64,000 nt of DNA from Candidatus Sulfotelmatobacter sp. (GTDB lineage Bacteria; Vulcanimicrobiota; Vulcanimicrobiia; Vulcanimicrobiales; Vulcanimicrobiaceae), in the NCBI GenBank assembly GCA_035504415.1, contig DATJRY010000017.1, forward strand, positions 62,001-126,000, read 5' to 3'. The notes beneath the pieces are model-generated. The model was not told where the DNA came from and searched no databases. It was given only the letters and a program-made list of their open reading frames with translations. Within the stretch, counting starts at the first letter, position 1. Each line of letters opens with the position of its first letter. The translations under genes were made by a program, and so were the position numbers. Shown here piece after piece: positions 1 through 64,000 of the stretch.

Positions 1-1479
1 GGCCGTTATCTCGACGAGGACGCCGAACGCTATCGGCGCCCGATCGTCTGCAACGTCTATCGCGATCCCATCGAGCTGTTCGACCGTCATCTGTACGAGA
101 AGGGCGGCGCGGTGCTGCACCAGCTGCGCGGCGAGCTGGGCTGGGAACGCATGAAGCGCTCGCTGCAGCGCTACGTCAGCGACAACGCCGGCCGCAACGT
201 CGAGACGATCGACCTGGTGCGCGCGATCGAGCGCGAGACCGGACGCAACTTGCGCGCGTTCTTCGCGCAATGGGTCGAGCGAGCGGGGCATCCGGAGATC
301 GAGGTCGCGTACCGCTGGGACGCGCAGCGTTCCGTCGCGCTGCTGACGGTCTCCCAGAAGCAGACCGTCGACGACGCGCACCCCGCCTACGACTTCTCGC
401 TCGAGGTCGGTTTCGTCGCCGACGCGCCGGCGCGCATCGCGACCGATGCCGGGCCCGACTCGTTGCCGGGCGAGACGCGGGTGCGGCTGCAGGTCGAGCG
501 CAGCACCCAGGTCTTCGCGATCCCGCTGCCGCGCGAACCGGGCCTGGTCCGCGTCGATCCGTCGGGCTGGCTGCTGGGCGCGTGGACGTGGTCGCTCGGC
601 ACCGACGCGCACGCGACCGTGCTGCGCAGCGATCCTTCGCCGCTGGCGCGCATTCGCGCGGCCAAGGCGCTGGCGAAAGACGGCAACCTGGTCGCGCGCG
701 AGGCGTTGGCGCACGCGCTCCGGCACGATCCGTTCTGGGGCGTCGGCGTCGAAGTCGCAGCCGCGCTCGGAAGCTCGCGCGCGCCGTCGGGCCGCACGAC
801 GCTGCTGAGCTGCGTCGACCATCCGCATCCGAAGGTGCGGCGCGCGATCGCCGAGGCGCTGGGCGCCTGGCGCGAGCCCGACGCGGCCGACGGACTGTTG
901 GGACTGCGCGAGGATCCGTCGTACCTGGTCGTCGCGGCGGCGCTGCACGCGCTGGGCCGCACGCGCGATCCGCGGGCCTACGACGCGCTCGTCGACGGTT
1001 TGACGACGCCGTCGTGGAACGAGACGATCGCGGCCGGAGCGGCGCGCGGCTTGGGCGCGCTGGCGGACGCGCGCGCGCTCCCGCTGCTGATCGAAGCGTT
1101 GGCGCCCGACCGGCCCGAAGCGTTGCGGCGCGCGGCCGTCGGCGCGATCGCGCAGCTCGGCACGCTCGTCGAGTCGACGCGCACGGCGGCCGTCGACGCC
1201 GTCGAACGGGCGCTCGAGGACCGGCTCTATCTGGTGCGCATGTCGGCCTATGCCGCCGCCGAGCGGCTCGCCGACGCGCGCCTGTTGGACACGCTCGACC
1301 GCCTGGCCGGGAGCGAGAACGACGGACGCCTGCGGCGCGACGCGGCCGAGGCCGCGGTCCGCGTGCGCGAAGCGCAGAAGACGCCGGCCGAGGTCGCGCA
1401 GCTGCGCGAGGAACTCGACCGGCTGCGCTCCGACGCGCAGGCGCTGCGCGAACGGCTCGACGCGCTCGAACCGCGGTGA
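1..1479 (+). CDS. M1-family aminopeptidase, C-terminal part, with HEAT repeats (5' end outside window)
   Basis: The frame is open from the first base, so the gene begins upstream; the first in-window GTG at 112 is not a credible start. The motif LYEKGG near fragment residue 31 matches the conserved tyrosine region that follows the HEXXH zinc site in M1 peptidases. The HEXXH itself must lie upstream. After a beta-rich segment, about residues 200-440 are alanine-rich repeated helical pairs typical of HEAT/PBS-lyase repeats, and the protein ends in a short charged coiled coil (about residues 460-490). This domain order is known for bacterial M1-like zinc aminopeptidases. It overlaps the next gene by 4 bases (GTGA), suggesting co-transcription. 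Substrate and location cannot be told without the N-terminus. Confidence 0.85.
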   Translation, partial: GRYLDEDAERYRRPIVCNVYRDPIELFDRHLYEKGGAVLHQLRGELGWERMKRSLQRYVSDNAGRNVETIDLVRAIERETGRNLRAFFAQWVERAGHPEIEVAYRWDAQRSVALLTVSQKQTVDDAHPAYDFSLEVGFVADAPARIATDAGPDSLPGETRVRLQVERSTQVFAIPLPREPGLVRVDPSGWLLGAWTWSLGTDAHATVLRSDPSPLARIRAAKALAKDGNLVAREALAHALRHDPFWGVGVEVAAALGSSRAPSGRTTLLSCVDHPHPKVRRAIAEALGAWREPDAADGLLGLREDPSYLVVAAALHALGRTRDPRAYDALVDGLTTPSWNETIAAGAARGLGALADARALPLLIEALAPDRPEALRRAAVGAIAQLGTLVESTRTAAVDAVERALEDRLYLVRMSAYAAAERLADARLLDTLDRLAGSENDGRLRRDAAEAAVRVREAQKTPAEVAQLREELDRLRSDAQALRERLDALEPR

Positions 1480-2951
1480 GCCGCACCGTGCTCAAGCTCG
1501 CCGTCGCGTTCGCGCTGGCGGCGCTGACGGCGTGTGCCCAACCGGCGCCCGAAGCGTCACCCTCGCCCGCACCCGTGCCCGCGGCCGCCACGATCGCGAC
1601 GGTGCCGCACGCACCCGCGTGGAGCGCGAGCGACGTGCGCGCGCTCGACGCGCAATTGCAGCGCGTGCTCGCACCCTCGGCGCTCGCCACTAGCGGCGTC
1701 GCGATCGTCGACGCCGCCGGACGCCCGCTGTTCGAGCGGCGCGAGCGCGTGCCGGTGGCGCCGGCCTCGACCTTCAAGCTGCTGGTCGCGACCACCGCGC
1801 TGACCGTGCTCGGGCCCGACTACCGCTTCACCACCATGCTCGAGAGCGAGGACGATCCGGTCGACGGCATCGTCCGTGGCGCGCTGTACCTGGTGGGCGG
1901 CGGCGATCCGACGCTCACGCGCGACGACCTGCGGGCCGGCGTCGGCGCGCTGGCGCGCGCCGGCATTCACGCGGTCGACGGCAGTTTGGTCGCCGACGCC
2001 AGCTCGTTCGCGGGACCCGAAGTCAACCCGGCCTGGGATCCCGACGACCTGCACTATGCCTACGGCGCGGGGACCAGCGCGCTCTCGCTCGATCAAGGCA
2101 CGGTCGAGTTCCGCCTCACCCCGGGCGTCGTGGGCGGCCCCGCGCACATCAGCGTCCTGCCGCCCTCGAGCGCGGTGCACGTCAGCGGTGGCCTGTTGAC
2201 CGGCTACACGACCGACCTGAGCATCCAGCGCGACCCGTTCCGCAACGACTTCACCGTCTCGGGCCGCGTCGCGGCGCGCGCGCCGCAGTCGTTCTTCCAA
2301 CCGATCACGGACCTGGCGCAGTACGCGGGCGAGGTCGCTGCGGCGATGCTGCACGCGCGCGACATCGCGCTCGACGGGCCGGTGCGCACGGGGATCGCGC
2401 CGCTGGCCGGCGACGTGCTCTGGCGGCACCACTCGGCCCCGCTGCGCGCGATCGTGCACGACATGCTGTTCGACTCGAACAACCACTTCGCCGAGCAGCT
2501 GCTGCGCACGGTCGGCGAGACGCGCGGCGGCGGCACCGTGGCGAGCGGTGCGGTCGTCGAGCGCGCCATCCTCACCCGCGACGGCGTGCCGCAGCCGGGC
2601 TTGCACATCGTCGACGGCAGCGGTCTGGCGCCCAGCGACCGGGTCGCGCCGATCACGCTCGCCACGCTGTTGGCGCGCGCGACCTACGAACCCGTCGGCG
2701 CGGTGCTCTACGACGATCTGCCGCGCGTCGGGATCGAGGGAACGGTGCGCTATCGCGACGTCACCGACGCGCTCGGGCGCTCGCGCGCGAAGAGCGGCCA
2801 CATCTCGGGCGTCAACGCGCTGGCCGGCTACGTCGAGACGCGCAGGCACGGCCGGGTCAGCTTCGCGATCGTGGTCAACGACCGGCGAGCCGACGCGGGC
2901 CCGGTCGATCGCGGGATCGACCAGGCCTTGGATCTGCTGGCGCGCAGTTAG
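1476..2951 (+). CDS. dacB: D-alanyl-D-alanine carboxypeptidase/endopeptidase, PBP4 type (peptidase S13)
   Basis: This 491-residue penicillin-binding protein trims or cleaves peptidoglycan cross-links in the periplasm or on the cell surface. All three serine-acyl-enzyme motifs are present and correctly spaced: STFK (Ser98-Lys101), SNN (334-336) and KSG (439-441). The long insert between motifs 1 and 2 is typical of the S13/PBP4 class. The GTG at 1476 overlaps the upstream stop as GTGA. It gives a signal peptide with a lipobox-like LTAC ending at Cys20, then a proline/alanine-rich linker, so it is probably a lipoprotein. The frame is open far upstream, but only this start gives a sensible signal sequence. 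Confidence 0.93.
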   Translation: MSRTVLKLAVAFALAALTACAQPAPEASPSPAPVPAAATIATVPHAPAWSASDVRALDAQLQRVLAPSALATSGVAIVDAAGRPLFERRERVPVAPASTFKLLVATTALTVLGPDYRFTTMLESEDDPVDGIVRGALYLVGGGDPTLTRDDLRAGVGALARAGIHAVDGSLVADASSFAGPEVNPAWDPDDLHYAYGAGTSALSLDQGTVEFRLTPGVVGGPAHISVLPPSSAVHVSGGLLTGYTTDLSIQRDPFRNDFTVSGRVAARAPQSFFQPITDLAQYAGEVAAAMLHARDIALDGPVRTGIAPLAGDVLWRHHSAPLRAIVHDMLFDSNNHFAEQLLRTVGETRGGGTVASGAVVERAILTRDGVPQPGLHIVDGSGLAPSDRVAPITLATLLARATYEPVGAVLYDDLPRVGIEGTVRYRDVTDALGRSRAKSGHISGVNALAGYVETRRHGRVSFAIVVNDRRADAGPVDRGIDQALDLLARS

Positions 2952-3071
2952 CGCGCCGGCGGGCCGGACCGACGGATCGGCCGCCTAGCACGGCACCCGA
3001 CCGGCTCCTGCAGGTCCGCAAGGCGAGCTCGAGGCGGGGTTATCCGGCTCCCCCGCGCGAAACGGCGCCCG

Positions 3072-4478
3072 GTGCTGACCGCCCTCGATCCCGACCTGTT
3101 GGCCCGCGTGCTCGCGCGCGCGTTGCGGCGGGGCGGCGACTTCGCCGACGTGTTCTTCGAGCACCGGCTGACCCAGACGTTTCGCCTGCAGGACGGCGCG
3201 ATCCGCGAGGCGTCGACGACGCTGGTGCGCGGCGCGGGCGTGCGCGTCGTGACCGGCGAGCGCGCCGGCTACGCCTTCTCCGACGATCTCGACGAAGCGG
3301 CGCTGCTGCGGGCCGCCGAGGCCGCGTCGCTGATCGCCCGCGACGGGCGCGAGCACGCCGCGACGGTCGCGCTCGGGCCGGGGCACGGGGCGCCGGACCT
3401 CTACCGGCCGCATCCCGACGGACCGGCCGACTCGCAGCGCTACGTCGACCTGTTGGCGCGCGCCGACGTCGCCGCGCGCGGCTACGATCCGCGCGTCGTC
3501 GCGGTCAACGCGTTCATCTCCGACGAGGTGCAGTACGTCCAGGTCGCCGGCAGCGACGGTCGGCTGGTGCACGACCGCCGCCCGCTGGTCGCGCTCGGCG
3601 TGCAGGTCGTGGCGCGCGAAGGCTCGCAGCGCGAGAACGGGTACGTCGGCGACGGCGGCCGCACCAGCATCGCCGTCTACGACGAGGTCACGCCGGAATC
3701 GCTCGCGCAGGAGTCCGCGCGCACCGCGACCATGAAGCTCGGCGCCCGCTCCGCGCCGGCCGGCGAGATGCCGGTCGTGATCGGCCCGGGCGGCGGCGGC
3801 GTGCTGCTACACGAGGCCGTCGGGCACGGGCTCGAGGCGGATTTCAACCGGAAGGGGACCTCGCTCTACAGCGGCCGCGTCGGCGAGCGCGTCGCGAGCG
3901 ACATGGTGACGATCTACGACGACGGCAACCTGCCCGGCGAGCGCGGCACGGTCGCGGTCGACGACGAGGGAACGCCGGGCCAGCACAAGGTGCTGGTCGA
4001 GAACGGCATCTTGCGCGGGTACATGCAAGACCGGCAGAACGCGCACCTGATGGGCGTCGCGTCGACCGGCAGCGGGCGCCGCGAGTCGTATCGCGTGCTG
4101 CCGATTCCGCGCATGTGCAACACCTACATGCCCAGCGGCGGCTCGACGGCCGAGGAGGTCGTCGGCTCGATCGAGCGCGGGCTCTACGCCGCCTCGTTCT
4201 CGGGCGGACAAGTCGAGATCAGCAAGGGCGACTTCGTCTTCATGGTCGGCGAAGGCTACCTGATCGAGAACGGCCGCATCACCGCGCCGGTGCGCGGCGC
4301 GACCTTGGTCGGCAATGGACCGGACGTGATGACGAAGGTGACGATGGTCGGCAACGACGGCCGGCTCGCGCACCGCTCCTACACCTGCGGCAAGGCCGGG
4401 CAGCGCGTCCCGGTCGGCGTCGGCATCCCGACCGTCAAGCTGTCGGCGTGCACGGTCGGCGGGACCGGCCGTGGCTGA
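3072..4478 (+). CDS. tldD: TldD, metalloprotease subunit of the TldD/TldE complex
   Basis: This 468-residue protein is the zinc subunit of the TldD-TldE protease, known for degrading unfolded peptides, maturing some RiPPs (microcin B17) and acting in CcdA turnover. It has the characteristic HEAVGH metal motif at 247-252, the GGG stretch just before it, and a C-terminal TCGK-GQ-VPVG block with Cys439, which corresponds to the third metal ligand region of the family. The GTG start at 3072 follows a 120-base spacer with no evident feature. The stop is 8 bases inside tldE, so the pair is translationally coupled. Confidence 0.95.
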   Translation: MLTALDPDLLARVLARALRRGGDFADVFFEHRLTQTFRLQDGAIREASTTLVRGAGVRVVTGERAGYAFSDDLDEAALLRAAEAASLIARDGREHAATVALGPGHGAPDLYRPHPDGPADSQRYVDLLARADVAARGYDPRVVAVNAFISDEVQYVQVAGSDGRLVHDRRPLVALGVQVVAREGSQRENGYVGDGGRTSIAVYDEVTPESLAQESARTATMKLGARSAPAGEMPVVIGPGGGGVLLHEAVGHGLEADFNRKGTSLYSGRVGERVASDMVTIYDDGNLPGERGTVAVDDEGTPGQHKVLVENGILRGYMQDRQNAHLMGVASTGSGRRESYRVLPIPRMCNTYMPSGGSTAEEVVGSIERGLYAASFSGGQVEISKGDFVFMVGEGYLIENGRITAPVRGATLVGNGPDVMTKVTMVGNDGRLAHRSYTCGKAGQRVPVGVGIPTVKLSACTVGGTGRG

Positions 4479-5817
4479 TCCGCGCGACGAAGCGCTGGCG
4501 CTCGCGCAGACGGCGATCGAGCTGGCGCGGCGCGCCGGCGCGAGCGAAGCCGAGGCGACCGTCTCGGTCGTCGACCGCTTCTCGTGCGAGGCGCGCCTGG
4601 CCGAGATCACCGTGCTCGAACGCTCGCGCGGCCGCACGCTGAGCGTGCGCACGTTCACCGGCAAGCGGCGGGCGACGCTCACGACCACCGATCTGACCCA
4701 CGCGGGGATCGATCAGCTGGTGCGGCGCGCGGTCGCGGCGGCGGCCTACGCCGGCGAAGATCCGTGCGCGGGACTGCCCGAGGAGTTCGCGAGCGACGAG
4801 GTCTGCGATCACGACTTGTTCACCGTCGCCGACGACGTCGCGGAGCGACCGGACGAGGCCAAGCTCGAAGACGCGCTGGCGATGGAGCGGGCCGTGCGCG
4901 AGACCGACGTGCGCATCGAGAACTCCAACGGCTCGCGCGTGCGCGACTCCGTCTCCTCGTTCGCGCTCGCCAACACGCGCGGCTTTCGCGGCGTGACGCA
5001 CGGCACGAGCGTCTCGCGGATGACCGCGCCCGTCGCGCGCGACGGCGAGGACAAGCGCATCGGCCACTACGGGACGGCCGCGCGCGGTTGGACGACCGCC
5101 GAGAGTACGCTCGCGGTCGCGCGCCACGCCGTGCACCGGGCCGTCGCGCTGATCGGCGCGCGCAAGCCGCCGACCGAACGGGTCGCGGTGATCTTCGAAC
5201 GCGACGCGGCGGCAGCCGTGTTGGGCGACGTCTTCGCGGCGCTCAGCGCCGCCAACGTCGCGCTGGGAAACTCGTGGCTGGCGGGCCGCGTCGGCGAACG
5301 CGTCGGCAGCGAGCTGGTCACGCTGGTCGACGACGGCCGCCTCAAAGGCGGGCTGGGCAGCGCGCCGTTCGACGCCGAGGGGACGGCGACGCGCGAGACG
5401 GTCGCGGTGCGCGGCGGCGTCGTCGCGTCGTACCTCAGCGACACGTACTGGGGTCGCAAGATCGGCATCGCTTCGACCGGCAACGCCGAGAGCGGCGGCG
5501 TCGGCCCCAGCAACTTCTACTTGGTGCCGGGCTCGGGGACGCTCGACGACCTGGTGGCTTCGACCGAGCGCGGCGTGCTGGTGCTCGGCACGATCGGGTT
5601 CGCGACCGAGCACGCCAGCGGCGTGTACAGCCGCGGCGCCAGCGGGATCTGGATCGAGGACGGTGTCCCGACGCACCCGATCGACGAGTTCACCATCGCC
5701 TCGACCTTCCCCGAGATGCTGGCCGGCGTCGACGCGATCGCGGGCGACCTGCGCTTCGACGGCGCCGTCTGCGCGCCGTCGTTCCGCATCGCCGAGATGA
5801 CGCTCAGCGGAACGTGA
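4471..5817 (+). CDS. tldE: TldE/PmbA, non-catalytic partner of TldD
   Basis: This 448-residue paralogue of TldD shares the same fold and the family's C-terminal region, but lacks the HExxxH site. That is the normal state of TldE/PmbA, which forms the heterodimeric cavity with TldD. Recognisable segments are the early ARRAGASEAEA helix, the GNSWLAGRVG block and the ASTGNAESGG-VGPSNFYL block. GTG at 4471 overlaps the tldD stop by 8 bases. The gene is followed by a small secreted protein that overlaps it by 4 bases. Confidence 0.92.
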   Translation: MADPRDEALALAQTAIELARRAGASEAEATVSVVDRFSCEARLAEITVLERSRGRTLSVRTFTGKRRATLTTTDLTHAGIDQLVRRAVAAAAYAGEDPCAGLPEEFASDEVCDHDLFTVADDVAERPDEAKLEDALAMERAVRETDVRIENSNGSRVRDSVSSFALANTRGFRGVTHGTSVSRMTAPVARDGEDKRIGHYGTAARGWTTAESTLAVARHAVHRAVALIGARKPPTERVAVIFERDAAAAVLGDVFAALSAANVALGNSWLAGRVGERVGSELVTLVDDGRLKGGLGSAPFDAEGTATRETVAVRGGVVASYLSDTYWGRKIGIASTGNAESGGVGPSNFYLVPGSGTLDDLVASTERGVLVLGTIGFATEHASGVYSRGASGIWIEDGVPTHPIDEFTIASTFPEMLAGVDAIAGDLRFDGAVCAPSFRIAEMTLSGT

Positions 5818-6212
5818 CGCGCGCGCAGCTGCTCGCGCTGGCGGCGGCGCCGCTCGTCCCCGCGACGCGCATCGCGCGCGGCGGCTGCGCGCCGACGATC
5901 GCCGCACCGGTGCGCGCCCCCGAGGCGCCGCCCGAGCTGACCGCGATCTGGCTCTCGCAGCCCGACTACCGGTGGGGCGACCTGGCCCGCATCCACGTCG
6001 TCGCCTCGACCAACGTCGCGCTGGTCGAGCTGCGCGTCGGTCCCTACGGGCGCGCGCTGACGAAGCGCGCGCCCGGGCAGTTCACCGGTGTGTACCGCTT
6101 CCCGTTCTTGCCACCGTTCGTGCACCCGCGCTATACGCTGACGTTCCGCTTCGTGGCGCGCACGACGGCGGGGACGCCGACCGCCCGCGAGCTGTCCGTC
6201 CCGTTGCACTGA
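5814..6212 (+). CDS. Small secreted protein of unknown function, coupled to tldE
   Basis: This 132-residue product starts at a GTG overlapping the tldE stop (GTGA). The first 25 or so residues are a hydrophobic alanine/leucine segment that could be a signal peptide. The rest has a beta-rich pattern with alternating hydrophobics and aromatics (for example the PGQFTGVYRFPFLPP region), which suggests an Ig-like or beta-sandwich fold. I do not recognise a family. Because it is coupled to tldD/tldE it could act with, or be a client of, that protease; this is inference only. Its last 131 bases overlap the convergent membrane-protein gene on the other strand, so one of the two 3' ends may be shorter. 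Confidence 0.6.
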   Translation: MTRAQLLALAAAPLVPATRIARGGCAPTIAAPVRAPEAPPELTAIWLSQPDYRWGDLARIHVVASTNVALVELRVGPYGRALTKRAPGQFTGVYRFPFLPPFVHPRYTLTFRFVARTTAGTPTARELSVPLH

Positions 6213-7488
6213 CCGCGTCGGGAGCGCCGGGCGCGTACGGGCCCAAGCGCGCGGCCCGCAGCGCCGCCGCCTGCGCGCGCAGGAACGCCGGATCGTTCTC
6301 GTACTGCGCCAGCTCGTCGTCGTCGACCGCGGCCGGATCGGCGAGCGCAGCCGCGGCGGCGCGCTGCATTCCGGCCAGCTGCAGCGCCTCGAAGGCACCC
6401 GCGGCGTTCGCGACCACGAACAGCACGCCGGCCAGCGCGTACGCGGCGCGGTGCGGCGCGGCGCGCGTCGCCGGAACCTGCGCGGCGAGCCCGACCAGCG
6501 CGATCCAGCCCAGCGTCGCCGGCGTCGTGTAACGGAAGGCCAGCGCCGCTTCGACGGTGTTGCCGGCGCGTCCGGCGGTTTCGAGCACCGCTGCGACCAG
6601 CGCGAAGGCCAGCAGCGCCAACCACGGCGCGGGCGTGGTGCCGGCGCGCGCGGCGCGCACGCCGAGCGTGCCGCACGCGATCAGCAGCGCCAGCCCGAGC
6701 AGCTCGCACGTCCAGCGTCCACCGGCTAGGCCCAGCGGCGCGCCCAGATAGGCGAGCAGGAACTGCGGCCCGTCCACGAACGGCGCCGCCGCGCCGCCGA
6801 TCCAGCCGTTCTCGAAGCGCGGCAGGTGGTAACCGTGCAGAAACACGACCGCCGCGATCGCGCCGAGCAGCAGCCACAGCGCGAGCCGCACCCGATCGCG
6901 CAGGAGCAGCACCGCCCCCGCGACCCACGTCGCGAACCCGAACAACAGCGAGAAGCTGGCGATCAGCGCGCACGCGACGGCCAGCGCGAAGCGCGCGCCC
7001 GACGGGCGTCCGTCGAGCGCCCACACGACGCCGAGCGCACACGCTTGGACGATGAACCACGAGAGCTGGAAGCCCCACAGCCAGTTCTCCGCCTGCACGA
7101 ACGAGTACAGCAACAGGCTTGCGAGCAGGAACGCGCTCGCGGCGCGCGCGCTCGTCCCGAGCCGGCGCCGCACGATGGCCAGCAGCGATGCTTGCGCCAG
7201 CGCGACGAACGAGACCGAGAGCAGCGCCTCGACGCGCACGTTCCAGCCGTCCAGGCGCGCCAACCCGAGGGCGAGCAGGGTGGGGACGACGCTGCGGTGC
7301 GCGCCCTGCGGCGCCCAGACGTCGGCAAGGTGCAGCGTGCCGGCGTGCTGCGCCAGCACCAGCGGCGACCAGATCCACTCGTCGTACATCGGGATGTCGA
7401 CCACGCAGGCCGCCACGATCGCCAGCACGGCGAGCGGGAGGAGCCAGGCCGACAGCGTCGGCGTGCGGGTGGTGGGACCGGCGATCAC
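6082..7488 (-). CDS. Polytopic membrane protein (glycosyltransferase-like hydrophobic architecture), function unknown
   Basis: This 468-residue protein has roughly ten hydrophobic segments, starting with one at residues 10-30. An early periplasmic-type loop carries an acidic DIPMYDEW motif, an arrangement often seen in GT39/GT83-like polyprenol-sugar glycosyltransferases. This resemblance is weak and no family is asserted. The GTG start at 7488 overlaps the stop of the upstream cyclase (GTGA), so the two form a minus-strand operon. The C-terminal 40 residues (RTARGRSAS...) are low-complexity and lie over the convergent gene. Confidence 0.65.
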   Translation of the reverse strand: MIAGPTTRTPTLSAWLLPLAVLAIVAACVVDIPMYDEWIWSPLVLAQHAGTLHLADVWAPQGAHRSVVPTLLALGLARLDGWNVRVEALLSVSFVALAQASLLAIVRRRLGTSARAASAFLLASLLLYSFVQAENWLWGFQLSWFIVQACALGVVWALDGRPSGARFALAVACALIASFSLLFGFATWVAGAVLLLRDRVRLALWLLLGAIAAVVFLHGYHLPRFENGWIGGAAAPFVDGPQFLLAYLGAPLGLAGGRWTCELLGLALLIACGTLGVRAARAGTTPAPWLALLAFALVAAVLETAGRAGNTVEAALAFRYTTPATLGWIALVGLAAQVPATRAAPHRAAYALAGVLFVVANAAGAFEALQLAGMQRAAAAALADPAAVDDDELAQYENDPAFLRAQAAALRAARLGPYAPGAPDAVSATGRTARGRSASPPSCAPRSGTSAYSAGARTVARTGSGTHR

Positions 7489-8441
7489 CCGGCCGGCTTC
7501 GCCGGGACCGTCTCCCGTACCGTCGCCACGCGGGCGATCGGTGCCGCGCTGATCGCGAAGACGTCGATCGGCTCGTTCTTGCCGCGCAGCTGCTGCGTGC
7601 CCAGCGCGTGGACCAGATACTGATCGGGGTCGCGCACGGCTTGCACGACGTCCTCGGTGGCGACGATCGGCACCGCCAACTGCTTGGATATCCCTTCGAC
7701 CCGTTTGGCGGTGTTGACCGTGTCGGAGACGACCGTCGCGTCCAGGTGCAGCGCGTCGCCGACCGTGCCGAAGGTCACCGGGCCGGTATGCACGCCGATC
7801 CCGATCTCGATCGGCGGCCCGAGCCGTTCGGCATTGAGCTGCGCGACGGCATCTTGCAGCGCCAGCGCCGTGTCGAGCGCGTCCTCGACGCAGCGCGGGA
7901 AGAGCGCCATGTAGCCGTCGCCGAGATAGCGGTCGATGCTGCCGTGGTGGCGGCGCACGACGCGCGCGGAGCGGGCGAAGAAGTCGGCGATCAGAACGAA
8001 CGCGGCCTCGGAGTCCAGCGACTCGGTCAGCGCCGTCGAGTCGCGGATGTCGGCGAACACGACCGTCATCGGATGGGTGGCGCGGTCGCCCAGGCTGACC
8101 TCGGCCAGCGACGCGCGTCCCAGCCGCTCGACGAGCGTGCGCGGCAAGAAGCGGCCGCGCGCGACGCCTTCGCGTTCGAGCGCGGCGACCAGCCGGATCG
8201 AGCGCTCGCGGCGGGCGCGCAGCAGGCTCTCGGCGAGGCGCGCCGCGCCCGAAAGGCCCAGCACCAGCGCGACGCCGGCGAAGACGCCGCTGATATCGGT
8301 CAGGGCGAGCACGGTTCCGCCGGCGGCCAGGGCGGCCGCCTCCCACCGTTCGCGGCCGGCGCCCAGCGCCCGGCCGCCGGCAACGGCGACCGTCGCGACG
8401 GTCGCGAACGACCCTGCCGCGAAGGTCATGACGCCGGTCAT
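7485..8441 (-). CDS. Membrane-anchored class III adenylate/guanylate cyclase
   Basis: This 318-residue signalling enzyme is predicted to make a cyclic nucleotide. The N-terminus has two hydrophobic segments (about residues 5-25 and 36-63), then a linker helix, then the catalytic domain from about residue 120. Catalytic elements are visible: FADIRDST with metal-binding Asp131, YLGDGYMALF with Asp175, the GVHTGPV strand, and SDTVNTAKR with transition-state residues Asn243 and Arg247. ATG 8441 is chosen because the frame upstream reads into the divergent malic-enzyme gene. Whether it makes cAMP or cGMP is uncertain. It is co-transcribed with the following membrane protein. Confidence 0.88.
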   Translation of the reverse strand: MTGVMTFAAGSFATVATVAVAGGRALGAGRERWEAAALAAGGTVLALTDISGVFAGVALVLGLSGAARLAESLLRARRERSIRLVAALEREGVARGRFLPRTLVERLGRASLAEVSLGDRATHPMTVVFADIRDSTALTESLDSEAAFVLIADFFARSARVVRRHHGSIDRYLGDGYMALFPRCVEDALDTALALQDAVAQLNAERLGPPIEIGIGVHTGPVTFGTVGDALHLDATVVSDTVNTAKRVEGISKQLAVPIVATEDVVQAVRDPDQYLVHALGTQQLRGKNEPIDVFAISAAPIARVATVRETVPAKPAG

Positions 8442-8562
8442 GATCTTAGGATGCCCAGAACCGGACGCGGCGTCGACCGGCGACGGGTCGCCCGGTTCGA
8501 CGCCCGCCGGGACGGCCGTCCGGCGAGGACCGCCCGGGTGCGGCACCGTACGGGGACAGGTA
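8442..8562. promoter_or_regulatory. Divergent intergenic region with hairpin and palindrome
   Basis: These 121 bases separate the cyclase and malic-enzyme starts and should hold both promoters, though no clear hexamers are visible. An imperfect hairpin spans 8469-8504 (GGCGTCGACCGG pairing with CCCGGTTCGACGCC). A perfect 12-base palindrome, GGACGGCCGTCC, lies at 8510-8521. Either could be an operator, but such palindromes also arise by chance at this GC content. Confidence 0.3.
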
Positions 8563-10011
8563 ATGGCTACCGCTCCTTCGATCGGGACCCAGCTGGTGAT
8601 GCGGCTCGAGTCTCCCAATGAGCCCGGCTCGTTCGGCATGCTCGCCTCGGCGATCGGGGACGCGGGCGGCATGGTGGGCGCCGTCGACACGCGGACGGTC
8701 GGCAAGACGACCATCACCCGTGACGTGACGGTCAACGTCCCCAGCGACGCCGTCGCGACCGCCGTGCGCACGGCGATCGAAAAGCTCGACGGCGTGCGCA
8801 TCCTGAACGTCTCCGACTCGACCTTCCTTGCGCACCTCGGCGGCAAGATTCGCACCGGGATCACGCGACCGGTGAAGACGCGCCAAGATCTCTCGACCGT
8901 CTACACGCCGGGCGTCGCGCGCGTCTCGAGCGCGATCGCGAACGATCCGGTCAAAGCGTATGCGCTGACGATCAAGCGCAACACCGTCTGCGTGCTGACC
9001 GACGGCACCGCGGTGCTCGGTCTGGGCGACATCGGCCCCTACGGCGCGGCGCCGGTGATGGAGGGCAAGTGCATGCTCTTCAAGCAGTTCGCCGACATCG
9101 ACGCCTTCCCGATCTGCCTTGACACCAAGAGCGTCGACGAGATCGTCGAGACGGCCAAGCGCATCGCGCCGATCTTCGGCGGCATCAACCTCGAGGACAT
9201 CAGCGCGCCGCGCTGCTTCGAGGTCGAGCGCCGGCTGATCGACGAGCTCGACATCCCGGTCATGCACGACGACCAGCACGGCACCGCGGTGGTGATCCTG
9301 GCCGCGCTGATGAACGCCGCCGCCGTCGTCGGCAAACGGATGGACGAGCTGGTCATCGTGCTGACCGGCAGCGGCGCCGCCGGGACGGCGACGATCAAGA
9401 TGCTGCTCGCCGCGGGCGTGCGCGACGTCATCGCGGTCGACCGCGACGGCGCGCTCAACCGCACCGACCACTACGGCAACCCGCACTGGACGTGGCTCGC
9501 CGAGCACACCAATCGCGAGAACCGCCGCGGCGGGCTCAAAGACGTGCTGCGCGGCGCCGACGTCTTCATCGGCGTCAGCGCGCCCGGCATCTTGCAGCCC
9601 GAATGGATCGGCGAGATGGCGCGCGATCCCATCGTGTTCGCGATGGCGAACCCCACGCCCGAGGTCATGCCCGACGCGGCCGCCCCCTATGCCGCGGTCG
9701 TCGGCACGGGCCGCAGCGACTTCCCCAACCAGATCAACAACCTGCTCGCTTTCCCCGGCATCTTCCGCGGCGCGCTCGATTGCCGCGCACGGCGGATCAC
9801 CGAGGGGATGAAGCTGGCCGCCGCCCGCGCGATCGCCGACATCGTCGGCGAGGAGCGCAGCGCGGAGTACATCATCCCCAGCGTCTTCGACACGCGGGTC
9901 GTCGACGCCGTGGGCAAGGCCGTCATGCAAGCGGCGATCGACGAGGGCGTCGCACGCCGCGAGCTGCTGCTGCCCGACGAGGCCGCGGCCGAAACCTCGG
10001 GGGTTCGCTGA
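8563..10011 (+). CDS. NAD(P)-dependent malic enzyme with N-terminal ACT domain
   Basis: This 482-residue enzyme is predicted to decarboxylate malate to pyruvate, linking the TCA cycle to pyruvate supply. Residues 1-80 form an ACT domain (the LESPNEPGSFGMLASAIGD segment), a small-molecule sensor found on a subset of bacterial malic enzymes. The malic N-domain has YTPGVARVS, LTDGTAVLGLGDIG and the metal-region motif MHDDQHGTA. The NAD-binding domain has GSGAAG at a Rossmann turn. ATG 8563 is preceded by a GGGGACAGG ribosome-binding-like stretch; longer in-frame versions would run into the divergent cyclase. The response regulator ATG follows the stop immediately. Confidence 0.93.
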   Translation: MATAPSIGTQLVMRLESPNEPGSFGMLASAIGDAGGMVGAVDTRTVGKTTITRDVTVNVPSDAVATAVRTAIEKLDGVRILNVSDSTFLAHLGGKIRTGITRPVKTRQDLSTVYTPGVARVSSAIANDPVKAYALTIKRNTVCVLTDGTAVLGLGDIGPYGAAPVMEGKCMLFKQFADIDAFPICLDTKSVDEIVETAKRIAPIFGGINLEDISAPRCFEVERRLIDELDIPVMHDDQHGTAVVILAALMNAAAVVGKRMDELVIVLTGSGAAGTATIKMLLAAGVRDVIAVDRDGALNRTDHYGNPHWTWLAEHTNRENRRGGLKDVLRGADVFIGVSAPGILQPEWIGEMARDPIVFAMANPTPEVMPDAAAPYAAVVGTGRSDFPNQINNLLAFPGIFRGALDCRARRITEGMKLAAARAIADIVGEERSAEYIIPSVFDTRVVDAVGKAVMQAAIDEGVARRELLLPDEAAAETSGVR

Positions 10012-10698
10012 ATGTCCGATCGCGTCCTGATCATCGAAGACGACCCGGAGGTGGCCGCGTTCGAGCGCGCGATCCTCGAACGCAACGGTTATGAGGTGCG
10101 GGTCGTCAACACCGGGTCCGCCGGTCTCGAGACCGAGCCCAGCTTCAAGCCGGCGGTCGTGCTGCTCGACGTCGAGCTGCCCGACATCTCCGGCTTGGAC
10201 GTGTGCACGACGCTCGCCAACTCCTCGGAAGCGTTCATCCTGATGGTGAGCGCGCACTCGAGCGAGAACGACGTGCTGCGCGGACTGGGCCTGGGCGCCG
10301 ACGACTACATCCGCAAGCCGTTCTCGGGCAACGAGCTGGTGGCGCGCGTGCAGTCGTTCCTGCGCCGCCGCGAGCGCTCGCGCAAGATCGAGCAGGAAGG
10401 CCGGCTGGCCGTCGGCGGCGCGACGCTGGTGCGCGATTTCCACACGCTGGAGAACAACGGGAAGAGCGTGACCTTGACCGCGCTCGAGTTTCGCCTGCTC
10501 TGGTATCTGGCGGAGAACGTCGGCAAGCTGCTGACCCGCGCGCAGATCCTCGAGCGCGTCTGGAACGACGTCTCGGGCGTCCCCACCCGGGTCGTCGACG
10601 TCCACGTCGCCGCGCTGCGCAAGAAGCTGGCCGAGGTGACGGCGCAGTTGGCGATCAGCAGCGTCCGCGGGATCGGATACCGGCTCGACGAGCGGTGA
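10012..10698 (+). CDS. OmpR/PhoB-family response regulator without an adjacent kinase
   Basis: This 228-residue protein has a receiver domain (residues 1-118) with acidic pocket Asp10/Asp11, phospho-acceptor Asp53, switch Ser80 and Lys102. It is followed by a winged-helix Trans_reg_C domain (about 130-228) ending in the typical RGIGYRL. No histidine kinase lies next to it in this window, so it is an orphan regulator here. It sits directly after malic enzyme with no gap and overlaps the next gene by 4 bases (GTGA), suggesting a joint transcript with a metabolic enzyme and a second regulator. Confidence 0.93.
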   Translation: MSDRVLIIEDDPEVAAFERAILERNGYEVRVVNTGSAGLETEPSFKPAVVLLDVELPDISGLDVCTTLANSSEAFILMVSAHSSENDVLRGLGLGADDYIRKPFSGNELVARVQSFLRRRERSRKIEQEGRLAVGGATLVRDFHTLENNGKSVTLTALEFRLLWYLAENVGKLLTRAQILERVWNDVSGVPTRVVDVHVAALRKKLAEVTAQLAISSVRGIGYRLDER

Positions 10699-12134
10699 AG
10701 GCGGGCATCGCGCTCGATCAGCGCGATCCCCGTCCGCTCTACGTGCAGCTGGCGGACGCGCTGACCGACGCGATCGAGCGCGGTGAGCTGGCGCCCGACG
10801 AACGGCTGCCGGCGATTCGCACGCTGGCGCGCCAGCTCGACGTCGCGGTGGTGACCGTCTCGCAGGCGTACGACGCGCTGGCCGCGCGCGGACGTCTGGT
10901 CGCGCGGGCCGGCCGCGGCACCTTCGTCGCGCCGCCGCGCCCGAGCGCCGACGCCGCCCCGCGCACGTGGGAACCCTCGCTGCTGGTGCGCGGCGAGCGG
11001 ATGGAAGGCGTGATGGACCGGCTCGCGCAGGCGGCCGGCCCGGGCGTGATCTCGCTGGCCAGCGCGCATCCGGCGCCCGAGACGTTTCCGCTGGCGGAGT
11101 TCTCGCGGGCGATGCAGCGCACGTTCGCCGACGATCCACCCGAGCTGATGCAATACCGGGCCAACACCGGCGATCCCGACCTGTGCGCGGTGCTGGCCGA
11201 CGGCTTGGCCGCGCGCGGCTGCGCGACGCAGCCCGACGAGATCATCGTCACCTCGGGCGCGCAGCAGGCCGCCGATCTGATCGCCTCGGTGCTGCTGCAC
11301 GAACGCGCCGTCGTGGCCTGCGAGTCGCCGACGTATCCCGGCACGCTAGGCGTCTTCGACGCGCGCGGGGCGAGCTACGTCGAGGTGCGCTCCGATCAGG
11401 ACGGCGTGCGCATCGACGACGTCGAGCGCGTCTTCGCCGAGTACCGCCCGCGCCTGTTCGCGATCTGTCCGATCGCGGAGAACCCGACCGGCGTCGTGCT
11501 GCCGGCGCGGCGCGGCAAGGCCATCGTCGAGCTGGCGCGCCGCTACGACGTGGTGATCCTCGAGGACCAGACCGGCTGGACGATCACCTACGACGGCGCG
11601 CCGCCGCCGCCGCTGGCGGCGTACGACGACGACGGCCGCGTGGTGATGATGGAGTCGCTCTCGAAAGCGATCTTTCCGGCGCTGCGCATCGGCTATCTGC
11701 GGGTGCGCGGCGCGCTCCGCTTGACGATCGAGGCGGCCAAGGTGCGCACCGACTCGTTCACCTCGACGCTCACGCAGCGCGCGCTGTGGCGTTTCTTGCG
11801 CACGCCGGCCTACGCGCGCCACCTGCGCTCGGCCCGCTCGCTCTACCGCCACCGGCGCGACCTGTTCGTCGACGCGCTGGCGCGCGCGCTGCCGTGGGCC
11901 GACGTCGCGCCGCCGCAAGCGGGGACCAACGTGTGGTTGCGCCTCCCGAGCCGGCTCTCGAGCCAGGCGGCGTTCGAGCGTTGCGTGCGCGAAGGTGTCC
12001 TGGTCATGCCTGCCGATCCTTTCTATCCGACGCGCAGCGGGCCACCGGCCCTGCGGCTCTCGTTCGGAGACCGCGACGACGACACGCTGCTGCGCGCGGT
12101 CGACCGACTCGCTCGCGCGCTGGCCGCTCCGTAA
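10695..12134 (+). CDS. MocR-type GntR/aminotransferase fusion regulator
   Basis: This 479-residue protein has an N-terminal GntR winged helix (about residues 8-80, with the LPAIRTLARQL recognition region) fused to a fold-type I PLP aminotransferase-like domain. The Schiff-base lysine is Lys324 in SLSKAIFP and the pyridine-contacting aspartate is Asp291 in ILEDQTG. MocR proteins usually regulate PLP, GABA, taurine or amino-acid genes; the target here is unknown. The GTG start is set by the 4-base overlap with the response regulator gene. A plain transaminase role is less likely given the intact DNA-binding domain. Confidence 0.9.
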   Translation: MKAGIALDQRDPRPLYVQLADALTDAIERGELAPDERLPAIRTLARQLDVAVVTVSQAYDALAARGRLVARAGRGTFVAPPRPSADAAPRTWEPSLLVRGERMEGVMDRLAQAAGPGVISLASAHPAPETFPLAEFSRAMQRTFADDPPELMQYRANTGDPDLCAVLADGLAARGCATQPDEIIVTSGAQQAADLIASVLLHERAVVACESPTYPGTLGVFDARGASYVEVRSDQDGVRIDDVERVFAEYRPRLFAICPIAENPTGVVLPARRGKAIVELARRYDVVILEDQTGWTITYDGAPPPPLAAYDDDGRVVMMESLSKAIFPALRIGYLRVRGALRLTIEAAKVRTDSFTSTLTQRALWRFLRTPAYARHLRSARSLYRHRRDLFVDALARALPWADVAPPQAGTNVWLRLPSRLSSQAAFERCVREGVLVMPADPFYPTRSGPPALRLSFGDRDDDTLLRAVDRLARALAAP

Positions 12135-12158
12135 GCGGCAGCACCTTCCTTCAAGGGG

Positions 12159-14708
12159 ATGATGAACCACCGACTCGCGATCGCGGCGGCGCTGCTGGCC
12201 CTGCTGCCCGTGCAGAACGCTTCCGCCGCCGGCGTGCGCAGCGTGCGCGCCATTCGCGCCGCCGTGCCCGTCAGCTACGCGGCCCCGGCCGGCGACCTGC
12301 CCGTCGAGCATCTGCACGGCGCGACCTACGACGCGGTGCTGCCCTCGGGGCGGCTCGTCACGCCGGCCGGCACGAGCGTCGTCACGGGGATGAACGCGCT
12401 CGGCCTCGCGCTGAGTCCCGACGGCCGCTACGCGATCGTCTCGAACGACGACGAGCTCGACGGCGCGATGCACTCGCTGGTCGACCCGAACGCGACCGGC
12501 GGGTACGTGCTGGCGGTCGTCGATCTCGCGACGATGCAGGTCGTCAGCCGCTATCGCGCGCCCGGTGAGACGTACTGGAACGGCATCGCCGCGCTGGCGG
12601 ATCCGGCGCGTCCCGGCGGGACGCTCGTGCTCGCGTCGGGTGGGACCAGCGGCAGCGTGTACGTGTTTCGGCTCGACGCGAGCGGCGCGCTCACGCCCGA
12701 TCCGCGCCACGTCATCGCGCTGCCGGGGTCGAGCGACCCGGCCTTCGCCGCGCGCGGGCACGCCCTGGCGTCGACGCTGGCCGTCTCGGCCGACGGCAAG
12801 CGCGCGTACGTCGTCGACGACGCCGGCGACAGCATCAGCGCGATCGACACCGCGACGCGCCGGCTGAGCGGGTCGAGCTGGCCGGTCGGATTCTTCCCGT
12901 TCGGCGTCGCCCCGGCCGGCGACCAGCTGCTGGTCACCAACGAAGGACTGCTGCGTTACGGCGTGCTCGGCGCGCCGGTCAGCGCGCCGCCGTTCGCCCC
13001 GCCGGCGGCCGATCTCGATCGCGCTTCGTCCCTCTCGCTCTTGGCGCTCGGTGCGAACGGTGATCTGGGCGCGCCGGCGTCGCTGCCGATGGATCCCACG
13101 CCGGACGGGATCCGCACCGTCGGCGGCGCGCACCCGACCGCCGTCGTCGTCACGCCCGACGACACGCACGCGTACGTCGCGATGAGCGGCGTCGACCGTA
13201 TCGCGACGGTGGAGCTGGGTGCGAGCCCGCGCGTCGTCGGCGGCACCGAGCTGCGGCTGTTCGATCGCGGCCCGTACGGCACCGAACCGGCCGCGCTCGC
13301 GCTCTCGCGCGACGGTTCGCGCTTGTACGTCGCGCTGGCCGGACTCAACGCGGTCGCGGTGATCGACGCGCGCGACCCGGCGCACCTGCACCGCATGGGC
13401 TTGATCCCGACCGGCTGGTATCCGTCCGCGCTGGCGCTCGGCGCCGACGATCGCACCCTGTACGTGCTCAACACCAAAGGCTTCGGCAGCGACGCCGGCG
13501 CCGGCGCCGATCCCAACGCCGACGGCACCGCGGTGTGGTCGACGCTGGAGAAGATCGACCTGGGCGCGGTGCGCTTGACCAGCGCGACGCAGAACGCGCT
13601 GGGCAACACGCGCCGCGTCGTCGCCGCGCGCGCGATGGTGCCGCCCGGCCTGCGAGACGTCGTCGTCATCGAACAAGCGGGCAAAGGCTTCGACGCGATG
13701 CTCGGCGATCTGGGCGCACCGGCCGGCGATCCGTCACTGGTGCAGTACGGCGAAGCGGTGACGCCCAACTTGCACGCGCTGGCCCGGCGCTACGCGCTCG
13801 CGACGAACTTCTTCGCCGACGACGCGATCGGGGCGGGCAATCAGCAATTCCTCACCGCGGGCACCGCCTCGCTGTTCGCCGAACGGCTGCTGCGCGCTCG
13901 CGCCGGGCGGGACGGCCTCGGCACCGCCGCGCAAGATCCCGAAGATTGGCCGCGCCTCGGATCGATCTTCGATTCGCTCGCGCGTCACCGCATGTCGTAT
14001 CGCGACTACGGCGACCTGCTCACCGTCGCCGGCTACGACGACGGCCGCGCCGCCGATCCGCGCGCCGACGATCCGTACTATGCCGGACCGGCCGACACCA
14101 GCGCGCCGACGCAAGGGCTGGGCGGACTCTACGCGCAGAACGTCCCCGCGCCGGCCGCGCTGGCCGATCACGTCGACCTGCAATACCCCGGTTGGAACCC
14201 GCGCATCCGCGACGAGCGGCGCGCCCAAGAGTTCATCCGCGACTACTCGACGCTCGTCGCCTCCGGCCGCGAGCCGCGCTACGTCCACCTTTGGCTGCCG
14301 GCCGACGCGGCGGTGACCGTTCCCGGCGCGCCGCCACCGGCCGAGCAAGTCGCCGACGGCGACCGCGCGCTGGGCGAGATCGTCGCCTACTTGAGCCACC
14401 TGCGCTCGTGGCGCCACACCGCGATCATCATCGTCGGCGGCGACGCGCCGGGCTCGCACGACCACGTCGACGCGACGCGCAGCTACGCCGTCGTCGTCTC
14501 GCCGTTCGCCAAGCGCCACGCGTTGGACGCGCGGCATCTCTCGACCGCCAGCGTGCTCAAGACGGCGGAAGAGGCGCTGCACGTGGGCACGCTCTCGCTG
14601 GGCGACCTGCTCGCCACCGACCTCACCGAATGCCTCACCGCGCACGGCGGCGACGAGGCGCCCTACGTCGCCCTGCCCGTCCCGGAGCAAGCCGCGGCGA
14701 GCCGATGA
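12159..14708 (+). CDS. Secreted bifunctional YncE-like beta-propeller / alkaline-phosphatase-superfamily protein
   Basis: This 849-residue exported protein has an N-terminal signal peptide (residues 1-25, ending NASAAG). About residues 40-440 are YVTN/YncE-type propeller repeats (LALSPDGRYAIV, LALSRDGSRLYVAL, LALGADDRTLYVLN). The C-terminal domain (from about 490) belongs to the phosphoesterase/alkaline-phosphatase superfamily, with a VVVIEQAGKGFDAMLGD entry, a VTPNLHALA block and a GDAPGSHDHVDATRSY block rich in metal-ligand-type Asp and His. ATG 12159 and ATG 12162 are both possible next to the AAGGGG element; the difference is one residue. The substrate is unknown. The next gene overlaps by 4 bases. 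Confidence 0.82.
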   Translation: MMNHRLAIAAALLALLPVQNASAAGVRSVRAIRAAVPVSYAAPAGDLPVEHLHGATYDAVLPSGRLVTPAGTSVVTGMNALGLALSPDGRYAIVSNDDELDGAMHSLVDPNATGGYVLAVVDLATMQVVSRYRAPGETYWNGIAALADPARPGGTLVLASGGTSGSVYVFRLDASGALTPDPRHVIALPGSSDPAFAARGHALASTLAVSADGKRAYVVDDAGDSISAIDTATRRLSGSSWPVGFFPFGVAPAGDQLLVTNEGLLRYGVLGAPVSAPPFAPPAADLDRASSLSLLALGANGDLGAPASLPMDPTPDGIRTVGGAHPTAVVVTPDDTHAYVAMSGVDRIATVELGASPRVVGGTELRLFDRGPYGTEPAALALSRDGSRLYVALAGLNAVAVIDARDPAHLHRMGLIPTGWYPSALALGADDRTLYVLNTKGFGSDAGAGADPNADGTAVWSTLEKIDLGAVRLTSATQNALGNTRRVVAARAMVPPGLRDVVVIEQAGKGFDAMLGDLGAPAGDPSLVQYGEAVTPNLHALARRYALATNFFADDAIGAGNQQFLTAGTASLFAERLLRARAGRDGLGTAAQDPEDWPRLGSIFDSLARHRMSYRDYGDLLTVAGYDDGRAADPRADDPYYAGPADTSAPTQGLGGLYAQNVPAPAALADHVDLQYPGWNPRIRDERRAQEFIRDYSTLVASGREPRYVHLWLPADAAVTVPGAPPPAEQVADGDRALGEIVAYLSHLRSWRHTAIIIVGGDAPGSHDHVDATRSYAVVVSPFAKRHALDARHLSTASVLKTAEEALHVGTLSLGDLLATDLTECLTAHGGDEAPYVALPVPEQAAASR

Positions 14709-15166
14709 TCGACGCGATCGCCGCCTTCGTCCGCGCGCTCGGCCTGCCGATGCGCTTCGGCGCGAGCGCCGCGGAAGCGGTCATGGCGGGCGTCGCGCTG
14801 GAGTCGGGTACGCTGGTCGTCGACCGCGAGCGCGTGCAGCCCGGCGACGTCCTGCACGAAGCCGCTCACCTCGCGCTCCTACCGGCCGCGGAGCGGCCTG
14901 CCGCGCACGGCCGGCTCGACAGTGCGCCCGCCGAGGAGATGGCCGCGCTGGCGTGGTCGTACGCTGCGGCCGTCCGGCTGGGGATCGACGCGAACGTGGT
15001 CTTTCACGAGCACGGCTACCGCGGTGCCGGCACGTCGATCGCGGAAGCGTTCGCGCGCGGAGGCGGCCCCGGCGTTCCGCTCCTGGTCTGGCTCGCGATG
15101 TGCGAGCCGAGCGCTTTTCCGGTCATGCGAGCCTGGCTCAATCCGGGCGATCGGCGCATCGGATAG
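14705..15166 (+). CDS. Small HEAAH-motif protein, putative minimal zinc metallopeptidase-like protein
   Basis: This 153-residue cytosolic-looking protein has no signal peptide. It contains GDVLHEAAHLALL, an HExxH zinc-binding signature at 51-55, with acidic Glu77 and Glu78 about 22 residues later that could be a third ligand. A second HEHG stretch is at 101-104. The length and motif resemble small ImmA/IrrE-like or uncharacterised metallopeptidase folds, but I do not recognise a named family. It overlaps the phosphatase gene by ATGA, implying coupled expression. Proteolytic activity is inference. Confidence 0.65.
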   Translation: MIDAIAAFVRALGLPMRFGASAAEAVMAGVALESGTLVVDRERVQPGDVLHEAAHLALLPAAERPAAHGRLDSAPAEEMAALAWSYAAAVRLGIDANVVFHEHGYRGAGTSIAEAFARGGGPGVPLLVWLAMCEPSAFPVMRAWLNPGDRRIG

Positions 15167-15199
15167 CCAGGACCGGCCGGAAGGGGTACCATCGGAAGC

Positions 15200-15640
15200 A
15201 TGCGGTCCGTCTCACACACCAACACGCTCACGACCGACATCGCGCTGCTCGTGCTGCGCCTGGGTCAGGCCATCGTGCTGTGGCCGCACGGCGCGCAGAA
15301 AGCGCTCGGGTGGTTCGGCGGCCCCGGCATCGCCGGTGTCGTCGCCGGCCTGCATCAGCACGTCGGCGTCCCCACGCCGCTGGCGTATCTCGTCATCGCG
15401 ACCGAGTTTCTCGGACCGATCTTGCTCGTGCTCGGCATTCTCACGCGACTCGCGGCGCTCGCGATCTTCGTCGACATGGCGATGGCCGCGATCCTCGTGC
15501 ACTCGGCGAACGGGTTCTTCATGAACTTCAGCGGACATCAGGCGGGGGAGGGCGTCGAGTACTTCCTCTACGCGTGCACGATCGCGTTGGCGCTCGTCAT
15601 CGGTGGGGCTGGGCGGTTCGCGTTGTTCTCCAAGACCTGA
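15200..15640 (+). CDS. DoxX-family integral membrane protein
   Basis: This 146-residue protein has four hydrophobic segments and the family signatures RLGQAIVLWPHGAQKALGWFGG near residue 20-40 and TEFLGPILLVLGILTR near 72-90. DoxX/DoxD-type proteins are found with quinone-linked redox systems and oxidative stress functions; the exact role here is unknown. The start is supported by GGAAGGGG upstream of ATG 15200. It converges on the SSS transporter across the long inverted repeat. Confidence 0.88.
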   Translation: MRSVSHTNTLTTDIALLVLRLGQAIVLWPHGAQKALGWFGGPGIAGVVAGLHQHVGVPTPLAYLVIATEFLGPILLVLGILTRLAALAIFVDMAMAAILVHSANGFFMNFSGHQAGEGVEYFLYACTIALALVIGGAGRFALFSKT

Positions 15641-15659
15641 CGTTCGCACATCGTTGGGG

Positions 15660-15808
15660 GTGCGGCGAGGGGCGCATGGTGCGCTGGCGGGGACGCTCCC
15701 TGCGCGCGTCGTGCGCGCAGGGAGCTCCGGCGCTCCGCCGCTCTCGGCCCTCCGGGCTCACGCCGCTCCGCGAGGCCCCGCCAGCGCGCCATGCGCCCCT
15801 CGCCGCAC
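15660..15808. repeat. 149-bp imperfect palindromic element with nested hairpin
   Basis: The outer 33-base arms at 15660-15692 and 15776-15808 are reverse complements with a single mismatch (T at 15680 versus the expected C). Inside, 15695-15707 and 15713-15725 form a perfect 13-bp stem with a 5-base loop. It lies between the 3' ends of doxX and the SSS transporter. It could be a MITE/REP-type repeat or a bidirectional transcription stop; there is no T-run, so it is not a classical intrinsic terminator. Imperfect copies of ATCGT followed by a G-run occur on both flanks (15650-15660 and 15815-15827), a weak hint of a target duplication. Confidence 0.75.
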
Positions 15809-15831
15809 GGCGCGATCGTGGTGGGGGCTGA

Positions 15832-17283
15832 TTACGTGTCCGCGAGCGCTGCGGGTGCTGTGTGGCGCGCGGGGACGATGGCGGCGGTGACGGCGAGGAC
15901 GACGATGTTTGCTGCCAGGGCGACCAGGCCGGTGTTGATGCCGTCGATTTGGCTGACGCCTTTCACCGTGCAGACGATCAGGACGATCAGGCCGGCGATG
16001 ATGCCGGCGCCGACGGCGGCGGCGGAGGGGCGTCTTCCGGTCACGCCGAGGACGACGCCGGGGAAGAGTTGGGTGATGCCGTTGTAGCCGATCAGGAGCA
16101 ATCCGACCAGCGTCGTGCGGGCGAGGGCCCAGAAGCCGAAGGCCAGCAGCGCGACGATCAGAACCAGGATGCGGGTGGCCATCGTTTGCGCGGCTTCGTC
16201 GCGCGCGATGCCGTAGTCGGCCAGGACGTTCTTGCCGACGATGCTGGCGGCGGCGAGGAGCTGCCCGGCGGCGGGGACCAGGCCGGCGAGCACGCCGGCG
16301 GCGGCGACGATGCCCAGCGTCCACGCGGGATAATGTTGTTGGACGACCAGCATGAACGACTGGTCGGCGGCGGGTCCGACCAGGCCCGGGACGATCTCGA
16401 GCGCGGCGAAGCCGGCGAAGAACACCAGCAGCAGCATCAATTGGTAGAAGGGCAAGAAGATCGCGTTGCGGCGGAGCGTGTCTTCGTTGCGGGCGCTGTA
16501 GACGGCGGCCATCGATTGCGGCCACATGAAGAAGCCGCAGGCGGTCAGCACCGTGGTCGAGACGACCCAGGTGATGCCGCTGGGTGACGACGGGCCGGCG
16601 ATCGTCAGCCAGTTCGGGTGATCGCGCAGGACCGCGTCGAGCGCGCCGGCCGGCGAGCCGAAGAAGTGCGTCGGGAGCGCGATGCCGGCGAAGATGACGC
16701 CGATCAGGACCAGGCCGTCCTTCGCGACGCTGGCCCAGGCCGCGCCGCGCAGGCCGACGACGAACGTGAAGACGGCGATCAGGAAGAATGCGATACCGAC
16801 GGCCAGTAGGGGATCGACTTGGCCGAAGCCGGCGATGCGCACCAAGATCTGGATGCCGGTCAGCTGCAGCGTCACGTAGGGGACCAGCATCACGAAGCCG
16901 AGCAGCGCGACCAGTGCGCCGAGCGTTTTCGAGCCGTAACGGTTGACGAAGAAGTCGGGACCGGTGAGCAGATTGTGCCGGCGCGCGATGCGGTGGACTT
17001 TGGGGGTGAGGAAGAAGGCGATGATGTAGGCCAGCGTCCCGTAGCACAGGATGTAGTAGGCGGGTGCGCCTTTGCCGTACGCCCAGCCGGCGGCTCCGAG
17101 GAACGTGAACGTCGTGTAGATCTCGCCGGCCAGAAGCAGCCAGAGCAGCAGCGCGCCGACGCGGCGGCCGGCGACGATGTACTCTTGCGGGTCCATCGTG
17201 ATGCCGCGCACGCCGCGGATGCCGAGCAACAGCGTGCCGATCACGACGAGGGCGACGATGCCCAGCGCGACGGTGGCGCTCAT
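15832..17283 (-). CDS. Sodium:solute symporter (SSS family)
   Basis: This 483-residue protein has about 13 hydrophobic segments and the classical SSS pattern: first helix, then PQEYIVAGRRVGALLLW, then the GEIYTTFTFLGAAGWAYGKG region. It is predicted to take up an organic solute with Na+; the substrate is not evident. ATG 17283 overlaps the stop of the DUF3311 gene (ATGA), and this small-protein/SSS pairing is widespread. Longer in-frame versions to 18636 run through the DUF3311 gene and the divergent pentein gene and are not credible. Confidence 0.92.
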   Translation of the reverse strand: MSATVALGIVALVVIGTLLLGIRGVRGITMDPQEYIVAGRRVGALLLWLLLAGEIYTTFTFLGAAGWAYGKGAPAYYILCYGTLAYIIAFFLTPKVHRIARRHNLLTGPDFFVNRYGSKTLGALVALLGFVMLVPYVTLQLTGIQILVRIAGFGQVDPLLAVGIAFFLIAVFTFVVGLRGAAWASVAKDGLVLIGVIFAGIALPTHFFGSPAGALDAVLRDHPNWLTIAGPSSPSGITWVVSTTVLTACGFFMWPQSMAAVYSARNEDTLRRNAIFLPFYQLMLLLVFFAGFAALEIVPGLVGPAADQSFMLVVQQHYPAWTLGIVAAAGVLAGLVPAAGQLLAAASIVGKNVLADYGIARDEAAQTMATRILVLIVALLAFGFWALARTTLVGLLLIGYNGITQLFPGVVLGVTGRRPSAAAVGAGIIAGLIVLIVCTVKGVSQIDGINTGLVALAANIVVLAVTAAIVPARHTAPAALADT

Positions 17284-17471
17284 GCGGGCGTGCTCCGGTA
17301 CGCCACCCACAGGAAGGCCGGCGTGAGCAGAATCCACGCGACGATCCAGGCCAGCACGAACGGCAGGCCCAGGATGCGCGGTTCGAGGTGGTTGGCCAGC
17401 GCGACCCCGACGGTCAACGCGAGGAATGGGATCGCCGCGCAGGCGGCGGCGACGGTACGGCGCTGCTGCAT
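17280..17471 (-). CDS. DUF3311 small membrane protein, partner of SSS transporter
   Basis: This 63-residue protein has two hydrophobic helices (about residues 10-26 and 36-56) separated by a short NHLEPRILGLPF loop. That organisation is typical of DUF3311 proteins encoded just before SSS-family symporters. It is predicted to be an accessory subunit, by analogy with YhdT-PanF and similar pairs. The stop overlaps the transporter start. Confidence 0.8.
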   Translation of the reverse strand: MQQRRTVAAACAAIPFLALTVGVALANHLEPRILGLPFVLAWIVAWILLTPAFLWVAYRSTPA

Positions 17472-17556
17472 CGCTCGGTCTGTGCCCCAGCGGTGCCCGA
17501 CTCCTTTGCTCGGCGTATGAGGGCTGGGTGGGCGTGTCGGCGAAACGCGGCACGTC

Positions 17557-18402
17557 GTGACCGTGAAGTCCTACGCCGCTCCGTTCGTCTCGTCCGACGC
17601 GGGGACGCTGATCGCCGCCGCCCTGGTGCGCCCCACCGCCGCCGTCGACCAGCTGCCGCCGCGCCCCGGCGAGCCCTCGCCGATCGCCGACCGGGCGATC
17701 GAGCAGCACGCGATCCTGGTCGGAACCCTGCGCGACCGCGGCGTCGACGTGCGCGTCCTCGAGCCGCGCACCGGCGCCCCGACCGAGTCGTTGCTGGGAG
17801 ACGGAGCCGTCTTGCTGCCGGACGGCGCCGTCCTGACCCGGCCACCGCAAATCGACCGGCGGGCCGAGGCGGCCAATCTCGAGACGCTGCTGGGCGAGCT
17901 CGGGATCCCCGTCATCGGCCGCGTCGAGGCGCCGGGTCTGCTCGACGGCAGCGACGTCGCGCTGGCGGCGGGCCGCGCGTTCATCGGTGTCTCGGCCGGG
18001 ACCGGACTGCAGCCGCGCTCGAACGCGCTGGGGCGGCGCCAGTTCGAGGCGATCGCGAAACAGCAGGGCTTCGAGACGGTCGAGTTGCCGGTCGCCGCCG
18101 ACGTCTGCCGGTTGCGCGACGTCTTCTCGGTCATCGCGAGCGATACGGTCGTCGCCGCGCCGAACAAGGTCGACTTGGTGCCGGCGCAGGGACTGAAGGT
18201 CGTCGAGCTGCCGCGCGGCGAGGAGATGGCGGCCGGCGTCGTCGTGCTCGGCGAGCGGCGCGTGCTGGCGAACTTGCGCTTCCGCGAGTCGATCGCGCTG
18301 CTGCGCAAAGCCAAGGTCACCGTCGAGGCGATCGACTTGTGGGAGTTCGGCAAAGCCGGCTTCGCGCCGCCGTCGCTCGTGCTCGCGCTCAAACGCGGAT
18401 AA
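17557..18402 (+). CDS. Pentein-fold protein related to dimethylarginine dimethylaminohydrolase, apparently lacking catalytic residues
   Basis: This 281-residue protein has the alpha/beta-propeller repeats of guanidino-modifying enzymes: an LLGDGAVLLPDGAVL segment near 79-93, GLLDGSDV at 127-134 (substrate aspartates) and FIGVSAGTGLQPRSN at 142-156. In DDAH the catalytic His sits in a LHLK-type motif after the 'LPV' strand. Here the equivalent reads VCRLRD, with Cys184 in its place. The C-terminal nucleophilic Cys is also absent: KAGFAPPSLVLAL (266-278) has Pro/Ser there. It may be a binding protein or have altered chemistry. GTG 17557 is chosen; GTG 17563 is also possible. Confidence 0.75.
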   Translation: MTVKSYAAPFVSSDAGTLIAAALVRPTAAVDQLPPRPGEPSPIADRAIEQHAILVGTLRDRGVDVRVLEPRTGAPTESLLGDGAVLLPDGAVLTRPPQIDRRAEAANLETLLGELGIPVIGRVEAPGLLDGSDVALAAGRAFIGVSAGTGLQPRSNALGRRQFEAIAKQQGFETVELPVAADVCRLRDVFSVIASDTVVAAPNKVDLVPAQGLKVVELPRGEEMAAGVVVLGERRVLANLRFRESIALLRKAKVTVEAIDLWEFGKAGFAPPSLVLALKRG

Positions 18403-18412
18403 GGCGCCCGCC

Positions 18413-19150
18413 GTGCGTGTCGCGATCCTCTCCGACATCCACGGCAACGCGCACGCGCTGCGGCGCTGCCTGGCCGATCTCGCCGAGCGCGGCGGCGCCG
18501 ACGTCGTCGTCGCGGCGGGCGACCTGTGCGTCGACGGCCCCAAACCGCGGCGCGTGCTCGAGCTGCTGGAGAAGGCCGGCGCGCAAGCGCTGCGCGGCAA
18601 CACCGATCGCATGGTGGGCGCGGAAGACGCCGACACGCTCGATCCCGAGGACGCGCGCGCGGTGAGCTGGACGCGCGAGCAGATCGGCGAGGATTGGACG
18701 CGCTGGCTGGGCGCGCTGCCGGCGACGATCGCGCTCGGCGACGGGGAGGACGGCCTGCTCGTCTGTCATGCCAATCCGAAGAACGACGACGAGCACGTGT
18801 GGCCCGACGCGCCGGATGCGCAGCTCGAGCGGCTCTTCGACGACGTCCCGCAGCGCGCCATCGCGTTCGGGCACCTGCACCTTTCCTATGTGCGCGTGTG
18901 GCGCGGCCGCATGCTGGTCAACGTCGCCTCCGCGGGTCTGCCCAAGGACGGCGATCCGCTCGCACACTACGCGCTGCTCACCCAGCGGCCGGGCGGCTGG
19001 GAGATCCAGTCGCGGCGCGTCCGCTTCGACGCCGAAAAGGTCGCTCGCCAGCTCGAAGCGAGCGGCATCCCCGACCTCGACAAGCGGCTCACGACGCTGC
19101 GGCGTCACCGGTATCCGAAGCTCGGCGAGGTGGGTTGTGTGATCCCGTGA
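18413..19150 (+). CDS. Calcineurin-like metallophosphoesterase (YfcE/MJ0936-type)
   Basis: This 245-residue protein carries the metallophosphoesterase motifs in order: SDIHGN (residues 7-12), AGDLCVDGP (about 39-47), GNTD where most members have GNHD, VCHANP and GHLHL. It should bind two metals and hydrolyse phosphomonoesters or diesters; the substrate is unknown. It lies 10 bases after the pentein gene and overlaps the ABC ATPase gene by 4 bases (GTGA), so this run of four genes may be one transcript. Confidence 0.88.
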   Translation: MRVAILSDIHGNAHALRRCLADLAERGGADVVVAAGDLCVDGPKPRRVLELLEKAGAQALRGNTDRMVGAEDADTLDPEDARAVSWTREQIGEDWTRWLGALPATIALGDGEDGLLVCHANPKNDDEHVWPDAPDAQLERLFDDVPQRAIAFGHLHLSYVRVWRGRMLVNVASAGLPKDGDPLAHYALLTQRPGGWEIQSRRVRFDAEKVARQLEASGIPDLDKRLTTLRRHRYPKLGEVGCVIP

Positions 19151-19872
19151 CGCCACGGCCACCCGCCCTCCGAATCGACCAGCTCGTCAAACGCTATGGG
19201 GATTTCACCGCCGTCGACGGCATCTCGCTCGAGGTGCAAGAGGGCGAGTTCTTCGGCTTGCTCGGCCCCAACGGCGCGGGCAAGACCACCACGATCAACG
19301 CGATCGTCGGCCTGGCCGGCATCACCAGCGGCGCGATCGCCCTGTTCGGCCACGACGTCGTGCGCGATTGGCGCGCCGCGCGCCGCCAAGTCGGTTTGGC
19401 GCCGCAAGAGTACAACTTCGACCGCTACCTCAACATCCGCGACGTGCTGATCTTCCAAGCCGGATACTACGGCTTGCGCGGCCCGGCGGTCGCCAAGCGG
19501 GCCGACGTGCTGCTCGAGCGCTTCGGCCTGTCCTCCAAGGCCAAGCAGGTCTACACGCGCCTCTCGGGCGGGATGAAGCGGCGGCTGAGCTTGGCGCGGG
19601 CCCTCATCCACGAGCCGCGGCTGGTCATCCTGGACGAGCCGACGGCCGGCGTCGACGTCGAGCTGCGGCTCGAGCTGTGGTCGCTCTTGCGCGAGCTGAA
19701 CACCAACGGCACCACCATCATCTTGACCACGCACTACCTCGAAGAGGCCGAAGAGCTCTGCGACCGGATCGGGATCATCCAGACCGGCAAGCTGATCGCG
19801 CTCGAGCGGACGAAGAAGCTCATCGGTGAGGGCTCGCTGCAGGACGTCTTCTTGGAGCTGACCCGTCAATGA
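19147..19872 (+). CDS. ABC transporter ATP-binding protein (DrrA/ABC-2 exporter type)
   Basis: This 241-residue ATPase has Walker A GPNGAGKTT (about 43-51), the LSGGMKRR signature, Walker B LVILDEPTAGVD, and the switch His in TTHYLEE. It is coupled by an ATGA overlap to the ABC-2 permease gene, so the two form a complete export or resistance transporter. The substrate is unknown; drug, polysaccharide and lipid exporters share this architecture. Confidence 0.93.
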   Translation: MTPRPPALRIDQLVKRYGDFTAVDGISLEVQEGEFFGLLGPNGAGKTTTINAIVGLAGITSGAIALFGHDVVRDWRAARRQVGLAPQEYNFDRYLNIRDVLIFQAGYYGLRGPAVAKRADVLLERFGLSSKAKQVYTRLSGGMKRRLSLARALIHEPRLVILDEPTAGVDVELRLELWSLLRELNTNGTTIILTTHYLEEAEELCDRIGIIQTGKLIALERTKKLIGEGSLQDVFLELTRQ

Positions 19873-20636
19873 TCGGCAATCGCGTCGGCTTCGAGACCCT
19901 CGTCAAGCGCGAGATGGTCCGCACCTTCTCGATCATCAATCAGGTCATTTGGCCGCCGGTGATCCAGACGCTGCTGTACGTCTTCATCTTCGGTCTGGCG
20001 CTGGGCAGCCAAATCAAGTCGGTCGGCGGCGTCAGCTACGCGCAGTTCCTGATCCCCGGTCTGATCATGCTGCAGGTCATCGACCAGACCTACAGCGAGA
20101 GCTCCAGCTCGATGTTCCAGGGCCGCTTCATGAACTCGATCCAAGAGATGCTGATCGCACCGATGTCGGCGTTCGAGATGGTGCTGGGCTTCACCGTCGC
20201 CGGCGTGCTGCGCGCGATCTTCATCGCGCTGCTGATCACGCTGCTCGGGGTGGTCTTCGTCCACACCGCGCCGACCAACTGGGGACTCTACGTTTTGACG
20301 ATCGTGCTGGTGGCGGTGCTGTTCTCCGCGCTGGGCATCATCTTCGGCCTGTTGGCGGAGAAGTTCGACCACATCGCGGTGATGACGACGTTCTTCATCA
20401 CGCCGCTGGTGTTCGTCGGCGGCGTGTTCACCTCGATCAACTTCTTGCCGCCGATCGTGCGCAAGATCTCGCTGGTCAACCCGATGTTCCACATGATCGA
20501 CGCGTTCCGCTACAGCTATGCCGGCACGGGCGACGAGCCGCTGGGCACGGCGCTGGTCGTGGTGACCGCGCTTGCGGCGCTCGCCTTCGCGGTCGCGCTG
20601 TGGATGACGGCGCGCGGCATCAAGCTGCGCACCTAG
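19869..20636 (+). CDS. ABC-2 type transporter permease
   Basis: This 255-residue membrane protein has six hydrophobic segments and the ABC-2 signature region around FFITPLVFVGGVFTSINFLP (about residues 176-195), followed by LVNPMFHMIDAFRY. It is the membrane partner of the ATPase encoded immediately upstream. A dimer of this permease with two ATPases would form the exporter. Confidence 0.92.
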   Translation: MIGNRVGFETLVKREMVRTFSIINQVIWPPVIQTLLYVFIFGLALGSQIKSVGGVSYAQFLIPGLIMLQVIDQTYSESSSSMFQGRFMNSIQEMLIAPMSAFEMVLGFTVAGVLRAIFIALLITLLGVVFVHTAPTNWGLYVLTIVLVAVLFSALGIIFGLLAEKFDHIAVMTTFFITPLVFVGGVFTSINFLPPIVRKISLVNPMFHMIDAFRYSYAGTGDEPLGTALVVVTALAALAFAVALWMTARGIKLRT

Positions 20637-20723
20637 CACGCCGGGTTCGCCGGGCAAAGGAGGTGGGCATCACCGGTTCCAATCAGTAAGGCGTTTGCCT
20701 CTTTGGTGTGGTGAGGAAGGGTG

Positions 20724-22337
20724 ATGTCCGACTTCGAGCTTCGGCCCCTGGCGCGGCGGCGCTTTCTGGCGACGGCCGGCGCCGCCGCGGCGGCCACGGC
20801 GGTGACGGGTTCCCCGGCGCGTGCCGCGGCGAGATACACGCGCTACAACGTCACCAGCCCGCAGGGCCAGGAGATGCTCCGCATCTACGCGCTGGCGGTG
20901 GAGCGGATGCTGGCGCTGCCGCCGACGCATCCGCACAACTGGTTCCGCAACGCGTTCGTCCACTTCATGGACTGCCCGCACGGCAACTGGTGGTTCTACG
21001 TGTGGCACCGCGGCTACATCGGCTACTTCGAGCAGACGATACGCGCGGTCAGCGGAAACTCGTCCTTCACCCTGCCGTATTGGGATTGGACGCGGCTGCC
21101 GCGCATCCCCGACGCGATGTTTACCGGCGTGCTCGATCCGACCAGCGCCGCGTACGCGCGGTTCACCAAGAATCTGGCGGTGTTCACCGACTATATCAAG
21201 CCGACGCTGCAGAGCTACTGGAGCACGCTCACGCCGGCGCAGTTGGCGCAGCAGAAGTCCCGCTCGTTCAACACGTTCACCGACCTCTGGAACAACATGC
21301 TGGCATGGGACCCGACCGGAAAGATCGCCAGCGCGGGCGACATCGCGTTCGCGCCGACCTGCTCCGCTCGCTATCTCACCCGCGACAACCCCGCCTTCAA
21401 CGAGTCGACCGCGAAGACGTGCACGCCGGAAGTCGTGCTGTCGGGCCTCTATCCGATCGAGTTCAACGACGAGAAAGACGTCGCCAAAGGCTTCACCAGC
21501 GCGCGCACCGCCTCCCACAACACGCCGCCGACCGGTCGCGCGTCGTTCTCGATCCTCGAAGGCCAGCCGCACAACACGATCCACAACTACATCGGCGGCG
21601 CCGGCCCGCTCGACTACGGCCCGTACGGCAACATGACCAACAACCTCTCGCCGGTCGACCCGATCTTCTTCCTGCACCACTCGAACATGGACCGGCTGTG
21701 GGACGTGTGGACGCGCAAGCAACAGCGCATCGGTCAGCCGTTCCTGCCGCCGGACCCGGCCGCGCGGGCGCAGTTCCTGGCCGAACCGTTCTTGTTCTTC
21801 GTCGACGGCAACGGTCGATTCGTGACCGACGGGAAGGCGGCCGACTACGTGAGCACCGCGCGCTTCGACTACGACTATCAGCCGGGGTTCCCGGAAGCCG
21901 GCGGTTTGCTCAACGCGCAGGCCGAAACGCAGCCGCTCTTCCGCGCGCCGAGTTCGCCGGCACGCACCATTACCGGGACCGTGAACGGCAACAACAGCGG
22001 CACGCTCTCGCTGCCCGCCCCCGCGCTGCGCGCCGCGGTCGGCACCGCCGCCGCCTCGGAGCTGACCCTCGAGGTGACGATCGTTCGGCCGGGCAGCGAA
22101 CGCATCTTCGACGTCGTGATCGACGGCGCGCATGTGGCCACCATCTCGTTCTTCGGTCCGCCGATGCACGGGATGGCGATGCCGATGGAGACGACCTTCG
22201 CGGTCCCGCTCGTCCGCCAGGCCCCCGGATTGCTGGCCGCGACCGGCGGCGGCGGCCCGCTCACCGTGTCGGTCGTCCCCACCCAAGGGCGCGGTGTCGC
22301 GCCGCGGCTTACCGCGCTCGCCGCGGTCGCACGCTAG
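20724..22337 (+). CDS. Tat-exported tyrosinase / polyphenol oxidase-like type 3 copper protein
   Basis: This 537-residue protein starts with a twin-arginine signal (RRRFLATAG at 11-19, then a hydrophobic stretch and an ARA cleavage region), implying export of a folded copper protein. The CuA histidines are His80, His86 (in CPHG) and His95 (in WHRGY). The CuB site is HNTIH (His283, His287) and FFLHH (His318/319) followed by NMDRLW. The catalytic domain ends near residue 370. A beta-rich C-terminal region follows, resembling the C-terminal domain of plant-type polyphenol oxidases, with a Met/His-rich MHGMAMPME stretch. ATG 20724 follows a good GAGGAAGG site. Expected activity is oxidation of o-diphenols or monophenols to quinones. 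Confidence 0.9.
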   Translation: MSDFELRPLARRRFLATAGAAAAATAVTGSPARAAARYTRYNVTSPQGQEMLRIYALAVERMLALPPTHPHNWFRNAFVHFMDCPHGNWWFYVWHRGYIGYFEQTIRAVSGNSSFTLPYWDWTRLPRIPDAMFTGVLDPTSAAYARFTKNLAVFTDYIKPTLQSYWSTLTPAQLAQQKSRSFNTFTDLWNNMLAWDPTGKIASAGDIAFAPTCSARYLTRDNPAFNESTAKTCTPEVVLSGLYPIEFNDEKDVAKGFTSARTASHNTPPTGRASFSILEGQPHNTIHNYIGGAGPLDYGPYGNMTNNLSPVDPIFFLHHSNMDRLWDVWTRKQQRIGQPFLPPDPAARAQFLAEPFLFFVDGNGRFVTDGKAADYVSTARFDYDYQPGFPEAGGLLNAQAETQPLFRAPSSPARTITGTVNGNNSGTLSLPAPALRAAVGTAAASELTLEVTIVRPGSERIFDVVIDGAHVATISFFGPPMHGMAMPMETTFAVPLVRQAPGLLAATGGGGPLTVSVVPTQGRGVAPRLTALAAVAR

Positions 22338-22382
22338 CCGAGGACGCAACCCGGCGGGCGACGTCGAACGTCCAGACGTAGG

Positions 22383-24005
22383 ATGACACGTCTGGTCCGG
22401 TTCGCGTTCCCCGCCGTCTTGGCGTTGGCCGCCCTCGCTCCGGGGTCGGCGGCGCCGCTCCCGGGTCCGGTCGTGGGCCAGCCCGCGCCCAATTTCTCCC
22501 TCACGACCATCGACGGCAAGCACGTTCGGCTGAGCGACTATCGCGGCCGCACGCTGGTCATCAACGTCTGGGGCTCGTGGTGCCCGCCGTGCCGGCTCGA
22601 GACGCCCGACTTGGTCGCCGAGGCGAAGGCGCAGGCGCGCCACGGCGTCGCGTTCTTGGGCGTCGACACGACCGAGTCGCCGTCGGTGGTGCGCGCGTTC
22701 TCGATCGCCAAGGCGATTCCGTATCCGCAGGTCGCGACGAGCGGGACCAGCGCCTTCGCGCGCGACTACGCGATTCGCAACTACCCGACCACGTTCGTCA
22801 TCGACCCGAGCGGCGTGCTGCGCGCGCGCCACGCCGACAACCTCTTGCCGCGCCCGCAGCTGCACGCGTACATCGTCGCGGCGCAGCACGGCGCGACCGC
22901 GCCGCTGAAGACCGCCTTCCAGACGCAGCTCGACGCGATGCTGGCACCGGCGCGGTACACGTTCACCGGTGATCCGGCGACGGTGTTGGCGAACGTGCAG
23001 CAGGCAGTCTCGGCGATCGGCAAGGTCGACGACCTGCTCGACGACGCGATGGACGACCCCTCGCGCGACCACGACTTGATCGCGACCCAGCAAGAGGAAG
23101 AGACGCTGCGCGCCGCCGCCATCGCCGCGTTGACGCCAATCGCGACCGGCGATCCGCAGCTGGCGCTGCTGGCACGGTTGCACGGCGACGAAGACGCCGC
23201 GCTCGGCAAATGGAGCGACGCGAAGAGCGCCTACGAAGACGCGCTCACGAAGGTGCCGAACGATCTCGACGCGCTGAGCGGCCTCGCCGACGCCGAAGGC
23301 CAGTTGGGTGACGCGGCGCGGGTGGTCGCCCTCGATCAGCAGATCGCGCAGCTCCACCCCACCCGCGCGACCTACGTCGCCCTGGCGCGCGCGCAGATCA
23401 AAACCGGCGACGTCGCCGGCGGCGAGGCGTCGTTCGCGCACGCGATCGAGCTCGCGGCCGCCGAGCCGCCGCCCAACGCCGCGCAGATCGCGTGGACGGC
23501 GCTGTACGCCGGACAAGCCGAGGCGGACCTCGGTCGCGCCGCCAGCGCGCGCGCCTTTTTCGCCCGCGCGCTGGTCGAGGCCGAGCGCGTCGCGCCAACC
23601 GATCCGCGCCGCGAGTGGTACATCGAGCGCGCGCAGGAGGGGACGGTCGCGCTCGGCGTCGTCCCGGGTGCCGCGCCGGCGCTCTCGCTGGCGCCCTGGA
23701 CGGGACCCGATCTGCCCGGCTCGTTGGCGAGCACGATCAAGTACCGCCTGGTCGTGACCGGCAAGCCGGGCACCGCCGTCGATCTCGCGACCCAGGGCTT
23801 GCCGAAGCGGTGGATCGGTTCGTTCTGCACCGACCGCGTCTGCTCGCCGTTCCGCGTCTCGGTGGTCGTGCCGCCGGTCGGTGCGAAGATCATCGAGTTC
23901 CAGGTCGTGCCGCAGAGCGCGGTGCACGCGCCGCCGACGGTGTCGATCCAAGCCAGCGTAGGGAATCGTCCCGTCGCGCGCGTCGGCACAACGGTGCGGA
24001 CCTGA
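22383..24005 (+). CDS. Exported TlpA-like thioredoxin domain / TPR protein, copy A
   Basis: This 540-residue protein has a signal peptide (1-25), a TlpA/ResA-like thioredoxin domain (about 30-170) with redox motif WCPPC (Cys67, Cys70) and the cis-Pro region YPTTF, a tetratricopeptide-like helical region (about 230-410), and a C-terminal beta domain (about 430-540). That last domain contains SFCTDRVCSPFR with Cys482 and Cys487. The thioredoxin domain predicts extracytoplasmic disulfide reduction, as in cytochrome c or copper-site maturation. The fusion order is unusual. It lies 45 bases after the tyrosinase and directly before a full-length paralogue. Confidence 0.82.
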   Translation: MTRLVRFAFPAVLALAALAPGSAAPLPGPVVGQPAPNFSLTTIDGKHVRLSDYRGRTLVINVWGSWCPPCRLETPDLVAEAKAQARHGVAFLGVDTTESPSVVRAFSIAKAIPYPQVATSGTSAFARDYAIRNYPTTFVIDPSGVLRARHADNLLPRPQLHAYIVAAQHGATAPLKTAFQTQLDAMLAPARYTFTGDPATVLANVQQAVSAIGKVDDLLDDAMDDPSRDHDLIATQQEEETLRAAAIAALTPIATGDPQLALLARLHGDEDAALGKWSDAKSAYEDALTKVPNDLDALSGLADAEGQLGDAARVVALDQQIAQLHPTRATYVALARAQIKTGDVAGGEASFAHAIELAAAEPPPNAAQIAWTALYAGQAEADLGRAASARAFFARALVEAERVAPTDPRREWYIERAQEGTVALGVVPGAAPALSLAPWTGPDLPGSLASTIKYRLVVTGKPGTAVDLATQGLPKRWIGSFCTDRVCSPFRVSVVVPPVGAKIIEFQVVPQSAVHAPPTVSIQASVGNRPVARVGTTVRT

Positions 24006-24006
24006 C

Positions 24007-25560
24007 GTGCCGGCCGCCGCGCTGGTCGCCGCCGCGCTCGCGCTGAGCGGCCCGCAGGTCGGCGCGCCGGCGCCCGATTTCCATCTCACCGCGCTCGACG
24101 GCCGCGCGCTCTCGCTGGCCGACTTCCGCGGCAAGACGCTGGTGATCAACGTCTGGGCGACCTGGTGCCCACCGTGCCGCGAAGAGACCCCCGACGTGCT
24201 GGCCGTCGCCAAACGCGAGCTCGCGCGCGGCGGCGTCGCCTTTCTCGGCGTCGACACGACCGAGACTGCACCGGTCGTGCGGGCCTTCGTCGCGTCCAAG
24301 GGTGTGCCGTATCCGCAGGCGATCGGGGACGACGGGTTCGTGCGCGCGTTCGACGTGCACGCCTATCCGACCACGTTCGTCGTCGGGCCGGACGGCGTGC
24401 TCCGCGCGCGCTACGTCGGGAACATCTCGCAGCCGGCGCTGATCGGCTTCGTCGACGACGCGCGCGCCGGGCGCGACGGCGTCTTGCACAGCGCCGCGCA
24501 GCAGCAGGTCGACGCGCTGCTCGCGTCGGCGCAGTTCCCGCTCACCGGCGACGTCGCGAGCGTGCGCGCCGGCGCGAAGAAGATCCTCGACGCGATCGAC
24601 GCGGCCGGCAACGTCGACGGGGACGTCGACTACCTGCGGCTCCAGGTCCAAGCGACCGCGTTGCTCGACGCGGCGGGGAACGCGCTGCGGCCGCTGGTCG
24701 CGAACGACGGCGACCGCGCGCTGTTGGCGCTGCTGCGCGGTCGCGCCGCGGCGAACCGTGAGGACTGGACGACCGCGATCGCGGCATACCGCACGGGCTT
24801 GCTCTTCGCGCCGGACGACGCGACGCTGCTGGGCGGGCTGGGCGACGCATACGCCGCGACGCAACAGTACGCCGAGGCGGCCGACGCGTATACCGAAGCG
24901 GCCGGCGATACGCCCGACGTCGAGACCGAGGTCGGCGTCGCGATCGCAGACGGCCGGGCCGATCGCGACGCCGACGCGGGGGTGGCGTTCGCGCGCGCGA
25001 TCGCGCTGGCGCGCTCCGAGGCGAACGAGAAGCCGACCGACACGCACGCGATCCGCATGGTGGCGTGGAGCTACCTCAAGCAGGGGCAGACGTTCGCCGA
25101 GGGCGATCCGGCGCGGGCACGGACCGCGTTCGCGCACGCCGCCGCGTGGGCCGCCAAGTTGCCGCCGACCGATTCGCGTTACGCGATGTACTCCGAAGAA
25201 GCGCAAGAAGGCGCGATCGCGCTCGACGCTCATCCGGGCGGCGCGACGGCGATCTCGCTCTCGCCGTGGACCGGGCCCGATCTGCCCGGCTCGATCGCGA
25301 GCACCGCGAAGTATCGGCTGATCGTCGCCGGCACGCCGGGGAAGACGGTCGCGCTGAGCACGGCCGGTTTGCCGCCGCACTGGGTGGCGTCGTTCTGTAC
25401 CGGCGGCTCGTGCGCGCCGTTCCGCACCGAGGTGACGCTGCCGGCGTCGGGCGTGGCCGTGCTCGAGTTCCAGGTCGTGCCGGAGTCGCAGGTCAGCGCG
25501 CCGCCGACGGTGGTCGTCACCGGCGACGGCGCCAGCGCGAGCGTCGCCGTCACGCCGTAG
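24007..25560 (+). CDS. Exported TlpA-like thioredoxin domain / TPR protein, copy B (tandem paralogue)
   Basis: This 517-residue protein is collinear with the preceding gene: a shorter signal-like N-terminus, a TlpA-like domain with WCPPC (Cys54, Cys57) and YPTTF, a TPR-like helical region, then the same C-terminal block with WTGPDLPGSIAS and SFCTGGSCAPFR (Cys464, Cys469) and EFQVVPES. The two genes are separated by one base and almost certainly arose by tandem duplication. Conservation of both cysteine pairs suggests both matter. The end overlaps the convergent LysR gene by 11 bases. Confidence 0.82.
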   Translation: MPAAALVAAALALSGPQVGAPAPDFHLTALDGRALSLADFRGKTLVINVWATWCPPCREETPDVLAVAKRELARGGVAFLGVDTTETAPVVRAFVASKGVPYPQAIGDDGFVRAFDVHAYPTTFVVGPDGVLRARYVGNISQPALIGFVDDARAGRDGVLHSAAQQQVDALLASAQFPLTGDVASVRAGAKKILDAIDAAGNVDGDVDYLRLQVQATALLDAAGNALRPLVANDGDRALLALLRGRAAANREDWTTAIAAYRTGLLFAPDDATLLGGLGDAYAATQQYAEAADAYTEAAGDTPDVETEVGVAIADGRADRDADAGVAFARAIALARSEANEKPTDTHAIRMVAWSYLKQGQTFAEGDPARARTAFAHAAAWAAKLPPTDSRYAMYSEEAQEGAIALDAHPGGATAISLSPWTGPDLPGSIASTAKYRLIVAGTPGKTVALSTAGLPPHWVASFCTGGSCAPFRTEVTLPASGVAVLEFQVVPESQVSAPPTVVVTGDGASASVAVTP

Positions 25561-26431
25561 ACGCACGCGCCGCGGCGAAGTCGCGAAACGCGCGTACCGC
25601 CGCCGACTGATAGCGTCCGATCGCCCACAGCACGCCGATGGTGCGGCGCGCCGGCGGCTCGGTGATGCGTAACCGCGCGAGCGCCGGACCGGTGCGCGCG
25701 ACGGCCGGCACGATCGCGACGCCGAGGCCGGCGGCGACGAAGCCGGCGACCGTTCCGGTCTCGTCGCCTTCGAACGCGACGCGCGGCGCGAACCCGGCGC
25801 GCCGGCACAGCTCCTCGTCGAGCGCGCGCATCGCCGTGTTCGGCCCGTAGGTGACGAACGGCTCGTCGGCGACCGCGCGCAACGGAACGCTGCGGCGTTT
25901 GGCGAGCGGGTGTGTTCGCGGTACGATCAGCACCAGCTCTTCCTGGCCCAACGGCGCCCAGCCGTAGCGCGCCGGGTCCGGCGGTCCCGAGCTCAGGCAG
26001 AGATCGAGCTCGCCCGCCGCCAGCCGTTGCAGCAGCACGGTCGCGCCCGCCTCGGACAGCTCGAAACCGACCTCGGCATGCCGGGCGCGGAAGTCCCGCA
26101 CCAGCGCCGGGACCAGCTCGGTCCCGAGCGTGTGCAGGAAGCCCAGCGCGATCGTGCCGTGCGCCACCCCGCCGCCCAGGTCGCTGAGCCGCCGGCGGCC
26201 GTCCTCGAGCTCTCGCAACGCCTGCTCGGCGTGCGGCAAGAACGCCTCGCCGAAGCGGGTCAGCCGAATCCCACGCCCGTGCCGCTCGAACAGCGGGACG
26301 CCCAACTCGCGCGAGAGCCGGTCCAGCGCGCGACTGAGCGCCGGCTGCGTCAGGCCGAGCTCGTGGGCCGCTCGGGTGACGTTCTGCCGCCGGGCGACGG
26401 CGCGGAAGTAGCGCAGCTGCTGCTCGTCCAC
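25550..26431 (-). CDS. LysR-family transcriptional regulator
   Basis: This 293-residue regulator has an N-terminal winged helix (residues 1-60; RAAHELGLTQPALSRAL is typical) and a LysR substrate-binding domain (about 90-290). The GTG start at 26431 is the only in-frame start near the domain boundary. It is divergent from an MFS transporter 79 bases away, the classic layout for a LysR regulator controlling its neighbour in response to a small molecule. The effector is unknown. Confidence 0.93.
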   Translation of the reverse strand: MDEQQLRYFRAVARRQNVTRAAHELGLTQPALSRALDRLSRELGVPLFERHGRGIRLTRFGEAFLPHAEQALRELEDGRRRLSDLGGGVAHGTIALGFLHTLGTELVPALVRDFRARHAEVGFELSEAGATVLLQRLAAGELDLCLSSGPPDPARYGWAPLGQEELVLIVPRTHPLAKRRSVPLRAVADEPFVTYGPNTAMRALDEELCRRAGFAPRVAFEGDETGTVAGFVAAGLGVAIVPAVARTGPALARLRITEPPARRTIGVLWAIGRYQSAAVRAFRDFAAARASTA

Positions 26432-26510
26432 AATTCATGCCGATTTCGATATATATTGGTCGCGATCCGGCATTGGACTGCATCGATATCGCTGCGGTAG
26501 GCTCGGGGGC
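26432..26510. promoter_or_regulatory. Divergent LysR/MFS control region
   Basis: This 79-base region is AT-richer than its surroundings. It contains two copies of TCGATAT at 26446-26452 and 26483-26489, the second inside the palindrome CGATATCG, and an ATTGG repeated nearby. These are plausible LysR binding and promoter elements; exact -35 and -10 boxes are not clear. Confidence 0.45.
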
Positions 26511-27749
26511 GTGACCCACTCCCTGGGCTGGACCATCGGCGCCCTCTACCTGGCGACGGTGGCGACGTTCGCCGACCTCTACGTCACCCAGCCGCTGCTG
26601 CCGTTGCTCGCCCGCGACTACGGCGTCGACGCCGCCACCGCCGGCCTGACCCTCTCGGCGGTCGTGCTGACGACCGCCCTGTGCTCGAGCGCGTACGGTC
26701 CGCTCAGCGACGTCCTGGGCCGGCGCCCGCTGATGGTGTGGGGCACGGTGCTGCTCGCGCTGGCGACGGCGGCCTGCGCGGCCGCGCCCTCGCTCCCGAT
26801 CTTGATCGCGCTGCGCGCGCTGCAAGGGGTGTTGATTCCGAGCGTGTCGGCGCTGGCCGTCGCCTTCGTCTTCGAGGAGCTGCGCGGGCGCGATCCGAGC
26901 GCGATCGTGGGCGGCTACGTCGCCGCGTCCGTCGTCGGCGGTTTGACCGGACGCATCGTCTCCGGGCTGCTGACCGATGCCACGAACTGGCGGGTCACGT
27001 TCGTCTTCTTCGGGCTGCTCACGCTGGTCGGCGCGGTCGGCCTGGCACTGGCGCTGCCGGCCGGCGCGTCACCGGTGGAACCCGACGCGCGCCGCGAGCT
27101 GCGTTCGCTCTCGCGGGATCTCGCCCGCGCGTATCGCGAGATGGGCGCTCATCTGCACGACGTGCGTCTGGTCGGCGGGTTCGTGATCGGCGCCGCGCTG
27201 TTCTTCGGTTTCATCGGATTCTTCACGTATCTGCCGTTCTTGCTGACGGCGCCGCCGTTCGGTCTCTCGACCGGTGCGATCGCGTGGGTGTACACCCCGT
27301 ATCTGGCCGGCGTCGTCGTCTCACCGATCGCCGGCCGCCTGGCGGGACGGTTCTCGCGGCGCGCGCTGATCGCGCTCGGCCTCGCGATCACGATCGTCGC
27401 GCTGTTGGCCTCGCTCGCCCACAGTCTGGTGGTGGTGGTCGTGGCCGCGGTCGTGCTGTGCGCGGGGATGTTCTTGGCGCAGCCGATCGTCCCGACGTTC
27501 GTGACGCTGACCGCGACGCGTGCGCGCGGCAGCGCCAACGCGCTCTATCAGTCGTTCTACTACGGTGGCGCCGTGTTCGGCTCGACGCTCCCGGGACTGG
27601 CCTGGGAGCGCTGGGCGTGGCCCGGCGTGGTCGGCGTGTGCGTGGCCGGGATGGTCGTGGCGCTGCTGGCCGACGTGCTGCTGTGCGGTCGCGAACGCCC
27701 CGTCGTCGCTGGGCGATTCCTGAGCATCGCCGCGCGCACGCGCGGGTAG
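26511..27749 (+). CDS. MFS transporter (YnfM/arabinose-efflux type)
   Basis: This 412-residue protein has 12 predicted membrane segments. It carries the MFS signature GPLSDVLGRRPLM between helices 2 and 3, and a repeat-like GRLAGRFSRRAL in the second half. An N-terminal TVATFADLYVTQPLLP segment resembles the YnfM/AraJ efflux group. The substrate is unknown. Expression is probably controlled by the divergent LysR gene. GTG 26511 is the start used. Confidence 0.9.
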   Translation: MTHSLGWTIGALYLATVATFADLYVTQPLLPLLARDYGVDAATAGLTLSAVVLTTALCSSAYGPLSDVLGRRPLMVWGTVLLALATAACAAAPSLPILIALRALQGVLIPSVSALAVAFVFEELRGRDPSAIVGGYVAASVVGGLTGRIVSGLLTDATNWRVTFVFFGLLTLVGAVGLALALPAGASPVEPDARRELRSLSRDLARAYREMGAHLHDVRLVGGFVIGAALFFGFIGFFTYLPFLLTAPPFGLSTGAIAWVYTPYLAGVVVSPIAGRLAGRFSRRALIALGLAITIVALLASLAHSLVVVVVAAVVLCAGMFLAQPIVPTFVTLTATRARGSANALYQSFYYGGAVFGSTLPGLAWERWAWPGVVGVCVAGMVVALLADVLLCGRERPVVAGRFLSIAARTRG

Positions 27750-27868
27750 GATGCGAGGGTCATGGCGCTTCTCTATCTCGTTCGCGTCTTCGGCGCCGCC
27801 CTGGGCGGCTCGCGGCGCAGCTCGCGCGCGCCGCTCCTGGCGCGCGGCCATCGTAGCCTGTAGTCCGC

Positions 27869-28282
27869 CTACTTGGCGGCGACCAGGTTCGCCGCGTTGA
27901 CCCAGCCGGCCGTGGCGCCGAACATCGCGCGGCCGTCGAGGATGCGCACCGAGAAGTAGCGCGGTCCGTGCACGCACGGCAGCTGCGCGGGGCCGTGCAC
28001 GACCTGCACGTGCAGGCCGTCGCGCACGAAGTCGATCGCCGGCGCCAGGTGGTGGACTTGGGCCGGGCTCAGGCTGGCGGGGTGCGGCTGCGCGCGCAGC
28101 TTGCTGACGACGCGGCAATAGCCGTCGAGCGTCGCGTAGATGGCACCCATCGACGTCGCGCCCGTGCCGGCGGCGTCGCCGATCCGATATGTCTGGCCGA
28201 CGGTTTGAGCTGCCGCCGGCACGGCGACGAGCGGCAGCGCGAGCGCCAGGGCCGCGGCGAGGGAGCGGCGGGCGGAAAGCAT
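27869..28282 (-). CDS. Small secreted protein with SH3-like C-terminal segment
   Basis: This 137-residue protein starts with a clear signal peptide (residues 1-26, ending AAAQT) from ATG 28282. The mature part has two cysteines and ends with a YFSVRILDGRAMFGATAGWVNAANL segment whose pattern matches bacterial SH3-like (SH3b) strands. I do not recognise a specific family. It lies 47 bases after the FAD-oxidase gene in the same direction and may share its transcript. Confidence 0.65.
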   Translation of the reverse strand: MLSARRSLAAALALALPLVAVPAAAQTVGQTYRIGDAAGTGATSMGAIYATLDGYCRVVSKLRAQPHPASLSPAQVHHLAPAIDFVRDGLHVQVVHGPAQLPCVHGPRYFSVRILDGRAMFGATAGWVNAANLVAAK

Positions 28283-28329
28283 CCTACGGGATGCGCGACC
28301 GAGGCGATGCGTGCCTCCCTGGGCGGCCG

Positions 28330-29802
28330 TCAGCGAATCGACTGCGCGTGGTGGAAGGCGTTGGTCGGGTCCCACATGCGCTTGACGCGCGCGAGTCGCG
28401 CGTAGCCTTGCTTGTAGTACAGCGCCGGCCAATCGGCGAGATCGGTGTCGCAGTAGTTGATGAAGCAGCCGTCCGTCACCGGACCGTCGGCGATCGGCAC
28501 GCCGCCCGTGCGCGCGTAGACGCTGGTGTAGAAGTCGCGAATCCAAGCGAGGTTGGCGTCGTCGTCGGCCGGGTCGGTCCAGTAGACCTGGTATTGCAGC
28601 TTGAGGATCGACGAGCGCTGCGCGACGGCCGTCGCGTCGGGCGCGATCGCGTTGACCGCGCCGCCGTAGGAGTCGACTTGCAGCAGCGCTTGCGTGCTGA
28701 CGGCGCCCGGCTGCCGCGCGTTGAGCGCGCTCCAGATCGCCGCGATCTGGTCGTCGGGAAACGGCTTGGTCATGTAGGCCGACTTGTACTTGCCGCGCTG
28801 ATTGGGACCGGAGCCGTTGAGCGTTTGGGTCGCCTCGATCCACGGCATGCGGCGGTAGTCGCCGTCGTGCACGAACGATGACAGATACGGGATGTCGCGC
28901 GTTTGCGGTCCGCGCGCACCGACGCCGTCGCTCACGCGTGCCAGGAAGTCGTCAAGTATCGCGACGTCGTCGCCGACGTACTGCGTGGTCAGCACGAGCT
29001 GCGACCCGGGCGAGTTGCGCATCAGCACCAGCAGCGCGAAGAGATCGTTGGCGGGGTCGCCCGGCGCGCTGTGGCCGGCGAAATACGTACCGTAGTTCTG
29101 CAGCAGCCGCGCGAACTGCGCTTGGGCGAGGTCCGACCAGTTCCAGGCCAGCCGGCTGAGGTACGCCGACACGGGCGCCGCCGGCAGATCGGGCGTGAAC
29201 CAGTAGCGCGTCACGATACCGAAGTTGCCCCCGCCGCCGCCGGTGTGCGCCCAGAACAGGTCTTCCAGGCGCGGGTCGGCGTCGCTCCGGCGCGCCAGCA
29301 CCAAGTGCGCGCGGCGGTTCGCGTCGACGCAGACGACTTCGACGGCGATCAGGTGATCGACGGTGAGTCCGTGCTTGCGTGAGAGCAGCCCGTAGCCGCC
29401 GCCGCAGACGTGGCCGCCGGCACCGACCGAGTAACACGAGCCGCCGGGAATCGTCACGCCGAACTGCTTGTAGAGGGTCAGATAGACGTTCCACAGCGTG
29501 CACCCGCCTTCGACGCAATATGCGCCGCCCATCACCGGGTCACGATACACGTCGTGCAGCGGGCTCAAGTCGACGATGACACCGTCGGGGTTGTCGGAGA
29601 CGAAGCCTTCGTAGCAGTGGCCGCCCCCGCGGGCGGTGACGCGCTTGCCGGCGTCGAGCGCGGTCTGCACGGCGTCGCGCACGTCGGCCGGCGTCGCGCA
29701 CAACCCGATGTACGCCGGCGTCCCGCTCCACCGTTGGTTGAATCCGGTCCGCAACGCCGCGTAGCGCGGGTCGCTCGGCCAGACGACGTCCCCGTCACTC
29801 AT
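28330..29802 (-). CDS. FAD-linked oxidoreductase of the berberine-bridge/BBE type
   Basis: This 490-residue flavoprotein has the PCMH FAD-binding domain (about 30-205) and a C-terminal BBE segment around FINYCDTDL. Candidate residues for bicovalent FAD attachment are present: His62 in RGGGHCYEG and Cys123 in GGSCYSVGAGGH. Enzymes of this group oxidise sugars, alkaloids or secondary metabolites with O2. There is no signal peptide from ATG 29802. The substrate cannot be predicted. Confidence 0.88.
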   Translation of the reverse strand: MSDGDVVWPSDPRYAALRTGFNQRWSGTPAYIGLCATPADVRDAVQTALDAGKRVTARGGGHCYEGFVSDNPDGVIVDLSPLHDVYRDPVMGGAYCVEGGCTLWNVYLTLYKQFGVTIPGGSCYSVGAGGHVCGGGYGLLSRKHGLTVDHLIAVEVVCVDANRRAHLVLARRSDADPRLEDLFWAHTGGGGGNFGIVTRYWFTPDLPAAPVSAYLSRLAWNWSDLAQAQFARLLQNYGTYFAGHSAPGDPANDLFALLVLMRNSPGSQLVLTTQYVGDDVAILDDFLARVSDGVGARGPQTRDIPYLSSFVHDGDYRRMPWIEATQTLNGSGPNQRGKYKSAYMTKPFPDDQIAAIWSALNARQPGAVSTQALLQVDSYGGAVNAIAPDATAVAQRSSILKLQYQVYWTDPADDDANLAWIRDFYTSVYARTGGVPIADGPVTDGCFINYCDTDLADWPALYYKQGYARLARVKRMWDPTNAFHHAQSIR

Positions 29803-29866
29803 CGCACACCCTCCGTCGCGGAAGTTAGACTGCGGTGAGGCGATCGACCTGCCGTCGACGTCCCGC

Positions 29867-30703
29867 CTAGAAGAACGGGTTGTGGGCCTTCTCCTGACCG
29901 ATCGTCGAGGGCGGGCCGTGACCAGGCATGACGACGGTGTCGTCGTCGAGCGCGAACAGCTTGAAGCGGATGTTGGCGAGCAGATCGTCGTAGGTCGAGA
30001 CGTCGGCGAAGATGCCGCCGACCGAGCCCGCGAACAGCGTGTCGCCGGTGAAAACCGTCGAGCGGAACAGGAAACACGACGAGCCGTCGGTGTGACCAGG
30101 CGTGTGCAGCATGCGAATCGCGGCGTCCGTTCCGAACGGCAGCTCGTCCCCGTCGAGGATCGGAATGGCGCGTGACCCCAGGGCGCCGATCGCGCCGACG
30201 TCGGCTTTGTGCATGACGATCCGCGCTTCAGGGAACGCTCGTGCTACGTCGGCCGTCGCATCGCAGTGATCGGCGTGCTTGTGGGTGATCAGGATGTACC
30301 GCAGCGCGTAGGGTCCTTCGTTGACGGCGCGCATCAGGGTATCAGGATAGCCGGCGGGATCGATCAGCGCGGCCGTCCGGCCGTCTTCGAGAAAGAACAG
30401 GTAGCCGTTGGAAGGATGCGGGTCGTGCGGGTGATGGCGGACGTCGGGCGGCAGCTCCGCGCCGGGGTACCAACGGCGGGCGGTCGCATCGGCGAACTTG
30501 CCGGGGTCGAGCCGCAGCACGACGGCGATCGCGCGTGCTTGGTCCTCGGTCGGGACCCCGTCTCCGCGCAGCCAGGCCTGGACCGCGCCGGCATCGAGGC
30601 CGGTGCGCGACGCGAGCCCCGCGGCATCGACGCGATTCCCGCGCATCCCCTTGCGCAGGAGGTCGCTCGGGTCGTCTTCGAGCGGAATCCGTGGCCAGTC
30701 CAC
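29867..30703 (-). CDS. Fusion of an HTH-like N-terminal domain with a metallo-beta-lactamase (glyoxalase II-like) hydrolase
   Basis: In this 278-residue protein, residues 16-73 look like a lambda-repressor/XRE-type helix-turn-helix (DAAGLASRTGLDAGAVQAWLRGDGVPTEDQARAIA). From about residue 96 the MBL fold begins, with HKHADH (141-146), GHTDG (His204), FTGDTLF (Asp221) and PGHGP (His262). This is a complete glyoxalase II-like two-metal site. GTG 30703 overlaps the stop of the upstream small membrane protein by one base. The MBL part predicts thioester or related hydrolysis; the N-terminal domain could bind DNA or simply be structural. Confidence 0.8.
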   Translation of the reverse strand: MDWPRIPLEDDPSDLLRKGMRGNRVDAAGLASRTGLDAGAVQAWLRGDGVPTEDQARAIAVVLRLDPGKFADATARRWYPGAELPPDVRHHPHDPHPSNGYLFFLEDGRTAALIDPAGYPDTLMRAVNEGPYALRYILITHKHADHCDATADVARAFPEARIVMHKADVGAIGALGSRAIPILDGDELPFGTDAAIRMLHTPGHTDGSSCFLFRSTVFTGDTLFAGSVGGIFADVSTYDDLLANIRFKLFALDDDTVVMPGHGPPSTIGQEKAHNPFF

Positions 30704-30891
30704 TACCAGAGCGCGCCCCGGCCGACCAAGATGTACAAAATCGGCCCGATTCCCCAGATCACCCCAACGATGGCCCAGATAATCTTCTCTATCGTGTCGA
30801 GATCATCGCGGCTCGCGATGTTGAGCCACATCAGGACGACGGCGATCGGGTGAAGGATTATTGCGAGCAGGATCTGCAGCAGGAGCTTCAA
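30703..30891 (-). CDS. Small membrane protein resembling the PLDc N-terminal (PLDc_N) domain
   Basis: This 62-residue protein has two hydrophobic helices. The second ends in IGPILYILVGRG, close to the pattern of the short PLDc_N transmembrane domain found on phospholipase D-like and many stand-alone proteins. The TTG start at 30891 is decided by a GGAGGA ribosome-binding site on the minus strand (30901-30906) with 9-base spacing. The stop overlaps the MBL fusion start by one base (TAGTG), so the two are coupled. Confidence 0.65.
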   Translation of the reverse strand: MKLLLQILLAIILHPIAVVLMWLNIASRDDLDTIEKIIWAIVGVIWGIGPILYILVGRGALW

Positions 30892-30987
30892 CGCGTGCGG
30901 TCCTCCGAGGCAAGCGAACGGGGTGATCGTCTCGCGACGAGAACCGTGCTTCGTGCCCCAACCTCTCGCCCCCGCCGACGAGCAAGC

Positions 30988-32316
30988 GTGCGCCGGCTAG
31001 TCGCGGTGTGGGCGGGCAAATCGTCCGCGGCGGTGCTGCGTCGCGTCGGCGGGGGCGGCACGACGCTCCCCGGACGCATCGCCGCCACCATCGCGCCGCA
31101 GCTGCTCGGGCGTCTGCTGGCGCAGACGCCGACGGTGCTGGTCGCCGGAACGAACGGCAAGACGACGACGACGCGCTTGATCAGCGGCGTGTTGCGCGCG
31201 CGCGGCCGCCGCGTCGTCAGCAACGGCGAGGGGGCCAATCTCTTTCACGGTATCGTCTCGACCGCGACGCGCGCGGCGGACCTGCGCGGGCGCGTCGCCG
31301 CCGACGAGGCCGTGCTCGAAGTCGACGAGCTGACGCTGCCGCGCGTCGTCGCGCAGACCCGTCCGGCGCTGATCGTGCTCACCAACGTCTATCGCGATCA
31401 GCTCGACCGCTACGGCGAGGTCGATCGGGTCGTGCGCGCGTTCTCCGAAGCGATCGCCGCACTGCCGCGCGACGCCGTCATCGTGGCCAACGCCGACGAT
31501 CCCCGGCTGGTCGAGATGGTGCGCGCCAGCGGCCGCGACGCCGTGTGGTTCGGCGTCGCGCACGAGGAGACGCGCCGCGAACCGTTTCTCGTCGACCGTC
31601 GTCTGTGCGCGTCGTGCGGCGAGATGTTGGCGCACGACGCGAGCGGGTTCCATTGCCGCAGCTGCGGCTTTTCGTCGCCGCCGACCCGGTTTCGCGCGAC
31701 GATCCGGCGCACCGACGTCCCGGGTCTGCTGGTCGAGGTGAACGGCTTCACGATCGCCAGCCGTCTGCAGGGCGACGTCAACGCGGCCAACCTGGCGGCG
31801 GCGTTCGCGGCGGTGACCGCGCTGGGCGTCCCGGAGGACGACGCGGCGGCGCTGCTGGCCGACGTCGAGCCGCCCTACGGCCGGTACGAGATCGTCGAGG
31901 TCGAAGGCCGCCGCGCGACCCTGGTGCTGCTCAAGAATCCGGTCGGCTTCAACGTCTTTCTCGACGAGCTGGTCCGCGGGCGCGAACCGGCGCGCGTGCT
32001 GCTGGCGATCAACGATCTACCCGCCGACGGCGAAGACCTGTCCTGGATGTGGGACGTCGATTTCGAGCGGCTGGCGGAACGCGGCGGGCTCGAGCTGATC
32101 GTCGCGGGCCGGCGCTACGAGGACGTGGTGCTGCGCCTCAAGTACGCGGGCATCGAGCCGGCGCGCGCGAGCGGCGACCTCGACGCCGCCGTGCAGCGCG
32201 AGCTGCGCCGTCCCAGCGAGCTGCCGCTGATCATGATGTGCACGTACACCGCCATGATGCAGGCGCGCGCGCGTTTGCAGAACGACGGCTTGGCCGCGAA
32301 CTACTGGTCGCGATGA
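30988..32316 (+). CDS. murT: MurT, lipid II isoglutaminyl synthase ligase subunit
   Basis: This 442-residue Mur-ligase homologue activates the glutamate of lipid II so that GatD-derived ammonia can amidate it. It has the ATP loop GTNGKTT (54-60), NEGANLFHG, and the MurT-specific zinc ribbon with Cys207, Cys210, Cys223 and Cys226. The C-terminal DUF1727 domain has the INDLPADGEDLSWMWD block. GTG 30988 gives the usual N-terminus; GTG 31006 is an alternative. gatD starts with an ATGA overlap. The protein lacks the substrate-selecting N-terminal domain of ordinary Mur ligases, as expected. Confidence 0.94.
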   Translation: MRRLVAVWAGKSSAAVLRRVGGGGTTLPGRIAATIAPQLLGRLLAQTPTVLVAGTNGKTTTTRLISGVLRARGRRVVSNGEGANLFHGIVSTATRAADLRGRVAADEAVLEVDELTLPRVVAQTRPALIVLTNVYRDQLDRYGEVDRVVRAFSEAIAALPRDAVIVANADDPRLVEMVRASGRDAVWFGVAHEETRREPFLVDRRLCASCGEMLAHDASGFHCRSCGFSSPPTRFRATIRRTDVPGLLVEVNGFTIASRLQGDVNAANLAAAFAAVTALGVPEDDAAALLADVEPPYGRYEIVEVEGRRATLVLLKNPVGFNVFLDELVRGREPARVLLAINDLPADGEDLSWMWDVDFERLAERGGLELIVAGRRYEDVVLRLKYAGIEPARASGDLDAAVQRELRRPSELPLIMMCTYTAMMQARARLQNDGLAANYWSR

Positions 32317-33062
32317 AGCCGCTCGTGCTGGGTTGGCTGTACGCCGACTACCTCAACGTCTACGGCGATCGCGGCAACGTCATCGCGCTCTCGCGCCGGC
32401 TCGAGTGGCGCGGCTACGACGTGCAGGTCGTACGGATCGGGAAGGGTGCCGCGTCGGAGCTCGACGATCTCGATCTCGCGTTCATCGGCGGCGGCCAGGA
32501 TCTCGAGCAAGAGCGCATCCACGACGACTTCGTCGCCACCAAAGCCGAGCCGCTGCGGCGCCTGGTCGAGCAGGATCTGCCCGTGCTCGGCGTCTGCGCC
32601 GGATATCAGCTGCTCGGGCGAGCGTACGTGACGCCGGCTGGCCGCGAGCTGCCCGGCGGCGGCATCCTCGACGTCGTCAGCCAGTCGCACGGGGTGCGGT
32701 TCGTCGGCGACGCGATCTGGGAGTCGGTCCTCCCCGGGCTCGAAGGCGAGCAGCTGGTCGGGTTCGAGAACCACGGCGGCCGCACGTTCCTGGGCGACGC
32801 CCAGCCGCTGGCGCGGGTGGTGCGGGGCTACGGCAACAACGGCCAGGACCGCACCGCGGGCGCCTGGCGCCGCAACGTCATCGGCACGTACCTGCATGGG
32901 GCGCTGCTGCCGCGCAACCCGGCCCTGACGGACTGGCTCATCGGCCGCGCGCTGGGCCGTCGCGGCATCGATCCCGGCCTCGCCCTGCTCGACGACGCGG
33001 TCGAGTCGGCCGCCCACGACTACGTCATCCGCGCGCCCGCCCGTCAGCACACCCTGCGCTGA
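32313..33062 (+). CDS. gatD: GatD, glutamine amidotransferase subunit of lipid II isoglutaminyl synthase
   Basis: This 249-residue class I-type glutaminase has its nucleophile Cys95 in GVCAGYQLLG and catalytic His195 in GTYLHGALLP. YLNVYGDRGN near the N-terminus and FENHGGRTFLG are hallmark GatD/CobQ-like motifs. It supplies ammonia to MurT to convert the D-Glu of the stem peptide to D-isoglutamine. ATG 32313 overlaps the murT stop. Confidence 0.95.
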   Translation: MKPLVLGWLYADYLNVYGDRGNVIALSRRLEWRGYDVQVVRIGKGAASELDDLDLAFIGGGQDLEQERIHDDFVATKAEPLRRLVEQDLPVLGVCAGYQLLGRAYVTPAGRELPGGGILDVVSQSHGVRFVGDAIWESVLPGLEGEQLVGFENHGGRTFLGDAQPLARVVRGYGNNGQDRTAGAWRRNVIGTYLHGALLPRNPALTDWLIGRALGRRGIDPGLALLDDAVESAAHDYVIRAPARQHTLR

Positions 33063-33119
33063 CCTCGCCGGCCCGGAGAGCGAACCGGACGCAACCCGCC
33101 CCGGGTTGAAGAGACCGGA

Positions 33120-34076
33120 ATGTCTGCCCCCACCCACGCCAAGGTCGCCGTCATCGGCTCCGGCCCGGCCGGCCTCACCGCGGCGATCTACGCCGGCCGC
33201 GCCAACCTGGCGCCGCTCGTCTTCGCCGGTCACATGTACGGGGGGCAGCTGATGCTGACGACCGAGGTCGAGAACTACCCCGGCTTCGCCGAGGGGATTC
33301 TCGGCCCGGATCTGATGGAAGCGTTCCGCGCCCAAGCCGAGCGTTTCGGCGCGGTGATCCACAACGTCGACGTGACGTCGGTCGACTTCTCGGTACGCCC
33401 GTTCGTGCTGCGTACCGACGAGGAGACCTACACCGCCGACAGCGTGATCGTCGCGACCGGCGCGAGCGCGCGCTGGCTCGACATCCCCGGCGAGGCGCGC
33501 CTGCGCGGGCGCGGCGTGTCGACCTGCGCGACCTGCGACGGCGCGTTCTTCCGCGAGAAGAAGATCGTCGTCGTCGGCGGCGGCGACTCGGCGATGGAAG
33601 AGGCGATCTTCCTCACCCGCTTCGGCAGCAGCGTCACGCTGGTCCACCGGCGCGACCACTTCCGCGCCTCGAAGATCATGGCCGACCGCGCGCTGGCGCA
33701 CCCCAAGATCGACGTCATCTGGAACAGCGCCGTCGTCGAAGTGGTCGGCGAGGACGCGACGACCGCGTTGAAGGTCAAGAACGTCGTCAGCGGCGAGGAA
33801 TCGGTCCTGCCGGCCGACGCGCTGTTCATCGCGATCGGGCACGACCCGAACACCGCGATCTTCCGCGATCAGCTCGAGCTCGACGAGGCCGGCTACATCA
33901 GCAGTGTGGACGGCGTGCTTACCAACATCGAGGGCGTGTTCGTGGCGGGCGACGTCTACGACATCCGCTACAAACAGGCGATCACCGCGGCGGGCTCGGG
34001 CTGCAAAGCGGCGCTCGAAGCCGAGAAGTACCTCGAGGAGCGCGAAGCCGCGCACGCCACGGCCCTGGCGCGATGA
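33120..34076 (+). CDS. trxB: Thioredoxin-disulfide reductase
   Basis: This 318-residue flavoprotein has an N-terminal FAD motif (VIGSGPAGL, 11-19), the redox pair Cys136/Cys139 in STCATCDG, an NADPH-binding VVGGGDSAMEEA stretch, and the C-terminal FAD-contact GVFVAGDVYD. Length and motif order are those of bacterial low-molecular-weight TrxB. ATG 33120 is preceded by a GAAGAG site. It overlaps the thioesterase gene by 4 bases and heads a tight run of four genes. Confidence 0.95.
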   Translation: MSAPTHAKVAVIGSGPAGLTAAIYAGRANLAPLVFAGHMYGGQLMLTTEVENYPGFAEGILGPDLMEAFRAQAERFGAVIHNVDVTSVDFSVRPFVLRTDEETYTADSVIVATGASARWLDIPGEARLRGRGVSTCATCDGAFFREKKIVVVGGGDSAMEEAIFLTRFGSSVTLVHRRDHFRASKIMADRALAHPKIDVIWNSAVVEVVGEDATTALKVKNVVSGEESVLPADALFIAIGHDPNTAIFRDQLELDEAGYISSVDGVLTNIEGVFVAGDVYDIRYKQAITAAGSGCKAALEAEKYLEEREAAHATALAR

Positions 34077-34585
34077 CCGCGCAGGACGATCCGAGCGGCG
34101 TGCCGGTCACCCAAGAGTACCCGCACGCGCAGGACGTCTTCCGCGCGATGGACGGCCTGGACGCGCTGCACCTCATGCAGCGCGGCGAGACGCCGCAGAC
34201 GCCGCTCTCGCGCTGGATGAACTTCACGCTCGAGAAAGTCGAGCGGGGCGCCGTCACCTTCGGCATGATGCCGAAGGAAGAGTTCTACAACCTGATCGGC
34301 TCGGTGCACGGCGGCATCATCACGACGCTGATGGACACCGCGCTGGGGACCGCGGTGCAGTCGCTCTTGCCGGCCGGTCAGGTCGCGACGACGATGGATC
34401 TGCAGACGCGCTTCCACCGTCCGGTGACGGTCGAGACCGGCAAGGTCTTCGCCGAAGCGAAGGTCGTCCACGCCGGTCGTCGCACCGCCACCTCCGAAGC
34501 TAAGCTCGTCGACGCGAAGGGAAGGGTCTACGCGACCGGAACCTCGACGCTCATGATCCTCCGCGACGAACCCAAGAACGCATAG
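34073..34585 (+). CDS. PaaI-family hotdog thioesterase
   Basis: This 170-residue protein has the hotdog-fold signature GSVHGGIITTLMDTALG, where the HGG turn and downstream Asp position the acyl-CoA thioester, followed by TMDLQTRFHRPV and EAKVVHAGRRTATSEA. It is predicted to hydrolyse acyl- or aryl-CoA thioesters. The start overlaps trxB by ATGA and the end overlaps the SDR gene by one base. Confidence 0.88.
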   Translation: MTAQDDPSGVPVTQEYPHAQDVFRAMDGLDALHLMQRGETPQTPLSRWMNFTLEKVERGAVTFGMMPKEEFYNLIGSVHGGIITTLMDTALGTAVQSLLPAGQVATTMDLQTRFHRPVTVETGKVFAEAKVVHAGRRTATSEAKLVDAKGRVYATGTSTLMILRDEPKNA

Positions 34586-35355
34586 TGCCCGGTCCGCGAC
34601 TGGCCGGCAAATTCGCGCTGATCACCGGCGGCGCGAGCGGTATCGGATGGGCGACCGCGCAGCGGTTCGCCGAAGAGGGTGCGCAGGTTGCGCTGGCCGA
34701 CCTCAACGACGCGGCCGCGCAGAAGCTGGCCGCCACGAACCCCGCTTTCTTCGCCGTGCACCTCGACGTGACCGACGAGGTCAGTTGGGAGCACGCGATG
34801 GCCGCGACGCTCGCGCGCTTCGGGCGGCTGGACATCCTGCTCAACAGCGCCGGCATCGCACCCTTGGGCGACGTCGAGAAGGAGACGCTCGAGCAGTTCC
34901 GCCGCGTGATGGCGGTCAACGTCGACGGCGTGTTCCTGGGCTGTCGTGCCGGCGTCCTGGCGATGAAAGACCACGGCGGTTCGATCATCAACATGTCGTC
35001 GGTGTCGGGGCTGATCGGCGGCAACAACATCGTCGCCTACAACGCCTCGAAAGGCGCGGTGCGCCTGCTGACCAAGTCGGTCGCGCTGCACTGTGCGCGC
35101 AAACGCTACGGCATCCGCTGCAACTCCGTGCACCCGACGTTCGTCGAGACGCCGATGCTGCTGGACGGTCTCAATCGCCGCCCCGAGGGCGAGCGCGAAC
35201 GGATCGAGAGCGCGTTGCGCAATCAGGTCCCGCTGGGCCGCTTCGCCAAGCCGGTAGAGATCGCCGACCTGATCGTCTATCTCGCCTCGGACGAATCGCA
35301 GTTCGTCACCGGCGCCGAGCACGTCATCGACGGCGGTATGACCGCCGGCTTCTAG
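34585..35355 (+). CDS. SDR-family NAD(P)-dependent oxidoreductase (classical type)
   Basis: This 256-residue short-chain dehydrogenase has TGGASGIG (cofactor turn, about 14-21), the NSAG strand, catalytic Ser in INMSSVSG, YNASK with catalytic Tyr and Lys, and PTFVETPM after it. It resembles glucose/cyclopentanol/3-oxoacyl dehydrogenase-like SDRs. The substrate is not predictable. GTG 34585 overlaps the thioesterase stop (TAGTG) and the gene's own stop overlaps csaA in the same way. Confidence 0.9.
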   Translation: MPGPRLAGKFALITGGASGIGWATAQRFAEEGAQVALADLNDAAAQKLAATNPAFFAVHLDVTDEVSWEHAMAATLARFGRLDILLNSAGIAPLGDVEKETLEQFRRVMAVNVDGVFLGCRAGVLAMKDHGGSIINMSSVSGLIGGNNIVAYNASKGAVRLLTKSVALHCARKRYGIRCNSVHPTFVETPMLLDGLNRRPEGERERIESALRNQVPLGRFAKPVEIADLIVYLASDESQFVTGAEHVIDGGMTAGF

Positions 35356-35687
35356 TGATCGACGTCGAGCAGTTCTTCGCCGTCGACGTTCGTATCGGGA
35401 CGATCCTCGCCGCGGAGCCGTTCCCCGAGGTGCGCAAGCCGGCGTTCAAGCTGACGATCGACTTCGGCGCCGAGATCGGCACCAAACGCTCGAGCGCGCA
35501 GATCACCGTCCACTATACCTGCGACGAGCTGGTCGGCCGCCAAGTCGCCGCGGTGGTCAATCTCCCACCGCGGCGCATCGGCCCGTTCGTCTCGGAGGTG
35601 CTCACCCTCGGCTTCCCCGACGCCGAGGGTGCCGTCGTGCTGTTCTCCCCGGACCTGCCGGTCCCGAACGGCGCGCGGTTATACTGA
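35355..35687 (+). CDS. csaA: CsaA-type tRNA-binding-domain protein
   Basis: This 110-residue protein is a stand-alone EMAP-like tRNA-binding OB fold: VDVRIGTILAAEPFPEVRKPAFKL near the start, KRSSAQITVHY in the middle and NLPPRRIGPFVSEVLTLG at the end match the CsaA family (about 110 residues, homodimer). CsaA is described as an export-related chaperone and tRNA-binding protein. The GTG start at 35355 overlaps the SDR stop by one base. The gene ends just before the GC content drops. Confidence 0.92.
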   Translation: MIDVEQFFAVDVRIGTILAAEPFPEVRKPAFKLTIDFGAEIGTKRSSAQITVHYTCDELVGRQVAAVVNLPPRRIGPFVSEVLTLGFPDAEGAVVLFSPDLPVPNGARLY

Positions 35688-35694
35688 CGAGGTA

Positions 35695-35724
35695 TTGAGT
35701 GCTTCACCTCATTCGTGCTACAAT
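35695..35724 (+). promoter_or_regulatory. Sigma70-like promoter of the low-GC islet
   Basis: TTGAGT at 35695-35700 and TACAAT at 35719-35724 are separated by 18 bases. These are close to TTGACA and TATAAT, which is rare in this GC-rich window. The -10 hexamer spans the centre of the perfect palindrome 35701-35745, so a bound repressor would occlude RNA polymerase. Transcription would begin near 35731, a few bases before the GTG of the small ORF. Confidence 0.6.
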
Positions 35725-35745
35725 GTAGCACGAATGAGGTGAAGC
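35701..35745. repeat. Perfect inverted repeat, 21-base arms, 3-base spacer (probable operator)
   Basis: Bases 35701-35721 are the exact reverse complement of 35725-35745, with AAT between. A further 6-base pair (CGAGGT at 35688-35693 with ACCTCG at 35752-35757) flanks it. Perfection over 42 bases shows it is maintained or recent. Position over a promoter and before a ribbon-helix-helix gene favours an operator; a mobile-element end or hairpin terminator (there is no T-run) is less likely. Confidence 0.85.
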
Positions 35746-35891
35746 TTCCGGACCTCGCTTTCAGCGAGTACTTCTACGATCACAACCACCAGCACAATAT
35801 AACCGCTGAAGATGTGCTCGACGCGGTAGTGGATTATCTGCGAAGAAGCGGAAGGATTTTTGTGGGTGCTTTCTGCCTTCCCATCGGGTGA
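35739..35891 (+). CDS. Small ORF, possibly a truncated or frameshifted toxin-like (DUF4258-like) protein
   Basis: A GTG at 35739, inside the right palindrome arm, opens a 50-residue frame in low-GC DNA (bases 35761-35820 are 29 of 60 G+C). It contains HNITAEDVLDAVVDYL, a His-rich then amphipathic pattern reminiscent of small DUF4258-type toxin proteins, which are usually about 90 residues. If one base were skipped near the stop, the frame would continue to a stop at 35953-35955, overlapping the next gene's start by 20 bases as toxin-antitoxin genes often do. I cannot confirm a family; it may be a remnant. Confidence 0.35.
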   Translation: MKLPDLAFSEYFYDHNHQHNITAEDVLDAVVDYLRRSGRIFVGAFCLPIG

Positions 35892-35935
35892 GGCGGACGT
35901 GAAGCGTGCCCGCGCCGTACGCGTTGGAGAAGACA

Positions 35936-36418
35936 ATGACAAGACGAGCAGGTGAGCTGGTCGAAGGCGATGAGTCGCTTTGGCACGACGCCTCGATATT
36001 GTCGGCGCGGGAAACGAAGGACGCGAAGATTCACGTTACGCTGCGTCTTGACCCCGCCGTCTATCGAGCGGTCCTAAGTGAGAAACGACGCGAAAAAGAT
36101 CGTACGATAACTGCTACGATCGAGCGTTTGCTCAAACGTGGGCTCGATGCGGCGATGTCGGCCTCGCCGGACGTACTCGATACGTATTTTGACTACGTTC
36201 GAAACTTGGCGATGCACAGCGCTGCACAAGATGCCCTCATCGAATGCATTCTTGCGCACCTGAAGCCTCAATCAAAAAGAGACAAGGCGCTGATCGTTCA
36301 GTTCCAACGATCGCGCCTTGTCTCGGAGAAGCTCTTCAGCCCCCTGTGGAAGGCAAAATCCGGTCAGTCTAGGCCGGAACCTTCGGGACCAGCGCGGGCG
36401 CGCCGAGTGACTCGATGA
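35936..36418 (+). CDS. Ribbon-helix-helix (CopG/Arc-like) DNA-binding protein in a low-GC islet
   Basis: This 160-residue protein has a central IHVTLRLDPAVYRAV strand-helix followed by TITATIERLLKRGLDAA, the pattern of a ribbon-helix-helix domain (about residues 31-75). The C-terminal half is helical and unrecognised. ATG 35936 has a GGAGAAG site 5-11 bases upstream, better than the GTG at 35906. Base use is far lower in GC than its neighbours (36061-36120 is 28 of 60 G+C, against 44 of 60 at 34801-34860), which points to horizontal acquisition. The last 50 bases overlap the convergent SDR gene and have normal high GC, so the original 3' end may be lost. It likely binds the upstream palindrome. 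Confidence 0.7.
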   Translation: MTRRAGELVEGDESLWHDASILSARETKDAKIHVTLRLDPAVYRAVLSEKRREKDRTITATIERLLKRGLDAAMSASPDVLDTYFDYVRNLAMHSAAQDALIECILAHLKPQSKRDKALIVQFQRSRLVSEKLFSPLWKAKSGQSRPEPSGPARARRVTR

Positions 36419-37235
36419 CGGCGCGCTGGATCGGTTCCGTTGCGGCGTTGATCGCTTCGACGGGCGGGGTGTGCGGCGTGACGGTACGGAACGGGCGCGT
36501 GCCGGCGGGCGCGTTAGCGAGCCGGAGCACGACGTCGGCGACGTCCTGCGGGTCGTTGTCCTTGCCGCGCTCGACGATGCGCTGCATCGCGTTGGCGCTC
36601 ATGGCCGCCAGCTCCGGACCGTAGGACCGCTCGCGGGCCTCGTCGTCGGGACGGGCGGGCTTGCCGATGATCTCGGTCGGGTACGCGCCCGGCTCGACGA
36701 TCGCGACGTCGACGTCGAACGGCGCCAGCTCGTACTGCGCGGCCTGTGCCAGCGCTTCGAGCGCCCACTTCGAGGAGTCGTAGATGCCGCCGAACGGGAA
36801 CACCAGCCGGCCGACGACCGACGAGATGAAGATCACCAGGCCGTTCTTGCGCTCGCGCATGGCGGGCAAGAAGGCGCGGTTGACACGCAGCGGGCCGAAG
36901 ACGTTGGTCGCGTAGAGCTGCTCGACGCGCTGCGGCGTGAACGCTTCCTGGACGCCGAACCAGGCGACGCCGGCGTTGTTGACGAGGACGTCGATCGCGC
37001 CGACCTCCTCTTGGATCGCGGTGGCCGCCTTCTCGACGGAGGCGTCGTCGGTGACGTCGAGCTCGACGACGTCGATGCCGGCGTCGCGCAGGCGGCCCGC
37101 GGCGGCGGCGTTCGCGCCCGCGACGTTGCGCATGGTCGCGAACACGCGCCAGCCGTCGGCGTGCAGCGTTTGCGCCGTCAGGGCGCCGAATCCGGTGCTC
37201 GCACCGGTGATCAGGATGGTCTTCTTCTCAGCCAT
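36369..37235 (-). CDS. SDR-family oxidoreductase (classical, retinol-dehydrogenase-like)
   Basis: This 288-residue short-chain dehydrogenase has TGASTGFG (cofactor turn, 10-17), NNAGVAWFG, catalytic Ser in FISSVVGR and YDSSK with Tyr/Lys, and VEPGAYPTE after the active site. It probably uses NADP(H); the substrate is unknown. ATG 37235 is clear. The downstream end overlaps the islet RHH gene by 50 bases. Confidence 0.9.
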   Translation of the reverse strand: MAEKKTILITGASTGFGALTAQTLHADGWRVFATMRNVAGANAAAAGRLRDAGIDVVELDVTDDASVEKAATAIQEEVGAIDVLVNNAGVAWFGVQEAFTPQRVEQLYATNVFGPLRVNRAFLPAMRERKNGLVIFISSVVGRLVFPFGGIYDSSKWALEALAQAAQYELAPFDVDVAIVEPGAYPTEIIGKPARPDDEARERSYGPELAAMSANAMQRIVERGKDNDPQDVADVVLRLANAPAGTRPFRTVTPHTPPVEAINAATEPIQRAVIESLGAPALVPKVPA

Positions 37236-37328
37236 GAGGCCCCCACGGTAGCATCGTGACTTGCAAAATGAAAGGTACGTACTGCGAGGTTAGCTTGTTC
37301 CCGAGCGGGACCTTTAGCCGAAGGGCTG

Positions 37329-39125
37329 CTAGCGGGCGGCGTCGCGGGCGCGCAGGTCCTCGGCGTACGCGGCGTCGATCAGGTCGGCGTAGCGCTTCTC
37401 GACCACGCGGCGCTTGATCTTGAGCGTCGGGGAGAGTTCCCCGTCCTCGATGGTCAGCTCGCGCGGGAGGATCGCGACGCGGCGGATCTGCTCGTAGGCG
37501 GCGAGGTCCTTGGTGTTCTCGGTGACCTCGCACACGACGTACTCGCGCACGCGCGGGTTCTGCGCCATCTCGGCCGTCGTCATCGACTCCGGCAGATCGA
37601 GCTCGGTACGGAGCAGGTTCCAGCTCGGCGCGACCAGCGCCATCGGGTGCGGGCGCTCCGCGCCCGCGACCATCACCTGCGCGATCGAGATCGAGCGTTT
37701 GATGGCGGTCTCGATGCGGGCCGGTGAGATCCACTTGCCGCCGCTGGTCTTGAAGATCTCGCGCTTGCGATCGGTGATGCGCAAATGCGTGCCGGCGAAC
37801 TCGCCGATGTCGCCGGTGCGGAACCACCCGTCGGCGGTGAACGGCTGCTCCGCGGGCGGCAGCTTGTAGTAGCCCAGCATGACGTTGGGGCCTTTGACGA
37901 GCACCTCGCCGTCCTCGTCGAGCTTGACCTCGACGTGGCTGATCGGCGTGCCGACCGTGCCGAGCTCGTTGTCGTCGGGGCGGTTGACGGTCACCACCGG
38001 TGAGGTCTCGGTCATGCCGTAGCCTTCGAGGACGTCGAGTCCCATCGCCGCCAGCGTGAGGGCGGTGTCGCGGTGCAGCGGCGCGCTGCCGCTGACGAAG
38101 TAGCGCAGGCGGTCCAGACCCAGCCGTGGGCGGATGCGTTTGAGGACGAGGGCGTTGGCCAGCGCGTGTTGCGCGCGCAGCGCCGGGGCGATCGTGCCGC
38201 CCTCGCGCTTGGCGCGCTCGTACGCGGTTCCGATCTCGAGCGCCCACGGGACGAGGCGCGCTTGCGCGCCGCCGGCGCTGCGCGCGTTGCCGACGATCCC
38301 CGCCAGCAGCCGCTCGAAGATGCGCGGCACGAACGCGACGTAGTGCGGCCGCACCGCGCGCAGGTCTTCCAACAAATGGTCGGGCGTGGTGACGTAGTGC
38401 GTGAGCAGGTTGTAGAGATACCCCAGCGCGTCGGTGTGCTCGAAGATGTGCGCCAGCGGCAAGACCGAGAGTCCCACCTCGCCTTCGTGCAGCCCGCTGG
38501 ACGCGGGGTCGTAGGCGTCGACGACGTTGGACACCAGGTTGCGGTGCGAGAGCATCACGCCTTTGGGCGTGCCGGTGGTCCCCGAGGTGTAGATCAGCAC
38601 GGCCAGGTCGTCGAGCTTGCCGTCAGCGGTGAAGCCCGCCAGCGCACCGGGGTCGGCGTCGAGCAGGGCTTCGCCCTCGGCGATCAGCGCCTGCAGACCG
38701 GTCTCCGTGGTGCTGTCGAGCGCGACCAGCGCCGGGGCGGACGGCACCGCCTGGCCGATCCGCTCGGCCGCGCCGGTGTCGCCGACGAACGCCAGCTTGG
38801 CCGCGCTGTCGGCCAGGATGTAGCCGAGCTGGTCGTCGGCGGTGGTCGCGAAGACCGGCACGACCACGGCGCCGGCGTAGAGGATCCCGAAGTCCGCCAG
38901 CAGCCAGGCGAGCGAGTTCTCGGCGACGAGCGCCACCCGGTCCCCGAAACCGACGCCGCGGGCACGCAGCGCGTAGGCGATCGCGGCCGCCCGGCGGTGG
39001 ACGTCGGCCGCACTGAGCGCGGTGGTGCGGCCGCCGACCCGTTCCGCCAAGGCGATCGAACGGGGGTGGGACAGGCGCTCGGCGATGAACGCCGGCAGCG
39101 TCGGCAGCGCGTCGGAAGGGGACAT
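37329..39125 (-). CDS. Long-chain fatty-acid-CoA ligase (AMP-binding, FadD15/FAA1-like)
   Basis: This enzyme of about 598 residues activates fatty acids to acyl-CoA. It has the P-loop YTSGTTGTPKGVMLSH, GYGMTETSPV (A5), WFRTGDIGEF (A7) and DRKREIFKTSGGKWISP (A8) typical of long-chain ligases with a P-loop gate. Near the end is LSPTLKIKRR with the conserved Lys. ATG 39125 is preferred because GAGG lies 5 bases before it; GTG 39131 is an alternative. It is divergent from the PadR-led beta-oxidation operon, so the two probably share regulation. Confidence 0.92.
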   Translation of the reverse strand: MSPSDALPTLPAFIAERLSHPRSIALAERVGGRTTALSAADVHRRAAAIAYALRARGVGFGDRVALVAENSLAWLLADFGILYAGAVVVPVFATTADDQLGYILADSAAKLAFVGDTGAAERIGQAVPSAPALVALDSTTETGLQALIAEGEALLDADPGALAGFTADGKLDDLAVLIYTSGTTGTPKGVMLSHRNLVSNVVDAYDPASSGLHEGEVGLSVLPLAHIFEHTDALGYLYNLLTHYVTTPDHLLEDLRAVRPHYVAFVPRIFERLLAGIVGNARSAGGAQARLVPWALEIGTAYERAKREGGTIAPALRAQHALANALVLKRIRPRLGLDRLRYFVSGSAPLHRDTALTLAAMGLDVLEGYGMTETSPVVTVNRPDDNELGTVGTPISHVEVKLDEDGEVLVKGPNVMLGYYKLPPAEQPFTADGWFRTGDIGEFAGTHLRITDRKREIFKTSGGKWISPARIETAIKRSISIAQVMVAGAERPHPMALVAPSWNLLRTELDLPESMTTAEMAQNPRVREYVVCEVTENTKDLAAYEQIRRVAILPRELTIEDGELSPTLKIKRRVVEKRYADLIDAAYAEDLRARDAAR

Positions 39126-39169
39126 CGACACCTCGAGGCGGACCGGTCGGGAAAGGGTGGGGATGGCCC

Positions 39170-39203
39170 TTGACGGCTTAACCCTAACCTATTATGAATA
39201 ATA
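39170..39203. promoter_or_regulatory. Promoter with AT-rich palindromic operator before the fatty-acid operon
   Basis: TTGACG at 39170-39175 and TATGAA at 39193-39198, with a 17-base spacer, form a credible promoter for the PadR gene. Overlying the -10 is the perfect palindrome TATTATGAATAATA at 39190-39203 (6-base arms, GA spacer). Its position between divergent fadD-like and padR genes makes it the best candidate site for PadR autoregulation and control of both directions. Confidence 0.6.
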
Positions 39204-39204
39204 T

Positions 39205-39642
39205 ATGTCGATGCGGTCAAGGGCGGCGCAAGCCGTTTCCGAGGACGCCGGGGACGATCCCGGCGACCTGCCGGCGCTGTGGGGCGACCGCATCTTCACC
39301 GGTGAGGTCAAAACCAAGACGGTGTTTCCCGCTCTGGTCCTCTCGATGCTGCACGCCCAGCCCGACAGCGGCTACCGGCTCATGCAGCGGATCGCCGGCC
39401 TGAGCGGCATCTTCTCGGTCAACCCGAACACCGTCTACCCGCTCTTGCGGCGGCTCGAAGAGCGGGGCTTCATCCGCGGCGAGCTCGACGCCACCACCAA
39501 GCGCGGCACCACGGTCTACTCGATCACCGAGGCGGGCGAAGAACGCCTCGATCGCATCAAGATCAACTTCAAGCCCTACCTGACCAATCTGATCGCGGCC
39601 CTGCAGCAAGTGCGCCGCGACTTGTACGGAGAGACGTCATGA
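39205..39642 (+). CDS. PadR-family transcriptional regulator heading the beta-oxidation operon
   Basis: This 145-residue protein has a PadR winged helix (about 38-110): TVFPALVLSMLHAQPDSGYRLMQRI, then NPNTVYPLLRRLEERGFIRGE, and a wing with VYSITEAGEERL. The short C-terminal helix fits subfamily-2-like members. ATG 39205 or ATG 39211 are both possible; the first would make the mRNA nearly leaderless. The stop overlaps the acyl-CoA dehydrogenase ATG by 4 bases. Control of fatty-acid genes by PadR would be unusual but is the simplest reading of the layout. Confidence 0.88.
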   Translation: MSMRSRAAQAVSEDAGDDPGDLPALWGDRIFTGEVKTKTVFPALVLSMLHAQPDSGYRLMQRIAGLSGIFSVNPNTVYPLLRRLEERGFIRGELDATTKRGTTVYSITEAGEERLDRIKINFKPYLTNLIAALQQVRRDLYGETS

Positions 39643-41459
39643 GCACCTACCGCGCGCCGTTGCGCGACATGCAGTTCGTCCTGCGCGAGCTCGCGGACGC
39701 CGAGGCGATCGCGAAGCTCCCCGGTTTCGAGGACACGACCGACGTCCTCGACGCGATCCTCGACGAAGCGTCGACGTTCGCGACCGAGGTTCTCGACCCG
39801 ATCAACCAGAGCGGCGACAAAGAGGGCTGCAGCTGGAACGACGGCGTCGTGACGACGCCCAAGGGCTTCAAAGAGGCGTACACCAGCTTCGCCAAAGCGG
39901 GTTGGATCGGGTTGCCCGTCTCGCCGGAATTCGGCGGTCAGGGCCTGCCCTCGCTCATGCTCGGGCCGACGCTCGAGATGTGGAACGCCGCTAACGTCGG
40001 CTTCGCCAACGGTCCGCTGCTCAACCAGGGCGCGATCGAGGCGATCGAACAGTTCGGCAACGACGAGCAGAAGCAGAAGTTCATTCCGAAGCTCGTCAGC
40101 GGCGAGTGGACGGGAACGATGTGCCTGACCGAGCCGCAGGCCGGCTCCGATCTCGCGCAGGTCCGCACCCAGGCGATTCCCGAGGGCGATCACTACCGCA
40201 TCAAGGGCCAGAAGATTTTCATCACGTTCGGCGAGCACGACATGGCGCCGAACATCATCCACTTGGTGCTCGCGCGTCTGCCCGACGCACCGCTGGGCAC
40301 CAAGGGCATCTCGATGTTCATCGTCCCCAAGGTGATGGTCGGCGACGACGGTTCGCTGGGCGAGCGCAACGACGTCAAGTGCGCCGGCATCGAGCACAAG
40401 ATGGGGATCAACGCCAACCCGACCTGCACGCTCAACTACGGCGAGGCGGGCCAAGGCGCGATCGGCTACCTTGTCGGTGAGGCGAACCGCGGCCTGGAGT
40501 ACATGTTCGTGATGATGAACGCCGCGCGCTTCAGCGTGGGCGTGCAGGGTCTGGCGATCGCCGACCGTGCCTATCAGCACGCCGTCGAGTACGCCAAAGA
40601 GCGCATCCAGTTCCGCGACGCTGCCTCGCGCAGCCCCGAGCCGGTCGCGATCATCAAGCACCCCGACGTGCGGCGCATGCTGCTGTGGTGCAAGGCCAAC
40701 GTCGAGGCGATGCGCGCCCTCTCGTACGTCACCGCAGCCTCGCTCGACCTGGCGCACAAGTCGCCCGACGAAGCGACCCGCAAGGAGCATCAGGCCTTCG
40801 TCGAGCTGATGATCCCGATCGTCAAGGGCTGGTGCACGGAGACCGCGCAAGACGTCGCGTCGACCGCGCTGCAAGTCTTCGGCGGCATGGGCTACATCGA
40901 AGAGACGGGCATCGCGCAGCAGTACCGCGACGTGCGCATCACGACGATCTACGAAGGCACCACCGGTATCCAGGCGCTCGACCTGGTCGGCCGCAAGCTG
41001 GTGCGCGACATGGGCGCCAGCGCGACCAAGGTCCTCAAGACGATCGGCAAGTTCGCAAAGCAGCTGGCCGAGTCGCCCAACAAGGACGTCGCCGCGCTCG
41101 CCGGCCCGCTCGGCGATGCCACGAAGGCGCTGGGCGAGACCGCGCAGTGGATCGGCATGAACGCGATGGGCGACCTCAACAAGGCCTTCGCCGCGTCGGT
41201 CCCGTTCATGAAGTTCTTCGGCGTCGTCGCCGGCGGCTGGCAGCTCCTCCGCGGCGCGGAGATCGCGGCGCAGAAGCTGGCGGCGGGCGAGAGCGATCCG
41301 TTCTACACCGCCAAGATCCAGACCGCGACGTTCTACGCGCACCACGTCCTCAGCCAGGCGGCCTGGTACCAGAAGCAGATCACCGAAGGGTCGGGCGACG
41401 TCATGGCCGTCGGTGAGGAGGCGTTCGAAGTCGAGCGCCGCGCCCTGGTTACCGCCTAA
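39639..41459 (+). CDS. Acyl-CoA dehydrogenase (long form with C-terminal extension)
   Basis: This 606-residue FAD enzyme carries out the first oxidation step of beta-oxidation. Features are CLTEPQAGSDLAQVRT (FAD/substrate contact), the HKMGINANPTC segment, RFSVGVQGLAIAD, FGGMGYIEETGIAQQYRD and the catalytic Glu in IYEGTTGIQALDL. About 120 extra C-terminal residues match the acetyl-CoA dehydrogenase-like C-terminal domain of FadE5-type enzymes. ATG 39639 overlaps the padR stop. It is followed by the trifunctional-type gene and thiolase. Confidence 0.95.
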   Translation: MSTYRAPLRDMQFVLRELADAEAIAKLPGFEDTTDVLDAILDEASTFATEVLDPINQSGDKEGCSWNDGVVTTPKGFKEAYTSFAKAGWIGLPVSPEFGGQGLPSLMLGPTLEMWNAANVGFANGPLLNQGAIEAIEQFGNDEQKQKFIPKLVSGEWTGTMCLTEPQAGSDLAQVRTQAIPEGDHYRIKGQKIFITFGEHDMAPNIIHLVLARLPDAPLGTKGISMFIVPKVMVGDDGSLGERNDVKCAGIEHKMGINANPTCTLNYGEAGQGAIGYLVGEANRGLEYMFVMMNAARFSVGVQGLAIADRAYQHAVEYAKERIQFRDAASRSPEPVAIIKHPDVRRMLLWCKANVEAMRALSYVTAASLDLAHKSPDEATRKEHQAFVELMIPIVKGWCTETAQDVASTALQVFGGMGYIEETGIAQQYRDVRITTIYEGTTGIQALDLVGRKLVRDMGASATKVLKTIGKFAKQLAESPNKDVAALAGPLGDATKALGETAQWIGMNAMGDLNKAFAASVPFMKFFGVVAGGWQLLRGAEIAAQKLAAGESDPFYTAKIQTATFYAHHVLSQAAWYQKQITEGSGDVMAVGEEAFEVERRALVTA

Positions 41460-41487
41460 ACACAGCGAGTCGAAGTAGAAGAAGGCA

Positions 41488-43615
41488 ATGAGCGAACTCA
41501 CCCAACCGCAGTGGAAGGTTCGTGGCGAGGACGCCGGCAACGGCGTCCGCGTCATCACCCTCGACAGCCCGCCGGTCAACGCGCTTTCGTTCGCGCTGTG
41601 CGCGGAGCTGGTCGCGGCGATCCACGAAGCCGAGAACGACCCCAACGTCTCGACGGTCGTCATCACCGGCGCCAACGGCTTCTTGTCCGGCGGCGCGGAC
41701 GTCAACGACCTCAACAACATCGACGCGCGTCCGGGCCCGGAGACGAAGACGGCGCGCGACGTCATGGCCGCCATCGAGCACGGCAAGAAGCTCTACGTCG
41801 CGGCCATCGACGGTCAGGCGCTGGGCGGCGGCTTCGAGCTGGCGCTGACGTGCGACTACCGCGTCGCGACGTCGAAGTCGCGCGTCGGCCTGCCGGAGAT
41901 CAAGCTCGGCCTGCTGCCGGGGGCCGGCGGCACGCAGCGTCTGCCGCGCCTGGTCGGCGCGCAAGACGCGATGCAGATGATGCTCAAGGGCGAGAACGTC
42001 AAAGCGCCCGACGCCCTGCAGAAGAAGATGCTCGACGACGTCGTCGACGGCGACGTCGTCGCCGCGGCCAAGGCCTACGCCGGCAAGCCGAAGCGTCGTC
42101 TCTCGGCGCTGCAAGCCGGGCTGGGCATTCCGAACCTGGGCTTGTTCGCGACGCCGTTCGTCGTCGCGCAGGCGCACAAGATGGTGCCGCCCGAGGACAA
42201 CGGCGGCTTGGCCGCCCACAAGCTGATCGACGCCGTGCAGGCCGCGGTCGAGCTGCCGTTCGAGCGCGGTCTCGCGCGCGAGTATCGCCTGTTCGACGAG
42301 CTGCTGGCCTCGAAGCCCTCGGCCGCGCTGCGCCACATCTTCTTCGCCGAGCGCGAGCTGGGCAAGGTGCCGGGCCTGCCGAAGACCGAGCCGCTGCCGA
42401 TCAAGAAGGCCGCCGTCATCGGCGCCGGGACGATGGGCACCGGGATCGCGATCACCTTCGCCAGCGTCGGTATCCCGGTGACGGTCGTCGACATCAGCGA
42501 GGAACAGATCGCCAAGGCGCGCGAGCTGGTCTTCGGGACGTTCTCGTACCACGTGAAGAAGGGCCGGCTGACGCAGGAGCAGGCCTGGCAGCAGAGCCAG
42601 CTCGTGTCGTTCGAGTCGGACTATGACGAGATCAAAGACGTCGACGTCGTCGTCGAGGCGGTCGTCGAGCGGATGGACCTCAAGAAGCAGATCTTCCAGA
42701 AGCTCGACGCGACCGTCAAGCCGGAAGCGATTCTGGCCTCGAACACCTCGACGCTCGACATCGACGAGATGGCCGCGCAGACGAAGCGCCCCGACAAGGT
42801 CGTCGGCTTGCACTTCTTCGCGCCGGCCAACATCATGAAGCTGCTCGAGATCGTGCGCGGCAAGGACACCTCGGCGCAGACCCTGCAGACCGCGATCGCG
42901 CTCGGCAAGACGCTGCGCAAGGTCGCCGTCATCTCGGGCAACGCGTTCGGGTTCATCGGCAACCGGATGTTCTTCGACTACGCGCGCGAAGCGATGGCGC
43001 TGGCGACCGAAGGTGCAACGCCGACCCGCATCGATGCGGTCATGAAGGCTGCGGGGATGGCCATGGGGCCGTTCGCGACGTTCGACCTCTCCGGCGTGGA
43101 CGTGTTCTACCACATCCAGAAGGAGCGGCCCGACTCGCTGGGCGCCAAGACCTCCGTCGTCGACACCATGTACGAGCGCAAGCGCTGGGGCCAGAAGACC
43201 GGCGGCGGTTTCCACGATTACGTCAAGGGCAACCGCGAGCCGCAGCGCTCCGAGGAGATCGAGCAGCTGTTCGCCGAGGACGCCAAGCGTCTGGGCGTCA
43301 CGCCGCGCGAGATCTCCGACGAGGAGATCATCAACCGGCTGTGGCTGGCGCTGGCGAACGTCGGCGCCGACCTGCTCGAGAAGCAGATCGCGCTGCGGCC
43401 CGGCGACGAAGACATCGTCTTCATCTACGGCTACGGCTTCCCGCCCCACCACGGCGGCCCGATGTGGTACGTCGACGAGATCGGCGTGCAGAAGGCCGTC
43501 GACATCATGGAAGGCTACCGGTCGCAGTTCGGCGACCAGTGGACCCCCGCGCCGCTGCTGGTCGACATCGCCAAGCGCGGCGGCACCATCGCGAACGCAA
43601 CCAAGGAGCTGACTC

Positions 43616-43623
<8 letters not shown>
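41488..43623 (+). CDS. Enoyl-CoA hydratase / 3-hydroxyacyl-CoA dehydrogenase fusion (FadB/FadJ type)
   Basis: This 711-residue bifunctional protein catalyses hydration and NAD-dependent oxidation of enoyl-CoA. The N-terminal crotonase domain (1-190) has [12 protein letters not shown] and [21 protein letters not shown] with the catalytic Glu. The dehydrogenase part has [14 protein letters not shown] (about 312-325), [17 protein letters not shown] with the catalytic His, [12 protein letters not shown], and the C-terminal [12 protein letters not shown] block. An AGAAGG site precedes ATG 41488. It overlaps the thiolase gene by 8 bases. Confidence 0.95.
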
Positions 43624-44803
<1,180 letters not shown>

Positions 44804-44829
44804 GTCAGCGCGAGCGCGCTCCTCGCGCG

Positions 44830-44860
44830 GAAGGCGTGCCCGGCGGCACGCCTTCTTTTT
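44830..44860 (+). terminator. Intrinsic terminator of the beta-oxidation operon
   Basis: A perfect 11-bp stem (GAAGGCGTGCC at 44830-44840 with GGCACGCCTTC at 44845-44855) and a CGGC loop are followed by TTTTT at 44856-44860. It sits 27 bases after the thiolase stop. It is the only textbook intrinsic terminator I found in the window. Confidence 0.93.
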
Positions 44861-44918
44861 CTTGTCAGTCGTCCGCGTGCGGCTTGACCGGTCCGGGCGC
44901 GCCATGCTAAGGTAGTTC

Positions 44919-45371
44919 GTGACGAACGATCTGGACGAGGTGAGTGCGGAGGTCGGGCGTCTGTACCCCGCGGTCTATCATCGCTTCCACGTCTCGAAGC
45001 AGCGTCTGCCGGGATCCGATCTGACGCCGCGCATGCTGTGGATCATGCAGCATCTCGCGTCGGTCGGGCCGTCGACGCTCGGCGAGCTGGCGGAAGCGTC
45101 GGGCACGAAGAAGTCGACCGCGACCGAACTGGTCGACCGGCTCGAGGCGAAGGGCTACGTGGCACGGATGCGCGACGATCGCGATGCACGTCGCGTCTTC
45201 GTCGGGCTGACCGTCGAGGGCGAACGTCGCGCGAAGCGCGCGCCGAGCGTCCTCGAGGAAGATTCGCTGCGCGCGGCGCTCGCGCGCATGACGCCGGACG
45301 ATCGCGAAGCGCTCGTCCGAGGGATGCGCGCGCTCGTGCGCGCCGGTGAGGAGAACGACGATGCACTGTGA
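44919..45371 (+). CDS. MarR-family transcriptional regulator
   Basis: This 150-residue winged-helix protein has LGELAEASGTKKSTATELVDRLEAKGYV (recognition helix region, about 48-75) followed by the wing RDDRDARRVFVGLTVEGE. MarR proteins repress nearby genes and respond to phenolics, oxidants or lipids. GTG 44919 has AAGG 6 bases upstream. Its end overlaps the zinc-ribbon gene by 11 bases, so it heads a run of four small genes. Confidence 0.9.
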   Translation: MTNDLDEVSAEVGRLYPAVYHRFHVSKQRLPGSDLTPRMLWIMQHLASVGPSTLGELAEASGTKKSTATELVDRLEAKGYVARMRDDRDARRVFVGLTVEGERRAKRAPSVLEEDSLRAALARMTPDDREALVRGMRALVRAGEENDDAL

Positions 45372-45615
45372 GAGCTGCGGCTACGCGATGAACGACGCTG
45401 AGGATCACGCCCCGGGCGACCCGCATAGCCGCCATTGCAAATACTGCAGCAAGCCGGACGGCACGCTGCAAGACTTCGCCGAGCGGTTCGAGCGCATGGT
45501 GCAGTGGGCGCTGCGGCAGGACGGTCTCGATCGACCGGCGGCGGAAGCGAAGACGAAGGCCTACATGCGCACGATGCCGCTCTGGAAAGACCATCCGGCA
45601 CTGGCCGAAGCGTAG
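45361..45615 (+). CDS. Small zinc-ribbon protein
   Basis: This 84-residue protein begins MHCESCGYAM, with Cys3 and Cys6, and a second CKYCSKPDG pair near residues 24-27, giving a four-cysteine zinc ribbon resembling the 'putative zinc ribbon' family (PF12674-like). A helical region ending in an acidic tail follows. GAGGAG 7 bases upstream of ATG 45361 decides the start over the GTG at 45346. It overlaps marR by 11 bases. The function is unknown; a redox or nucleic-acid-linked role is possible. Confidence 0.78.
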   Translation: MHCESCGYAMNDAEDHAPGDPHSRHCKYCSKPDGTLQDFAERFERMVQWALRQDGLDRPAAEAKTKAYMRTMPLWKDHPALAEA

Positions 45616-45623
45616 CGCGCACG

Positions 45624-46229
45624 ATGGGGCGTGAAGCGCGCTGCTATGCGCGCTGGGGAGAGCACGCCGGCGAGGTGACGGTTCAGATCGAACCGCCGGA
45701 CCTGATCGCGCGCGGCGCGTTTCGCGTTCGTGCGCCGTTGGCTACGCTCGTCGGCGTTCGCGCCGAGAACGGGACGGTGCGCTGCTCCACGGCAGGCGAG
45801 GAGATCGTGCTCGATCTCGGCGCGACCCTCGCACCGCGCTGGGCGGCGGCGCTCGTCGCCGCGCCGCCCTCGCTTGCGAAGAAGCTCAGCGTCGGACCGA
45901 CGACGCGCGTGTGGGTCAGCGGAGACATCGACGACGACGAGCTGGCGAGCGCGCTCGACGGGGTGCCCCGCGCTGCGCGAGCGTCGGCTGCCGAGATGCT
46001 GATCGTGCGCACCGACGATGCGGGCGCCCTACGCACCGCGCTCGGCAAGGCCGGCCCCGCACTCGCCGCCGGCGTGGCCCTATGGGTCGTCTACGTGAAG
46101 GGCAAGAACGCGCCGCTCGGAGAGACCGCCGTTCGAGCGATGCTGCGCGGTGAAGGTCTGATCGACCGGAAAGTCGCAGCCGTGTCGGCGCGCCTGACTG
46201 CCCTGCAGTTCACGCGCCGCAAAGGCTAG
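45624..46229 (+). CDS. DUF3052-like protein
   Basis: In this 201-residue soluble protein, from about residue 85 the pattern matches DUF3052: LAKKLSVGPTTRVWVSG, then AEMLIVRTDDAGALRTAL, then LWVVYVKGKNAPLGE and a final VSARLTALQFTRRK. The first 80 residues are beta-rich and unassigned. ATG 45624 lies 8 bases after the zinc-ribbon stop. It is part of the MarR-headed cluster; the biochemical role is unknown. Confidence 0.65.
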   Translation: MGREARCYARWGEHAGEVTVQIEPPDLIARGAFRVRAPLATLVGVRAENGTVRCSTAGEEIVLDLGATLAPRWAAALVAAPPSLAKKLSVGPTTRVWVSGDIDDDELASALDGVPRAARASAAEMLIVRTDDAGALRTALGKAGPALAAGVALWVVYVKGKNAPLGETAVRAMLRGEGLIDRKVAAVSARLTALQFTRRKG

Positions 46230-46237
46230 GAGGAGCT

Positions 46238-46468
46238 ATGGCAACGAACGCCCCGAGCTTTGACGCCGACGTCAAGCCGCTGTTTCGTCAGAAGGATCGC
46301 GACTCGATGCTCAAAGCCTTCGATCTCTGGAGCTACAGCGACGTCAAGACGCACCAGGACGCGATCCTGGGCGCGGTCAAGGGCGGTACCATGCCGTGCG
46401 ACGGCGCGTGGCCGCCCGAGAAAGTCGCGATCGTTCAGAACTGGATCGCGGGCGGCTCGCAGCCCTAG
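46238..46468 (+). CDS. Conserved small protein of unknown function (FDADVKPLF / PCDGAWP type)
   Basis: This 76-residue protein has a strong AGGAGG site before ATG 46238. It has the look of a widely distributed small family with [26 protein letters not shown] and TMPCDGAWP motifs, a single cysteine and a helical fold. It recalls a heme-free mini c-type domain, but there is no CxxCH. Its TAG stop shares CTAG with the stop of the convergent acyl-CoA ligase. It is the last gene of the MarR cluster. Confidence 0.7.
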
Positions 46469-48123
46469 CCCGCTTCGCCCTCGGAGAACAGGCCCTCGTA
46501 GCGCGAGCGCAGCTCGCGCTTGAGGAACTTGCCGACGCCGGTGCGCGGGATGACGTCGAGGAACACGACGCGATCGGGCGTCTGCCACTTGGCGAGGCGT
46601 TCGAGCATCCACGCGCGCAACGTCTCCTCGTCGAGCTGCTGGCCTTCGCGCACGACGACGGCCGCGACCGGGCGCTCTTGCCACTTGGGGTGCGCGATGC
46701 CGAACACGGCGGCTTCCTTGATGGCGGGATGGCCCATGATCGTGTTCTCGACCTCGACCGACGAGATCCACTCGCCGCCCGACTTGATGAAGTCCTTGAC
46801 GCGGTCGACGATCTCGATGTAGCCGTACTCGTCGACGGTGACGACGTCGCCGGTGTGGAACCAGCCGTCGGGCTCGAACGCCGCTTTGGTGCCGGCCTCG
46901 TTGTGATAGTACGAACGCGTGACCGCGAAGCCGCGCACCCACAGCTCGCCGCGCGCGACGCCGTCCTGCGCGACGTCCTGGCCGTGCTCGTCGACGACGC
47001 GCCACTGCACGATCGGGTTGAAGCGGCCCTGTTTGTAGCGCTCGGCGTGCTGGCGCGCCGGATCGCCGTCGAGCAGCGAGTAGTCCGACGCCATCGTCCC
47101 GATCGGCGACATCTCGGTCATGCCCCACGCATGGGTGGCCGCGATGCCGAGCTGCTCGAGATCGTCCATCAGCGACTTGGGCATCGCGGAGCCGCCGATG
47201 ATGACCCGCTCGAGATCGGGCAGCCGCTTGTTCTGCGCGGTGAGCACGTCGCGGACGGCCATCCAGACCGTCGGCACGCCGGCCGAGATCGTCACCCGCT
47301 CGCGCTCGCACAGCTCGATCACGCCGGCCGGGTCCAGCCGTTCCATCGGCATGATGAAGTCGGCGCCGACCAGCAGCGCGACGAACGGCGTTCCCCAGGC
47401 GTTGACGTGGAACATCGGCACGATCGGCAACAGCCGGTCGCGTTCGCGGATCGCCATCGCGTCGGCCAGCCCGACCGCCATCGCGTGCAGGTACGTCGAA
47501 CGGTGCGAGAACAGCACGCCTTTCGGATCGCCGGTGGTGGCCGACGTGTAGCACAGCATCGCGGCCGCGCGCTCGTCGAGGTCGGGCCAGGCGTACGTGT
47601 CCGGTTCGGCGGCCAGCAGCGTTTCGTAGTCGAGCGCGCCCGGGAACGGCTCGGCGCAGGCGCCCATCTGCACGAACGTGCGGCTCGCGTCGGGCCGGTA
47701 GTCGTGACCGGCGCGCAGCGCCTTCGAGAGCGAGCCGTCGAAGAAGACGACGCGGTCCTCGGCGTGGTCGAGCACGAAGGCGATCTGGTCGGGGAAAAGC
47801 CGGATGTTGACCGTGTGCAGGACGGCACCGATCATCGGCACCGCATAGTACAGCTCCAGGTGCCGGTGTCCGTTCCAGGCGAACGACGCGACCCGGTCAC
47901 CCGGCCCGACGCCGAGCGTGCGCAGCGCGTTGGCGAGCTTCGCGACCCGGCGGCCGAACTCGGCGTAGGTGAAGTGCAGCACGTCGCCGCCCTCGCGCGT
48001 GATGATCTCCTTGCGCGGGTGATTGCGCATCGCGTGCTCGAAGATCGCGCGCACGCAGAGCGGCTGATCGGACATCGTCGACCCGAGCGTCGACGTGAGA
48101 ACCGGTGCGGAGAGCGTCGCCAT
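46465..48123 (-). CDS. Acyl-CoA ligase (medium/long-chain fatty-acid-CoA ligase, AMP-binding)
   Basis: This enzyme of about 552 residues has the adenylation motifs [16 protein letters not shown] (P-loop), [23 protein letters not shown] and [16 protein letters not shown], and the C-terminal catalytic Lys in [12 protein letters not shown]. The sequence type is that of bacterial long-chain ligases such as Thermus ttLC-FACS. ATG 48123 is preferred; GTG 48144 and an internal ATG (MSDQPL) are alternatives. It is the second fatty-acid ligase within 10 kb and lies outside the PadR operon. Confidence 0.9.
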
Positions 48124-48169
48124 CCCGCTCGGTTGTCCGGTCACCCCGGAAATTTCCTTCGCGTGCGCC

Positions 48170-49036
48170 TCAGGCGCGCGGCGCCGGCTGGACCAGGGCG
48201 CGCAGGGCGCCCTCGAGCGCGGGATGGCGGAAGACGTAGCCGGCGGCTCTCGGCCGCTCGGGCAGGACGCGCTGGCCCTCGGTCACGATCGTGGCGCCCT
48301 CGCCGAGCAGTGCCTGCAGCGCAAAGGCCGGGACGGGCAGCAGGGTGGGCCGGTGCAGCACGCGGCCCAGCGTGTGGGTGAACTCGCGGTTGGTGACGGG
48401 CACCGGCGCGGTGGCGTTGAGCGGACCGGTCGCGGCGTCGAGCGCGAGCAGATAGATGCCGACCAAGTCGTCGACGTGAATCCACGAGTACCACTGCTCG
48501 CCGCTCGCCACCACGCCGCCCAGTCCGGCGCGGAAGACGGGCAGCAGCGGGGCCAGCGCGCCGCCATCGGTGCCCAGCACGAGCCCGGTGCGGACCAAGG
48601 CCACCCGCATGCCGAGCCCGGCCGCGCTCTGCGCGGTCGCTTCCCAGTCGACGCAGACGCGCGCCAGGAAGTCCTCGCCGGGCGGGCTCATCTCGGTGAA
48701 CGTCGCATCGCGGCTGGTCCCGTAGTACCCGATCGCCGACGCGCTCACGTACGTGCGCGGCCGCGTACGGGCGCGCGAGAGCGCGGCCAGATACGCGGCC
48801 GGAAGGTCGACCCGCGAACGCGCGATCTCGCGCTTGTGCGCCGCCGTCCAGCGCTGCGACACGGATGCCCCGGCGAGATTCACGACGGCGTCGCTGCCGG
48901 CGCTGGCGGCCGCCGCCGCGTCGGGATCCCGCAGCGAGACGGCGCCGACCTGATCGCCGCGCGCCTGCAGCGCGGCCGTCAAGTGACGGCCGATGAACCC
49001 GGAGCCGCCCAAAAGCGTGACCTTCACCACGCTCAC
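48170..49036 (-). CDS. TIGR01777-type NAD(P)-dependent epimerase-like protein (YfcH family)
   Basis: This 288-residue extended SDR protein has the cofactor motif GGSGFIGRHL (10-19), NLAGASVSQRWT, SASAIGYYGT with the Tyr region, RTGLVLG, and a C-terminal DUF1731 segment with VLPERPRAAGYVFRHP. This is diagnostic of the TIGR01777/SulA-like family of unknown reaction. GTG 49036 is used. It sits between an acyl-CoA ligase and an M28 peptidase on the same strand. Confidence 0.9.
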   Translation of the reverse strand: MSVVKVTLLGGSGFIGRHLTAALQARGDQVGAVSLRDPDAAAAASAGSDAVVNLAGASVSQRWTAAHKREIARSRVDLPAAYLAALSRARTRPRTYVSASAIGYYGTSRDATFTEMSPPGEDFLARVCVDWEATAQSAAGLGMRVALVRTGLVLGTDGGALAPLLPVFRAGLGGVVASGEQWYSWIHVDDLVGIYLLALDAATGPLNATAPVPVTNREFTHTLGRVLHRPTLLPVPAFALQALLGEGATIVTEGQRVLPERPRAAGYVFRHPALEGALRALVQPAPRA

Positions 49037-49061
49037 GACGCCGGGCCGACGGCGAGAGTTG

Positions 49062-51047
49062 CTACGGTTGCGTGAGCCGCAGGTCGTCGCGCGCGTGGTC
49101 GAGCGCCGCGACGGTGGCGGCGACGGCCTCGTCGAGCGCTTGCGCGGAGCCGCCGGCGTACGCGTCGGCGATGGCCGGATAGGCGACCGAGGCGTAGCCC
49201 GAGACGCCGTAGGCGACGCTGTCGACGATCTGCGCGGCTTCGAGCGTGCGCTCGTCGCCCGGGCCGCCGCCCAGCGCGATGGCGCCGTCCGCCCGCCGCG
49301 CCGCGCGACCGAACGCGTCGATGCTCTTGCGCAACGGCGCGAGGTCGATCGTGCGGCCGTCGGCCTGCGCGCGCGCTTCGAGCACGTCGACGCCGGCGCG
49401 CAAGCCGGCGAGATAACCGCCGAACGCGTACGGCACGACGTCGGCGTTCGCCAGCCGCATCGCCATCAGGCCGTACAGCTGCGCGTTGGCGCGGTGCAGC
49501 ACGAAGTACGGATCGCTCTGGTGCTCCGCGTACAGCGCGGTATCGTAGCTCGAGTGATATGGGCCGAAGGGGCCGTAGAAGCCCAGCTCGGCAACCGGGG
49601 TGCCGAAGCGATAGAGGAACGATTCGTGATCGCTGCCGCCGCCCGGCGTGCCGACGCGCATTCCGGTGCGCTGCAGGCTCCAGCGATCGGCGACGCTGGC
49701 GCGCTCGCGCGCCGGGTCGTGCACGGCGCGCGTCGTCTCGATCAGCGTCGGGCCGAGCGCGCCCACGGCGGTGGCGGCGAAGGCGGGCCCGGTGACGTCT
49801 TCGTCGGCGTTCAGGTACGCCACGCAGCCGTTGCGCAGCTCCGTCTCGTGCGCGCGCACGTAGGCGGCCGAGCCGAGCAGCCCGACCTCTTCGCCGTCCC
49901 AGAGCGCGATCACGATCGTGCGGACCGGACGAAGACCGCTCTTGGCGAGATAGCCCAAGCCGCGCGCGGTCTCGAGCAGCGAGGTCGTGCCGGCGCCGTT
50001 GTCGCCGACGCCCGCGACCCACGCGTCACGGTGCGCGCCGAGCACGACTTCTTCGCCCGGGCGCGTCCCGTGCAGCACGCCGATCGTGTTCCACAGCGTG
50101 CGCGTCTCGTGATTGAGCGTGACCGCGACGCGCACGTAGGCCGGACCCTTCGCGAGCGGGTACGGTGCGTCGAGCGCGCCGCCCCAGCCCGCCGGCCCGG
50201 CCGGCCCGTGCAGGCCGCGCAGCAGCGTCCGCGCGGCGTCGGCGCTGACCGGCAAGACCGGAATGCGAATCCCGGCGCCGAGCGAACCGCGCTGCACCGA
50301 CGCCGACGGGCGCCACGGTCCGTCGGGATAGGTCGCGCCGCGTCCGGCACCGTCGTCGGCGGGATCGTCGTAGAGGACGACCGCGCTCGCGCCCGCCGCT
50401 TGCGCGTTCTGCACCAGCTGGCCGCGGAACGCGGCGCCGTAGCGGATCAGCGCCACCGCACCGTGCACGTCGACGCCCGCCGCGCGCAGCACGGCGAAAT
50501 CGGCCGGCAAGCCGCGACCGGCGTAGACCAGGGGTCCGGTGACGTCGCCGTTGGCCGAACCGGCGTTGAACGGCAGGCCGGCGGCCGGATCGAGCGTCGC
50601 CGGATCGGCCGGCGTGCCGACCTCACGCAGCGCGAAGTCGGTCGGCGGCGTCCCCCGCGGTCCGATGAACACCGTCTCGCGCGGGCGGTACAGCCGCGCA
50701 TCCGCGTACATCTCGAGCACCAGCGAACGCGGCGTGTCGACGTGCGCGGTGAACGCTTCGAGGTGCGCGTCGAAACCGTACGATTGCAGCAGGTCGCGCG
50801 TCAGGACCGCGTACGCGTGATCGTTCTTGGTGCCGGCGTAGTGCGGGTGCAGCCCCAGCGCCTCGGCGGCGTCTTGCGCGCCCTGCGCGCTCGGCACGTC
50901 GAGGAAGAGTGCTTCGTCCATGCGCTCGTGGGCGAGCGCGACCGGGTCGAACCCGCGGATGGCGGGGACCGGAGCGGCACCGACGAGGAAAACGGCCGCT
51001 AGGAAAAGGCCTAGGGCGCGCGGGGACGGCACATGACCCGCTTGCAC
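49062..51047 (-). CDS. Secreted M28-family zinc peptidase (glutamate carboxypeptidase II-like)
   Basis: This protein of about 661 residues has an N-terminal signal segment (residues 9-30), a PA domain insert around GLPADFAVLRAAGVDVHGAVALIRYG, and an M28 catalytic core. Metal and active-site motifs are LGAHRDAWVAGVGDNGAG (His, Asp), WDGEEVGLLGS (catalytic Glu-Glu), YLNADE and YHSSYDT with the last zinc His. A dimerisation-like C-terminal domain follows. The architecture is that of GCPII/transferrin-receptor-like peptidases. It is expected to act outside the cytoplasm on small peptides. Confidence 0.9.
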   Translation of the reverse strand: MQAGHVPSPRALGLFLAAVFLVGAAPVPAIRGFDPVALAHERMDEALFLDVPSAQGAQDAAEALGLHPHYAGTKNDHAYAVLTRDLLQSYGFDAHLEAFTAHVDTPRSLVLEMYADARLYRPRETVFIGPRGTPPTDFALREVGTPADPATLDPAAGLPFNAGSANGDVTGPLVYAGRGLPADFAVLRAAGVDVHGAVALIRYGAAFRGQLVQNAQAAGASAVVLYDDPADDGAGRGATYPDGPWRPSASVQRGSLGAGIRIPVLPVSADAARTLLRGLHGPAGPAGWGGALDAPYPLAKGPAYVRVAVTLNHETRTLWNTIGVLHGTRPGEEVVLGAHRDAWVAGVGDNGAGTTSLLETARGLGYLAKSGLRPVRTIVIALWDGEEVGLLGSAAYVRAHETELRNGCVAYLNADEDVTGPAFAATAVGALGPTLIETTRAVHDPARERASVADRWSLQRTGMRVGTPGGGSDHESFLYRFGTPVAELGFYGPFGPYHSSYDTALYAEHQSDPYFVLHRANAQLYGLMAMRLANADVVPYAFGGYLAGLRAGVDVLEARAQADGRTIDLAPLRKSIDAFGRAARRADGAIALGGGPGDERTLEAAQIVDSVAYGVSGYASVAYPAIADAYAGGSAQALDEAVAATVAALDHARDDLRLTQP

Positions 51048-51121
51048 GCGCCCGGGTTGGCGACCTGCGCACGGCGCCCGCTCAGCGGAGCGATGCGACC
51101 GCGCGCACTGTCAGCCGAGGG

Positions 51122-51559
51122 TCAGCGCCAGTGGCGGCCCCAGCCGCCGCCCCACCCGAACCCGATGCCGATGGCGACCGGCGGGTAGTAATACGGGTAC
51201 GGGTACGGACCGTAGGCGTACGCGTAGGTGTACGGCGTGTCGATGACGTTGGCGTTGAACACGTTGCCGCCCGAGGTGCCGATGATCGTCACGGCCATGC
51301 CGGGACGCAGCGTCAACCCGGTCGGGTTGATGACCGTGCCTTGGTGCAGGCGCACGTTGTCGATGAAGCCGCGCTTGTCGTGGACCTGCAGGTTGTAGCC
51401 GCCGTCGAAGCTGACGACGCGACCCTGAATCTGCTCATCGTGGGAAGCGTACGACGGCTGCTCGGCATAGGAGGGAGCCTGTGCGCCGGCCGCCAGCGGG
51501 AGCGCGAGTGCCGCGCTCGCGACGAGGCCGGCGAGCAGCGCTCGCGCGATGTTGTTCAT
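51122..51559 (-). CDS. Small exported protein with Tyr/Pro- and Gly-rich tail
   Basis: This 145-residue protein has a signal peptide (1-26, ending AGAQA), then an OB-like or DUF5666-like beta region (GRVVSFDGGYNLQVHDKRGFIDNVRL, TLRPGMAVTIIG). A low-complexity tail contains YAYGPYPYPYYYPP followed by GFGWGGGWG. Similar small exported proteins are common in soil bacteria but have no assigned role. It stands alone between the M28 gene and the DUF2600 gene. Confidence 0.7.
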   Translation of the reverse strand: MNNIARALLAGLVASAALALPLAAGAQAPSYAEQPSYASHDEQIQGRVVSFDGGYNLQVHDKRGFIDNVRLHQGTVINPTGLTLRPGMAVTIIGTSGGNVFNANVIDTPYTYAYAYGPYPYPYYYPPVAIGIGFGWGGGWGRHWR

Positions 51560-51667
51560 GATACATACAATGGTACCACCGCCGCGAGGGTGCCGCTCTC
51601 AGCGTAGGTTGAGCATCTTCTCATCCGGCCTTCATGGAAGCGAGCGCTTCGCGTTGGTTGGTGCGCT

Positions 51668-52780
51668 TCAGGACAGAGCGCCGAGCAGCACGTCGCTCTC
51701 GCGGTCGAGCTGCTGCTCGAACACCTTGGGGTGGGTCAGGTAGAAGACGCACATCGCTTGCACGAGGAAGCGGTGCCGGGCGGCGCCGGCCAGGGTCCGT
51801 ACCCGGACCAGCGCCAGGCGCACGAGCGCGCCCAGCGCGGTGACGGCGTCCGCGCTGGACGGATAGCAGGCGACGAAGTTCAGCTCGCCGTGCTCGCGGT
51901 CTTCGGCCTGGTCGATGAAGTAGTCGAGCAGGATGTGCAGCGCCGAGACGCCGGGGAAGTACGCGCGCAGCGTCGCGTCGATCTCGGCCGGATCGAGCCG
52001 CGGGCGCGTGGCCAGCTCGATCAGCGCGAAGACCGGCAGCGAGGAACCGCAGGCCGCGGCGAACTCCCACCATGCCAAATCCGGGAAGCGCTCGCGGTTG
52101 CGCCCGTACCACGCGTCGCAGGCGTCCTCGCGCGTCCCGCTCGGCCCGTGCTTGAGCACCTGCAGCTCGGCGTAGTAGGCGCCCACCTCGGCCAGCCGTT
52201 CGCGCACGGCCGCGTAGCTCGGCAGCGCGCGCAGCTCGGCGCGCGCCGTCTCGACCAGTGCGAGCAAATAGCCGCCGTCGTCGCCGGCCGGGCCGGCGCG
52301 GTACCAGTCGCCCAACGGGCGACGGTCGTCGAGCGCGTCGAGCAGCGCGCCGTGCAGCGCCGCGAACGCCTCGGCGGAGACGTCCGGCACCCGGTCGCAC
52401 AGGTTGTCCAGGTAGTCGTAGATCGTCTCGAGCGCGGCGACCAGCGCGACGTAGCGGCGCGCGACGGCCCCGCGCAAGAACGTCGCCAAGATCGCGCCGC
52501 CGTGCACGTGGTAGGCCTTGAGGTCGATCGACGCCAGCGCCTGTTCGCGCAGCACCGGATCGGGGATCGCCGCGGCGCGCAGGCGGATGCGCGCCAGCTC
52601 GCGCCCGGCGCGCGGGATGACGACGGTCAAGAAACGCGCGGTCGCGAACCATCCGCGCGGACCGAGCGCGAGCAGCCGCACCAAACGCGAGCGCCGGCGG
52701 AACACGACCGTCAGGGTGCGCCGCACGTCGTGCCAGAGCGCGTCGGGGACGCGCCCGAGCCGCGGCGGCTCAGCGTCCAC
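51668..52780 (-). CDS. DUF2600 / tetraprenyl-beta-curcumene synthase-like protein
   Basis: This protein of about 370 residues has the class I terpene-synthase-like Asp-rich segments of the YtpB/DUF2600 family: IYDYLDNLCDRVPD near residue 136 and LHILLDYFIDQAEDREHGELNFV further on, plus the YYAELQVLKHGP segment. In Bacillus this family makes large C35 terpenes from heptaprenyl diphosphate; here the substrate is unknown. GTG 52780 overlaps the glcE stop by 11 bases; the frame is open further but would then overlap GlcE more deeply. It appears to be the third gene of the glcD-glcE transcript. Confidence 0.8.
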   Translation of the reverse strand: MDAEPPRLGRVPDALWHDVRRTLTVVFRRRSRLVRLLALGPRGWFATARFLTVVIPRAGRELARIRLRAAAIPDPVLREQALASIDLKAYHVHGGAILATFLRGAVARRYVALVAALETIYDYLDNLCDRVPDVSAEAFAALHGALLDALDDRRPLGDWYRAGPAGDDGGYLLALVETARAELRALPSYAAVRERLAEVGAYYAELQVLKHGPSGTREDACDAWYGRNRERFPDLAWWEFAAACGSSLPVFALIELATRPRLDPAEIDATLRAYFPGVSALHILLDYFIDQAEDREHGELNFVACYPSSADAVTALGALVRLALVRVRTLAGAARHRFLVQAMCVFYLTHPKVFEQQLDRESDVLLGALS

Positions 52781-54035
52781 CGAGAAACCGTCCCGGCGCC
52801 AGCGTGTCGTGCGGATCGAAGCGCGCTTTGATCGCGTGCATGGTGGCCAGCGCCGCCGGCGTCTCGCCCCACGCATCGACGGCGGCCCAGGCGTGCGGGT
52901 CGCCGGCGATCCGATGCGCGCGCCCGAGCGCGGCGCGCAACAGCGCGACGACCTCGGGCAGCTCGCCGTCGTGCGCCGCGCGCCAGGTCAGGCGCGCGAC
53001 GACGTCGCCGGTCGCCAGATCCGCCAGCGTCTCGAGCGCGAACCCGTCGGGGGCGCAGCTGCGGGCCCGTTCGGCGCGCAAGCTCGCGTCGGCCGGCAGG
53101 CCGCGCGCGACGAAGGTGACGCTGCGTTCGCGCGCCGCGACGTAGCCGTCGACGATCGTCTGGAACGCCTCGGCCGCGATACGGTCGTCGAGCACGCGCG
53201 TCTCGGCGACGCCGGCGGCACCCAGTGCGGAGCGGTAGTCGCGCAGCGCGCGGTCGACCAACGCTTCCGAGCCTTCGAACAGCGCGACGAGCAACGGGCG
53301 TCCTTCGCCGTCGGCGAGATGGCGCGGCGCGAACCCGGGGTCGAGCGTGAGCAGCGCGACCGGCTCGATCGCGCGCGTCTGCGCGTGCGCGACGACGCGT
53401 TCGCGCCCGTCGGGCTCGAACGGCGCCAGCGCCAAACGCCGCGCCGCCGGCGCGGTCAGCACTTTGAGGTTGATCCGCACCAGCGCGCCCAGCGTGCCCT
53501 GGGAGCCGACGTAGAGCTTGCCCAAATCGTAGCCGGTGACGTTCTTGACGACCATCCCGCCGCTGCTGGCGCAGGTTCCGTCGACCAGCGCGATCGTCGA
53601 GCCGATCACCAGATCGCGCGGGCGGCCGTAGGTCGCGCGGCGCGGCCCGGCCCAGCCGGCCGCCACGGTGCCGCCGACGGTCGCGCGCGCGGTCAGCGGC
53701 GCGTCGAACGGGACGAATTGGTCGTGCTCGCCGAGCAGCCGCGCCAGCGCCGCGAGCGTCATTCCCGCGCCAACGCCGGCGGTGAGATCGTGCGGATCGT
53801 AGGCGTGGACGGCATCCAGCCGGCGCGTGCGCAGCGCGACGTCGAAGCGGGCCGGCGGGTTCGCGCTGGCCAGCAACGTGCCGCCGCCTTCGATGACGAC
53901 CGCTTCGCCGGCGCTGGCCGCGCCGTGCAGTGCCGCCGCCGTCTCGGCGGCGTCGGCCGGCTCGATCGTGCGCGCCGGCTCCTGCTCGCCCAGTGTACCC
54001 GCGCCGCGCCGCGCTCGCGCGCCCTTCGCGATCAC
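52770..54035 (-). CDS. glcE: Glycolate oxidase FAD-binding subunit GlcE-like
   Basis: This 421-residue PCMH-type flavoprotein has VVIEGGGTLLASA, the FAD-contact region FVPFDAPLTARATVGGTVAAGWAGPRRATYG and SSGGMVVKNVTGYDLGKLYVGSQGTLG, the usual GlcE pattern. It works with GlcD to oxidise glycolate or another 2-hydroxy acid and feed electrons to the respiratory chain. GTG 54035 overlaps the glcD stop by 4 bases. No glcF follows. Confidence 0.9.
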   Translation of the reverse strand: MIAKGARARRGAGTLGEQEPARTIEPADAAETAAALHGAASAGEAVVIEGGGTLLASANPPARFDVALRTRRLDAVHAYDPHDLTAGVGAGMTLAALARLLGEHDQFVPFDAPLTARATVGGTVAAGWAGPRRATYGRPRDLVIGSTIALVDGTCASSGGMVVKNVTGYDLGKLYVGSQGTLGALVRINLKVLTAPAARRLALAPFEPDGRERVVAHAQTRAIEPVALLTLDPGFAPRHLADGEGRPLLVALFEGSEALVDRALRDYRSALGAAGVAETRVLDDRIAAEAFQTIVDGYVAARERSVTFVARGLPADASLRAERARSCAPDGFALETLADLATGDVVARLTWRAAHDGELPEVVALLRAALGRAHRIAGDPHAWAAVDAWGETPAALATMHAIKARFDPHDTLAPGRFLGGR

Positions 54036-55438
54036 GCGCTCACCACCGCCGCCGCGGTGACCTCGCCGCAGACCGCGCCGGTCGGGAAGATCTTGTCCGG
54101 GTTGAAGGCGCGGCGCGGATCGAACACGTCGCGCACGCGGCCCATCGCCGCCAGATCGTCCGGCGAGAACACCAGCCCCAACGTCTCGCGCTTCTCGAAA
54201 CCGATCCCGTGCTCGCCGCTGATCGTGCCGCCCATCTCGATGCAGGTGCGCAAGATCTCGATCCCCGCTTCATGCACCGCCTCGATGTCGCGCGGGATGC
54301 GGCGGTCGAACATCAACAGCGGGTGCAGGTTGCCGTCACCGGCGTGAAAGACGTTGCCGACGGGCAGCCGGTACGCGCGCGAGATCTCGTCGATCGCGTG
54401 CATCACCTGCGGCAAGCGCGTGCGCGGGACGCACGCGTCCTGGATGTAGTAGTTCGGCGCGATGCGGCCGATCGCGCCGGCCGCGCCCTTGCGCGCCGCC
54501 CACAGGGCCTCGCGTTCGGCCAGATCGCGCGCCGCGCGCCACGAGAGCGCGCCGTGCGCGCGCGCGATCGCCGAGATCGCCGTCTCACCGGCGGCGACGT
54601 CGTCGGGTGCGCCCGCGATCTCGACCAGCAGCACCGCGCCGGCGCCCTCGGGATAGCCGGCGTGATAGTGCGCCTCGACGGCCTGCGTGATCAGTGCATC
54701 CATGATCTCGAGCGCGGTTGGAACGATGCCGGCGCCGATGATCGCCGAGACCGCCTGCGAGGCCGACTCGACGTCGGCGAACGCGGCGACGCAGACGCGC
54801 ACCGCTTCGGGCAGGCGCAGCAACCGCACTTCGACCTCGGTCACCACGCCCAGCGTTCCCTCGGAACCGACCAGCACGCCGGTCAAGTCGTAGCCCGGGT
54901 CGTCGACCGAGGTGCGGCGCAGCTCGCCGTCGGCATCGACGTAGGTGATCCCGAGCACGTGGTTGGTGGTCGTCCCGTAGCTCAGGCAGTGCGGGCCGCC
55001 CGCGTTGGTGCCGACGTTGCCGCCGATCGTCGAGATCTTCTGGCTCGACGGATCGGGCGCATAGAAGACGCCGTGGCCGGCGATCGCCTTCGAGAGCTCG
55101 AGGTTGATCAGCCCGGGCTGGACGCGAGCGCGGCGGTTGCGCACGTCGAGCTCGAGGATGCGGTTCATCCGCACGAACGAGATGACCAGGCCGCCGCGCG
55201 CGGGGACCGCCCCACCGCACAGCCCGGTCCCCGCGCCGCGCGGGACGATCGGTGCCCCACACTCGGCCGCGATCCGAACGGCGATCGCCACTTCGCGCGC
55301 GTCACGCGGGACCAGGGCGACCTCCGGGAGCGTGTTCTCGGTGAAGGCGTCGAAGCCGAAGACCCGCAGGTCCTCAGGCTCGGTACGGACCACGTCCGGG
55401 CCGAGCGCGGCGAGGAGCCGCGAGGCGAAGGGGGACAC
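54032..55438 (-). CDS. glcD: Glycolate oxidase subunit GlcD-like FAD-linked oxidase
   Basis: This 468-residue flavoprotein has PRGAGTGLCGGAVP (FAD pyrophosphate site), DPSSQKISTIGGNVGTNAGGPHCLSYG, GSEGTLGVVTEV and the C-terminal FAD-oxidase domain with GNVFHAGDGNLHP and SGEHGIGFEKR. It is the catalytic subunit for glycolate/D-2-hydroxyacid oxidation. The GTG start at 55438 directly abuts the GTG of the divergent PilZ gene, leaving no intergenic DNA. Confidence 0.93.
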   Translation of the reverse strand: MSPFASRLLAALGPDVVRTEPEDLRVFGFDAFTENTLPEVALVPRDAREVAIAVRIAAECGAPIVPRGAGTGLCGGAVPARGGLVISFVRMNRILELDVRNRRARVQPGLINLELSKAIAGHGVFYAPDPSSQKISTIGGNVGTNAGGPHCLSYGTTTNHVLGITYVDADGELRRTSVDDPGYDLTGVLVGSEGTLGVVTEVEVRLLRLPEAVRVCVAAFADVESASQAVSAIIGAGIVPTALEIMDALITQAVEAHYHAGYPEGAGAVLLVEIAGAPDDVAAGETAISAIARAHGALSWRAARDLAEREALWAARKGAAGAIGRIAPNYYIQDACVPRTRLPQVMHAIDEISRAYRLPVGNVFHAGDGNLHPLLMFDRRIPRDIEAVHEAGIEILRTCIEMGGTISGEHGIGFEKRETLGLVFSPDDLAAMGRVRDVFDPRRAFNPDKIFPTGAVCGEVTAAAVVSA

Positions 55439-56008
55439 GTGACGTGGCTACGGAGGGCGCGGCGGGACTTCCTGGAAGTCGCCCGCTCGGTGTTCTTCTG
55501 GAAGAAGGCGTCGCCGAAGCGTGACGCGGCGTTTCAGCGGGCGACGATCACGGAGCAGCAGCGCAAGAGCTTCCGCGCCTCCGTCGAGTTCCCCGTGCTC
55601 TACACCGTCGGCGGTCGCGACGGCGTGCGCACGGCGGTCGCCAACGACCTCTCGGCGGGCGGCCTGCGGCTGCTCGACGACGAGGACCTGCCCAGCGACT
55701 CCGTCATCACCCTGCGCTTCACGCTCCCCAACGAGCTGGTGCGGGGCGTGCAGATCGAGAAAGAGATCGTCGAGACGACCGCGCGCGGCAAGACCAAACG
55801 CAAGATCATGGTGCCGCCCGAGCCGTTTCGCGAGATGACGCTGCACGGCAAGGTGGTCATCGCCTTCCTCAACGTGCGGCGCCGCAAGTTCGCCCACGGG
55901 GTGCAGTTCCTCGACATCGACGAACGCTCGCGCGAAGAGGTGCAGCGTTTCATCCACGTCTGGCAGATCCGCCTGCTGCGCGAACGCCGCCTCATGCGCG
56001 GCGAGTAG
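55439..56008 (+). CDS. PilZ-domain protein (putative c-di-GMP effector)
   Basis: This 189-residue protein has the PilZ signature: QQRKSFRASVEFPV (the RxxxR motif, near residues 41-45) followed by NDLSAGGLRLLDDEDLPSDS (D/N-x-S-x-x-G) about 25 residues later, and a C-terminal LDIDERSREEVQRFIH block. It is predicted to bind cyclic di-GMP and regulate motility, secretion or envelope functions. GTG 55439 abuts the divergent glcD start; a start further in is possible, leaving the N-terminus uncertain. Confidence 0.85.
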   Translation: MTWLRRARRDFLEVARSVFFWKKASPKRDAAFQRATITEQQRKSFRASVEFPVLYTVGGRDGVRTAVANDLSAGGLRLLDDEDLPSDSVITLRFTLPNELVRGVQIEKEIVETTARGKTKRKIMVPPEPFREMTLHGKVVIAFLNVRRRKFAHGVQFLDIDERSREEVQRFIHVWQIRLLRERRLMRGE

Positions 56009-56152
56009 CCGACGCACGCGACCGCGGCGCTGCTCTGCGCCCTGATCGCCCTGAGCGGTACGATCTCGCCGTCGGAGGCGAATCCACCGCTCCAGGTCGC
56101 GGAGGTCGTTGCGGCGCACGGCGGGCGGTGCAGCGCCGCGTGCGCCGGTGAG

Positions 56153-56548
56153 GTGCGGGAGAAGCTGCGTGCGCTCACGTCGCGAGACCTGACGTTCAAA
56201 CGTCTCTGTCATTGCATGACGCGTGCCGAAACCGACCTGGTCGGGGACCCGCGCGTGCTGGCGAGGGCCGCCCCCCACAGACACGATTGGCGCGAGAACG
56301 GCATATGGGTCCGGCTCGAGCGAGCGTACCGGTTCCCGATCGATTGGGACGCGCCGGTCCTGGCGACCGCGCGCGACGTCTATATCGAGCTCGACCCGAC
56401 TCCGCACGGCATGACGACGGACTTCTGGCTCGGCTCCGTTCGTCGGGCGGACGGCGCGATCGTGTTCAACATGTTTACGTTGCCCGGCGATCCGTTCGGC
56501 CTGCGCGCGGGCGAGTGCCCGAGACGCAAAGCCGGCGCGCCCGCCTAG
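56153..56548 (+). CDS. Hypothetical protein; coding pattern begins upstream of the first usable start
   Basis: From GTG 56153 the frame gives 131 residues. The open frame extends back to 56009, right after the pilZ stop, and translates to an alanine/leucine-rich stretch with a typical signal peptide (TAALLCALIALSGTISPSEA) followed by HGGRCSAACAGE. No ATG, GTG or TTG lies in that upstream part. The protein contains four cysteines in the first 60 residues of the extended version, consistent with an exported domain. It may use a rare start, or its start codon may be mutated (a decaying gene). It shares CTAG at its stop with convergent namZ. No family recognised. Confidence 0.45.
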   Translation: MREKLRALTSRDLTFKRLCHCMTRAETDLVGDPRVLARAAPHRHDWRENGIWVRLERAYRFPIDWDAPVLATARDVYIELDPTPHGMTTDFWLGSVRRADGAIVFNMFTLPGDPFGLRAGECPRRKAGAPA

Positions 56549-57753
56549 TAGAGCAGATACTTCTCGCGTAGCGCGCGGAAGGCGTGCAGGCCCGGTTCCC
56601 AGGCGGCGATGATCGCGTCCGGGGTCGCCCCGGCGGCGAGGCCGCGGCGGACCGTGTCGGTGCCCCAGTCGCGGTCCATGCCGGTCGCGCTCGCCACGGC
56701 GTACTTGCCCTGTGCGCGCGCGGCGCACAGGATCTCGATCGCGGTGCGCACGCTGGGGAAGACGTACGGCTGGGTGATCGTCAGCGCGACGCCGCGCAGC
56801 TCCTTGCCGGCCCAGAAGCCACGCGCCGGCGACCACTCCGTCGGCTCGAACTCGACGCCGGGGATCGCGCGCGCGGCCAGCGCGTCGCGCAGCGCGGGCG
56901 CGTCGAAGCCGAAACCGCCGGCGTACTCGAACGGCCGGTCGGTGCCGACGCCGTTGTTGACGCCGCCGGCCTCGATCAGCCCGGTGGCGAGGTAGACCAG
57001 CGTCGTGCGCGCGTACGGCATGTTGGGCGAGGTCGGGATCCAGGTCAGGCCGGTGTCGGCCCACACCATCTCGCGCGACCAGCCTTCCATCGGGACGACG
57101 TGCAGCGCGCAGCCGATGCCGAAGCGTTCGTTGAACAAACGCGCGAGCTCGCCGACCGTCATGCCGTGCCGTTCGGGGATCGGGTAGAGCCCGATGAACG
57201 ACGCGTAGTGCGGATCGAGCACCGGCCCGTCGATTAGCGCACCGCCGACCGGATTGGGACGATCGAGGATCCACACCTCTTTGCCGTACGCCGCGGCGGC
57301 CTGCATGACGTATGCCATCGTCGAGATGTAGGTGTACGGGCGCGCGCCGACGTCTTGGATGTCGAACAGCAGCACGTCGATGCCCGCGAGCATCGCGGCG
57401 GTCGGTTTGCGGGTCGCGCCGTAGAGGCTGTGCACGGGCAGGCCGGTGCGCGCGTCGATCGACGAGCCGACCTGCTCGCCGGCGCCCGTCGTGCCGCGGA
57501 TGCCGTGCTCGGGCCCGAACAGCGCGCGCACGCGCACGTTCCCGCTCCGCACCACGGCGTCGGCGATCGACTCGCCGGTCGAGAGCACGCCGCTGGGGTT
57601 GGTCACGATTCCCACCGTGCGGCCGCGCAGCGCGCGCCAGCCGTCGCGCACGAACACGTCGTCGCCGAGCGCGATTCGCGGCGACGCCGCGCGGGCGGCA
57701 TGCGGCGCCGCGAGCGCGGCGGCGCTCGCCGCGAGAAAGGCGCCCCGCTTCAT
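56545..57753 (-). CDS. namZ: Exo-beta-N-acetylmuramidase NamZ-like (DUF1343)
   Basis: This 402-residue protein has an alanine-rich signal peptide (1-22), then GRTVGIVTNPSGV, FGPEHGIRGTTGAGE, SLYGATRKPT, DIQDVGARPYTY, DRPNPVGG and VNNGVGTDRPFEYAG, all hallmark DUF1343 motifs. NamZ cleaves terminal MurNAc from peptidoglycan fragments for recycling or scavenging. ATG 57753 overlaps the mqnD stop (ATGA). Being last in a menaquinone operon is unexpected. Confidence 0.9.
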   Translation of the reverse strand: MKRGAFLAASAAALAAPHAARAASPRIALGDDVFVRDGWRALRGRTVGIVTNPSGVLSTGESIADAVVRSGNVRVRALFGPEHGIRGTTGAGEQVGSSIDARTGLPVHSLYGATRKPTAAMLAGIDVLLFDIQDVGARPYTYISTMAYVMQAAAAYGKEVWILDRPNPVGGALIDGPVLDPHYASFIGLYPIPERHGMTVGELARLFNERFGIGCALHVVPMEGWSREMVWADTGLTWIPTSPNMPYARTTLVYLATGLIEAGGVNNGVGTDRPFEYAGGFGFDAPALRDALAARAIPGVEFEPTEWSPARGFWAGKELRGVALTITQPYVFPSVRTAIEILCAARAQGKYAVASATGMDRDWGTDTVRRGLAAGATPDAIIAAWEPGLHAFRALREKYLLY

Positions 57754-58595
57754 GCCCCGACGAACTCCGGCTTCGTCGCGGCGGGGATCAGGCCGGCGGC
57801 GGCGGCGCGGCCGAACAGGTCCTCGACGGCGGCGATGCCGACCGCGCCGACGTCGTCGCTGTACTCGTTCACGTACAGCCCGATGTGCGCGCGCATGACC
57901 TCGTCGTCCATCTCGAAGGCGTGCTCGCGCACGTAGTCGATGATCGCGTCCTCGCGCTCGCGCGCGAACCGCAGGCTGCGCCGAATCGCGTCGTCGATCG
58001 CGCGCGCGTCGGCGTCGGGTACGTCGCGCCGCACCAGGATGGCGCCCAGCGGAATCGCGTTGCCGGTGGTCGCCTCCCACCAGTCGCCCAGATCGATCGC
58101 TTGTGCCAGGCCCGACTGCTGGTAGGTGAAGCGCGACTCGTGGATGATCAGGCCCGCGTCGACCTCGCCGCTCGCGACCGCGTCGACGATGGCGTCGAAG
58201 CGCAGCACGCGCGTGCGCGGCTCGCGCCCCAGCGCCAGCCGCAAGAGCGCGAAGGCCGTCGTGTAGCGGCCGGGGATCGCGAAGACCGCGTCCTCGCCCA
58301 GCTCGCGCAGGGTCGGCGCGCCGCCGGCGCGCGGACGGGAGACGACCAGCGGGCCGCAGCCGCGGCCCAGCGCACCACCGGCGCGCAGGATGCGGTAGCG
58401 GTCGAGCAGATACGGGATCGCTCCGTAGCTGACTTTGGTGAGCTCGTAGCGGCCGGCGCGCGCGGCCTCGTTGAGCGCCTCGACGTCGTCGAGCACGACG
58501 CGGACGCGCGGCGCGTCCGCCAGCAGCCCGTTGGTCAGCGCGGCGAAGATGTAGGTGTCGTTCGGGCAGGGAGAATAGGCGAGCGAATAGGTCAT
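57750..58595 (-). CDS. mqnD: 1,4-dihydroxy-6-naphthoate synthase MqnD (futalosine menaquinone pathway)
   Basis: This 281-residue protein has the MqnD signature SPCPNDTYIF (8-17), then LTKVSYGAIPYLLDRY, GRGCGPLVV, and the catalytic-His region IIHESRFTYQQSGL. It converts cyclic dehypoxanthine futalosine to 1,4-dihydroxy-6-naphthoate. MqnA is ruled out by the N-terminal signature. ATG 58595 overlaps the mqnB stop by 4 bases. Confidence 0.93.
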   Translation of the reverse strand: MTYSLAYSPCPNDTYIFAALTNGLLADAPRVRVVLDDVEALNEAARAGRYELTKVSYGAIPYLLDRYRILRAGGALGRGCGPLVVSRPRAGGAPTLRELGEDAVFAIPGRYTTAFALLRLALGREPRTRVLRFDAIVDAVASGEVDAGLIIHESRFTYQQSGLAQAIDLGDWWEATTGNAIPLGAILVRRDVPDADARAIDDAIRRSLRFAREREDAIIDYVREHAFEMDDEVMRAHIGLYVNEYSDDVGAVGIAAVEDLFGRAAAAGLIPAATKPEFVGA

Positions 58596-59233
58596 CGCGA
58601 GAACAAGACGTCGAGCAAGGTGCGCGTCGTTTCGACCGCGCCGCGTGCACCGGCGGCGAAGTCCCACTCGTTGGTCGCCCGGTCGCCGACCAAATTGGAG
58701 ACGCCGCGGATCTCGATCCCCGGCACGCCGGCCTCGCGGGCTGCGCGCAGCACGGCGAAGCCTTCCATCGACTCGACGTCGGCCCGGTAGCGCAGCGCCA
58801 GCACGCGCGCGCGGGCGTCGGTGCTGGTGACGGTCGCCGAGGTGACGCCGCGCCCGAGGATCACCGCGGCGATGCCGCCCACGAACGGCGCCACCAGCCC
58901 CGCGTCGGCCTCGACCGTGCGCTCGAGCTGCGCGCCGTCGGGCAGCGGAAAGCCGCCGCCGTCCTCGAGCCCCAGCTCGACGTACTCCTCGCGCGTCACG
59001 ACGACGACGTCGCCCACGGCGCAGCGGTCGCGAAAGCCGCCCGCGATGCCGGCGTTGATCACGGCGCGATAGCGGCGTTGCGCCAGCGCACGCGCGGTGC
59101 CCAGCGCCGCTTCGACGGGGCCGACGCCGACGGCGAGGACGTCGACGCCCTCACGCGGCGCGAGCTCCGCCAGCTCGCGCGCTACCGCGCAGACGACGAG
59201 GACCGGGGCGTCGTGAGGATGTGCCCGATCCAC
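58592..59233 (-). CDS. mqnB: Futalosine hydrolase MqnB
   Basis: This 213-residue nucleoside-phosphorylase-like protein has VGVGPVEAALGTARAL, NAGIAGGFRDRCAVGDVVVV, the SMEGFAVLRAA active-site block and a terminal RGVSNLVGDR-NEWDF. It cleaves futalosine to hypoxanthine and dehypoxanthine futalosine, two steps before MqnD. The frame is open well upstream, so the start is inferred: GTG 59233 is the first start giving a normal N-terminus, overlapping the upstream Mpo1-like gene by 52 bases. Confidence 0.88.
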   Translation of the reverse strand: MDRAHPHDAPVLVVCAVARELAELAPREGVDVLAVGVGPVEAALGTARALAQRRYRAVINAGIAGGFRDRCAVGDVVVVTREEYVELGLEDGGGFPLPDGAQLERTVEADAGLVAPFVGGIAAVILGRGVTSATVTSTDARARVLALRYRADVESMEGFAVLRAAREAGVPGIEIRGVSNLVGDRATNEWDFAAGARGAVETTRTLLDVLFSR

Positions 59234-59613
59234 AAGGGTCCGATCAGCAGGTGCACGAGGTTGGTGAGGAAGGCCGGCTTGCGCCCTTCGTAGGCGTGGC
59301 CGACGAATTGGAAGATCCAGCCGATGACGAACAGCGCGATCGCCCACGGCCAGGAGACGTACGACGCGAGGTACCACAGCACGAGCATGCCGCCGACGGC
59401 GGCGATGGCGCGCGCCCCCGCCAGCGTCAGATAGTACGCGCACAGCGCGGCGGTGAGGGCCAGCGCGATCAGCCCGCCAGCGGGGAGCGCGCGCAGCAGC
59501 GCTTCGATCGCCAGCACGATCAGCGGGATCCCGATCTCGTGGCAGACGCGATTGCGGCGATCGGTGTGATAGGCGCCGTATTCGGCGAACAACGCGTCGG
59601 CACTCGACTGCAT
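59182..59613 (-). CDS. Mpo1-like (DUF962) membrane protein
   Basis: This 143-residue protein has four hydrophobic segments and the DUF962 motifs YHTDRRNRVCHEIGIPLIV near the start, with two His in the NxxxH pattern, and QFVGHAYEGRKPAFLTNLVHLLIGPLW near the end. The yeast homologue Mpo1 is an Fe(II)-dependent dioxygenase for alpha-oxidation of 2-hydroxy fatty acids; the bacterial role is less clear. It lies between queE (3 bases away) and mqnB, which it overlaps. Confidence 0.88.
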   Translation of the reverse strand: MQSSADALFAEYGAYHTDRRNRVCHEIGIPLIVLAIEALLRALPAGGLIALALTAALCAYYLTLAGARAIAAVGGMLVLWYLASYVSWPWAIALFVIGWIFQFVGHAYEGRKPAFLTNLVHLLIGPLWIGHILTTPRSSSSAR

Positions 59614-59616
59614 GGG

Positions 59617-60192
59617 CTACCTCACGCCGATGAACTTGTGCGTTTGCAGCGAGAGGCGCAAGCGCTCCGGGCGGTGCTTGGCCGCCTCGAGGGCCAGTGC
59701 CACGTTGGCGGGCTTGTTGCCCTCCGGCTGCAAGAAGATCGGCGTGGTCTCCGGGAAGGCGGCGATCCACTCCTGCGGCACGCGGCGGTCGACGATCAGC
59801 TTCGCCTCGTTCGCGCGCTGCGCCATGGCCGGCGCCAGCCGTTCTTTCGGCGAGACCGTCAGCCAGACGCCGGTGGGCAGGTCGACCGGGATCGTGCCGT
59901 TCGACTCGATGTGGACGCGCCGGCCGTCGGCGCGCAACGCGTCGATCAGCGCGCTGGTCTCGCGTTGCGCCAGCGGCTCGCCGCCGGTGATGATGACCAT
60001 CGGGCAGTCGCCGCCGAGCTCGCGCACGCGCGCCACGACCTCGTCGACCGAGGCGAAGAACGCCAGCGCGTAGTCGGTGTCGCAGAACGCGCAGCTCAGG
60101 TTGCAGCCGGCGAGGCGGACGAAGACGGCGGGCGTCCCCGTCCACGTCCCCTCACCTTGGACGCTGTAGAAGATCTCAGCGAGCTGCAGCAC
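59617..60192 (-). CDS. queE: 7-carboxy-7-deazaguanine synthase QueE
   Basis: This 191-residue radical SAM enzyme has the cluster motif Cys30-x3-Cys34-x2-Cys37 in LAGCNLSCAFCDTD, preceded by FYSVQGEGTWTG, and ITGGEPLAQ. It rearranges carboxytetrahydropterin to CDG in queuosine/preQ1 biosynthesis. The length fits the compact QueE class. ATG 60192 is used. The pathway partner QueD lies 580 bases upstream on the same strand. Confidence 0.93.
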   Translation of the reverse strand: MLQLAEIFYSVQGEGTWTGTPAVFVRLAGCNLSCAFCDTDYALAFFASVDEVVARVRELGGDCPMVIITGGEPLAQRETSALIDALRADGRRVHIESNGTIPVDLPTGVWLTVSPKERLAPAMAQRANEAKLIVDRRVPQEWIAAFPETTPIFLQPEGNKPANVALALEAAKHRPERLRLSLQTHKFIGVR

Positions 60193-60199
60193 GTCGTTC

Positions 60200-60730
60200 C
60201 TAACGCTGGCGGTACGCGCGCAACACCTGGATCGCGACGGGCGAGCCGGCCGAGATGTTGACGTTCTCTTTGTTGTTCTTGGCGATCAGATAGCCGCCGC
60301 CCGCGCCGAGCACGGCGCCGACGCCGTGGCCGAGCAAACCACCGATCAACCCGCCGACGGCGGCCGCGCCGGCTTCCTTCCCGGCATTGCTCTTGGTGAT
60401 GGCCTGGATGCTGGTCACGCGCGACTGAATCGTGAACGTGCCCTGCGGCGCGTAGAGCTTCTCGAACGAGAGGCGGACCTTGCCGGCCGTGCCTTGGCCG
60501 GCCGGGACGACCTCACGCACGTACCCCGTCACGCGCGCATGCCGGATGGCGCCGTTGTCGGAATATACGCCGGACAGCGAGACCGGCTCGCCGACGTAGG
60601 CGTGGTTCGAGCTGATGTTCTGGTCGAACGTCCCGTGGAGGATCGTGCCGGGCGCGACCTGCGCCGAGGCGGCCAGCGGGGCCAGCCCCAAGACGACGGC
60701 GGCGAAGCCGGTGACGAGCGTGCGAATCAT
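60200..60730 (-). CDS. Exported glycine-zipper protein
   Basis: This 176-residue protein has a signal peptide (1-23, ending ASAQV), a beta-rich middle (about 24-108), and a glycine-zipper segment AAAVGGLIGGLLGHGVGAVLGAGGG near 125-148 that could pack into a membrane. I know no precise function; similar outer-membrane-associated small proteins are common. It interrupts queD and queE. Confidence 0.7.
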   Translation of the reverse strand: MIRTLVTGFAAVVLGLAPLAASAQVAPGTILHGTFDQNISSNHAYVGEPVSLSGVYSDNGAIRHARVTGYVREVVPAGQGTAGKVRLSFEKLYAPQGTFTIQSRVTSIQAITKSNAGKEAGAAAVGGLIGGLLGHGVGAVLGAGGGYLIAKNNKENVNISAGSPVAIQVLRAYRQR

Positions 60731-60773
60731 AGCGGTGTGTGCTCCTTGTTCGTGGGCGATGCCGGCCGAGTGA

Positions 60774-61157
60774 TCACCCGCGTGCCAGCGGATCGTCCGA
60801 TCTCAGAACGACGCGGGCGCTGCGAGTCTCCCAGAGGACCAGCTCGGTCAATTGGGGGAGCAAGGGTGCCAGGCGTTTCCAAATCCACACGACGATGCGC
60901 TCGGCGGTCGGGTTCTCGATCAGGTCGTTGAGCGACCGGTGGTCCAGCTCAGCCAACACCGTTCCCCGGACGGCGTTTGCTATCACCTCGAAGTCCTGAA
61001 CCATCCCGGCCGCCGGTCCCTCCGCCTGTAACGGGCCGTCGAGGACGACTTCGAGGCGGTACGAGTGGCCGTGCAGACGCGCGCACTTCCCCGGGTGGTG
61101 CGGCAGCACGTGGGCGGCCTCGAAACTGAACGATTTGCGAATCTGCACGACCCCCAT
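60774..61157 (-). CDS. queD: 6-carboxytetrahydropterin synthase QueD
   Basis: This 127-residue PTPS-family enzyme has zinc ligands His16, His29 and His31 and catalytic Cys25 in FEAAHVLPHHPGKCARLHGHSY, then the LDHRSLND and NPTAERIVVWIW motifs. It converts dihydroneopterin triphosphate to carboxytetrahydropterin, the substrate of QueE. ATG 61157 is the family-like start; the open frame upstream is non-coding antisense to the DUF4438 gene. Confidence 0.93.
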   Translation of the reverse strand: MGVVQIRKSFSFEAAHVLPHHPGKCARLHGHSYRLEVVLDGPLQAEGPAAGMVQDFEVIANAVRGTVLAELDHRSLNDLIENPTAERIVVWIWKRLAPLLPQLTELVLWETRSARVVLRSDDPLARG

Positions 61158-61205
61158 GCTTCGCCGCCGGACGGGACCGCGCCTCACCGTGGGGAACGCC
61201 ACGGC

Positions 61206-62066
61206 GTGCAGTCCAACCGCGCGCGTCTGGTGACGCAGATCCTCTCGGCCAAGATCGCTCCGCCACTCCTGTCGTCCTCGCTCTACGAGGTCGGCGCCGA
61301 TGGGGTGCCGCGCGTGTTGCCCAGCGTCGGCGGGATCACCGTCAACGTCCGGGTCGGCGACTCGGCGTTCGCGGTCGAGGCCGACCACGTCGAACCCGCC
61401 GTGAGCGCGCGCCATCCGGACGATCGGACCAACACCGCGTTCTGCGTCTTCGCCTGCGTCGGCAACACGGTCACCGTCACCAGCGGCGAGGCCAAGGGTG
61501 CGCAGGGCACGGTGACCGGCAAGCACGGCGGCGTCGAGCACGTCATCGTCGACTTCACGGCCGAGGCGATGGAGCGGATGCAGTTGGGCGACGACCTCTC
61601 GGTGCGCGCGACCGGCGTCGGCCTCGCGCTCGAGAACGCCGGCGACGTGCGCGTGTTCAACTGCGATCCCGACCTGCTCGAGAAGCTCGGCCTGCGGCGC
61701 GAGCACGGCGTGTTCAGCGTTCCCGTCGCGCGCATCGTGCCGGCCTGTGTGATGGGCTCGGGTCTGGGCCGGCAGACGGTCGTGCGCGGCGACTACGACA
61801 TCCAGTGCTTCGACCCCAAGCTGGTCGCCGAGTTCGGGCTCGATCAGCTGCGACTCGGTGACGTGGTGGCGATCCGTGACGCCGACAACACGAACGGCCG
61901 CATCTATCGCGGCGGCGCCGTCACCGTCGCCGTCGTCTCGCACGGCTCGTCGTACCTGGCCGGCCACGGGCCCGGCGTGACGACGCTGCTGACGTCGGCC
62001 AGCGGCGCGCTGGCGCCCGTGCTCGACGCGCGCGCCAACCTCGCGACCATCTTGGGCCTGCGCTGA
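61206..62066 (+). CDS. DUF4438-family protein
   Basis: This 286-residue protein contains VLPSVGGITVNVRVGDSAFAVEADHVEPAVS near the start, then SGEAKGAQGTVTGKHGGVEHVIVDF and GDVVAIRDADNTNGRIYRGGA, matching the DUF4438 family of unknown function. The KOW-like GxxxGxxGxVxG segment and two-domain beta layout are notable. GTG 61206 is preferred because the longer frame overlaps queD on the other strand. grpB follows 2 bases later. Confidence 0.8.
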   Translation: MQSNRARLVTQILSAKIAPPLLSSSLYEVGADGVPRVLPSVGGITVNVRVGDSAFAVEADHVEPAVSARHPDDRTNTAFCVFACVGNTVTVTSGEAKGAQGTVTGKHGGVEHVIVDFTAEAMERMQLGDDLSVRATGVGLALENAGDVRVFNCDPDLLEKLGLRREHGVFSVPVARIVPACVMGSGLGRQTVVRGDYDIQCFDPKLVAEFGLDQLRLGDVVAIRDADNTNGRIYRGGAVTVAVVSHGSSYLAGHGPGVTTLLTSASGALAPVLDARANLATILGLR

Positions 62067-62068
62067 GG

Positions 62069-62626
62069 ATGCGCGACCGCGACCTGCTCTCGCCCGAAGA
62101 TCGTGCCGAGCCGGTCGTCGTCGTGGACTATGATCCCGCCTGGCCGGCGACGTTCGCGGTGCTGCGCGACCGGCTCGCGACGGTGCTCGGCGACCTGGCG
62201 GCCGGGATCGAGCACATCGGCTCGACGGCCGTCCCGGGGCTCGCCGCCAAGCCGATCATCGATCTCGACGTCGTCTTGCGGCGCGCGTCCGACTTCGCGC
62301 GTGCCGCCGAACGGCTGGAACGGATCGGCTACACGCACCTGGGCGATCTCGGGATCATCGAACGGGCGGCCTTTCGCGCGCCGCCCGGCTCGCCGCGGCA
62401 TCACCTCTACGTCTGCCCGGCCGGCGCGCCGGCCCTGCGCGCGCACCTGGCGCTGCGCGACACGCTGCGTGCCGAGCCGGCGCTGTTGGCGGCGTACGCC
62501 GACCTCAAGCGCAGCCTGGCGGCGCAATTCCGCGACGACCGCGACGCCTACGCCGAAGGGAAGACGGCGTTCATCACCGCCGCGCTCGGCGAGCGCAGCG
62601 GTCAGCGCCGCGCGCGGCGCAAGTAG
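62069..62626 (+). CDS. GrpB/UPF0157 family nucleotidyltransferase-like protein
   Basis: This 185-residue protein has VDYDPAWPATF, then IEHIGSTAVPGLAAKPIIDLDV (about 47-68), with GST and DLD resembling the GS and D-x-D of nucleotidyltransferases, and a later HHLYVCP motif. This is the standard GrpB pattern; the substrate is unknown. It overlaps the convergent protease gene by 25 bases. Confidence 0.88.
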   Translation: MRDRDLLSPEDRAEPVVVVDYDPAWPATFAVLRDRLATVLGDLAAGIEHIGSTAVPGLAAKPIIDLDVVLRRASDFARAAERLERIGYTHLGDLGIIERAAFRAPPGSPRHHLYVCPAGAPALRAHLALRDTLRAEPALLAAYADLKRSLAAQFRDDRDAYAEGKTAFITAALGERSGQRRARRK

Positions 62627-64000
62627 ACCGCGTTCGCGCGGTAGTCGAACCACAGCTCGTACGAGCGCAGCAAGTCCGTTCCGAGCGTCCCGTCCACCTC
62701 GTCGCTGCCCAGGTCGGCGTTGGAGACGTCGGCGGTGACGTCGCGCAGCCAGAGGCCGGCGATCTCGAGTCCGGGCAGGCGCGTCGGCACGGCGAACGCC
62801 GAGCCGCCGATGCCGCGCACGCGGGTCGTCCCGCTGAAGCGGTCGGGCGCGAACTCACCGCGATCGGCGAACCCGTTCTCGAAGACGGTCTGGTTCGCGC
62901 CGGTGTCCAGCACGACGCGGCCGAGCGCGCTGCCGGCGCTGATGTGAATGGCCGGCGTGCGGTCGTCCAGACTCAGCGTCGCCGAGGCGGCGTCGGACGG
63001 CGGGTGAAAGCGCTCGGGCGCGATCGCTTCGGCCAGGTTGTGCTCGAGGTCGAGATGCACGACGACGTCGGCGAAGAAATCGAAGCCGAGCAGCCCGACG
63101 ATGCGCGTGTGCGAGTCGGGCTGAAACGGGATCGCCACCACCCGCGCGGCGAGGTTGCGCATGCGCAGGTCGCCGACCGTCAGCAGCGGGATGACCGTCA
63201 TCGACTCCTGGAACGCGCCCATCGTCGAGCCGATGTGCGTGCCGAAGCGCTCGAGCTTCTGCTGGTCGGCGACGGTCGGGTCGATGAAGATCCCCGCCGC
63301 GCCGGAGTCCAGCAAGAAGTCGTAGGCGCTGCGGCCGACGATGACCCGAATGACCGGTAACCCGTCGACGAAGCGCACCGGCAGCCGCACCGTGCCGCCG
63401 GGCTTACCGGTGAACTCGACGACGCGCCGGCTGGGCGGCATCTCGACGTCGCGCGGATCCGGCGTCGTGTCCAGCCCGCGGTTGACCAGCAGCTGCTCGC
63501 GCTCGTTGCCGAGCGTGTCGGTGGTGAAGATGCGCGAGGGATCCCAGACTCCGTCGAACAGCCGATAGTCGTCGTACGTCGTCGTGATCCGCGCGTGCCG
63601 CTCGACGGCCTCGCTGCGCGTGAGCAGCCCGGTCCTCTTGTCGATGAACAGCCACTCGTGGATGCCGGCCGGCGGGTCGACTTCGACGACGTACGCGCCG
63701 GTCGCCGGCGACTCGCCGACCAGCCGCACGTCGCGGTCGTCGCCGGGGTCGCGGAACGCGCGCTCGCTCGCCGCCAAGCGCTGATCGTGCAGGCCGGCGT
63801 CGACGAACGTGATGCCGTTGCGGTCCTGCTGCCAATGGATGCCGTGCAGCACGCCTTTCTGATAGCTGACCGGCCCCAGCGTGGTGATCGCGCGGACGTC
63901 CTTGCCGAGCTGGTAGACGCGGTACTCGCCGACGGTGCCGTCCTGGAACAACCGCCAGTCTTCGATTACCGTCGCGGCGCGCGTGTAGTCGCGCTGGTGC
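62602..64000 (-). CDS. Two-domain retropepsin-like aspartyl protease (5' end outside window)
   Basis: The frame is open to the window edge, so the start is upstream; the visible part is 466 residues. After an N-terminal beta-rich region of about 200 residues come two retropepsin-like repeats: FLLDSGAAGIFID and VVLDTGANQTVFE each carry the catalytic DSG/DTG triad, with GLLGFDFFADVVVHLDLEH and GTLGTDLLRSYELWFDY as matching flap/psi-loop ends. Two motifs in one chain would form a pepsin-like intramolecular dimer. It is probably exported, but the signal region is not visible. Confidence 0.82.
   Translation of the reverse strand, partial: HQRDYTRAATVIEDWRLFQDGTVGEYRVYQLGKDVRAITTLGPVSYQKGVLHGIHWQQDRNGITFVDAGLHDQRLAASERAFRDPGDDRDVRLVGESPATGAYVVEVDPPAGIHEWLFIDKRTGLLTRSEAVERHARITTTYDDYRLFDGVWDPSRIFTTDTLGNEREQLLVNRGLDTTPDPRDVEMPPSRRVVEFTGKPGGTVRLPVRFVDGLPVIRVIVGRSAYDFLLDSGAAGIFIDPTVADQQKLERFGTHIGSTMGAFQESMTVIPLLTVGDLRMRNLAARVVAIPFQPDSHTRIVGLLGFDFFADVVVHLDLEHNLAEAIAPERFHPPSDAASATLSLDDRTPAIHISAGSALGRVVLDTGANQTVFENGFADRGEFAPDRFSGTTRVRGIGGSAFAVPTRLPGLEIAGLWLRDVTADVSNADLGSDEVDGTLGTDLLRSYELWFDYRANAVYLRRARR

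Follow-up and report, generated by a model that had tools for sequence, protein, structure and literature searches.

An ancient DDAH-derived pentein, almost certainly a pseudoenzyme, spread through an order of Candidatus Eremiobacterota

The window analysed here, by which we mean the whole stretch of 64,000 nucleotides, carries at 17557..18402 of the forward strand a gene with a GTG start that encodes a 281 amino acid pentein with the fold of DDAH, without either the catalytic Cys or the catalytic His. Judged from the alignment of its orthologues, the protein is near certain to be an ancient, DDAH-derived pseudoenzyme found throughout one order of Candidatus Eremiobacterota, soil bacteria that have seldom been brought into culture. 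Two families of this order enter into the analysis: that of the window genome itself (f1) and a sister family (f2), the sole other family of the order searched. With the residues that it now has, the thiol (Cys-His-Asp) amidinohydrolase reaction would be impossible for the window protein; we think it probable, with clear reservations, that the pseudoenzyme has been re-purposed as a binding or scaffolding module that serves its gene row and is not an amidinohydrolase.

Results

The window protein has a DDAH fold

When the window pentein alone was compared with solved structures, the top match was the DDAH (dimethylargininase) of P. aeruginosa (PaDDAH, our reference for column numbering), with E 1.4e-15; a profile built from 31 orthologues matched DDAH at E 5.3e-40 over nearly the whole chain. 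An AlphaFold2 model of the window protein (mean pLDDT 82.9, pTM 0.81) has as its best structural matches the PaDDAH entries 3bpb, 1h70 and 3rhy (Z 32, rmsd ~2.0, ~250 residues), and Foldseek also puts PaDDAH entries first for this model. The fold is that of a five-bladed pentein, colinear with DDAH, and in the structure alignment the window protein is ~23% identical to PaDDAH. Against the NCBIfam dimethylargininase model NF045660 the protein scores 86.6 bits and does not reach the cut-off of 340, a strict limit given that none of the 99 f1 genomes has any match over it, canonical DDAH copies included. The matches to DDAH structures, together with the order-wide conservation described below, exclude a chance origin of the pattern.

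The catalytic Cys and His are replaced

DDAH has a Cys-His-Glu/Asp catalytic triad, as set out in the cited parts of two reports (PMC9980740, PMC10256801). In mammalian DDAH the acidic residue is Asp where PaDDAH has Glu114. The other two columns are marked by the titles of PaDDAH entries, 1h70 being C249S with citrulline and 3bpb an H162G adduct. In the ORF translation of the window pentein the corresponding motifs read DGSD (residues 130-133; 17944..17955, forward strand, aligned to PaDDAH Glu114 to Asp117), VCRLRD (183-188) and GFAPPS (268-273). Arg185 (codon 18109..18111, forward strand) stands at the His162 column and Ser273 (codon 18373..18375, forward strand) at that of the nucleophile Cys249, which bears out the preliminary description of this protein as DDAH-like with both catalytic residues replaced. 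The third triad residue is Asp130, at the Glu114 column, which is Asp in 85 of 97 f1 copies and in all four from f2; the Asp117 column is occupied by Asp133.

The replacement extends well beyond the window genome. At the His column the 97 f1 copies have Ser (47), Arg (28), Ala (20), Cys (1) and Pro (1), and thus never His, while all four f2 copies have kept it. Cys is absent from the nucleophile column in each of the 96 readable f1 copies, where Met (40) and Ser (30) are most frequent and ten other residues share the remaining 26, and also in f2, where all four copies have Ala. Contig ends have removed the C-terminus of one f1 copy (G074) and the N-terminus of another (G114), and the Cys, Arg241 and Glu39 columns are each counted over 96 rows. 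When the 281 columns are ranked by conservation in f1, the Cys column comes 249th and the His column 120th; this poor ranking argues that nothing has replaced these residues in function.

The single-sequence alignment to the PDB ends before Cys249 and was redone with a profile extending beyond that residue. Ser273 falls at the nucleophile column in the profile, the profile-profile and the multiple alignments with canonical DDAHs alike, and a misplaced C-terminal alignment was ruled out, as every longer alignment puts Ser273 there. Among the 101 f1 and f2 sequences, conservation of His, Cys, Ser, Thr or Lys stays below 90% at every column, and no alternative His/Cys pair is conserved elsewhere in the chain. 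The reading of a double loss has therefore withstood both a search for an intact pair at another place and a comparison with close homologues, none of which, within f1, has the canonical residues.

The former pocket has changed

For the substrate-binding positions we assumed a mapping of bovine onto PaDDAH residue numbers. PaDDAH Asp60, Phe63 and Glu65 are replaced in the window protein by Thr76, Leu79 and Gly81, and are retained in one, three and none of the 97 f1 copies respectively. Asp66, Arg85 and Arg132 are retained as Asp82, Arg101 and Arg154, with 79, 96 and 72 of the f1 copies doing likewise; Arg101 (codon 17857..17859, forward strand) is also Arg in all four f2 copies. The counterparts of Asp60, Asp66, Arg85 and Arg132 are given a substrate-binding role in the cited part of one report (PMC9980740). 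It had been stated that the substrate aspartates remain, and this is right for DGSD and Asp82 but not for Asp60, which is lost as are Phe63 and Glu65. The columns of PaDDAH Arg79, Asn134, Asp117 and Arg85 rank 2nd, 4th, 9th and 10th in f1 conservation.

A protein which has kept its pocket but not its catalysis could serve to sense or bind guanidino compounds that resemble arginine. Consistent with this, Asp66, Asp/Glu114, Asp117, Arg85 and Arg132 are found all together in 62 of the 97 f1 copies, and the Ser at the Cys column of the window protein is the residue present in citrulline-bound PaDDAH C249S (1h70, by its entry title). However, Asp60, Phe63 and Glu65 are gone almost throughout f1. 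Further residues that bind guanidinium or carboxylate are missing from 10 f1 genomes that form a clade, with Gln, Ser and Leu at the PaDDAH 66, 114 and 132 columns, and from all four f2 copies, which have lost Asp66 and Arg132. Furthermore RESC5, a trypanosome protein that has kept a comparable set of residues, fails to bind either citrulline or dimethylarginine according to the cited part of its description (PMC9980740). With the first three residues gone and both the ten-genome clade and f2 further reduced, a shared guanidino ligand throughout the clade would be unlikely, although part of the clade may bind one. Guanidino sensing, as envisaged in the preliminary description, is weakened in consequence, and we regard it as unlikely.

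Other residues have been gained. Glu39, in the loop before the first long helix (codon 17671..17673, forward strand), is present in all 96 readable f1 copies and all four f2 copies; the canonical relatives in the comparison have other residues there. Arg241 (codon 18277..18279, forward strand) is equally invariant over the 96 readable f1 copies and the four from f2, and each of the nine canonical rows has Gly there. Gly268 has been gained as an invariant residue in f1 and f2 together, and Arg160 in f1 (97/97). In the secondary structure of the model, Arg95, Arg154 and Arg241 each sit in the link from a strand to the helix after it, in separate parts of the chain, and from the fold they may face the central channel; Glu39 and Arg241, from their position before helices, may line it.

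It is conceivable that a different chemistry relies on the invariant Glu, Asp and Arg of this protein. An enzyme with a new, Cys/His-free mechanism that works through Glu39, Asp133, Asp260, Arg95, Arg101 and Arg241 would be in keeping with the finding that the family-specific invariant charged residues are common to exactly the clade that lacks the Cys. On the other hand, no Cys, Ser, Thr, His or Lys that might act as nucleophile or base is conserved to at least 90%, and the old nucleophile position is among the most variable, which leaves such an enzyme distinctly improbable.

The pentein is maintained across the order

In a phylum-wide profile search of 149 genomes, the orthologue turned up in 97 of 99 f1 genomes and in all four f2 genomes. 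Of the two f1 genomes without it, one (G022) has its row cut by a contig end, the ATPase match beginning at base 84 of the contig, and the other (G066) is 68% complete and also has no YadH match. No inner stop codon occurs in any f1 copy. In the tree, which took 34 of the 97 f1 rows, chosen for spread, f1 and f2 form one clade with support 100/99, and each of the two families is one clade in itself. The DDAH-branch relatives compared from outside f1 and f2 (the f3 genomes, G130-G133, G139 and second copies in G018, G092 and G112) keep both Cys and His. Since f2 has the His but not the Cys, and distant homologues have both, the Cys was probably lost first; on these sequences the simplest history is probably one in which it disappeared before f1 and f2 split, with the His lost afterwards in f1. 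A scan of the genome collection with the window protein, as a single-sequence query, reached only Eremiobacterota records, and plasmid matches to the pentein comprise 30 records at ~28% identity. Confinement of the clade to Eremiobacterota may hold, but cannot be asserted.

Within the genus, dN/dS of the pentein is ~0.27 (median of 55 pairs from 11 genomes), the neighbouring phosphoesterase gives 0.27 and the ABC ATPase 0.14 (10 of the 11 genomes); these are rough values, being simple Nei-Gojobori estimates at high synonymous divergence (median pS 0.43). The pentein gene is kept under purifying selection. Taken together, the new invariant residues, the ranked columns and a dN/dS equal to that of the next gene indicate a protein which is maintained with its constraints shifted, and which has not merely lost some of them. 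The suggestion that loss of both catalytic residues from an otherwise maintained protein reflects a kept, non-enzymatic role finds support at the sequence level in the f1-wide loss and the conservation that accompanies it.

It might be argued that the gene is decaying and is simply carried along in an otherwise useful operon, as its dN/dS exceeds that of the ABC ATPase and pocket residues drift in some clades. This is very improbable given its presence in almost every f1 genome with the reading frame intact, a dN/dS no different from that of the neighbouring phosphoesterase, the new invariant residues, and its retention in an f2 genome (G040) where the ABC genes are gone. A pseudogene or an assembly error was ruled out by the 97 of 99 genomes, the lack of inner stops and the dN/dS. 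Least credible of all is new or residual amidinohydrolase chemistry through Cys184, which adjoins the lost His, or through Ser273, which sits at the nucleophile column: at the Cys184 column 48 of the 97 f1 copies have Pro and 13 have Arg, and on this variability the new chemistry once proposed for that residue was rejected, while the Ser273 column varies as described above and the corresponding Cys to Ser change in PaDDAH abolishes ADMA breakdown, according to the cited part of one report (PMC10256801).

The pentein gene lies in a conserved row

Downstream of the pentein, on the same strand, are genes for a calcineurin-like (YfcE-type) metallophosphoesterase (18413..19150), an ABC-2 transporter ATPase of the DrrA/YadG type (19147..19872) and an ABC-2 permease of the YadH type (NF011648/PRK15066; 19869..20636). 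In the window these three begin 10 bases past the pentein stop codon and overlap by four bases each. The permease scores 234.6 bits against PRK15066 (NF011648) and so passes the cut-off of 225; we take PRK15066 to be the YadH family. The metallophosphoesterase follows the pentein in 92 of the 96 f1 genomes that could be tested, with a median gap of 12 nt, the ATPase in 89 of 90 and the permease in 68 of 68; f2 rows have no metallophosphoesterase, and three of the four have both ABC genes. A scan for promoters and terminators gave nothing above chance. Upstream of the pentein is a gene for a YVTN beta-propeller and phosphoesterase protein (12159..14708, forward strand), with further genes between the two in the window. 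Of the 92 f1 genomes testable for such a gene, 88 have it within 6 kb upstream and 64 within 200 nt; in all four f2 genomes it lies within 100 nt. Downstream of the permease there follow a gene for a tyrosinase-domain protein (Pfam PF00264; 20721-22337, forward strand) and, after it, one for an AhpC-TSA/thioredoxin and TPR protein (22383-24005).

The exceptions to this arrangement bear on how closely the pentein is tied to the transporter. The row of the f2 genome G040 (G040:C32) still has the pentein gene with the YVTN/phosphoesterase gene upstream of it but has no ABC genes, and the rest of that genome gave no strong YadH match; the gene after the pentein resembles the one which ends the row elsewhere. 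In f3 genomes, which belong to the same class, YadG/YadH-type ABC genes stand beside other genes with no pentein adjoining. A pentein without ABC genes in the one case, and ABC genes without a pentein in the other, make a strict tie to the transporter doubtful; gene order argues only weakly for it. The cited part of one report has E. coli YadG reducing fosfomycin accumulation (PMC11980398), and this was not counted as evidence for the Eremiobacterota genes.

Discussion

In the explanation that we favour, an ancestor that was a DDAH-like amidinohydrolase would have lost its Cys first and then, in f1, its His, leaving a propeller module that acts by binding instead of catalysis. The former active-site channel would keep Arg95, Arg101, Asp133 and Asn156 and would newly have Glu39 and Arg241; it may bind a protein or a small anionic ligand, and the module may assist or gate the neighbouring YadG/YadH-type exporter or the co-encoded phosphoesterases. 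What the partner and ligand would be, and in which direction regulation would run, can only be guessed from gene order. Counting against a binding module of this kind is the metallophosphoesterase itself, missing from four of the 96 testable f1 genomes as well as from the f2 rows. A bolder version, which we hold only tentatively and would call rather unlikely as a whole, is that within one order a DDAH-like enzyme was turned into an arginine-lined receptor for an anion or a protein that controls an ABC-2 exporter, the nucleophile disappearing while Glu39, Arg241 and Gly268 became fixed and the His later, with the sister family as the halfway state.

The closest solved double-loss pseudoenzyme is RESC5, which likewise has a DDAH fold, has lost both Cys and His, keeps several pocket Arg and Asp residues and is lineage-wide, as given in the cited parts of two reports (PMC9980740, PMC3820961). 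As in RESC5, the nucleophile Cys of the window pentein is replaced within an intact fold, and the His is replaced too throughout f1, though not in f2. From what these sources describe, RESC5 differs in being a kinetoplastid protein of the mitochondrial RNA editing complex, with Ala and Pro in place of Cys and His, whereas the gene of the bacterial clade stands in a row with a transporter, and the His persists in the sister family. Human DDAH2 is another DDAH paralogue whose nucleophile Cys is changed, to Leu or Ser, and which is without ADMA hydrolysis; it is an animal protein ~50% identical to active DDAH1, and in the cited part of the report only its nucleophile is described as replaced (PMC10256801). 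The pentein eIF6 is also non-catalytic and uses the fold for binding, as far as the cited text describes it (PMC3820961), but is a ribosome factor and is absent from the sequence matches listed for the window pentein. PaDDAH (3rhy, 3bpb, 1h70), the closest solved fold and colinear over almost the whole chain, is by contrast an active Cys249-His162-Glu114 enzyme; f1 and f2 lack this Cys, and f1 also the His.

Pentein-fold proteins of this kind are known from eukaryotes (RESC5 and DDAH2 as pseudoenzymes, eIF6 as non-catalytic), and the new part is a bacterial clade with a halfway sister family. No description of a bacterial DDAH pseudoenzyme was found in the open-access literature, subscription journals being outside the scope of that search. 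With some 100 genomes, canonical relatives, a sister family that has lost only the Cys, and a fixed row, the order of losses and gains becomes readable. There is also a warning here for annotation, as the fold points to the dimethylargininase/arginine deiminase family and the residues speak against such an activity.

Canonical DDAHs do occur in the phylum, in f3 and in the f1 genomes G018, G092 and G112. These share the fold, have HLK/HFK and GGLSC motifs, and would be expected from their residues to be active; unlike the window pentein they lie outside the ABC row, keep both catalytic residues and form a separate branch which groups with PaDDAH. That G018, G092 and G112 possess the pseudoenzyme alongside a canonical DDAH in which both Cys and His are present implies that the former is not a substitute for the latter.

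The window genome has a second pentein, outside the window (G000:C21:265809-266513), which is nearest to arginine dihydrolase (ArgZ) models and has Gly at the nucleophile. Of 24 rows aligned for this second pentein, two were left out, one being truncated at a contig end and the other belonging to a different clade; in the 22 readable relatives from f1 genomes Cys is missing in five (Gly 1, Ser 3, Arg 1) and His is present in all 22. By alignment, loss of the nucleophile with the His kept is thus seen a second time in Eremiobacterota, as a repeated erosion. In G018, G092 and G112 (G018:C4, G092:C37, G112:C16) the canonical DDAH adjoins, convergently, a second pentein, GGSVFC in type, that also has a Cys.
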